This document shows, one piece after another, positions 1 through 32,979 of a DNA stretch of 32,979 bases. The DNA is from an uncultured Bacilli bacterium (GTDB lineage: Bacteria; Bacillota_I; Bacilli_A; RF39; UBA660). Location: positions 1 to 32,979 of the forward strand of contig CALVJZ010000004.1 in NCBI GenBank assembly GCA_944332465.1, read 5' to 3'. Made by a program: the position numbers and the translations under genes. The first letter of the stretch is position 1; every line of letters starts with the position of its first letter. The notes beneath the pieces were generated by a model. It searched no databases. It saw only the letters and a list, made by a program, of their open reading frames with translations, and was not told the origin of the DNA.

Positions 1-2745
1 AGCTATTTCAGCACCAATTCTTCCCATTTCAGCAGTTATAGCGTTATTTACAACACTTGCTTCTTTTCTTTGTAATGCTATATTACCACGATACTCTCTA
101 AATATTGTTTCTTGTTCTTCTCTAGGTAGTTGTCTAATACGTTCTCTAATTTGTTCTTCAACGTTTGGTTTACCTGTAAAGAATAATTTAGCTTTAGCAG
201 CCGCTTTACTAATAAAGGCAAATGTAGCTTTAACAAAGGCAGGAGCAATTCCTAAGACTGCATATGTCCATGGTGTATTTCTAAGTTCATCAGTAAATAC
301 TTGCGAAGCTTTAATATTAGATGCTCTTAGTGTATTGCCAATTTTAGCATCAATTTCAAATGGATTACCATTTTCATCACATTTTATATCCGCTAAGATT
401 GAATCTAGCGATCTACGTGGTTTAGATTCAGGTAATAAAGGTGTGTCCTTTGGTACTACTGGATTAGGTTTTGGTTCATCCTTATCTTCAGTTTCTTTTC
501 CGGGAGGCAATGCAAGTCTTTCTTCTCCTGGAGGAAGAGCGGGTCTTTCTTCTGCTGGTGGTAATGCTGGATAAGAATTTGTTTCTCTTATTCCTGTTGT
601 TATGTCGTCTCCTTCATTTCCAACTTCTTCACTTACTGGTGCCGTTGGTTCTACTTCCTGTGAATCTGATTCTGTTGGCGTTGAAGTTCCTTCTACTTGT
701 GTTTCATTTGTTTCTGTTACTTGAGCAGTAGTTGTTGGGAAGATTTGTCGTCTCGCTGCTTCTATTTCCTCATCTGTCATTCTTCCTTGATATCTACTCT
801 CTTCAAGAGAGTTAATAGGTAAATCCTGAATTATTTGATCACGTGTTAATCTATAAGGTGCAGGTTCTCTTATATATGTATAAGCTTGTTCTCTTGTTTG
901 ACTTTCAGTATTTTCTGGCCAATATTGTGCTTCTGATACTCTTCTTCCATACTCATTAGTTAAAAATGCATTATATTGTTCCATATCTTCTAATGGAGAT
1001 TGTTCTCTAGGTCTAGGCACAAAAGTGTTTGGATAATATATAACGTTACCATTTTCATCATGTGCATATGTTGGATCATAACGTTCTTGAGCTCTTACTC
1101 TTGCAACTCTTTGATACATATCATTTATTTTTTGTAGATTACTAGCACTTTCTGCTGTATTTTCTGCTAGTAATCTCCTGCGTTCAGTGCTTACTCTATT
1201 AGTAAAATCATCAAAACTTATTGAGAATGGGTTAAAGTTTTCATCTAGTATATTTACATCTTTGTTTAACTCTGGTAGTCTTGTTTGTTCTCCTTCTGTA
1301 ACTTCCGTTGGATTTGGCTCTGCATTTTGTCCTGTTCCTGTAACTTCTGTTGGATTAGGTACTACTGTTTGATCTGACTTTAATCCCACTTGGTCTTGGT
1401 TAACATCAGAATTAGTATCTGTTACGGCATCTGTTCTTCTTCTTTGTTCATCAGTTAAATTTCTACGTAGTTTAATTACTCTTTCTTCTTGTTCAGCTCT
1501 TTCATTTTCATCTCTTCCTGTCTGAGACAAGCTATTTAATTCTTCTATTTCTCTTAAGGTGCTATTATAAAGTCTTTCTCTAAATCTCTCTAAATTGTGT
1601 TCTTCTTTAGCCATTCTTTTAGCATATTCTGATGCTAATGTTGTTTGACGATTATTTCTTAATTCTTCTATTCTTTCTTCTGTTCTAGCCATCTCTGCAA
1701 TAACAAAGTCATCAATTTCTCTTTGATATTCTAGTGGTAATTCATTTAGGCGACGATCATTTTCTTCTTCTCTTTGTCTACGCTCTTCACGCATTTCTTC
1801 TCTATCTTGATCATCTCTTGGAACTATTTCATCTAGTTCGTTTAAAGCACGAATGTTTGTTGTAACACCTTGCATACTTCTAATTAAATTATCAAAATTT
1901 TGGCGTCTTAATTCAAGTGAAAAACGACGTTCATTTACAGTATCATCTAATTCGTCTGCTCCTTCTAATTCAGCTAATTGTTGACTAACTGAATCACGAC
2001 TAGATTCTAATTCAGATATAATGTGTTCAATTAAACCTTCAAATGTTTCAATTTCAGGATTATTAGCATTTTCTGCAGATACTTCTTGTTGAACTTGGTC
2101 AACATTTTGTTCTTTTAGTTCGTTATCCAAATTCTCTCTTTGTTCATCGGTTAATGATTCACGTAATTTCTTAACTATTTCTTCTTGATATTCTCTTTCT
2201 TCTTCTGTAGAATTTTGTTCATTTAAGCCTCTTAAAGCCTCAGTTTCTCTTAAGGCACTATTATAAAGTCTTTCTCTTAATCTTGCCAAGTCATGTTCTT
2301 CAGTAGTCATCCTTTTAAAATATTCTGATGCTAATGTTGTTTGACGATTATTTCTTAATTCTTCTATTCTTTCTTCTATCTCTGCAACTTCAGCAATAGC
2401 AAAGTCATCAATTTCTCTTTGATATTCTAGTGGTAGTTCACTTAGACGACGATCATTTTCTTCCTCTCTTTGCCTACGTTCATCACGCATTTCTTCTCTA
2501 TCTTGGTCATCTCTTGGAACAATTTCATCAAGATTTTTTAAAGCTTGAATATTAGTAGCAACACCTTGCATGCTTCTAATTAGGTTTTCAAGTGGAGCCT
2601 TTCTTTGTTCTAGAGTAAAGCGTCTATTATTTACTGTATCATCTAATTCATCAGCACCTTCTAGAGCACTTAGTTGATCATCAATATCTTTTACTGAAGC
2701 ATTTAATTTATCAATAATATCATTTATTAATTCTTCATTATTCAT
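1..2745 (-). CDS. Large acidic coiled-coil protein with internal duplication (C-terminus outside window)
   Basis: An open frame of 915 codons begins at ATG 2745, preceded by AAAGGAGTG, and is still open at the window edge, so the C-terminus is missing. I recognise no family. The first ~435 residues are Glu/Arg/Gln-rich predicted coiled coil made of two similar units 232 residues apart, each containing IRSMQGV and LPLEYQREIDDF. The middle is Asn/Pro/Thr/Glu-rich and looks disordered, followed by three imperfect 9-residue ALPP-x-EER repeats (about residues 727-753). A hydrophobic stretch around residues 826-848 could be a membrane segment. There is no N-terminal signal peptide. It starts 14 bp after the DUF1292 gene and is probably the last or a late gene of the operon from 5432. 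A scaffold or surface role is possible but not shown. Confidence 0.8.
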   Translation of the reverse strand, partial: MNNEELINDIIDKLNASVKDIDDQLSALEGADELDDTVNNRRFTLEQRKAPLENLIRSMQGVATNIQALKNLDEIVPRDDQDREEMRDERRQREEENDRRLSELPLEYQREIDDFAIAEVAEIEERIEELRNNRQTTLASEYFKRMTTEEHDLARLRERLYNSALRETEALRGLNEQNSTEEEREYQEEIVKKLRESLTDEQRENLDNELKEQNVDQVQQEVSAENANNPEIETFEGLIEHIISELESSRDSVSQQLAELEGADELDDTVNERRFSLELRRQNFDNLIRSMQGVTTNIRALNELDEIVPRDDQDREEMREERRQREEENDRRLNELPLEYQREIDDFVIAEMARTEERIEELRNNRQTTLASEYAKRMAKEEHNLERFRERLYNSTLREIEELNSLSQTGRDENERAEQEERVIKLRRNLTDEQRRRTDAVTDTNSDVNQDQVGLKSDQTVVPNPTEVTGTGQNAEPNPTEVTEGEQTRLPELNKDVNILDENFNPFSISFDDFTNRVSTERRRLLAENTAESASNLQKINDMYQRVARVRAQERYDPTYAHDENGNVIYYPNTFVPRPREQSPLEDMEQYNAFLTNEYGRRVSEAQYWPENTESQTREQAYTYIREPAPYRLTRDQIIQDLPINSLEESRYQGRMTDEEIEAARRQIFPTTTAQVTETNETQVEGTSTPTESDSQEVEPTAPVSEEVGNEGDDITTGIRETNSYPALPPAEERPALPPGEERLALPPGKETEDKDEPKPNPVVPKDTPLLPESKPRRSLDSILADIKCDENGNPFEIDAKIGNTLRASNIKASQVFTDELRNTPWTYAVLGIAPAFVKATFAFISKAAAKAKLFFTGKPNVEEQIRERIRQLPREEQETIFREYRGNIALQRKEASVVNNAITAEMGRIGAEIA
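486..566 (-). repeat. Three 27-bp repeats encoding ALPPxEER units
   Basis: Three adjacent 9-codon units (566-540, 539-513, 512-486) encode ALPPAEERP, ALPPGEERL and ALPPGKETE. They form a Pro/Glu-rich linker within the large protein, upstream of its hydrophobic segment. Confidence 0.75.
1440..2727 (-). repeat. Two-copy 696-bp-period tandem duplication inside the coiled-coil gene
   Basis: Segments 2136-2727 and 1440-2031 align without indels at an offset of exactly 696 bp (232 codons). Anchor matches at the two ends and the middle (2141/1445, 2327/1631, 2637/1941) all give the same offset. Protein identity is very high in the central blocks and lower at the edges, so the copies have diverged and are not a simple assembly duplicate. 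Confidence 0.9.
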
Positions 2746-2759
2746 TTTTACTCACTCCT

Positions 2760-3026
2760 TTACTCACCTGCTATTTGTTTTAAAACATCTTGAACCATTT
2801 CTAATTCTCTTGGATCAGTTATATCTTCTAACACTTTATCTTTTGATAAAGGATTAATACTATTAACATAAATCATTTTTCGACCATCTTTTGTTACGCT
2901 ATGGTCTGTATATCCAACATATTGCTTTTGTAATTCGTCATTATCAAAAGTAAATAATATGTCACACTCAACTTCTTTTCCGTTTTTCATTATTGTTATT
3001 TTTCCTAATTCATCTACAACTTCCAT
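2760..3026 (-). CDS. DUF1292 family protein (UPF0473/YrzB-like)
   Basis: An 88-residue acidic soluble protein. Its pattern (short beta strands, the block CDILFTFDND, a Tyr-containing strand KQYVGYTDHS, then an acidic C-terminal helix) matches DUF1292/UPF0473, whose B. subtilis member is YrzB. No biochemical role is established for the family. It starts at ATG 3026 behind a strong GGAGGGG site that lies just after the stop codon of the upstream membrane-protein gene, so the two are tightly coupled. In many Bacillota this family sits beside yrrK and yrzL. Here it is in a different neighbourhood, before the large coiled-coil gene. Confidence 0.8.
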   Translation of the reverse strand: MEVVDELGKITIMKNGKEVECDILFTFDNDELQKQYVGYTDHSVTKDGRKMIYVNSINPLSKDKVLEDITDPRELEMVQDVLKQIAGE

Positions 3027-3037
3027 ATATTCCCCTC

Positions 3038-3598
3038 CTATTTCTCAGTTTCAAATTTTACATTTACTAATTCTTTTTCTGTAGGATTTTGTCTTTGAGT
3101 TATTTTTAATATATAGTTAGTTTTTTCTTTTTTATCTTTACCAAGTCTTTGTTTTGTTAATTTCATTTTACCATTTAACAATTCAAAATCTTCTTTATTA
3201 CTATATAATTCTACATCCACTTTAGCTTCACTTGATATTTTTATTTGATAATTTACAACTTCTTTATTAATATTGTTTTTAATATAGTTTGTTGCTTCTA
3301 TACGGTATTCAATACTTTCATTTTTTAAAACATCACTCATATCAACATCAATACTTATACCTTTATCTAATTCTTCTTTTGTTAATGGTATTGATATATC
3401 TGCTTTATCTTTGGAATTTGTTTTATTATTTGTTATCATTATGGTTGCTAAAACGAAAACAACAACACACAATATTAAAAATATTACTAATAAAACTTTT
3501 GTTGCCGTATCTTTAGTTTCTACTTTTTTTGATTTTTTTACTGTTTTTGTTTCTTTTTTTCTACTATTTTTTTTGATTTCCTTTTTTGCTTTTGCCAT
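3038..3598 (-). CDS. Single-pass membrane protein, Lys-rich N-terminus, unknown function
   Basis: A 186-residue protein. Residues 1-32 are extremely Lys-rich, residues ~34-56 form one hydrophobic helix, and about 125 residues follow. The charge distribution predicts a cytoplasmic N-terminus and an outside C-terminal domain. That domain alternates charged and hydrophobic residues in a beta-rich, possibly Ig-like pattern (inference). Start ATG 3598 has AGGTG upstream and is only 8 bp from the guaD-like stop, so it is co-transcribed. No family is recognised. The poly-Lys start could bind nucleic acid or acidic phospholipid, but nothing specific shows this. Confidence 0.75.
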   Translation of the reverse strand: MAKAKKEIKKNSRKKETKTVKKSKKVETKDTATKVLLVIFLILCVVVFVLATIMITNNKTNSKDKADISIPLTKEELDKGISIDVDMSDVLKNESIEYRIEATNYIKNNINKEVVNYQIKISSEAKVDVELYSNKEDFELLNGKMKLTKQRLGKDKKEKTNYILKITQRQNPTEKELVNVKFETEK

Positions 3599-3606
3599 TT
3601 TTACAC

Positions 3607-4053
3607 CTAATACCTTTCTCCATCATAATTTATAAATAAATCCATACAAGATTCATCTTCTAATTTTATTTCTTCTAGCAATTCATTATTTCCTTTTAAA
3701 TACTCATAGATGTCATCATCTTTAAAACCTATTTTTTTAGCATCTTTTTTTGTTGCAACATAATAGACTTTTTTTATGTTAGCCCAGATAATTGCGGATA
3801 AGCACATAGGACATGGTTCACAAGTAGTATATAAAGAACATCCTGTTAAATCTTTAGTTTTAAGAGTCTTACATGCTTTTCTAATAGCATTTATTTCAGC
3901 ATGAGCCGTTGGATCGTTATCACTTAGGACAGTGTTATGAGCAGTTGCGATTATATTACCATTTAAATCAACAATTACTGCACCAAATGGTCCTCCACAT
4001 TTATTTTTTACACCTATCTTTGCTTCTTTTGTTGCTTCTTCTATGTAATTCAT
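3607..4053 (-). CDS. guaD: Guanine deaminase-like cytidine deaminase-fold enzyme
   Basis: A 148-residue zinc deaminase that probably converts guanine to xanthine and ammonia in purine salvage, in the cytosol. The zinc and catalytic motifs are complete: H51-A-E53 within PTAHAE, and C81 and C84 within PCPMC. The stretches GGPFGAVIV and DPTAHAEINAIRKAC, and the region after the PCPMC motif with GFKDDDIYEYL, resemble the small domain-swapped GuaD of Bacillus rather than TadA, which is the main alternative. ATG 4053 overlaps the upstream stop by four bases (ATGA), so translation is coupled. The surrounding membrane proteins give no metabolic context. Confidence 0.75.
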   Translation of the reverse strand: MNYIEEATKEAKIGVKNKCGGPFGAVIVDLNGNIIATAHNTVLSDNDPTAHAEINAIRKACKTLKTKDLTGCSLYTTCEPCPMCLSAIIWANIKKVYYVATKKDAKKIGFKDDDIYEYLKGNNELLEEIKLEDESCMDLFINYDGERY

Positions 4054-5381
4054 GCAGTTTCATCTCCTAACAACGTTGTTTGTAATGTTTGTATTTTTTC
4101 TTCTATAAGGTTATCTATAGATTTTTCTAGTGTACTTGCTAAAGTAGAAGTAGAAATATCTTCAGTTATTTTAGTGTCGTTTGATACTTTTTGTTCTAAA
4201 GTAATTATACCATCTAACATTGTTGTATCTTTATTTGTAATTTTAATAGAAATAGATGTATTACTGTCGTATGATTTATTTTTGTGTAAATTGGTAATTT
4301 GATTATTATATCCTAATGAATAGTTGGTATCTTCTTCGCTAAAGTGAAGAATGATATCGGTATTTGTATCTGTCTTAGTAATAGAAATATCACCTAATTC
4401 TTCATTGTTTTGATTGGTAATGGTAATAGTAGTCATTTTTTTATTTCGATTAATTGTAAAAGTTATACTTTCATCTTCATTTTTTATTATTACTTGTTCT
4501 TTTCCTTGTTCAATTGAATATATAAAAGAATTATCTTCGTTTATTATTTCTATTTTATTAAATTGTGGGAATATTTTATCTAAATAAATATTTACTTTAA
4601 TAGGTTTTATGTTTTTTACATCTTTTTTAGTTATTTTTGTTTTTGAAAAATTTGGATTATAGGCAGTTAATATAGTGTTTGCCCTATCGTCATTTTTTAA
4701 ATCTTTTAAGATATTATTTTCTAATTTTAAAAGATCATTTTCTTTTAATGTTAAAGTTACTATTTTTTGAGTGTTGTTGTAGGAAGTAGTTATTGTATCT
4801 TCAGTAAGATTATTGGTTATTATTTCTGGTAATATTTCTAAGATGTAATCAATATTTTCATAGGTAGTATTTGTTGTTAGGGACTCAAAATAATTATTAT
4901 TACCATTATTAATATAAGTATTAGTAATTCCTTCGATAAAGTAATACTCTGTTGCATTATCAATTAGTTGTTTAATATTTAGTATAGATTTGTCATTTGT
5001 TTTTGTATTAACATTTATAAATCTTTTTTCATTTTTCTTATCATGTATATATGTATATTCTGTAGTAGTATTAGATAAGTTATTTAAACTCTTCGCAATA
5101 GATGCATATTCTTGATTCATAGAAGATAATCCTGCGTAGTAATCGCTTTTTAAATCCATTCTTAGGGTTCCTTCTATTTTAAAGTTTTCTGTTAAACCAG
5201 TTTCTTTTTTATTTTCATATATCCCCATTAAGTTAGTTGTAACTGTAGTAAGTGCTTTATTAATAATGTATTTTGGAGATGTTAAATAAGTTAATAAGGC
5301 GCCCGATACAAGACAAATTATCGCAATAAAAAACAAAAATTTTACTATGCCTCTTCCTTTTTTTTCGTTATTTGTTCCCAC
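4050..5381 (-). CDS. Membrane-anchored protein of unknown function
   Basis: About 443 residues. A short Lys/Arg-rich start is followed by one hydrophobic helix (about residues 13-35) and a long Asn/Thr/Ile-rich, probably extracytoplasmic domain with many predicted beta strands. I recognise no family. I place the start at GTG 5381, which has AGGAG eight bases upstream. An in-frame GTG at 5390 abuts the same AGGAG and has no usable spacing. It is the first gene of the operon, behind the 5404-5432 promoter, and overlaps guaD by ATGA. A lipobox is absent, so it is anchored by the helix rather than by lipid. Confidence 0.75.
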   Translation of the reverse strand: MGTNNEKKGRGIVKFLFFIAIICLVSGALLTYLTSPKYIINKALTTVTTNLMGIYENKKETGLTENFKIEGTLRMDLKSDYYAGLSSMNQEYASIAKSLNNLSNTTTEYTYIHDKKNEKRFINVNTKTNDKSILNIKQLIDNATEYYFIEGITNTYINNGNNNYFESLTTNTTYENIDYILEILPEIITNNLTEDTITTSYNNTQKIVTLTLKENDLLKLENNILKDLKNDDRANTILTAYNPNFSKTKITKKDVKNIKPIKVNIYLDKIFPQFNKIEIINEDNSFIYSIEQGKEQVIIKNEDESITFTINRNKKMTTITITNQNNEELGDISITKTDTNTDIILHFSEEDTNYSLGYNNQITNLHKNKSYDSNTSISIKITNKDTTMLDGIITLEQKVSNDTKITEDISTSTLASTLEKSIDNLIEEKIQTLQTTLLGDETA

Positions 5382-5403
5382 GACACTCACTCCTATTATT
5401 TAC

Positions 5404-5432
5404 ATTATAACAAAAGCAAAGTATTTTGTCGA
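5404..5432 (-). promoter_or_regulatory. Sigma-A-type promoter of the 5381-1 operon
   Basis: TCGACA (5432-5427), a 17-bp spacer and TATAAT (5409-5404) on the minus strand, about 20 bp before the Shine-Dalgarno of the 443-aa protein. The -35 box directly follows the preceding terminator T-run. Confidence 0.8.
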
Positions 5433-5462
5433 TAAAAAAAACAACTATTAACAGTTGTTTTA
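5432..5462 (-). terminator. Rho-independent terminator closing the division/pilin-like operon
   Basis: Stem AACAACT (5459-5453 on minus) with AGTTGTT (5446-5440), a 6-nt loop, then a run of seven T. The stop codon TAA at 5462-5460 touches the stem. Confidence 0.85.
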
Positions 5463-5762
5463 TGGTGTTTTTATTCCCGTAAGAGTTCCTTCTGATAAAC
5501 AATAAGTATATGTTACAGAATTATCTCCTTGGAATTTCCAACATTTGTTTTCTTCACCTATATATGTAGCAGTTACTCCACCTTTTTTTAATTGATTTAT
5601 TACTTCTTCTTTTGTTTTTAAGATTGGGCCAGATTCTATATTATTGCTTTTTACTTGTTTTTGTTTTATTTCAGGATCTTTTTTTAAACATAATGTTGTT
5701 CCTATAACAACAGATAAGACTCCTAAAATTAATATAAAGCTACAGACTATTTTCTTTTTCAT
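5460..5762 (-). CDS. Small secreted or membrane-anchored protein, unknown function
   Basis: 100 residues. Residues ~5-25 are a signal/anchor helix after KKK, followed by a linker and an ~50-residue domain with two Cys (in NKCWKF and TYCLSEG) that could pair outside the cell. The C-terminal pattern, with short strands ending GTLTGIKTP, is beta-rich. No family is recognised. It starts at ATG 5762 with AAGGAG upstream that overlaps the stop of the prepilin gene. It is the last gene before the terminator at 5432-5462. Its position suggests work with the prepilin or its neighbours, but that is inference. Confidence 0.7.
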   Translation of the reverse strand: MKKKIVCSFILILGVLSVVIGTTLCLKKDPEIKQKQVKSNNIESGPILKTKEEVINQLKKGGVTATYIGEENKCWKFQGDNSVTYTYCLSEGTLTGIKTP

Positions 5763-5774
5763 ATTTATTGCTCC

Positions 5775-7775
5775 TTAACCTATTTCATCACACCATTGAT
5801 AAGTAGTAAAATAATCCCTTGGAGAGTTACTGTGAATTTTTCCTCCTTGGACAAGAGATACACCTTCAAAGTATCTTCCGTCTCCCCAGTGATAGCATCC
5901 ATCTTTTAGTCCACCAGATTGATTTTGATCTTCGGAAACGTTGTGATCTATTTCTCCTCCATACATATAAAATTTTACATAATTACGAACTCCGGCATCA
6001 TAGTGGGCCCTGTTATCATGAATTCTTCCACTATGCATTTCTAATGTACCATAATTCCACACGGTGCCATCCCAAGATTGATTACTATAAATATCAACAC
6101 CATACATTTTCATTTTTCCTGCTCCCCAGATAGCTGCTCCTCCTGCTGTTGCCCTATTATTATGTATTGATACATTTTTTAGTGTAATATTTGAAGATTC
6201 ACCTCTAAATAAAGCTCCACCAAAATTATTGGTGTTGTAAGCATTTCTTAACTCACAGTTTTCTAAAGTTGCTGTTCCCTCTAAATATACCATTGCAGTT
6301 TTAACATTTCTATTACCCCCATCAACAATAATATTTTTTATTGTCAAGTTTGAATTTATGTTACTTTGGTAAATCATAGAGTATTGGTATGATGGGTGAC
6401 GATATACTATATATTTATTATTTCCTTCACTCGTTAAGGTAACTGTTTTATTTCCCTTTAAATCTTGAGCTTGATTAGTTTGCGTAATATTAGAAAGCAA
6501 AACCACTTTACCACCTGTTTTAACTGTATCAAAGCCTTTTTGAATACTAGCAAATGGACTTGTTTTAGAACCATATCCATTATCACTACCGTTTGATGAA
6601 ATATAACAAATATTTCCTGGACAAATCGATTCAGGCAAATAGTTTATTTTTTTATTAGCGATATTTCCAGCGTTATCTCTTACAGTAATATAGATAGTTC
6701 GTGTTTTACCATCATATGTACCCTTTAAGTCATAACTTACTGAGCTAGCATACTTTTGCCACTTACCACCTTTTTCATATCCTGTTGTTGATATATATAT
6801 TTCATTAATTCCATGAGCATCTGTGGCATTGGCTTGAACATTTATTTTTAAACTTTTAATGCCAGATTCTCTGGATACTATTTTAGGATTTAATGTTGGT
6901 GCAACATTATCTATGAAATATGGTCCAAATTTCGCACCTATATAGTTTATATTTCCAAAATAATCTTGTATACCATAGTTATTTTTTTCAGTATTTGGAA
7001 CAATATGTAAATAGTATTTACCATCAATATTATTATCATTTGGTACTTTGTTCTTTCCAACATCATAAATAACACTTTTTATATTACTAAGTTTTTTATT
7101 ATGAAAGTTATGTTTATATGGATATTTAGCATCACTTACATTTGATGATGTAGTAAAAGCCCACTTAATAGATTGATTTTTATTAAGACCACTAGCATCA
7201 TTAATAACAAATTTTAAATCTATACCTTTATCTTTATATTTATTTTCTTCTTCTACTAATCTTTCAAAATTTAACCATTTATTATTTGTGTTTTCTGGAA
7301 CTGCAGTAATAGTTGGTGGTAATTCATCATTTTTAGTTTCACATTTTAACACTTTGTTTTTTATATTGTTTTTTTGATATACGATATTTTCTTTATTTTC
7401 TTTTTCAAAACAGGTAACTTCGTCAAAATATGTTAGTCCATCTTTATCTTTCATTACAAGAATTTGAGTTTTCTCACTGTTACAGCTGTAGTTTTTTTCA
7501 CTTACATCCTTGATTAAATTTGCTTCTTCTAACATTTGAAATGTTATTATGGCACATCCTTCTTCGGCATTACCAAATAACTCTTCTTCATTGTTATCAG
7601 TATATAACTTTGATGCGGATAAAATAGAGGAACTATAGGCATCAAATTTTTTATTAACATCTTTTAAAGAACCTATGCGCGGTAGAGCCAAAACTAAAAT
7701 AATACCAATTATAGTTATTGTTATTATCACTTCTATTATTGTAAAACCTAATTGATTTTTATTATTTCTTGACAT
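5775..7775 (-). CDS. Type IV prepilin-like protein with beta-helix C-terminal domain
   Basis: 666 residues. The N-terminus MSRNNKNQLG/FTIIEV is a class III (prepilin peptidase) signal: 10-residue leader, Gly at -1, Phe at +1, Glu at +5, then a hydrophobic helix to about residue 32. Residues ~155-380 look like Ig-like or cell-surface beta modules (motifs IDNVAPTLNP and TVRDNAGNIA). From ~389 (YISSNGSDNGYGSKTSPFASI) to ~650, repeated short turns such as NVSIHNNRA, GRIHDNRA and GGEIDHN indicate a right-handed parallel beta-helix, common in adhesins and polysaccharide-active proteins. I chose ATG 7775 because GAGGTGG precedes it. The in-frame start 13 codons earlier overlaps the previous gene. 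Large size and the beta-helix are unusual for a pseudopilin. No prepilin peptidase or assembly ATPase lies in the window. Confidence 0.8.
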   Translation of the reverse strand: MSRNNKNQLGFTIIEVIITITIIGIILVLALPRIGSLKDVNKKFDAYSSSILSASKLYTDNNEEELFGNAEEGCAIITFQMLEEANLIKDVSEKNYSCNSEKTQILVMKDKDGLTYFDEVTCFEKENKENIVYQKNNIKNKVLKCETKNDELPPTITAVPENTNNKWLNFERLVEEENKYKDKGIDLKFVINDASGLNKNQSIKWAFTTSSNVSDAKYPYKHNFHNKKLSNIKSVIYDVGKNKVPNDNNIDGKYYLHIVPNTEKNNYGIQDYFGNINYIGAKFGPYFIDNVAPTLNPKIVSRESGIKSLKINVQANATDAHGINEIYISTTGYEKGGKWQKYASSVSYDLKGTYDGKTRTIYITVRDNAGNIANKKINYLPESICPGNICYISSNGSDNGYGSKTSPFASIQKGFDTVKTGGKVVLLSNITQTNQAQDLKGNKTVTLTSEGNNKYIVYRHPSYQYSMIYQSNINSNLTIKNIIVDGGNRNVKTAMVYLEGTATLENCELRNAYNTNNFGGALFRGESSNITLKNVSIHNNRATAGGAAIWGAGKMKMYGVDIYSNQSWDGTVWNYGTLEMHSGRIHDNRAHYDAGVRNYVKFYMYGGEIDHNVSEDQNQSGGLKDGCYHWGDGRYFEGVSLVQGGKIHSNSPRDYFTTYQWCDEIG

Positions 7776-7801
7776 TTCATCCACCTCATTTTTCTTTTGG
7801 C

Positions 7802-8332
7802 TTATTCTACACAAGATGTTAAAATACTTACTTCATAAGGAACTGTTTTGTTAATAGATACTCCACTATTAGCAAATTGAACAGTAATAGTTAATTTGAT
7901 TTCTTCACCAGGATTTAATTCTTGGTTTTTTATATCATTATGATTTAAGATAATGGGATAAATGTCATTAGCGGCATTATCATTATTTATATAATCAGGA
8001 GTTTCTGATAAACCATCTATTTTAGCTTTTAAGTTTCCATTATTTTTTATCGTTATAATATAAGTTAGGGTATCATCTGGAGCGGATAAGTTAAAAGTGA
8101 AACTTGCTGTTTTACCGTTATTAGTGATATCAGATACAGCAGTTGGTAGAATCGTTCCACCTTTTATAGCAGTACCTTCTTGAATATTTACAATTTCTAC
8201 TTCATATATTTTATCGTTTTTGATTCTTTCACTTAAACGCATAGATATTAAGGCAAAACCTACACTTAAAACTATTATTGTTATACATAATAGTAAAATA
8301 ATTATATTTTTATTTCTTACTATTTTTTTCAT
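7802..8332 (-). CDS. Membrane-anchored beta-sandwich protein, unknown function
   Basis: 176 residues from ATG 8332. GAGGGG lies eight bases upstream, and the in-frame TTG two codons earlier is less likely. It has an N-terminal hydrophobic helix (about residues 9-31, ending SVGFALISMRL). The remaining ~140 residues alternate beta strands with the blocks SFTFNLSAPDDTLTYIITIKNNGN and LNPGEEIKLTITVQF, a DUF11/CARDB-like Ig pattern seen in surface proteins (family inference). The ATG overlaps the upstream stop as ATGA, and the prepilin start follows 26 bp after its stop. It may be an accessory surface subunit. Confidence 0.7.
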   Translation of the reverse strand: MKKIVRNKNIIILLLCITIIVLSVGFALISMRLSERIKNDKIYEVEIVNIQEGTAIKGGTILPTAVSDITNNGKTASFTFNLSAPDDTLTYIITIKNNGNLKAKIDGLSETPDYINNDNAANDIYPIILNHNDIKNQELNPGEEIKLTITVQFANSGVSINKTVPYEVSILTSCVE

Positions 8333-9189
8333 GAACAAATCCCCTCACTTTTATTCTCTATAGAACCATTATAACAGAATTTATAGGATTCTATATTAAT
8401 TTGTGCATAAACTTTACTATTTTCTATATAATACCAGCTATCAGTTGTTGGAAAAATGGTGTTGGCACTATCACCAGGAATATATTGTATTGGCATTCTA
8501 CTATCATCTTTAGTTTGATTTTTTACATTAGCATTTATCATATAAGTAATTAATTTTTGATATATTTCGTCAGCATATACTTCTGCAGATGACTTTTCAA
8601 TTTTAGATTGTGTAGTTACTTCTTCTTTAGCATATTCACTTATATAATCTCTAGATTGTAGATATAATTGCCATAATAACTCTTCTTCTGTTGTTATATC
8701 AAAAGTCTCTTCTTTAATTTTATCTTTTAGAGTCTTTTTTAATTGTTTTATTTCAATTACTTTATTATTTTCTTGTAATTTTTTATTTATAATATTAAGA
8801 CACTCTTCATAGATAGTATTATCATTATAATTAATTACTTCTATGCTAGAGACATTTAATTTATTGTTGTTAAGTAGTAAATCCATAATATCTTTTATCG
8901 CTTTATTTATTTTTTGTTCTTCAATATTTTTATTAGCTAGAAAGACTGCTTCTTCGTTTTCAATAAAAATATTTTTTAAGATTTTATTTTTATTTATAAT
9001 AAGAAGAAATTTAGGCCCTGTTGGAATATTTATTTCTATAGCTGTTTCATAATTACTGTTTCTCCATAATTTTTCACTACTACCTTTTAATGCTTCTTGT
9101 TCAGGAATAAACTTGGTAATTGCCAAATAAATTACGACTATTAGTATGATAATAACTTCTAAAGCATAAAATATAACTTTTCTTTTCAT
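8329..9189 (-). CDS. Single-pass membrane protein, unknown function
   Basis: 286 residues with one N-terminal helix (about residues 5-27), then a Lys/Asn/Ile-rich, largely helical region. The last ~60 residues contain a segment (DSWYYIENSKVYAQINIESYKFCYNG) that looks like a small beta unit with Cys. No family is recognised. ATG 9189 lies one base after the pbpB stop codon, the tightest junction in the operon, so it is translated with the PBP. In most dcw clusters the next genes are mraY and murD. Here this unknown takes that place. A pilin-like (major/minor subunit) role is possible given the next genes but no prepilin cleavage site is present. Confidence 0.7.
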   Translation of the reverse strand: MKRKVIFYALEVIIILIVVIYLAITKFIPEQEALKGSSEKLWRNSNYETAIEINIPTGPKFLLIINKNKILKNIFIENEEAVFLANKNIEEQKINKAIKDIMDLLLNNNKLNVSSIEVINYNDNTIYEECLNIINKKLQENNKVIEIKQLKKTLKDKIKEETFDITTEEELLWQLYLQSRDYISEYAKEEVTTQSKIEKSSAEVYADEIYQKLITYMINANVKNQTKDDSRMPIQYIPGDSANTIFPTTDSWYYIENSKVYAQINIESYKFCYNGSIENKSEGICS

Positions 9190-9190
9190 A

Positions 9191-11350
9191 CTATCCTGTA
9201 AACTTTGGAGATAATTTTAAGGTTATTTCTAATCCAGGTGTTATTTCTGTATTTTCACTAATACTTTGTGAAGTAACATAACCTACTCCTTCAAGTTTTA
9301 CTTTTACTCCTAATTGTTTTAGTAAATTATTGGCAACTTTAGATGATAATCCAACTACATTTGGTATTTTTAATTTAGAGTCGTTTGTAATTAAATAAAC
9401 AGTATCTTTATTAGTTATTTTATCATTTTTTTCAGGATATTGTTTTATAACTTTAGTTCCAGAACCTATAATTTTATAATTAATTCCTGATGCTTTTAAA
9501 GAAGTTTTTACACTTTCAATATTTTTATTTAGGAAACTTGGTACTTTATATTCAGAAATTTCTATTTCAGGAGTCTTAGTATCATCATTTCCATAATATT
9601 TTGATGCATTATTTACAATTTCTTTAATAGCATTAGATAAAGGTTTTTGACTTCCTCCAGAAGGACGTTTTACTGAAGCATAAATTATTAGTTTAGGATC
9701 ACTTTTTGGATAAATCCCAGCAAATGAAGAAATAATATCTTCTTTTCCTGTTAAATATCCGCCTCCGTTTTCTGCAGCAATTTGTGCTGTTCCTGTTTTT
9801 CCAATTAGTTCACCACTTGGTATTCTAAAGCCACTACCGGTATTTCCATAACCATTTACACAGTCATCCATTAACTGAATCATTTTTTGAACTGTTTCTG
9901 TTGAGGCAACACGTTCTATTTCAGTGCTCTTGTTTTTTAAGATAACTTCTTTAGTGTCAGGGTCAACTATCTTTTTTACTACGTATGGTTCTAGTAAAAT
10001 TCCGTCGTTTGTAAGGGCAGTCATTGCTTTAACATTTTGAATTGGTGTTGTAGTTATACCTTGACCAAAGCCAGCATTATAAATTTCAGTTTCATACTTG
10101 AAATCAAGTTTTCCTGCTTCTTCATTAGGAAGAGTAATACCTGTTTTACGACCGAAGCCAAGTTTTTTATAGTATTCTCTTAACATAGAACTATTTAGAT
10201 GACGATTTATTAAGTTAATAACTCCAACGTTACTACTCATTGCATAACCTTTATCAAAAGTGATAGTTCCCCAACCATTACGGTCCCAGTCACCAATTTC
10301 AGTTCCATCGGTTGTGGTATAAACTCCTGATTTATATGTTTCACTACCATTATAAACGCCATTTTCCATTGCAGCCATATATGTAAATGTTTTCATAGTG
10401 GATCCTGGTTCATATGGAGATGATACAGTAGGATCAAGATAGTTAGTTATATCTCTAACATTAGGATCAAATGATGGAGTTGTTGCAGTTGCAAGTAAAG
10501 CTCCTGTTTTAGCATCCATAATAGTGATATTAAACCATTCCCAGTCATAATTAATATCTGAATTATTTAAAGCTTGTTCTACAAAGAATTGAATTTGACT
10601 ATCGATAGTTAAGTAGACATCTTTTCCTTGAGATGCTTCTTGTCTTCTTTCAGGAGTATCAGCAATACGATATCCTTTTAAATCTTTTTGATATTCTACA
10701 TATCCGTCTTTTCCTTTTAAGATTTTGTCATAATACTTTTCAATTCCCATTTCACCCGTTATAGTTTCTTCACCAGTTTCTTCATCTATTTCATCTTTAG
10801 CATAACCAACTGTATATGAAGCAAAGTCTCCCTTAGGATAATATCTTTTATAACTTTCTATAAAGTCGATTCCTGGTAGTTCTAATTCTTCTATTTTAGT
10901 TTTTGTTAATTCTGATAAACCTTTTCCTTTACTACCAAATTCTGTTTGATAGACATTTTCTTTATTTAAATATTTAAGAATTTCTTCTTTTTTCATACCT
11001 AAGATTGGAGCTAATTTAGAGGCAGTTTCTTCTTTATTTACAACATGTTGTGGTTTCTTCTTATTAGTAGTTCTTTTAGGATCTAGATATGCAATTATTT
11101 TATAAGATGAAACATTTTGAGCTAAAGCATCACCATCAGCAGTATAGATACTACCACGTTCTGCAGTTAGTGTTTCACGTGCTGTTGTTCTACGACTAGC
11201 TAAATCCTTTAGATTTACGCCATCAACTTCAGGAGATAAAGCAAGTTGCGCCACACGTAGAATCATTAAAACAAACAAAAAAAGAGAAATCAAAATGATA
11301 CCTTTGGAATATTTGATATTATTTTTCTTTCTCTTTTTTACTTTTGCCAT
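9191..11350 (-). CDS. pbpB: Division-type penicillin-binding protein (class B PBP, transpeptidase) with PASTA domains
   Basis: 719 residues. This transpeptidase cross-links septal peptidoglycan outside the membrane. A basic cytoplasmic tail and one helix (about 17-38) are followed by the dimerisation region (from ~60) and the transpeptidase domain (~265-590). All three catalytic motifs are visible: S317-T-M-K320, S372-S-N374 and K518-T-G520. Two C-terminal PASTA-like modules (about 605-655 and 660-718) follow, as in Bacillus PBP2B/SpoVD. It lies directly after ftsL in the conserved mraZ-rsmH-ftsL order, which supports FtsI/PbpB rather than an elongation PBP. ATG 11350 has AGGATG upstream. Confidence 0.93.
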   Translation of the reverse strand: MAKVKKRKKNNIKYSKGIILISLFLFVLMILRVAQLALSPEVDGVNLKDLASRRTTARETLTAERGSIYTADGDALAQNVSSYKIIAYLDPKRTTNKKKPQHVVNKEETASKLAPILGMKKEEILKYLNKENVYQTEFGSKGKGLSELTKTKIEELELPGIDFIESYKRYYPKGDFASYTVGYAKDEIDEETGEETITGEMGIEKYYDKILKGKDGYVEYQKDLKGYRIADTPERRQEASQGKDVYLTIDSQIQFFVEQALNNSDINYDWEWFNITIMDAKTGALLATATTPSFDPNVRDITNYLDPTVSSPYEPGSTMKTFTYMAAMENGVYNGSETYKSGVYTTTDGTEIGDWDRNGWGTITFDKGYAMSSNVGVINLINRHLNSSMLREYYKKLGFGRKTGITLPNEEAGKLDFKYETEIYNAGFGQGITTTPIQNVKAMTALTNDGILLEPYVVKKIVDPDTKEVILKNKSTEIERVASTETVQKMIQLMDDCVNGYGNTGSGFRIPSGELIGKTGTAQIAAENGGGYLTGKEDIISSFAGIYPKSDPKLIIYASVKRPSGGSQKPLSNAIKEIVNNASKYYGNDDTKTPEIEISEYKVPSFLNKNIESVKTSLKASGINYKIIGSGTKVIKQYPEKNDKITNKDTVYLITNDSKLKIPNVVGLSSKVANNLLKQLGVKVKLEGVGYVTSQSISENTEITPGLEITLKLSPKFTG

Positions 11351-11361
11351 TCTTTCACATC

Positions 11362-11661
11362 CTATTTATTTTCACTTACTGTCTTAATGTTACTATTATT
11401 ATAACTTAATCCTTGTTGTTCTGCAACTTCTTGAATTTTAGTAAGGGATGCTAATTCATTAATGGTCATTGCCAAACTTTCATTTGTTCTTTGTTGTTCT
11501 TCTATTTGTTGTTTTTGTCTTTCTACTTCGTAGTTTATATTAGCTAATGTTGCTTTAGAAAAGACAATAGAAATTGGAGAAATCACAAGTAAGAATAAAG
11601 CAAGTGTATATAATAATTTTTCAAATTTTGACATCTTTAGTCTTTTCTTGATTTTTCTCAT
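11362..11661 (-). CDS. ftsL: Cell division protein FtsL
   Basis: 99 residues: a Lys/Arg-rich N-terminus, a single helix at about 14-36, then a coiled coil (about 43-80) rich in Gln/Glu, a typical bitopic FtsL. FtsL sits in the divisome with DivIC/FtsB and DivIB and helps activate FtsW and the PBP. Primary sequence similarity is always low in this family, so the call rests on size, topology and exact position between rsmH and pbpB. ATG 11661 has AAGGAG and lies 14 bp after the rsmH stop. Confidence 0.85.
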   Translation of the reverse strand: MRKIKKRLKMSKFEKLLYTLALFLLVISPISIVFSKATLANINYEVERQKQQIEEQQRTNESLAMTINELASLTKIQEVAEQQGLSYNNSNIKTVSENK

Positions 11662-11675
11662 ATTTCTCTCTCCTT

Positions 11676-12605
11676 CTATTTTATTCTTTCAATTACTCGT
11701 AGTTTTGCACTTCTAGAACGTGAATTTTTTTCTAATTCTTCTTCACTTGGAAGAATTGCTTTATTTACTACTAGTTTAAAGTCTGGTAAGTATTCATCGG
11801 GAATATTAGGAAGTCCCTTTACTTTTTCATCTATTTTACATTTTTCTTTAAATATATTTTTTACAATTCGATCTTCTAGAGAATGGAAGGTTATAACTGC
11901 TACTCTTCCACCTACCTTTAGCATTGATAGTGCTTGTTCTAAGGCGGGTTCTAGAACATCTAATTCGTGATTCACTTCAATTCTAATTGCTTGAAAAATT
12001 TGACGTGCAGGATGTTTTTTCAATCTTTCTTTCATAGGAACTGCACTTTTAATTATTTCCACCAATTCTAATGTAGTTTCAATTTTTTTGCTTTTTCGAT
12101 ATTCTACTATTTTTCGAGCAATATTTTTAGAGAATTTATCTTCTCCGTATTTATAGAATATGTTAACTAAATCTTGTTCTTTATAGTTATTTACAACTTC
12201 ATATGCAGATAAAGGATTATCTTTATTCATTCTCATATCAAGCCTTGCATCTTCGTGATATGAAAAGCCACGTGAAGCATCATCTAATTGAGGAGATGAA
12301 ACTCCTAAATCAAAAAGAATGCCGTCTACTTTTTCAACACCACGTTTTGCTAACTCTTCTTTAAGATTTACAAAATTACTATTGATGATAGTGAAGTTAG
12401 TACCGATTGCTTTTAAGCGTTCGGTACTATGCCGAATTGCTTCACTATCTTGGTCAAAGGCGAATAAGGCCCCTCTTTTTATTCGTTGCAAGATATAACT
12501 ACTATGTCCACCGTAGCCTAGAGTACAATCAACAATTGTACTGTCTTCTTTTAAGTTTAATGCCTTTATTGATTCTTCAAGTAAGACACTTATATGTTTT
12601 TCCAT
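11676..12605 (-). CDS. rsmH: 16S rRNA (cytosine1402-N4)-methyltransferase
   Basis: 309 residues, the normal length of RsmH/MraW. It methylates N4 of C1402 in the 30S decoding site using S-adenosylmethionine. Visible signatures are HISVLLEESI at the start, the SAM-binding motif VDCTLGYGGH, DGILFDLGVSSPQLD, RGFSYHEDARLDMRM and the C-terminal FHSLEDRIVK. The ATG overlaps the mraZ stop codon by one base (TAATG), so the two are translationally coupled. Confidence 0.97.
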   Translation of the reverse strand: MEKHISVLLEESIKALNLKEDSTIVDCTLGYGGHSSYILQRIKRGALFAFDQDSEAIRHSTERLKAIGTNFTIINSNFVNLKEELAKRGVEKVDGILFDLGVSSPQLDDASRGFSYHEDARLDMRMNKDNPLSAYEVVNNYKEQDLVNIFYKYGEDKFSKNIARKIVEYRKSKKIETTLELVEIIKSAVPMKERLKKHPARQIFQAIRIEVNHELDVLEPALEQALSMLKVGGRVAVITFHSLEDRIVKNIFKEKCKIDEKVKGLPNIPDEYLPDFKLVVNKAILPSEEELEKNSRSRSAKLRVIERIK

Positions 12606-13042
12606 TAGACATCCACACTTCCGTCAAATAAATTTTCAGCTATATCGGACATATTTGATGAAGCAGAATCGAAGAAATCTTCCCAAGCATCTTTGGACCA
12701 TATTTCCAATCTATCACCAGTACCAATTACAACACAATCCTTTTTGATACCAGCATAGTTAATTAGGGGGGAGGTAATATTAATACGGCCTTGCTTGTCA
12801 AATTCTGCTACAGTAGCACCGGATAAGAAAAAACGTGTGAAATTTCTTGCATCTTTCTTAGTAAATGGTAAGGATTCTAGTTTATGGACTATTTGTTCCC
12901 ATCTATCTGTTGGATAAGCAAATAAACAGTTTTCTATACCTCTTGTTATTACGAACTTATCACCTAATTCTGTTCTAAACTTTGATGGAATAATTAATCT
13001 GCCTTTATCATCAATTGTGTGATGATATTCTCCTATAAACAT
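12605..13042 (-). CDS. mraZ: Transcriptional regulator MraZ
   Basis: 145 residues with two SpoVT-AbrB-like halves, each carrying the family's DxxxR-type signature (DDKGR near residue 11 and DKQGR near 81). MraZ forms a ring that binds repeats upstream of its own operon and usually represses it. In Mycoplasma it activates it. The start is ATG 13042, with GTGGGGG upstream. The in-frame GTG 11 codons earlier overlaps the putative operator and the predicted transcription start, so I reject it. It heads an eight-gene operon. Confidence 0.95.
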   Translation of the reverse strand: MFIGEYHHTIDDKGRLIIPSKFRTELGDKFVITRGIENCLFAYPTDRWEQIVHKLESLPFTKKDARNFTRFFLSGATVAEFDKQGRINITSPLINYAGIKKDCVVIGTGDRLEIWSKDAWEDFFDSASSNMSDIAENLFDGSVDV

Positions 13043-13051
13043 AAAAATCCC

Positions 13052-13076
13052 CCACTTTTCACCACCAGTTACCACT
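13052..13076 (-). promoter_or_regulatory. Putative MraZ-box operator (three repeats with 10-bp period)
   Basis: On the minus strand AGTGG (13076-13072), GGTGG (13066-13062) and AGTGG (13056-13052) are spaced exactly 10 bp, followed by GGG, and lie between the -10 box and the mraZ start. MraZ operators in E. coli (TGGGN direct repeats with 5-nt spacers) and Mycoplasma (AAAGTG-type) have the same period. The last repeat overlaps the Shine-Dalgarno. Confidence 0.7.
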
Positions 13077-13086
13077 GATTAATTAT

Positions 13087-13115
13087 ATATTACCGAAAAT
13101 GATTTTATTTGTAAA
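13087..13115 (-). promoter_or_regulatory. Promoter of the mraZ operon
   Basis: TTTACA (13115-13110), a 17-bp spacer and TAATAT (13092-13087) on the minus strand. Transcription would start near 13080, just before the first MraZ-box repeat. Confidence 0.75.
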
Positions 13116-13157
13116 TATGAGAAAGCAAAAAAAAATAGTGTTTACATTTTTTTGACA

Positions 13158-13187
13158 AAGAAAAAAGTCACATTGTTTCTGTGACCT
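13158..13187 (-). terminator. Terminator of the Cys/His/Asp unknown gene
   Basis: Stem GTCACA (13185-13180) with TGTGAC (13172-13167), a 7-nt loop, then TTTTTT. The stop codon TGA lies in the 3' arm. Confidence 0.85.
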
Positions 13188-14037
13188 TTTGCATTACCTT
13201 TGGAGCTTCACACATAGGACCTTGATAACCTACTTCATCTAGATATTTTCTATATAAAGCTGCTTGTAATAACAATTCTGTATCAGGATCAAGACCAGAA
13301 TTTTCTGTTGCATACCAAATATCATAGCTTAATCTTTCCTGTTGTTCACTATAGAAAGGATATGGTTCTTCTAGTCTTTTGAAATCCTCCATTGTAAATA
13401 TTCCATTAAACGTTAAATCAATTACTGTTTTTCTATCAGGAGTTATAGAATAAGCGTGATGGAAGTTACTACCAAATATGTTTTTACATAATGAGACCTC
13501 GGAATAATTATCTTCAAAAATACCAGCTAATATTGAAGTGTGAGAATAACAACGATTAGCAAATGGTACTTTTTCAAGATATTCCATAAGTTCTTGATTA
13601 TCCTTTAATGCTTCTGTTGCGACTATGAAGTGATAGTCTCCAAGTTTTTCGCTAAATATAGAAAATGTATCTTTAGAATCAAAGCTTATATCATCTATTA
13701 CAGGTAGTCGTAGTAAGCTATGAATTATCTCTTCATTTTCATTTGGATTTTCTAACATTCCTAAATGTTTTATCGAATCTCTTATCATACCTCTTTCATC
13801 ATACCCAAAATATTTAGCTATTTCATAGAACCGTTTTATATAATCAGGTTCAAAGAGTATTGCCATTTTTAGTTCATCAAATTGCAACCCTGGTATACCT
13901 TCTGTATCTGGTGAGAATACAAATTCTTGAGGATTTATTCTTTGAAAAGCTCTTATTATTCTTTCACTTTGTTGATCATAGTAATCCGTACTCTTTTTTT
14001 CAACAGACTCATATATTTCTTGACATGGATTTAACAT
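13168..14037 (-). CDS. Soluble protein of unknown function, possible Cys/His/Asp triad
   Basis: 289 residues from ATG 14037, behind GGGTGA. The upstream in-frame GTG at 14073 precedes the predicted transcription start. There is no signal peptide or membrane helix, and the protein is acidic. The N-terminal ~155 residues are mostly helical. The C-terminal half has C163 in NRCYSHTS, H194 in FHHAYSI and D207 in VIDLTFNG, the order and spacing seen in papain-like/transglutaminase-like folds (inference, no family recognised). It has its own promoter (14064-14092) and terminator, so it is monocistronic between thrS and mraZ. Confidence 0.75.
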   Translation of the reverse strand: MLNPCQEIYESVEKKSTDYYDQQSERIIRAFQRINPQEFVFSPDTEGIPGLQFDELKMAILFEPDYIKRFYEIAKYFGYDERGMIRDSIKHLGMLENPNENEEIIHSLLRLPVIDDISFDSKDTFSIFSEKLGDYHFIVATEALKDNQELMEYLEKVPFANRCYSHTSILAGIFEDNYSEVSLCKNIFGSNFHHAYSITPDRKTVIDLTFNGIFTMEDFKRLEEPYPFYSEQQERLSYDIWYATENSGLDPDTELLLQAALYRKYLDEVGYQGPMCEAPKVMQKVTETM

Positions 14038-14063
14038 AAGGTATTCACCCTTTTTTGCGCAAT

Positions 14064-14092
14064 ATAATAACACAAATAAAAAGAAATAGCAA
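14064..14092 (-). promoter_or_regulatory. Promoter of the Cys/His/Asp unknown gene
   Basis: TTGCTA (14092-14087), a 17-bp spacer and TATTAT (14069-14064). The -35 box lies inside the loop and 3' arm of the thrS terminator. Confidence 0.6.
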
Positions 14093-14108
14093 TTATTTAC
14101 TATTTCTT
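14073..14108 (-). terminator. Terminator of thrS
   Basis: Stem AAGAAATAG (14108-14100) with CTATTTCTT (14089-14081), a 10-nt loop that contains the thrS stop TAA, then TTTTTATTT. Confidence 0.75.
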
Positions 14109-15859
14109 CTTTTTTCTTTTATTTCCTCTTTAATTAATTTAACAAACTCACTTTGGGATACTGTTGTTGTATCTTTTTGTCCATGTAGACGATAACTAAT
14201 TGTGTTATCTTGTTTTTCGTTGTCTCCTAAAATTAAAGTATATGGAACTTTTTTAGTTTGTGCTTCTCTTAAACGATAACCTAGTTTTTCATTTCTATCA
14301 TCAAGTTCAGCACGAATTCCTTCTTCTTTCAATTTTTCAGTAACAACACTTGCATAGTCTCCTTGGAATTCAGATGATACTGGAATTACTTCTACTTGTG
14401 TTGGAGCAAGCCATGTTGGGAAAGCTCCTTTAGTTTCTTCAATTAAGAAAGCAGTGAAACGGTCAAATGTTCCAAATATAGCTCTATGGATAACAACAGG
14501 AGTTTGTTTTTCACCATTTGAATCAATGTAGTTAAGTTCAAATCTTCTTGGTAACAAGAAATCCAATTGACAAGTTGAAAGTGTTACTTCTGGTCCGACT
14601 GCAGGTTTTACTTCAACATCTAATTTTGGACCATAGAAAGCAGCCTCTCCTTCTGCTTCAAAGTATTCTACTCCCATTTCATTTAAAACTTCACGTAGTT
14701 TGTTTTCAGCAGCGTCCCACATCTCGTCATCATCAAAGTATTTTTCTTTATCATTTTTATCTCTTAAAGATAATCTAAATTTATAGTCTTTAATGCCAAA
14801 GTCTTTATATACATCTAAGATTAAACTCACTACTTTCTTAAATTCATCACCTATTTGGTCAGGTCTTACGAATAAGTGAGCATCATTTTGACACATACAA
14901 CGAACTCTTTCTAATCCTTTTACAGCACCACTTGCTTCATATCTAAAATCAGTTGCGAACTCTCCAATACGAATTGGTAAATCACGATATGAATGCATTT
15001 TGTTTTTATATACTAGCATGTGGTGAGGACAGTTCATTGGACGAAGAACAAATTCTTCTTCATCTACTTTCATCATTGGGAACATATTTTCTTTGTAATG
15101 ATCCCAGTGACCAGATGTTTTATATAAATCAACTGTTCCAACACATGGTGTATAGACATGGTTATAACCCATTTTTTCTTCTTTTTCATAGATATAGTTT
15201 TCTAGTTCATGACGAATTAGTGCTCCATTTGGTAACCATAGTGGCATACCTGAACCTACTAGTTCATGAGTCATAAATAGTTCTTGTTCTTTTCCTATTT
15301 TTCGATGATCTCTTTCTTTTGCTTCTTCTAATTCACGAAGGTAGTTTTCTAAATCTTCTTCTGTTTCAAAACAAACCCCATAAATTCTTTGAAGCATTTT
15401 GTTTTTAGCATCGCCTTTCCAGTAAGCACCACTATGTTTAATTAGCTTAAAGTGTTTTAATAATTTTACACTTTCAACATGTGGTCCACGACATAAATCA
15501 GTGAAATCTCCTTGTGTGTAGCAAGAAATAGTTTCTTCGTTTTCATCCATGCGAGATATTAAATCTTGTTTATATGGGTCATCTTTAAACATTTCTTTTG
15601 CTTCTTCTTTAGATAGTTCGTGACGAACAATACGTTTTCCATCTTTAGAAATCTTTTTCATTTCACGTTCTATCTTTGGTAAATCTTCATCTGTTAATGT
15701 TTTATCTCCTAGGTCAATGTCATAATAGAAACCATCTTCAATTACAGGTCCTACCCAGAACTTTGCTTCAGGATAGAGATGTTTTACTGCTTGTGCTAAT
15801 AGATGGGCACAAGAATGATTCATTACACTTAGTTTTTCATCTTCTTTAATATTTATCAT
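14093..15859 (-). CDS. thrS: Threonyl-tRNA synthetase lacking the TGS domain
   Basis: 588 residues from ATG 15859, which has AAGGAGTG upstream. It charges tRNA-Thr with threonine. The editing domain begins at once ([16 protein letters not shown], with the partner Cys/His block CRGPH). The class II catalytic core has RPMNCPHH (zinc Cys and His), motif 2 (FRYEASGAV) and motif 3 ([11 protein letters not shown]), and an anticodon-binding domain ends the protein. Most bacterial ThrRS have ~640 residues with an N-terminal TGS domain, which is absent here. No frame upstream restores it: the preceding 109-aa ORF is not a TGS domain. Expression is probably controlled by the T-box leader. Confidence 0.95.
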
Positions 15860-15875
15860 ATTATCACTCCTTCTT

Positions 15876-16205
15876 TTATTTTTTTTGTAATACAACAGGT
15901 TGTTCGACCATAATACCTAGTCCTCCTTGGCGATTGGGATTACGATACGGCAATAGCGTTGCGGTTCGTCTCTTTCTTCCTCCCTCACTTCTTACCAATA
16001 TGAAGTTACCACGTAAAATGTCTTCTCTGCTGACAAAGTCTATATTTACTCTCCTTGGTCTTGGTTTTCCTTGGCTTTCTACGAATTCTTCCATTCTTTC
16101 ATGTGATATCCAACCTTTTAGGTCGCATTCAAGCCCTACATAATCTTCGATAAATTCTCTTGTAGTTACTGTACCTTTGGCACTAACATTTTGTCTTTTC
16201 CCCAT
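15876..16205 (-). CDS. Small basic protein of unknown function between T-box and thrS
   Basis: 109 residues, Arg/Lys-rich and soluble, with no membrane helix. Notable blocks are [34 protein letters not shown] and [22 protein letters not shown] cytosolic nucleic-acid-binding protein is plausible from composition only, and I recognise no family. ATG 16205 has TTAGGAG upstream. The stop is 16 bp before the thrS start, so both are in the T-box-controlled transcript. It is not a displaced TGS domain by pattern. Confidence 0.75.
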
Positions 16206-16235
16206 ATTTTTTCTCCTAACAATTAATTTATCTAT

Positions 16236-16447
16236 AAAAAAAACACTCCTATATAAGGAGTGTAATTTTTACACGGTACCATCCCTGGTTTTTCTTAATT
16301 ATGATAACGGTTAGACCGGAATTACTTTTCATAACTCTACTCTAAAGGGAGTAATAAATTAATCTTTTCTTCGTTTCCACCAACCACGAAGTCTCTTTAA
16401 AAAGGTGTTAATTTATCATATCCTTTGTCAATGTATTTCTTTGTTAC
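16236..16447 (-). ncRNA. T-box riboswitch leader of the thrS operon
   Basis: The leader carries the conserved T-box AGGGATGGTACCGTG (16286-16272). A terminator follows: stem ACACTCCT (16263-16256) and AGGAGTGT (16250-16243) with a run of T at 16242-16236. A competing hairpin GTGTAA/TTACAC (16274-16260) uses the same 5' arm, fitting antitermination. A stem I-like long-range pair TAAATTAA/TTAATTTA encloses a CTTCG/CGAAG hairpin. The UGGU bulge would pair with an ACCA tRNA end. I could not fix the specifier codon. Uncharged tRNA-Thr binding would permit read-through. Boundaries are approximate. Confidence 0.88.
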
Positions 16448-16453
16448 AACTTA

Positions 16454-16482
16454 ATAATAGCACTTTTTTTATTATTCTTCAA
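16454..16482 (-). promoter_or_regulatory. Promoter of the T-box/thrS operon
   Basis: TTGAAG (16482-16477), a 17-bp spacer and TATTAT (16459-16454), giving a transcript start near 16447, right at the start of the T-box leader. Confidence 0.75.
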
Positions 16483-16488
16483 GTTTTT

Positions 16489-17292
16489 TTATCTACTTGT
16501 CCAAGATGTAGGAACATTCATAACTGATTGTAGTCCTTTAAAACCTTGATAATATCTACTCTTTCCATAAGTGAAAAATCTATTTAAATTTGGACAAGAA
16601 CTATTGCCATTTAGATATGAACAATCTACTAAAGCAATATGTAAATGGTTACCGGTAGCAATACCAGTTTGTCCCATGAACCCTAAGTAATCATTAATAG
16701 TAACTGGTTTTCCTACATATAAATTTGGAGCATATCTTGATAAGTGTACATATTGTGATGTATATACCTTTCCATTAATGTTGTGATTAACCATAACTAT
16801 TTTAGCACCAGCGTAATCAGTATAAATACTTGATATTACTCCATTTGCGACAGGATATATTGCTTCACTCGTACCTCTTGGACTAGTTATATCTAAAGCA
16901 AAGTGAGAAGCACTTGGATAACTAGTAATTGTTCCCATTTCCGTTGGTAAATACCAGATTCTCTTAGGTGCTGTTAAAGTGGAAACGGTATTTTGTTTAG
17001 TTGGTAAAGATACTGGTGTCAATGTTGACTCTGTTTCATAATTACCTGTTTTCATCTCTTTATATATTTGAAAAACACTTTTACTACCATCTTTATTATT
17101 TGTAGTAGTTTTTTTCTCAGCAACTTTAACCATAGCCATATCTTTAGTATTTATTAATTCATATTCTAGTTGCATCGTTTGAGGAGTTAGACTTTTATTA
17201 TAATAAACTAATATAAAAGATACCAATAAAATAATTATTGATAGTCGTTTAATATTTTGTTGTGTTAATAATTTGTTTATTATATTCATCAT
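16489..17292 (-). CDS. M23-family (LytM-type) peptidase, membrane-anchored
   Basis: 267 residues. A helix at about 15-31 anchors it in the membrane, and the C-terminal ~155 residues face outside. The M23 domain (lysostaphin/LytM zinc endopeptidase, cutting peptidoglycan cross-bridges) has H130-x3-D134 in HFALD, H183 in YVHLS and H216-L-H218, the expected metal and catalytic residues. It could act as an active enzyme during growth or division. Start ATG 17292 is followed at once by another ATG, and GAGGGG fits either. It has its own promoter and no strong terminator of its own is visible. Confidence 0.88.
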   Translation of the reverse strand: MMNIINKLLTQQNIKRLSIIILLVSFILVYYNKSLTPQTMQLEYELINTKDMAMVKVAEKKTTTNNKDGSKSVFQIYKEMKTGNYETESTLTPVSLPTKQNTVSTLTAPKRIWYLPTEMGTITSYPSASHFALDITSPRGTSEAIYPVANGVISSIYTDYAGAKIVMVNHNINGKVYTSQYVHLSRYAPNLYVGKPVTINDYLGFMGQTGIATGNHLHIALVDCSYLNGNSSCPNLNRFFTYGKSRYYQGFKGLQSVMNVPTSWTSR

Positions 17293-17316
17293 TTTCGCCC
17301 CTCAAAAAGTGATGTT

Positions 17317-17345
17317 ATAATACCACAAAAAATCATTTTTGTAAA
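17317..17345 (-). promoter_or_regulatory. Promoter of the M23 peptidase gene
   Basis: TTTACA (17345-17340), a 17-bp spacer and TATTAT (17322-17317). The -35 box lies one base from the dnaI terminator stem. Confidence 0.7.
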
Positions 17346-17373
17346 TAAAAACAGGTTAGTTTCTCCTGTTTTT
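17346..17373 (-). terminator. Terminator of the comEA-comEC-dnaI unit
   Basis: Stem AAAAACAGG (17373-17365) with CCTGTTTTT (17355-17347), a 9-nt loop that contains the dnaI stop TAA. The T-run is formed largely by the stem's own 3' end. Confidence 0.75.
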
Positions 17374-18261
17374 ACCAATTAATTCCATAGGAATAGTAAG
17401 TTGTTTTATACGTTCAATAATACGTCTTGCTTTTACTTTATCTACACCAGATGAGGTTGTGGCAAAGATTGTTTCTAATTCTTTTAAGTTTAAATTAGAA
17501 GTAAAAAATGTTGGTAGATGATTTTGCATTCTATATTGTAATATAGGTCCTAGTACTTCATCTCGTGACCAGGCGCTTTCATTTTCTGCTCCTATATCAT
17601 CTAATAAAAGTAAAGGTGATTTTTTTATATAGTCAAAGCGTTCATTATAATCTGTTTGAAATGATGATTTTAAACTTCTTAAAAATTCTGGATAATATAC
17701 TAAGGCAGATGCTACTTTCTTTTTAGCCATTTCATTTAGAAGAGCAGCAATTAAATAAGTTTTTCCACTACCAAAACTTCCTGTTAAATATAGTCCTTTA
17801 GGTTTTTCTCCTTTTTGGTATTTTTCCATAAATTCTTTAAAATAATGAATAATAGGAATTCTAGCTTTATCATCAGTATAGACCTCTTGTAAGTTAGCAT
17901 TAGCTATTTCTTCTGGCATATCAAATAGTTCAAGATTATCTTTATAAGCATCATCTTTTAGTCTTTTTTGTTCATGTTTACAAGCAACATAAGAAAAGAT
18001 AATAGTGTTGTTGTTTTTTTCAGGAGTGTAGCAATACCCTACTACTCTATTTTTACAATGATTTAGTCCTCGACAATAATGACAATTTTTAGATTCTTTA
18101 AAAGCATCTTGTAGGGATGAGGTGTATTTCATTAAAATATCTTCACTAATAGGAAGTGTTTTTAGATAATTATAAAACTCTTTATCACTACAAGCATCTT
18201 GAAAAGAATGTACTAAATCTAGTTTATTATCTTTATCTATTACTTCATTTATATTTTTCAT
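17356..18261 (-). CDS. dnaI: Primosomal helicase loader DnaI
   Basis: 301 residues. The zinc-binding N-terminal cluster C60-x2-C63-x5-C69-x7-C77 is followed by a AAA+ domain with Walker A G161SFGSGKT168 and Walker B LLLLDDIG (217-224), as in Bacillus DnaI, which loads the replicative helicase DnaC/DnaB at origins and restart forks. A DnaI/DnaC-type insertion protein is the only close alternative, and length and Cys spacing fit DnaI. ATG 18261 has GTTGGTG upstream and lies 37 bp after comEC, in the same direction, so it may be read through from the competence genes. In Bacillus dnaI usually follows dnaB. Confidence 0.9.
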   Translation of the reverse strand: MKNINEVIDKDNKLDLVHSFQDACSDKEFYNYLKTLPISEDILMKYTSSLQDAFKESKNCHYCRGLNHCKNRVVGYCYTPEKNNNTIIFSYVACKHEQKRLKDDAYKDNLELFDMPEEIANANLQEVYTDDKARIPIIHYFKEFMEKYQKGEKPKGLYLTGSFGSGKTYLIAALLNEMAKKKVASALVYYPEFLRSLKSSFQTDYNERFDYIKKSPLLLLDDIGAENESAWSRDEVLGPILQYRMQNHLPTFFTSNLNLKELETIFATTSSGVDKVKARRIIERIKQLTIPMELIGKNRRN

Positions 18262-18298
18262 TTAATCACCAACTTCATTTTTATTTTATCTTGTTTTT

Positions 18299-20308
18299 TT
18301 AACTTTGTAAATTACCATCTGTTGTTATGGTTTGATTTTTAGGATAGATTGTTATAGTTCCAACATCTTTAGTCTTTAAATTAGGAATATTATATTTTTC
18401 AAGTTTTAATAATACTTCTTTACTTGGATGATTATAACGATTGTTTTTACCTACAGATATAATAGTTAGTTTAGGAGAAAGTTCTTTTAATAATTTAGTA
18501 CTTGTCGAAGTGTTTGAACCATGATGAGCTAGTTTTATAATATCAGGTTTTAAATTATAGTTTTTTACAATATATTTTTCAGATATTTTAGTAGCATCTC
18601 CTAAAAATAAAATATTTAAATTTTTATGCATTACATAGTAAATAGAACTAGAAGTGTTTTCTTCTTGCCAAGCTTTATTTAATTCAATTATTTTAAAGTT
18701 ACCTAAAGAAATTATTTCATCTTGTTTACTTTTACTTGTTTTTTTCCACTTGCTTATTTCTTTTTCTATTTCTTTTTTAGAGCCTAAATTTATTTTTATT
18801 TTCTCTATTTTAAAATTATTATTTAAATAAAATATATCACCCATATGATCGTAATCTCCATGTGTAAGTAAGGCAAATTTTAGTTTTTTTATACCTAAAC
18901 TTTTTAATAAGGGAATAATTTTATATTTCGCAACACTATCTTCACTATATATATTTCCTCCTGTATCTATTAAGAGAGCTTCACCTTTGGAGTAAAGTAA
19001 GGCACTATCTCCCTGCCCTACATCTATTATTTTTATAAAATCTTGATATGTATATGGTATAAGGTAATGAATAAGAAAGAAGATGATAGTTAGTATTTTT
19101 ATTATTTTATTTTTCTTAGTTATAAATAAATAGATAAGTAATCCTTCTATTAGATAAATAATAATAGTTGTTTTAGGAAAGATAAGAGTTCCAAATTTAA
19201 TTTTAGTTAAGAAAAGAGAAGTGTTTTCTAATATATCAATTAATAATTCGTAAACAACTATAAATGGTTTAAATATAGAAGTTATAATGGTCATAGGAAA
19301 TATTATGATATTTACATATGGTATATAAAATAAGTTATAAAAAATACTTAGAATATTTATTTGATAAAAGAAATAGAGACTAATGGGTATACTTATTAAA
19401 AAAGATAAATAAGAACTAATAAGTAAAGTTTTAAAATATGAAGTGTTAGGAGTTAAAAAATATAATAGTCCAATACTTATTATAAATGAATAATAAAAAG
19501 CAACATCACATAAAAAGTAAGGATTTAATAAAAGAGTAATAATTAAAGTTATTAGTATTAATATTTCTTTAGCAAGATTTAGTTTGGCTATTTTATTTAA
19601 TTTCCAGAGAGTATAAAATAATACGCCTCTTAGAATAGAGGCACTTAAACCTAGTATTAAAGTATAGAAAAATAATATTATGATAATTATTAGGTAAGAT
19701 AATTTTTGATTTACTTTTAGTTTGTTTAATATTTTTTCTAAGAAATTAGCAATCATATAAAACTGCATACCACTTATAGCAAATAAATGACTTATACCAT
19801 TTTGTTCATAGGAAGTTTTTACATCTTCTTTTATATTATCTGTTATACCAAGTAAAAATGCTTGTTCATAGGGATTAGTTAAATAGTTTATTAATAATTC
19901 TTTTAGACTATAAAATATATTTTTATTTGTTTTTATTATTTTTATTTTATCTATTTTTATTAAGTGATAAATCTTTTTTGTTTCTAAGTAAAAGCGATAG
20001 TTAAATAAATTTTTAGTGGTATTTTTTTCTGGTTTTGATATTTTGCCAGTTACTAATACTTTATCTCCTAAAGATAAATCTTTTTTATTATGATAGATTG
20101 TTCCTCTTATTTTTTCTTTTCCTTGAATAATTAAAGTTGTTTTATCTTGTTCTTTGGTAATATCTATTATTGTGCCAATTACTTCTTTGGTAGATTTAGA
20201 ATAATACTCTTTTTTAGGGGTAATAATTCTAATAAGGGATATAATTATTACGATTATGGTTAAGAAAATAAATAATTTTTTAGACTGTAATATAGTCTTT
20301 AATTTCAT
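18299..20308 (-). CDS. comEC: Competence DNA-uptake channel ComEC/Rec2
   Basis: 669 residues, somewhat short for the family (about 750). An N-terminal signal/anchor and OB-like DUF4131 region (to ~100) precedes the multi-helix competence domain with FAISGMQFY, then a C-terminal metallo-beta-lactamase-like domain with GQGDSALL, THGDYDHMGD and HHGSNTS. ComEC forms the channel that moves single-stranded DNA into the cell, and the C-terminal domain probably degrades the other strand. ATG 20308 overlaps the comEA end by 29 bp, so translation is coupled. Shine-Dalgarno TAGGAG lies ~12 bases upstream. Confidence 0.93.
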   Translation of the reverse strand: MKLKTILQSKKLFIFLTIIVIIISLIRIITPKKEYYSKSTKEVIGTIIDITKEQDKTTLIIQGKEKIRGTIYHNKKDLSLGDKVLVTGKISKPEKNTTKNLFNYRFYLETKKIYHLIKIDKIKIIKTNKNIFYSLKELLINYLTNPYEQAFLLGITDNIKEDVKTSYEQNGISHLFAISGMQFYMIANFLEKILNKLKVNQKLSYLIIIIILFFYTLILGLSASILRGVLFYTLWKLNKIAKLNLAKEILILITLIITLLLNPYFLCDVAFYYSFIISIGLLYFLTPNTSYFKTLLISSYLSFLISIPISLYFFYQINILSIFYNLFYIPYVNIIIFPMTIITSIFKPFIVVYELLIDILENTSLFLTKIKFGTLIFPKTTIIIYLIEGLLIYLFITKKNKIIKILTIIFFLIHYLIPYTYQDFIKIIDVGQGDSALLYSKGEALLIDTGGNIYSEDSVAKYKIIPLLKSLGIKKLKFALLTHGDYDHMGDIFYLNNNFKIEKIKINLGSKKEIEKEISKWKKTSKSKQDEIISLGNFKIIELNKAWQEENTSSSIYYVMHKNLNILFLGDATKISEKYIVKNYNLKPDIIKLAHHGSNTSTSTKLLKELSPKLTIISVGKNNRYNHPSKEVLLKLEKYNIPNLKTKDVGTITIYPKNQTITTDGNLQS

Positions 20309-20954
20309 TATAGGTACTGTCTCCTATACCTGAAACATTTTTTATATCTTCAATAGAAGTAAATGGTGTTTTTTCACGATATGAGATGATAGCTAAAGCT
20401 TTTGTTTCTCCTATACCACTTAAAGTCATTAATTCTTCTTTAGTTGCGGTATTAATGTTTATAAGAGTTTCATTGTTTTCTATAGCATTATCACTTATAC
20501 AAGCATCATTTTCTATTTTACTTTCTTCACTATTTTGACATTTTTCTTGTAGATATTCTTCTTCTTGTTTTGTTGTAAGCCAATTATTTACTTCATATTC
20601 ACTATAGATAATAATTACCATTTCATCTTCTATTTTTTTGCTTAAATTAATAACCGAAGTATCTGCTATATCAGTTAGACCTCCTGCTTTGTTGATTACA
20701 TCAATTACACGAGATGTTGAAGGTAATTCATAAATTCCTGGTGATATTACTTCACCTTTGATATCAACCATATAAAGTTTTTCAGTATCTTCTTTTTTAG
20801 TTTCTTTTTTTATTTTTTCGACAGCTACCTTTTCTATTTTTTTCTCTTTCTTTGGCTCATAGAAATAAATTATGCTACTAATTGTTGTGGCAAGAACAAT
20901 AACAAGAGAAATTCCTAATATTATTTGTTTACGATAACGATAATGAAATGTCAT
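20280..20954 (-). CDS. comEA: Competence DNA receptor ComEA
   Basis: 224 residues. One N-terminal helix (about 10-32) is followed by a Lys/Glu linker, a SLBB domain (~62-118, VDIKGEVISPGIYELP) and a helix-hairpin-helix DNA-binding domain (~166-224, with two GIG turns). ComEA binds double-stranded DNA on the outer membrane face and hands it to ComEC. I chose ATG 20954 because AAGGAGG lies directly upstream, ten codons after the more distal in-frame start. The start is close to the preceding terminator and I see no convincing promoter, so its expression may need a competence-specific signal not visible here. Confidence 0.93.
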   Translation of the reverse strand: MTFHYRYRKQIILGISLVIVLATTISSIIYFYEPKKEKKIEKVAVEKIKKETKKEDTEKLYMVDIKGEVISPGIYELPSTSRVIDVINKAGGLTDIADTSVINLSKKIEDEMVIIIYSEYEVNNWLTTKQEEEYLQEKCQNSEESKIENDACISDNAIENNETLININTATKEELMTLSGIGETKALAIISYREKTPFTSIEDIKNVSGIGDSTYNEIKDYITV

Positions 20955-20982
20955 ACTACCTCCTTTCTTCTTTATTATTTGC

Positions 20983-21019
20983 AAAAAAAAGAAAAGTTCC
21001 TAGACTGAAACTTTTCTTT
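20983..21019 (-). terminator. Terminator of the DHH phosphodiesterase gene
   Basis: Stem AAAGAAAAGTT (21019-21009) with AACTTTTCTTT (20998-20988), a 10-nt loop that includes the stop TAG, then T-rich sequence at 20987-20983. Confidence 0.8.
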
Positions 21020-22169
21020 GTTTTCTTACTAAAACAACAGGTTTTTCTTCTTTTTCTTCTTCTGGAGTAGCATACTGTAAAACACTATCTGTTAAAAACT
21101 TTTCAACTGCAAAGATATCGTTGGTAGTGATATTTCCACCAGCACTTTGTTTGTTACCGCCACCACTTTGAACAATAGGTTCTCCTTCTTCTCTTGGAAA
21201 GGTAGCATTTTGTACTCCTGATAAGATTTCACCAACATCAATGTTACATTTACTTCTAGCACTTATTCCTACTCTATCATCACTTACTTTTCCTATGACA
21301 AAGCATGCATCAGCATATTTTAACATTTTATCGGCGGCTTTAGCTAAATCTACTTGACGATAAACTGTACCGGGAGCTTTTCTATTCAAAGTAAAGGATA
21401 CAGTTGGTTCACCTAATAACTTGGGATAAGCTTGAATAATAGTATTTCTTACGACAAGTTCAATACCATCTTCAGAAGTTTCTTTCATTTCTTCTCCAAA
21501 TAATAACTGATAAATAGTTCTTTCTTCTTCAAAGTTAGAAATAAATAATCTATTAACGGCATCGTAGTTAGCACCTTTTTTCCATAGTTTTTCGGCAGTA
21601 TCAAAAGTAGTTGGTGTTGTATTCTTTTGAAAACGTTTAGTATCTAAAATAATTCCTGCTAAAAGATAATCAGCTACAGTACTAATTTCTTTTATTTGTT
21701 TTGCAATTAATAACTGAGAGATTATTTCACAGGTACTAGATGCTCTTTCATCAATATATTGTGGAGTTGTTTTTAAACTAAACTCATCTGTTTCATGATG
21801 GTCAATTACAAAAGTTTTGCCAACTGGCCCTAAGTCATATTGAGTTGCTAGTAAATATGGTTTATTGGTATCGACAATAACTAGTGCATCTTGATCTTTA
21901 GCACTATCACGATATTCTTTTAAAGTTATATAATTAAAATAATCTTTAGTATCATCTATTACTTTTTTTACACCTGGATCCATTGTTTCCTGTGGATCAT
22001 TTACAATAATATAAGCCTTTTTACGATAGTGTTTTGCAAGAGTTGCTATACCTAAAGCGGCACCTATCGCATCATAATCTAAGTTATTATGTCCTATAAT
22101 AAATATTTTATCTGATGTTGTTATAAATTTTAGTAATTCTTCTTGAAATTTTTTCTTTTTTTGATTCAT
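21000..22169 (-). CDS. Stand-alone DHH/DHHA1 phosphodiesterase, GdpP-like (candidate c-di-AMP phosphodiesterase)
   Basis: 389 residues, soluble. The DHH motifs are complete: H27-x3-D31-x-D33 (GHNNLDYDA), D100, D123-H-H125 and D175 (GIILDTKRF). The blocks ASSTCEIISQLL, DTKRF and VGISARS match the C-terminal DHH-DHHA1 half of GdpP (c-di-AMP to pApA), but the transmembrane, PAS and GGDEF parts are missing. DhhP/Pde2 or NrnA-type enzymes are the alternatives. The DHHA1 motif reads SGGGN (335-339) where GGGH is usual. Start ATG 22169 lies after the predicted transcription start. The ATG at 22196 does not. Shine-Dalgarno AGGAG is ~11 bases upstream. Confidence 0.82.
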   Translation of the reverse strand: MNQKKKKFQEELLKFITTSDKIFIIGHNNLDYDAIGAALGIATLAKHYRKKAYIIVNDPQETMDPGVKKVIDDTKDYFNYITLKEYRDSAKDQDALVIVDTNKPYLLATQYDLGPVGKTFVIDHHETDEFSLKTTPQYIDERASSTCEIISQLLIAKQIKEISTVADYLLAGIILDTKRFQKNTTPTTFDTAEKLWKKGANYDAVNRLFISNFEEERTIYQLLFGEEMKETSEDGIELVVRNTIIQAYPKLLGEPTVSFTLNRKAPGTVYRQVDLAKAADKMLKYADACFVIGKVSDDRVGISARSKCNIDVGEILSGVQNATFPREEGEPIVQSGGGNKQSAGGNITTNDIFAVEKFLTDSVLQYATPEEEKEEKPVVLVRKQRKVSV

Positions 22170-22196
22170 TTTATATCCGTCTCCTAGATGAGACAT

Positions 22197-22225
22197 ACTA
22201 TATCATTTAGTTTGGTTAATGTCAA
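22197..22225 (-). promoter_or_regulatory. Promoter of the DHH phosphodiesterase gene
   Basis: TTGACA (22225-22220), a 17-bp spacer and TATAGT (22202-22197). The -35 box contains the ftsW stop codon. Confidence 0.8.
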
Positions 22226-23376
22226 TTAGCCTTTTTCTCTTTTGCTTCTTTTGCTAAACCATTTTCAACACTTACTCTCTGAACAATAGTTAAAGCTGCT
22301 ATTAAACAGATAGTAAAACTTCCTCCGTAACTCATAAATGGAAGTGGAACACCAGTCATTGGCATCAATCCAAAGATTCCCATTAAGTTAATAGCGATAT
22401 GTAAGAAAATATAAACTGCGACTCCATAACATAATAATGCTCCTCTATTAGTAGGACTTTCTCTACCTATTTTTAAAATTCTATATAACAAGAACATATA
22501 TAATAAAATTATACCTATACCAGAGACTAAACCTAATTCTTCAACAATTATAGCGAAGATAAAGTCTGTATATGGTTCTGGTAAATATAAATATTTTTGA
22601 GTACTATTTCCTAATCCTACACCAGTTAATCCACCATTATTAATAGCAATATAACAGTTACATACTTGGTTTCCTGATGTTAATAGTTTGTCACAAGGAT
22701 TACTAAAATCAAAACGTTCAAGTTGGCGCTCTTGTAAGAGATTTTTACCTGCTCCTAAAAGAATAATACCAGCAAATACTATTAATCCTAATACTCCAAA
22801 GACGGTTTTTACTTTTATTTCTTTTAAAATAGGTGCCGCTAAAAACATAGTACCTACTATTACCATATAAATAATAGCTGTACCTAAGTCTGGTTGGACA
22901 AATATTAATAATGTAATAAGAACACATATCCCAAGAGGTAATAAACTTTTAGCATAACTTGTCATCTTTTTATTTTTTTCATAGTATCTAGCAAGCCAAA
23001 CAATAGTAATTATTTTAGCAAATTCACTAGGTTGTAAACTAATAATTCCTAAATCATACCAAGAAATAGCTCTGTTTTTCGCTTGTCCTATTAATAATAA
23101 ACCAAATAAACTTAAGATAATTATGCCAATTAGCCCCCAGGATAAGGTTCCATAGGTTTTGGTAGTAAATTTAATCATTATAAGAGACATAATTAGTCCA
23201 CCAAGTAAGAATGCTGCTTGTTTTATAAAATAATTATAAGGGCTTACAGCATGTGACATATAGGCAGTTACATTAGAGGCCGAAAAGACCATAACAAGTC
23301 CTATAATAAAAAGTAAAACTGAGACAATTAGTAATGGTTTATCAACGTGTTTTATAATCTTTTTCGTATTGACCAC
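22222..23376 (-). CDS. ftsW: SEDS peptidoglycan glycosyltransferase FtsW
   Basis: 384 residues, about ten predicted membrane helices. FtsW polymerises lipid II into glycan at the septum together with the division PBP. The signatures QPSEFAK, GVGLGNSTQKYLYLPEPYTDFIFAIIVEELG (the Asp of TDFIF is the conserved catalytic region) and MPMTGVPLPFMSYGG favour FtsW over RodA. The start is uncertain: the only conventional in-frame codon before the first helix is GTG 23376, but it abuts the AGGA of the Shine-Dalgarno, leaving no spacing, and an in-frame TAG lies 7 codons upstream. A non-standard start just inside is possible. Confidence 0.92.
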   Translation of the reverse strand: MVNTKKIIKHVDKPLLIVSVLLFIIGLVMVFSASNVTAYMSHAVSPYNYFIKQAAFLLGGLIMSLIMIKFTTKTYGTLSWGLIGIIILSLFGLLLIGQAKNRAISWYDLGIISLQPSEFAKIITIVWLARYYEKNKKMTSYAKSLLPLGICVLITLLIFVQPDLGTAIIYMVIVGTMFLAAPILKEIKVKTVFGVLGLIVFAGIILLGAGKNLLQERQLERFDFSNPCDKLLTSGNQVCNCYIAINNGGLTGVGLGNSTQKYLYLPEPYTDFIFAIIVEELGLVSGIGIILLYMFLLYRILKIGRESPTNRGALLCYGVAVYIFLHIAINLMGIFGLMPMTGVPLPFMSYGGSFTICLIAALTIVQRVSVENGLAKEAKEKKAN

Positions 23377-23403
23377 TCCTATTCTATCTTTGTTCTATAT
23401 TTT

Positions 23404-23432
23404 AATATATCATATTTTTTAACCTTTTTAAA
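23404..23432 (-). promoter_or_regulatory. Possible promoter of ftsW
   Basis: TTTAAA (23432-23427), a 17-bp spacer and TATATT (23409-23404) on the minus strand. The region is AT-rich, so chance matches are likely. Confidence 0.35.
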
Positions 23433-23470
23433 ATAGTGTTTTATCTATCAAGGTAATTTGTTCACGGATT

Positions 23471-23499
23471 TTGTAAATTTACATATTTTATATTAGATA
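23471..23499 (+). promoter_or_regulatory. Possible promoter of the YjcZ-like gene with palindromic -35 region
   Basis: TTGTAA (23471-23476), a 17-bp spacer and TAGATA (23494-23499). The perfect 12-bp palindrome TGTAAATTTACA (23472-23483) overlaps the -35 box and could be an operator. Confidence 0.4.
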
Positions 23500-23517
23500 A
23501 GTAAAGGAGGCTATCTT

Positions 23518-23664
23518 ATGTATTATTATGGTAATCAAACAACTTGTGGACAATATCAAAATATGTATTATCCATATTCTTATGGAACAAGGTCTAATTA
23601 CGCAATTGTCTTAGTATTATTTATTTTACTTGTAATTGTGTTAGGTTCACGTTTTTCTTCTTAG
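23518..23664 (+). CDS. YjcZ-like small membrane protein
   Basis: 48 residues, too short for most gene finders. A Tyr/Gly/Asn-rich start (MYYYGNQTTCGQYQNMYYPY) is followed by one helix AIVLVLFILLVIVLG and a short tail. The arrangement (Gly/Tyr-rich head, then a Val/Leu/Ile run near the end) is that of the YjcZ/TIGR01732 mini-membrane proteins, first noted in sporulating Bacillus. Function is unknown. Start ATG 23518 has a perfect AAAGGAGG site seven bases upstream and a strong terminator follows, so it is a real transcription unit. The Tyr-rich N-terminus is unusual. Confidence 0.75.
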   Translation: MYYYGNQTTCGQYQNMYYPYSYGTRSNYAIVLVLFILLVIVLGSRFSS

Positions 23665-23671
23665 TATCTAG

Positions 23672-23700
23672 GAAAAAGCATAGAAAATATGCTTTTTTTC
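23672..23700 (+). terminator. Terminator of the YjcZ-like gene
   Basis: Stem AAAAAGCATA (23673-23682) with TATGCTTTTT (23688-23697), a 5-nt loop, then further T residues. Confidence 0.85.
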
Positions 23701-23753
23701 TTTTCATTTAGATTATTTTTTGATAAACTATACTTGCGTAAAGAGGTGGTAAC

Positions 23754-24302
23754 ATGCTAAAAACAAAGGATATTTTAGATGAAAAAGATAAACGTTTAAG
23801 AATGGTTAGTAAAGAAGTTAGTTTTCCTTTAACTAAAAAAGATAAAGATTTAATAGATACAATGATAAAATATTTACATGATTCACAAATAGAAGAAATA
23901 GCGGAAAAATATGATTTACGTCCTGGTATGGGAATGTCTGCGATACAACTTGGAGTTGCGAAAAGATATTTTGTTGTGGTTAATGAAATTGATGAGGGTG
24001 AATTTGAAACTTATGTTTTGATTAATCCTAAAATAATTAGTAATTCAGTCGAAAAGATTTATGTTGAAATGGGAGAAGGTTGTCTATCAGTCAATCGTCC
24101 TGTTGAAGGTATTGTTCCAAGATATGCTAGAGTTACGTTAGAAGCTTATGATATGGAAGGAAGAAAGATTCACGTTAGAGGTCGTGAAGAATTAGCTATT
24201 TGTTTTCAACATGAACTTGATCATTTAAATGGTATTTTATTTGTTGATCATATCGATAAAAAAGACCCTTTCAAAGGAAAGGATCAATATAGAGCTATTT
24301 AG
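23754..24302 (+). CDS. def: Peptide deformylase
   Basis: 182 residues, a type 2 length for Gram-positive enzymes. It removes the formyl group from new polypeptides. The three metal/catalytic motifs are present: GMGMSAIQLG (58-67, usual GxGxAAxQ with Ser for Ala), EGCLS (108-112, metal Cys110) and HELDH (153-157, metal His and catalytic Glu). Start ATG 23754 has AGAGGTGG upstream. One of only two plus-strand genes in the window. A weak promoter (TTTAGA-16-TATACT at 23707-23734) precedes it. Confidence 0.96.
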   Translation: MLKTKDILDEKDKRLRMVSKEVSFPLTKKDKDLIDTMIKYLHDSQIEEIAEKYDLRPGMGMSAIQLGVAKRYFVVVNEIDEGEFETYVLINPKIISNSVEKIYVEMGEGCLSVNRPVEGIVPRYARVTLEAYDMEGRKIHVRGREELAICFQHELDHLNGILFVDHIDKKDPFKGKDQYRAI

Positions 24303-24313
24303 CTCTTTTTTTT
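24291..24313 (+). terminator. Terminator of def
   Basis: Stem AGAGCT (24291-24296) with AGCTCT (24301-24306), loop ATTT, then seven T. The def stop TAG spans loop and 3' arm. It meets the end of the convergent peptidase operon. Confidence 0.85.
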
Positions 24314-25757
24314 ATTTATATACTTTTTGTAATACTTCTTCTTTTGTAGGTGGTGAAAGATTTAAATAATTTAATATTTCATCTGTTGACTGATTTTTTA
24401 AATTGTTAGTTACATATATCATACTAGGTAAAATACTTTTATCACTTTTATATCTTTCAAACATAATATCAGCATAGTACTTTCCTTCAATGTATGGGTA
24501 TAACGATAATAAAAGTGTTGGTGTTTCTATACTTTCTACTATAAGGTCGTCTACTCTTTTTAAAACTCTTCTTTTTAGTTCAGATGGAGATAAGGTGTCA
24601 GTCCAATTATTTTGTTCTATGGCTATTTCTTCCTCTTCTGTAATAACTTCTCCTTCTATTCTACTATTTAAATAACTTATAATATCCGCTAGAGATTCTC
24701 CATTCTCATAAACATAATAACGTCTATTTTTATTATACTTATCTATTTCATCTTTTGGATAACCATGTTCTAGTAAGTAATTGCAAAAAACTTGTTCAAA
24801 AAATAACGAAGGAAATTCTTTCAAAGAAGAATATGTCGATTCTTCTTTAGCATGTATAGAAGCAAAATAGTGAATAAATTCATGAACTAAATCGATAGCA
24901 TCTTCTATAGTGTTATTCCAAGGTGTATAAATATACCAATCATTATCTCCATAAACACATTGCCAAGTATCTCTATCTTTATCAATATATTCTTTTATTC
25001 TTTCATCATCGCTATCAGATATCAGTTTATCTTCTTGAAGACACTCATCAAATATTTTAGTCCAAGTATGACTAGGTTCTATTGTTTCTAAAAAACTTCT
25101 TACAAGATTTATAGAATCTTCTTTAGTAAAAGGTAAAGTTATTTCTTCTGTTTCTTTAGGTGGAGTTATTGTTGTTAATTCATATAAGGTGGTTTTACTC
25201 ATTTGCCCTAGAAGATTAGATAGTTCTCCTTCAGAATAAAAAAAGTTTCTAATATTAGAGAGGTTTTTATCTAAGATTAAGTTTAAGAATGGAAAACGAT
25301 ACTTTTCATACATTGAAGTATATATTTTATCGACATCATAATCTTCTGTTGTTAAAAATTTTTTTAATTCTTCATAATCTTTACTATCAAAAAAGTAGGC
25401 ATAAACTAAACCTAGTTCTGCACTAATTACATCTTCTGGATCAAAAGAGTATAAGCCATCTAATTTTTTATTTAATATAATATGTAAAAGATTTAATCTC
25501 TCCATTTCACTTGGAAATAAATCATCTTCTAAAAAAGATAATACATCAGCAGGATGAAGTTTGGTAATATAATCTAGGATAGATACTTTATCTGTTAAAA
25601 ATATAGAAGCTTCTTCATCTACATAACTTATTTTATCGCCCTCTAGAAATGTTTTAAAAAAATCAGGATTCTTTTCTAAAAACTTTTTTAGACGAATCGC
25701 TTTATTTTTAGTTTTTTCATCATATTCAATAGGAAGTACTTTAGTTTTTAGAATCAT
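24312..25757 (-). CDS. M3-like zinc metallopeptidase paralogue A (third gene of a three-gene array)
   Basis: 481 residues, cytosolic (no signal or helix). The zincin motif HEFIH is at 292-296, followed 24 residues later by E321 in LFFEQVF, giving HEXXH-X24-E as in gluzincins such as M3 oligopeptidases. The flanks NNTIEDAIDLVHEF and FFEQVFCNYLLEHGYP resemble the M3 pattern (TLxDVxxLxHExxH ... Exx...yLl), and a Tyr-rich end (YPYIEGKYYADIMFER) parallels the M3 substrate-binding region. The N-terminus MILKTKVLPIEYDEKTK is shared with both sister genes. Shorter than PepF/PepO-type enzymes (~600). Its ATG overlaps the end of paralogue B by 17 bp. Substrate unknown. Confidence 0.72.
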   Translation of the reverse strand: MILKTKVLPIEYDEKTKNKAIRLKKFLEKNPDFFKTFLEGDKISYVDEEASIFLTDKVSILDYITKLHPADVLSFLEDDLFPSEMERLNLLHIILNKKLDGLYSFDPEDVISAELGLVYAYFFDSKDYEELKKFLTTEDYDVDKIYTSMYEKYRFPFLNLILDKNLSNIRNFFYSEGELSNLLGQMSKTTLYELTTITPPKETEEITLPFTKEDSINLVRSFLETIEPSHTWTKIFDECLQEDKLISDSDDERIKEYIDKDRDTWQCVYGDNDWYIYTPWNNTIEDAIDLVHEFIHYFASIHAKEESTYSSLKEFPSLFFEQVFCNYLLEHGYPKDEIDKYNKNRRYYVYENGESLADIISYLNSRIEGEVITEEEEIAIEQNNWTDTLSPSELKRRVLKRVDDLIVESIETPTLLLSLYPYIEGKYYADIMFERYKSDKSILPSMIYVTNNLKNQSTDEILNYLNLSPPTKEEVLQKVYK

Positions 25758-27216
25758 TTGTTATCATCTTTCTATATTCTTGTTCTTTAGGAATAAGTCC
25801 TGCCATTCTAAGGGCATCTTTAGGAAGTCGAGCATTAACATTCTTAGCTAAATCTATCATTTTAGGAATCATGTCTTCTCCTTCTCTTTGTTTTCTTAAG
25901 GCTATATCTGAATGATAATATCCATAGACATAGCAAAACGCTTCTATTATTTTATAATAATTATCAATCAAATCAATGTTTTGTTCATCACATATAGAAT
26001 CAATATATTGTTCTTGCATAAATGGTGTCATTTCTTCTACTTCTTCTTTTTCTTCTTCACTTAAGGAATCAAATTCTATAGCAGGTCTAACAGCAACATT
26101 ATTAATAATACTATATAATAAAAGAACATATTCATTTAATTCCTGAGCGTAAGCTAAAGTTGAAATTTTTCTATCTCTATTAGCTTTTTCTACTTCTTCT
26201 TTAGGATAACCTCTTTTTATTAAGTAGTCACTTAATATTCCTTCAAAAAATATCGTAGCTATTTCACATTGGGGATTATATTTTGGAAAAACTTCACCCT
26301 CTTCTTCTATATAGTGAAAAAATTCGTGTGTTAGAGAAAAAACATCTTCCAAAGTGTTTTTCATTGGTACAAAGACAACTGGCTTTTTTTGATTTGTTTC
26401 GGTTTTCATTGGTGAATCGGGTGTTTCTTGTATTATTTTTATACTTTGGGCCTTTTTGCTTCTAGCGCTGGTAATAAGATCACCATTTAACTCCATATAA
26501 ATTCCTTTATATAATAATTCTAAAGTTGGATCTATATCTATTAAAAACTCTCTAAATAACATTATTGTTTCTTGTCTAGACATAGGATATGTAATTTCTT
26601 CTAACTCATCAAGAGATACTAAGCTATCTAATACATTTTGTGATAGCTCTAATATATCTAAAATACCAGGTTCTATATCCCTTTCAAAAGGTGAAAATAA
26701 ATTATTTTGTAGAAATGGAAGTTGTTCAGTAAGTAGATAGTTTATTAGATGATATCTATATGTTTTTTCTAACCAAATAAAGACATCTTCTTCTATTTCT
26801 TGTTGTTCTTCTTCTGATGCATGGAGATAATTGTATAGTCCTTCATAATCTTCGTTTGTATGAAAATAGTCGCATATTCCGCATAACTTTCTTAATTTAT
26901 TTTCTTTGTTTTTATAGATTCCAATTTCATAGAAGCGACTTGTCCAGTAAAACAATACTTCTTCAGGGTTATCTACATATTTATCTTTTAAAAAACCAGT
27001 TGCATATTTGGGAGAAATACCATCTAAATACTTTAAAATGGATTGTCCTTTTTCTATATAAATAGTGCTATTTTCATCAATTAAACTAATCTTATCACCT
27101 TTTAAAAACACTCTAAAAAAGTCAGGATTTTTTTCTAATACTTTCTTAATCCTTTTAGCTTTTTCTTTAGTTTTTTCATCATATTCGATTGGTAATACAC
27201 AAGTTTCTAAAATCAT
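25741..27216 (-). CDS. M3-like zinc metallopeptidase paralogue B (second gene of the array)
   Basis: 491 residues. HEFFH at 297-301 and E325 (IFFEGIL), 23 residues apart, match paralogue C exactly. The N-terminus MILETCVLPIEYDEKTKEK and the block KNTLEDVFSLTHEF repeat the family pattern. It carries a Cys-rich touch (LCGICDYF, residues 111-118) and a long acidic insertion absent from its sisters. ATG 27216 follows the paralogue C stop by 2 bp, and only a weak GAAGTG precedes it, so it relies on translational coupling. Probably a cytosolic oligopeptidase (inference), with substrate unknown. Confidence 0.72.
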   Translation of the reverse strand: MILETCVLPIEYDEKTKEKAKRIKKVLEKNPDFFRVFLKGDKISLIDENSTIYIEKGQSILKYLDGISPKYATGFLKDKYVDNPEEVLFYWTSRFYEIGIYKNKENKLRKLCGICDYFHTNEDYEGLYNYLHASEEEQQEIEEDVFIWLEKTYRYHLINYLLTEQLPFLQNNLFSPFERDIEPGILDILELSQNVLDSLVSLDELEEITYPMSRQETIMLFREFLIDIDPTLELLYKGIYMELNGDLITSARSKKAQSIKIIQETPDSPMKTETNQKKPVVFVPMKNTLEDVFSLTHEFFHYIEEEGEVFPKYNPQCEIATIFFEGILSDYLIKRGYPKEEVEKANRDRKISTLAYAQELNEYVLLLYSIINNVAVRPAIEFDSLSEEEKEEVEEMTPFMQEQYIDSICDEQNIDLIDNYYKIIEAFCYVYGYYHSDIALRKQREGEDMIPKMIDLAKNVNARLPKDALRMAGLIPKEQEYRKMITNDSKN

Positions 27217-27218
27217 CT

Positions 27219-28613
27219 TTACACTTCTTTCTTTTTCTGATAACTAGATAATAGTCTTTTAGCAGTACTTAAGACTTCGTCATCTGCTGTTTTTTGACCA
27301 CTTCTTATTTTATCTAATACTATATTTACAGTATTTGGATCTTTTTCTGTTTCTTCTAATAGTTTTTTTACTAATGGATAAGCAATGACATAAGGGGTTG
27401 CTGCTGCTATTTGCGCGGGCTCTGTTATAAGAATTTTATTTCTTATATCACAAAATGTTTTAGCAGTGTCTATTCCTTCATCATAGTATGGTGCTTGTTG
27501 CCTTATTTCATCTAACATTAATTCGTCTTCTATTGATAAACTATGTTTACTAGCTTGATTTCTTAGGAAAAGCAATTCATATATACAGTAAGCATTAGAT
27601 GCTGTAGTAGTTTTTCTTTTATTTTCTCTTGCTTCTTTTACTCCAGTATAACCTAGTTCTTCTAAAAATGAAGCAAACAACATTTCAAAATAAATGGGTA
27701 CAACTTCTGAAGTTAAATAATTTTTATTGGTATCTCTATACATTAAAGTATAAAAATGGAAAAATTCATGAACTAAAGCTAAGCCATCTTCTATTGTGTT
27801 TGAAAAATTGCAATGTATATTTTTCTTTCCTGATTCTTTACTTGTTGTAGCCCAGTCAGATGTAGGACTGTTACCTTCTACCCAGACACCTTGTTCTTTC
27901 ATAATCTTTAATACTTCTTGGAGTTCATTAGTTTTATCTATCTTTTTTAGGAATGTTTCAAATAAAAAGGTTGATTCTTCTTTAGTCATGGGTGTTTTTA
28001 AAGATACACTTTCTAAAAAAGGGTTAGCTATTTCTAAAACACTTTTGGAAATTAGTTCTAAATCTAGTGGTATTTCATTACTATTTGGAAAGAAAACTTC
28101 CTTTAAAATGTCTAGGGAATTATTTATTAAAATTTCAGAGATACTAAAACGATACTCTTCGTTTAAATAGTCAATAAAATCTGTACTTAATAATTTTAAT
28201 CTACCACTATAGTAATCATATAAATCTTCGTAGGTTCCGCCGCTATTTAAAATATAATCAGCAGCAGCAAGTCTATGGAAAGTTGACTGATACTTTTCAT
28301 CTACTTCTACTTTTCCATCATAATAATCATTTAACCATACTAAAGCAGAAATACTTCTTTGATATGGTACTTTATCTTTTTTACAAATAAGAACAGCAAG
28401 TGTACTTGGTATTAAATATAAACCTTTAGAAAAGACACTTTCTCCTCTTCCTATGAAAATATTACTTTTAGGATTAATTAAACTTATTTCATCATCTTTT
28501 AAAAAAGCTTGAAAAAACTCTTCGTTACTTTCTAATAATTGTTTTAGGCGATATGCTCTTTTTTTAGTATTTTTATCATATTCGATTGGTACAACGCTTG
28601 TTTGTAATAACAT
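27219..28613 (-). CDS. M3-like zinc metallopeptidase paralogue C (first gene of the array)
   Basis: 464 residues, the promoter-proximal member. HEFFH at 282-286 and E310 (IYFEMLF), separated by 23 residues. NTIEDGLALVHEFFHFY and TPYVIAYPLVKK near the C-terminus parallel M3 motifs. It shares MLLQTSVVPIEYDKNTKKRAYRLKQLLESN with the other two N-termini, so the three arose by tandem duplication followed by strong divergence. The AGAGGAG site and the consensus-like promoter at 28638-28666 lie directly upstream. Confidence 0.73.
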   Translation of the reverse strand: MLLQTSVVPIEYDKNTKKRAYRLKQLLESNEEFFQAFLKDDEISLINPKSNIFIGRGESVFSKGLYLIPSTLAVLICKKDKVPYQRSISALVWLNDYYDGKVEVDEKYQSTFHRLAAADYILNSGGTYEDLYDYYSGRLKLLSTDFIDYLNEEYRFSISEILINNSLDILKEVFFPNSNEIPLDLELISKSVLEIANPFLESVSLKTPMTKEESTFLFETFLKKIDKTNELQEVLKIMKEQGVWVEGNSPTSDWATTSKESGKKNIHCNFSNTIEDGLALVHEFFHFYTLMYRDTNKNYLTSEVVPIYFEMLFASFLEELGYTGVKEARENKRKTTTASNAYCIYELLFLRNQASKHSLSIEDELMLDEIRQQAPYYDEGIDTAKTFCDIRNKILITEPAQIAAATPYVIAYPLVKKLLEETEKDPNTVNIVLDKIRSGQKTADDEVLSTAKRLLSSYQKKKEV

Positions 28614-28637
28614 AAATACTCCTCTTTCAAGTATTTT

Positions 28638-28666
28638 ATTCTAAAGGACTTTTTAGATTTAGTCAA
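28638..28666 (-). promoter_or_regulatory. Promoter of the three-peptidase operon
   Basis: TTGACT (28666-28661), a 17-bp spacer and TAGAAT (28643-28638). The -35 box is two bases after the T-run of the smc terminator. Confidence 0.8.
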
Positions 28667-28668
28667 TT

Positions 28669-28690
28669 AAAAAGAGAGCAATCGCTCTCT
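28669..28690 (-). terminator. Terminator of smc
   Basis: Stem AGAGAGC (28690-28684) with GCTCTCT (28679-28673), a 4-nt loop, then TTTTT. The smc stop TAG overlaps the 5' arm. Confidence 0.8.
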
Positions 28691-31640
28691 AAAGTGTTTC
28701 TACTGCTTCATTTAGTTTAACACTTACTAGTTTTGAAACTCCTGATTCTTGCATTGTAATTCCATATAATGTGTTTGCATATTCCATAGTCTTTTTCTTG
28801 TGTGTAATAATTAAAAATTGAGTTTTGTTTTTATAATGATTTAAGTATTTACCAAATTCACTTACATTTGCTTCATCTAGGGCTGCTTCTACTTCATCAA
28901 ATAAACAGAATGGTACGGTTCTAACATTTAGTATAGCAAACAGTAGGGATATTGCGGTTAATGTTTTTTCGCCACCTGATAATAGAGAGATTGTCGTTAG
29001 TTTTTTACCTGGAGGAGAAGCAACTATTTCTACTCCTGTTGTTAAAAGGTTATTAGGATCAGTTAGTTTTAACTCAGCATTACCTCCCCCAAATAACTCT
29101 TTAAATACTTGTTTAAATTCTTTACTAATTTGGGTAAAGGTATTAGAAAATTCCTCTTTCATAACATCATCCATTTCATTCATGATTTCTAAAAGAGTAT
29201 CTTCGGCTTTTAATAAGTCCTCTTTTTGTTTTGTTAAAAATTCATATCTGGTATTTACTCTTTCATATTCTTCTATAGCAGCAAGGTTTACCATACCAAG
29301 ACGTTTAATTGTTGCTTTATAAGAGTTTACTTTCTGTCTTGCCTCTTCTGGATCAACATCTAAATGTGTTGTAGCTTTAGCCTTTTCAAAAGTTAATTCA
29401 TAATCTGAGTTTAAAGTTTCTAACATTGTATCCATTTTAATTTCAATACGATTTTCTAAGACTTCTTTTTCATGTAAATCTTTTTCTAAATTACGTAAAG
29501 TATTATTTTTTAATTTATCACTAGCTATTCTTTCTTCATTTTTACGACGTAGTTCTTCAATATCATTTCTTATTTGTTCGATAGTTACTTGAAGAGTAGC
29601 TTTTTCAGCACTTAAAGTATGATATCTTTCAATTAGTTCTTGTTCTTTTTCACTTAAAGCATTATTTGACATAGCATTAAGCGTACTCCATGTTTTATTT
29701 ATATCCTCTAAAAGACGTTTTTGTTCATTTATCTCTGTTTGTTTATTTTCATACTTTTCTTTCATAGTTACTTTTTCTTTGGAAATTATAAATTCTTTAT
29801 CTTCGATTTTTTGCATTTCTTGTTCAACAGTTTCCAATTCAGTTTTAATTTCTTTTAATTCTAATTCTAAAACTTCTTTTTGTTCTATTAAACGTTTTAA
29901 ATCTTGTTTTAAAAGAATAACACTTTTAGCTTGATAAATTGAACCACCGGTTAGACTTCCGCCGACATTAACAACATCGCCATCTAAACTTACTACTTTA
30001 TATCGTTTATTTACAAGATGTGATAAATGAGTAGCAGAATCTAAATCTTTTGAAATAATTACAGTACCTAATTGATTTTCAATAATATTTTGATATCTCT
30101 TATCATAATCAATTAAATCACTTAGTATTCCTATAAAATCCTCTTCTTTTTCTAATAATTTTAGAGAGTCTTTATCAACATATCTTGAATTAATTACAGT
30201 TAACGGAAAGAAAGTTGCTCTACCTAGATGGTTATCTTTTAAATAGTTAATGGCTTTTTTAGCTGATGGTTCATCACTTGTGATAATAAAGTTTTTATTG
30301 GCAGAAATAGCAATATTTAAAGCTTTTACATATTTATCTTCTGTTGATAATAAATTACCTAAAGTATTATGGATACCAGAAATATTGGAATTTAAAACTT
30401 TTCTAACACTATTTGGTAAGTCTCCACCCTCTTCAATTTCTCTTTTTAAGCTATTAATTTTATGTTCTATAGATATTATACTTTGTTCATGAGATGAAAA
30501 ATCACTTAGTAACATATTTTTCTTTTTCTTTTCGGTATCAAGATGTTTACTTATTTCTTGACCAGATTCTTCTTTTTTCTTACTATCAAGAACAATAAAT
30601 TCTATTTCTTTTTGAAGTTTTTCTAGGTAGCCTTCTAATTTTTTCTTTTGTTCTAAAGTTGAACGTAATTCTTCTTCTATTTCTGATTGTTCCTTTTGTT
30701 GTTTTTTCTTTTCTTGTAATAGGTTTTTCTCACCATTTATTTTTTCAACCATTTCAGTTACTTCAAGTAATCTTCTTTGAAGAGAAGTTTGTTCTTTTTC
30801 TAGTTTTTCTATTTTATTAGCTTCTTCTAAGTCTTTAGCATCACTAGATGATGTTTCATTTGATAAAGTCATTACTTCTTTTTCTAGTTTTTCTTTTTCT
30901 TGTTTTACACGGTTTAAATCAATATTTAAGTTTTCAATATCATAGGCAAGTAAGGCAACTTCATAATTATCTAAACCTTTTTTGTTTTCTAAATAAATTT
31001 TAGCTTTTTCACTTTGTTCTTTTAAAGGTTCAACTTGTGTTTCTAGTTCTCCAATAATATCATTTACACGGTCTATATTATTATGTGTTCGATCTAGTTT
31101 TCGAAGGGCTTCTTCTTTACGCTTTTTATATTTTAAGATACCTGCTGCTTCTTCAAAGATTACACGTCTGTCATTAGGAGAATTACTTAATATTTTATCA
31201 ACTTCACCTTGAGAAATAATATTAAATGATTCTTTTCCCATTCCTGTATCTAATAAGAGATTACTGATATCTTTAAGACGACATTTTTCACCATTTAAAT
31301 AGTATTCATTTTCTCCACTACGATATACTCTTCTTTTAATTGATAGTTCTGTATATGGTACATTTAAAAAGTGATCAGAGTTATCAAAAATTAATTCTAC
31401 AGAAGCAACGTTTAATGGATTACGAGTTTTACTACCGGAAAAGATAACATCACTCATAGAACCTTCTCCACGTAGAGTTTTAACAGATTGTTCTCCTAAG
31501 ACCCATTTAACAGCATCTACAACATTACTTTTTCCTGAACCATTTGGTCCTACGATACATGTAGTTTTGTCATCTAATTTAATATCTAACTTATCTGCAA
31601 AGGACTTAAATCCACTTGCCACTATTTCTTTTAAGTACAT
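28689..31640 (-). CDS. smc: Chromosome condensation protein SMC (short-arm form)
   Basis: 983 residues from ATG 31640 with GGGTGAAGAG upstream. A frame 16 codons longer has no good site and lies before the predicted transcription start. The Walker A GPNGSGKSN (31-39) is in the N-terminal head, coiled coil spans ~172-407, the hinge ~408-567 (with VGGSLTGG), the second coil ~568-840, and the C-terminal head carries LLSGGEKTL and FDEVEAALDEA. SMC with ScpA/ScpB loads on and segregates the chromosome. Bacillus SMC has ~1186 residues. This one has arms shorter by about a hundred residues each, similar to Mollicutes SMC. ScpAB, FtsY and Rnc are not next to it here. Confidence 0.95.
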   Translation of the reverse strand: MYLKEIVASGFKSFADKLDIKLDDKTTCIVGPNGSGKSNVVDAVKWVLGEQSVKTLRGEGSMSDVIFSGSKTRNPLNVASVELIFDNSDHFLNVPYTELSIKRRVYRSGENEYYLNGEKCRLKDISNLLLDTGMGKESFNIISQGEVDKILSNSPNDRRVIFEEAAGILKYKKRKEEALRKLDRTHNNIDRVNDIIGELETQVEPLKEQSEKAKIYLENKKGLDNYEVALLAYDIENLNIDLNRVKQEKEKLEKEVMTLSNETSSSDAKDLEEANKIEKLEKEQTSLQRRLLEVTEMVEKINGEKNLLQEKKKQQKEQSEIEEELRSTLEQKKKLEGYLEKLQKEIEFIVLDSKKKEESGQEISKHLDTEKKKKNMLLSDFSSHEQSIISIEHKINSLKREIEEGGDLPNSVRKVLNSNISGIHNTLGNLLSTEDKYVKALNIAISANKNFIITSDEPSAKKAINYLKDNHLGRATFFPLTVINSRYVDKDSLKLLEKEEDFIGILSDLIDYDKRYQNIIENQLGTVIISKDLDSATHLSHLVNKRYKVVSLDGDVVNVGGSLTGGSIYQAKSVILLKQDLKRLIEQKEVLELELKEIKTELETVEQEMQKIEDKEFIISKEKVTMKEKYENKQTEINEQKRLLEDINKTWSTLNAMSNNALSEKEQELIERYHTLSAEKATLQVTIEQIRNDIEELRRKNEERIASDKLKNNTLRNLEKDLHEKEVLENRIEIKMDTMLETLNSDYELTFEKAKATTHLDVDPEEARQKVNSYKATIKRLGMVNLAAIEEYERVNTRYEFLTKQKEDLLKAEDTLLEIMNEMDDVMKEEFSNTFTQISKEFKQVFKELFGGGNAELKLTDPNNLLTTGVEIVASPPGKKLTTISLLSGGEKTLTAISLLFAILNVRTVPFCLFDEVEAALDEANVSEFGKYLNHYKNKTQFLIITHKKKTMEYANTLYGITMQESGVSKLVSVKLNEAVETL

Positions 31641-31659
31641 ACTCTTCACCCTGTAATTA

Positions 31660-31688
31660 AGTATACTATAAAATTCAAGGTAAAACAA
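31660..31688 (-). promoter_or_regulatory. Promoter of smc
   Basis: TTGTTT (31688-31683), a 17-bp spacer and TATACT (31665-31660). The start near 31653 leaves a very short leader before ATG 31640. Confidence 0.65.
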
Positions 31689-31704
31689 TCAAAAGGGTTT
31701 TAGA

Positions 31705-31733
31705 CAAGAAAAAAAGTCACTTTTGTGACTTTT
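31705..31733 (-). terminator. Terminator of the lipoprotein gene
   Basis: Stem AAAAGTCAC (31733-31725) with GTGACTTTT (31720-31712), loop of 4, then a T run. The stop TAA (31734-31732) begins the stem. Confidence 0.85.
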
Positions 31734-32607
31734 ATCTAACTTTTATTTGTTCATGAGCTTCACTTTTTGAGACATCAGAATCTATTACGTCAGTTTGTGT
31801 AAAGAAAAATGACTCTGTTCTAACTTCTGGATTAGATACTAAAACAGATTTGATATTTATAAGACCTTTTTCTATTAAATCTAGTTTTTCAGAAAATGAT
31901 AATTCTTTCCCTCCGCTGTACATGTCGTATTGTAAATTATATAAATCATTTGTTGCGGAAGCATATACCCCTTGTAATTCATAACCAATCTTTTCATTAT
32001 TTTGATTTACTGAAACTATTGGTGCGGATTCGTCTATAACTTTTTCAATTCTTACACTTTTATATTCATCTGAAGTGATGGATAAGGCATCGCACGCTTC
32101 ACTTTTTATAGCAGCTATATATCCTGACTCTACTATAGAAAGACCTTCTTCATCAATTAATTTTATATCATGTTCTTTGATTCGATAAAGAAGTTGCATA
32201 GTATCTGCTATTTCGTTTTCGTTAAGCGTATCACTTTCTAATAAATCTAATAATTCTTGTATATCTTCAGGTGTGTAAGCATCAATACTAGCTTGTTGTT
32301 CTTCTGTTAATTCATCATAACCTTTATCACTGAACTTAACATCCTTTAATAAGTTATAACGATTTATGCTTTGTTCTAGATTTGCTAAAGTATCAACTAA
32401 TGATTCAGATTCATTATTATTACTATAACTGATTGAAGAGAAAACCTCATTATCAGTATTACTTGTTGTTTGTTCTAAAACCTCTGGAACTGTTTTTGTA
32501 TCGCTAGTACTCATTCTACCAGAACAACCAAGCGTATATAAACATAATACACCTGCTGTTGCTAAAGGTATAATTCTTCCTAGCACTAAATTTTTGATAT
32601 TTTTCAT
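31732..32607 (-). CDS. Probable lipoprotein, unknown function
   Basis: 291 residues. The signal sequence ends LYTLGC28, a relaxed lipobox (Thr at -3, Leu at -2, Gly at -1), after which a Ser/Thr/Asn-rich linker (~30-70) leads to a mostly helical, acidic domain. I recognise no family. It follows the 89-aa protein by 30 bp in the same operon. The Shine-Dalgarno AGGGGG at about 32618 precedes ATG 32607. The lipobox is non-canonical, so simple secretion after C28 or anchoring by the helix is also possible. Confidence 0.7.
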   Translation of the reverse strand: MKNIKNLVLGRIIPLATAGVLCLYTLGCSGRMSTSDTKTVPEVLEQTTSNTDNEVFSSISYSNNNESESLVDTLANLEQSINRYNLLKDVKFSDKGYDELTEEQQASIDAYTPEDIQELLDLLESDTLNENEIADTMQLLYRIKEHDIKLIDEEGLSIVESGYIAAIKSEACDALSITSDEYKSVRIEKVIDESAPIVSVNQNNEKIGYELQGVYASATNDLYNLQYDMYSGGKELSFSEKLDLIEKGLINIKSVLVSNPEVRTESFFFTQTDVIDSDVSKSEAHEQIKVR

Positions 32608-32637
32608 TAAAAAAAATCCCCCTGTTTTTTTATTTAT

Positions 32638-32907
32638 CTATTTATTCTTCTTTTCTTTTATTTTTGGTTTTTCATCTTTTTTATGTCGAACTTTTCCGAC
32701 ACTTATTCCTCCAATTATAGCTGCTAAAGAGATAGCTGTTACATTTCTTATTAAATCACTATGATCTGCTTCTTGCTCTATTTCTACCTTTGGAGCTTCT
32801 ATTTCTAATTCTTTAGCTTCTGCTACGCTTGGTGAGACAAGTGTTATTGAAAATGACATAAGGATGGCAATAGCTAAGCGAGTTATTTTCATATTATTAT
32901 TTTTCAT
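32638..32907 (-). CDS. Small exported membrane protein, unknown function
   Basis: 89 residues. A signal peptide with likely cleavage after SPSVAEA31 precedes a short acidic stretch rich in Glu/Pro, a second hydrophobic segment (~53-71) and a strongly basic tail (KKDEKPKIKEKKNK). The mature protein would sit in the membrane with its short acidic head outside and basic tail inside. It may help the neighbouring lipoprotein, which it precedes in the operon. ATG 32907 has AAAGGGG upstream. No family recognised. Confidence 0.7.
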   Translation of the reverse strand: MKNNNMKITRLAIAILMSFSITLVSPSVAEAKELEIEAPKVEIEQEADHSDLIRNVTAISLAAIIGGISVGKVRHKKDEKPKIKEKKNK

Positions 32908-32937
32908 AATTTAACCCCTTTCTCCATTACGTGACAC

Positions 32938-32966
32938 ATTATAACACAAATGTTTGATTTTGTCAA
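32938..32966 (-). promoter_or_regulatory. Perfect consensus sigma-A promoter
   Basis: TTGACA (32966-32961), a 17-bp spacer and TATAAT (32943-32938). It has full consensus hexamers, so it should be strong and constitutive unless the palindrome overlapping the -35 box is an operator. Confidence 0.9.
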
Positions 32967-32974
32967 ATTTGACA
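32961..32974. promoter_or_regulatory. 14-bp perfect palindrome overlapping a -35 box
   Basis: TGTCAAATTTGACA reads the same on both strands. Its minus-strand half is the TTGACA -35 box. The mirrored TTGACA faces the plus strand and runs out of the window. Confidence 0.7.
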
Positions 32975-32979
32975 TTTTT

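Follow-up and report, generated by a model that had tools for sequence, protein, structure and literature searches.

Type IV pilins of modular design have been described as a class, with 264 architectures, and PilB of Streptococcus sanguinis is known to be present in pili and to act in adhesion (PMC8179133). A second point of comparison is ComZ of Thermus thermophilus, a DNA-binding type IV pilin with a large β-solenoid, which has been argued to be located at the filament tip (PMC6561018). Variable C-termini on constant proteins are described as well: VARTIG is a large Ig-domain protein with a hypervariable C-terminus and variable membrane proteins after it (PMC8416519), and in rhs elements C-terminal displacement leaves a constant core with an exchangeable tip (PMC2935791). 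Here we describe a modular prepilin encoded in a 32,979-nucleotide stretch of DNA (contig CALVJZ010000004.1, hereafter the window) of an uncultured Bacilli bacterium, together with the family of long pilins to which it belongs. All window features given below lie on the minus strand.

The pilin gene (5775..7775) starts with an ATG at position 7775 and ends with a stop codon at 5775–5777; a ribosome-binding-like GAGGTGG is found 5' of the ATG, and the stop codon of the preceding gene is close by. A sequence-only reading of this region had described a protein of 666 residues with a prepilin-peptidase site at G10/F11 and a Glu at +5, and both the size, which follows from the open reading frame, and the site are real; the assignment to the minus strand is an addition to that reading. 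PF07963 (27.5 bits, cut-off 21.2) and TIGR02532 (21.6 bits, cut-off 16.3) both match above their cut-offs, identifying a class III signal peptide (IPR012902/N_methyl); in the whole-genome search, the PF07963 match of the same protein scored 32.7 bits. The leader MSRNNKNQLG (7746..7775) is predicted to be cut after G10, leaving a mature N-terminus FTIIE with Glu at +5, and a hydrophobic helix follows.

The pilin module (7326..7745) is homologous to 16 other stalks. In the AlphaFold2 (AF2) model it is predicted to form a long N-terminal helix (residues 13–61) and a small β-domain (to approximately residue 150, strands 104–136), with pLDDT mostly 60–80. The full-length model, made with 7 sequences in the alignment, continues from these into more β-rich modules; its confidence is low (mean pLDDT 55.0) and the tip is unresolved in it. 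Its best-modelled part is the second of two Ig-like modules (residues ~151–384; 6624..7325), where blocks of residues 281–380 mostly reach pLDDT 78–89. Together these modules form a conserved stalk region with 38–51% identity in the alignment. Scanned alone, they matched Big_9 (18.3 bits) and Big_13 (17.5 bits) below the cut-offs, but the modelled stalk resembles the tandem Ig repeats of the adhesin SiiE in a Foldseek search (E 1.9e-6, prob 1.00), in agreement with the Ig-like modules proposed earlier.

The tip (residues 386–666; 5778..6620) is a predicted right-handed β-helix. When it was scanned alone, PF13229 (Beta_helix) matched at 37.1 bits (cut-off 25.9, E 3e-9), a match absent from the domain list of the full-length protein, and rungs of 24–27 residues can be read straight from the sequence. 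The protein thus carries, C-terminal to its pilin module, a functional module that is not specific to type IV pili. As AF2 modelled the tip weakly from its single sequence (pLDDT 53.6, pTM 0.64), it is the profile and the rungs, and not a proof from the model, that argue for the parallel β-helix of the sequence-only reading. The best Foldseek matches of this weak model were mostly β-helix or β-solenoid proteins, none of them significant, and included pectate lyases, pectin methylesterases, tailspikes, ComZ (6qvi), SufD and pentapeptide repeat proteins; an enzymatic role for the tip is possible. Relatives of the tip were absent from the PDB by phmmer, and a PDB profile search gave short matches only, none to a recognized β-helix protein. 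A search for viral relatives of the β-helix found none. Homologues (E ≤ 0.001) occur in three other genomes among the 291 searched, all in proteins without the pilin stalk, and there were zero matches to the tips of the other 52 long pilins. Silent tip cassettes were considered and rejected, as the window tip is without a second copy in its own genome.

The source genome is a metagenome-assembled genome (MAG) of 1.23 Mb in 124 contigs, 80% complete. It encodes one A24 prepilin peptidase (46.3 bits) on contig C67, adjoining a GspF/PilC-like platform protein with two T2SSF domains (113.9 and 82.6 bits), and a GspE/PilB-type assembly ATPase (T2SSE, 398.7 bits) on contig C37, adjoining two pilin-like genes. 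Besides the window pilin, seven N_methyl matches are present. A search for pilD/comC and an assembly ATPase had been proposed as a check, and with peptidase, platform protein and ATPase all found, the main objection foreseen by the sequence-only reading, the lack of a prepilin peptidase, falls away. PilM was not found, though in a genome just 80% complete, and the type of pilus is therefore uncertain. A second ATPase lies on contig C10 (L116) in a set that by eye looks Tad-type, with CpaB-, CpaF- and TadB-like open reading frames, so that two type 4 filament systems may exist in the genome.

The gene stands downstream of mraZ-like, rsmH-like, ftsL/divIC-like and PBP2x-like genes, and it had been linked to division. 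The pilin is absent from this site in the ten congeners that cover it (L103–L109, L111–L113), in which the gene order is PBP, ~290 aa, 178 aa and ~445 aa. In the nearest congener (G015; PBP 93% identical), the 178-aa gene runs straight into the 446-aa gene, the promoter-like sequence and start of the latter included. In nine of the ten congener loci the junction was aligned by blastn, one of these nine (L107) on the downstream side only. Gene order and alignments delimit a two-gene insert of about 2,361 bp (5438..7798), which holds the pilin and one 100-aa protein with a single N-terminal membrane pass (5460..5762), a candidate partner of the pilin, since this arrangement recurs after long pilins. 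Both flanks lie outside the insert: the 178-aa membrane-anchored protein upstream (7802..8338) is conserved here in all congeners covered, and the 446-aa protein on the other side (4050..5390) occupies a conserved site with its own promoter-like sequence. Positions 7802–9189 encode two membrane-anchored proteins (178 and 286 aa) of no clear family, which follow the PBP in all congeners covering the site. Elsewhere in the window, three tandem paralogues of 464–491 aa (24312–28613) carry HExxH-like motifs (HEFIH, HEFFH, HEFFH) and gave no Pfam match at E ≤ 0.01.

The pilin therefore has no conserved place in the dcw-type cluster, and the comparison indicates that the pilin and the 100-aa protein are a lineage-specific insert at this site. 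Sister long-pilin genes adjoin, by eye, operons as varied as uppP/PGM, ftsH, a recG-like helicase, pyruvate phosphate dikinase and others. The proposed link to division is thus unsupported, and we reject it, as none of the ten congeners, the nearest among them, has the insert here; the association is positional and confined to the window lineage.

The window protein was matched in 15 of 15 congeners, in two of them (G004, E 7.2e-5; G013, E 2.9e-4) weakly and over the pilin part only. A stalk profile of 289 positions (E ≤ 1e-15) matched in 98 of the 291 genomes of the family, in some over the pilin third only. Some of these matches are short open reading frames of the usual pilin size; frames with a full stalk match typically have about 520–1190 aa, and long pilins overall about 500–1400 aa. 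A scan of contigs with the whole window protein found nothing; with the stalk alignment it returned four loci, the nearest named records being uncultured Bacilli.

In a set of 53 complete pilins, each 350 aa or longer, we compared the first 150 residues (stalk) and the last 150 (tip) at E ≤ 1e-5. Stalks matched in 1314 of 1378 pairs, a count that is partly selected, since resemblance to the stalk was the criterion for collecting the genes and the leader helix common to all pilins falls within the 150 residues compared. Tips matched in 25 of the 1378 pairs, and this variability, like the identical blocks described below, is unaffected by the selection. Among 40 within-genome pairs, tip identity was mostly 0.13–0.25 (shuffled sequences, 0.19 ± 0.03) and stalk identity mostly 0.5–1.0; the exceptions among the tips were G001 (0.49), G008 (0.42), G281 (0.33) and G006 (0.31). 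These comparisons point to a long-pilin family with a constant pilin/Ig stalk and unrelated tips. Two paralogues on contig C35 of the source genome have the same stalk and tips of thrombospondin type 1 (TSP1) type; in one of them (L009:6095–7840) PF00090 matched at 30.0 bits (cut-off 21.6). The thrombospondin type 1 repeat is a domain more familiar from animals. A further genome of ~1.3 Mb (G245, L120–L125) has eight stalk-profile matches, and the seven intact ones that were extracted carry different tips.

At the nucleotide level, the two C35 paralogues are 100% identical over residues ~160–360 and about 77–91% identical on the flanks, before they diverge. The longest identical run of their stalk DNA spans 611 nt, whereas 2000 permutations never gave more than 152. 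Comparable identical blocks are found in G007 (residues 81–400), G003 (residues 120–560) and G008 (residues 1–160), with the caveat that most genomes are MAGs, in which short-read assembly may misassemble near-identical repeats, and that several paralogue genes are cut off at contig ends; the G008 assembly consists of only seven contigs. Related tips also occur on unrelated stalks, as in p02/p23 (tips 43% identical over 58 aa, stalks unmatched) and p03/p19 (tips 48% over 61 aa, stalks 29%). The identical stalk DNA of the paralogues thus appears recombination-like, as if produced by gene conversion. In G008, a headless, frame-broken third long-pilin fragment lies between two intact ones (L052:6762–7600) and is possibly a decayed copy; by itself the headless piece (L052:6762–7175) is too little to claim a tip cassette. 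A shufflon or inversion mechanism was rejected, with neither long perfect inverted repeats nor a recombinase nearby: at the pairs L009 and L052, no Rci-type recombinase was recognized by eye, and the only inverted matches were imperfect, chance-like and 70–94% AT-rich.

The window protein is, in our view, probably a modular minor type IV pilin with an Ig stalk and a β-helix tip, displayed on a filament and binding a surface. The prepilin peptidase would remove the 10-residue leader and the GspE/GspF-type machine would insert the pilin into a filament, whose tip is the most likely place for so bulky a subunit. The Ig modules would hold the β-helix out from the cell, where it may bind a surface glycan or protein as candidate ligands. 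The 100-aa partner would remain in the membrane and may aid folding, anchoring or assembly of the tip. "Large minor pilin or tip adhesin", as the sequence-only reading had it, is accordingly the best reading; its "new kind" goes too far, as modular pilins (PMC8179133) and ComZ (PMC6561018) precede it.

The pairing with a membrane protein counts in favor of this reading and also bears on a first alternative. We considered the 41 long pilins followed by a non-pilin open reading frame, with the 226 other genes of the same loci as background, taking the longest open reading frame that starts between −80 and +350 nt and applying our own hydropathy rule. By this rule the following gene encodes a single-pass N-terminal membrane protein for 30 of the 41 long pilins and for 69 of the 226 other genes (31%; p 3.6e-7). 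Partners matched in 3 of 15 tip-matched pairs versus 6 of 420 others (p 0.0025, the pairs not being independent), suggesting that tip and partner covary weakly. Such covariation, together with a constant stalk, a hypervariable C-terminus, a variable downstream membrane protein and a layout like that of VARTIG (PMC8416519) and rhs (PMC2935791), would be expected of a pilus-borne polymorphic or contact-dependent system, in which other cells are the target of the tip, with the membrane protein as its cognate immunity or specificity factor. We regard this as unlikely, since toxin domains were not seen in the tips examined, the β-helix and TSP1 tips resemble binding domains, and the partners are unrelated in 12 of the 15 tip-matched pairs.

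The window also encodes ComEC and ComEA homologues (18299–20984; PF03772 116.7 bits; SLBB and HHH domains), so that DNA uptake genes and the pilin gene share one window. The β-helix could then be the DNA receptor of a competence pilus, as in ComZ, a DNA-binding pilin whose β-solenoid is argued to be tip-located (PMC6561018) and whose structure is among the weak Foldseek matches of the tip. Against this, the ComZ solenoid is inserted in the pilin sheet whereas the window tip comes after two Ig modules, the window gene is a lineage-specific insert, and sister genes carry TSP1 or other tips at the equivalent position, which a common DNA role does not predict; we consider a DNA receptor improbable. 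Equally improbable is a surface protein anchored in the membrane by its prepilin helix alone and never polymerized, for although the protein is far larger than typical pilins and filament display is deduced here from genes, the full assembly machinery is present in the genome and the similarly designed PilB belongs to pili (PMC8179133).

Beyond the single filament-displayed pilin that we favor, we tentatively raise the rather doubtful possibility that one pilin/Ig stalk carries a recombining repertoire of tips, each with its own membrane partner. If true, this would be a pilus-borne recognition repertoire, a counterpart in organization of VARTIG or polymorphic toxin systems, through which the cell could change its binding targets. 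To our knowledge, modular pilins have hitherto been known as single, fixed fusions; here, one stalk recurs with unrelated tips, both inside single genomes and across genomes. As the base and stalk are common to many relatives and the far end differs in almost every copy, the sequences suggest that in these uncultured Bacilli pili serve as interchangeable holders of diverse surface-recognition domains. Stalk sharing resembling gene conversion would let these small-genome bacteria change pilus specificity quickly. The origin of the tip repertoires, the ligands of the tips and the need of the membrane protein for tip presentation are hereby opened to testing.

Compared with known systems, the window pilin shares with S. 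sanguinis PilB (vWA) and PilC (lectin) a class III leader, a pilin module, a bulky C-terminal module and a monoderm host, but has two Ig-like modules before its β-helix tip; moreover, it is one of many paralogues with one stalk and unrelated tips, after which a membrane protein is usually encoded. Like ComZ, it joins a pilin to a β-solenoid-type domain. The ComZ solenoid, however, sits in the pilin sheet itself, between its last two strands, and lacks an Ig stalk, whereas the window tip starts at ~386, past the pilin and Ig modules; PilFind did not recognize ComZ as a pilin. The PilV shufflon of the IncI plasmids R64 and TP114 likewise combines a constant N-terminus with a variable C-terminal tip on a minor pilin, but each long-pilin variant has a gene of its own, and these genes lie at several chromosomal sites. 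With rhs the family has a constant core and an exchangeable C-terminal tip in common, although the protein family and size are different and no toxin domains were found. As in VARTIG, long pilins have Ig modules, a hypervariable C-terminus (25/1378 tip pairs) and usually a following membrane protein; they are bacterial with an N-terminal prepilin leader, whereas VARTIG is archaeal (Thermococcales) with a C-terminal sorting signal. A pilin/Ig stalk common to a repertoire of tips was not described in the open literature that we searched, which leaves novelty unproven. The single protein joins a known class, and what appears new is the family, in which a recombining stalk carries unrelated tips and a small membrane protein usually follows.
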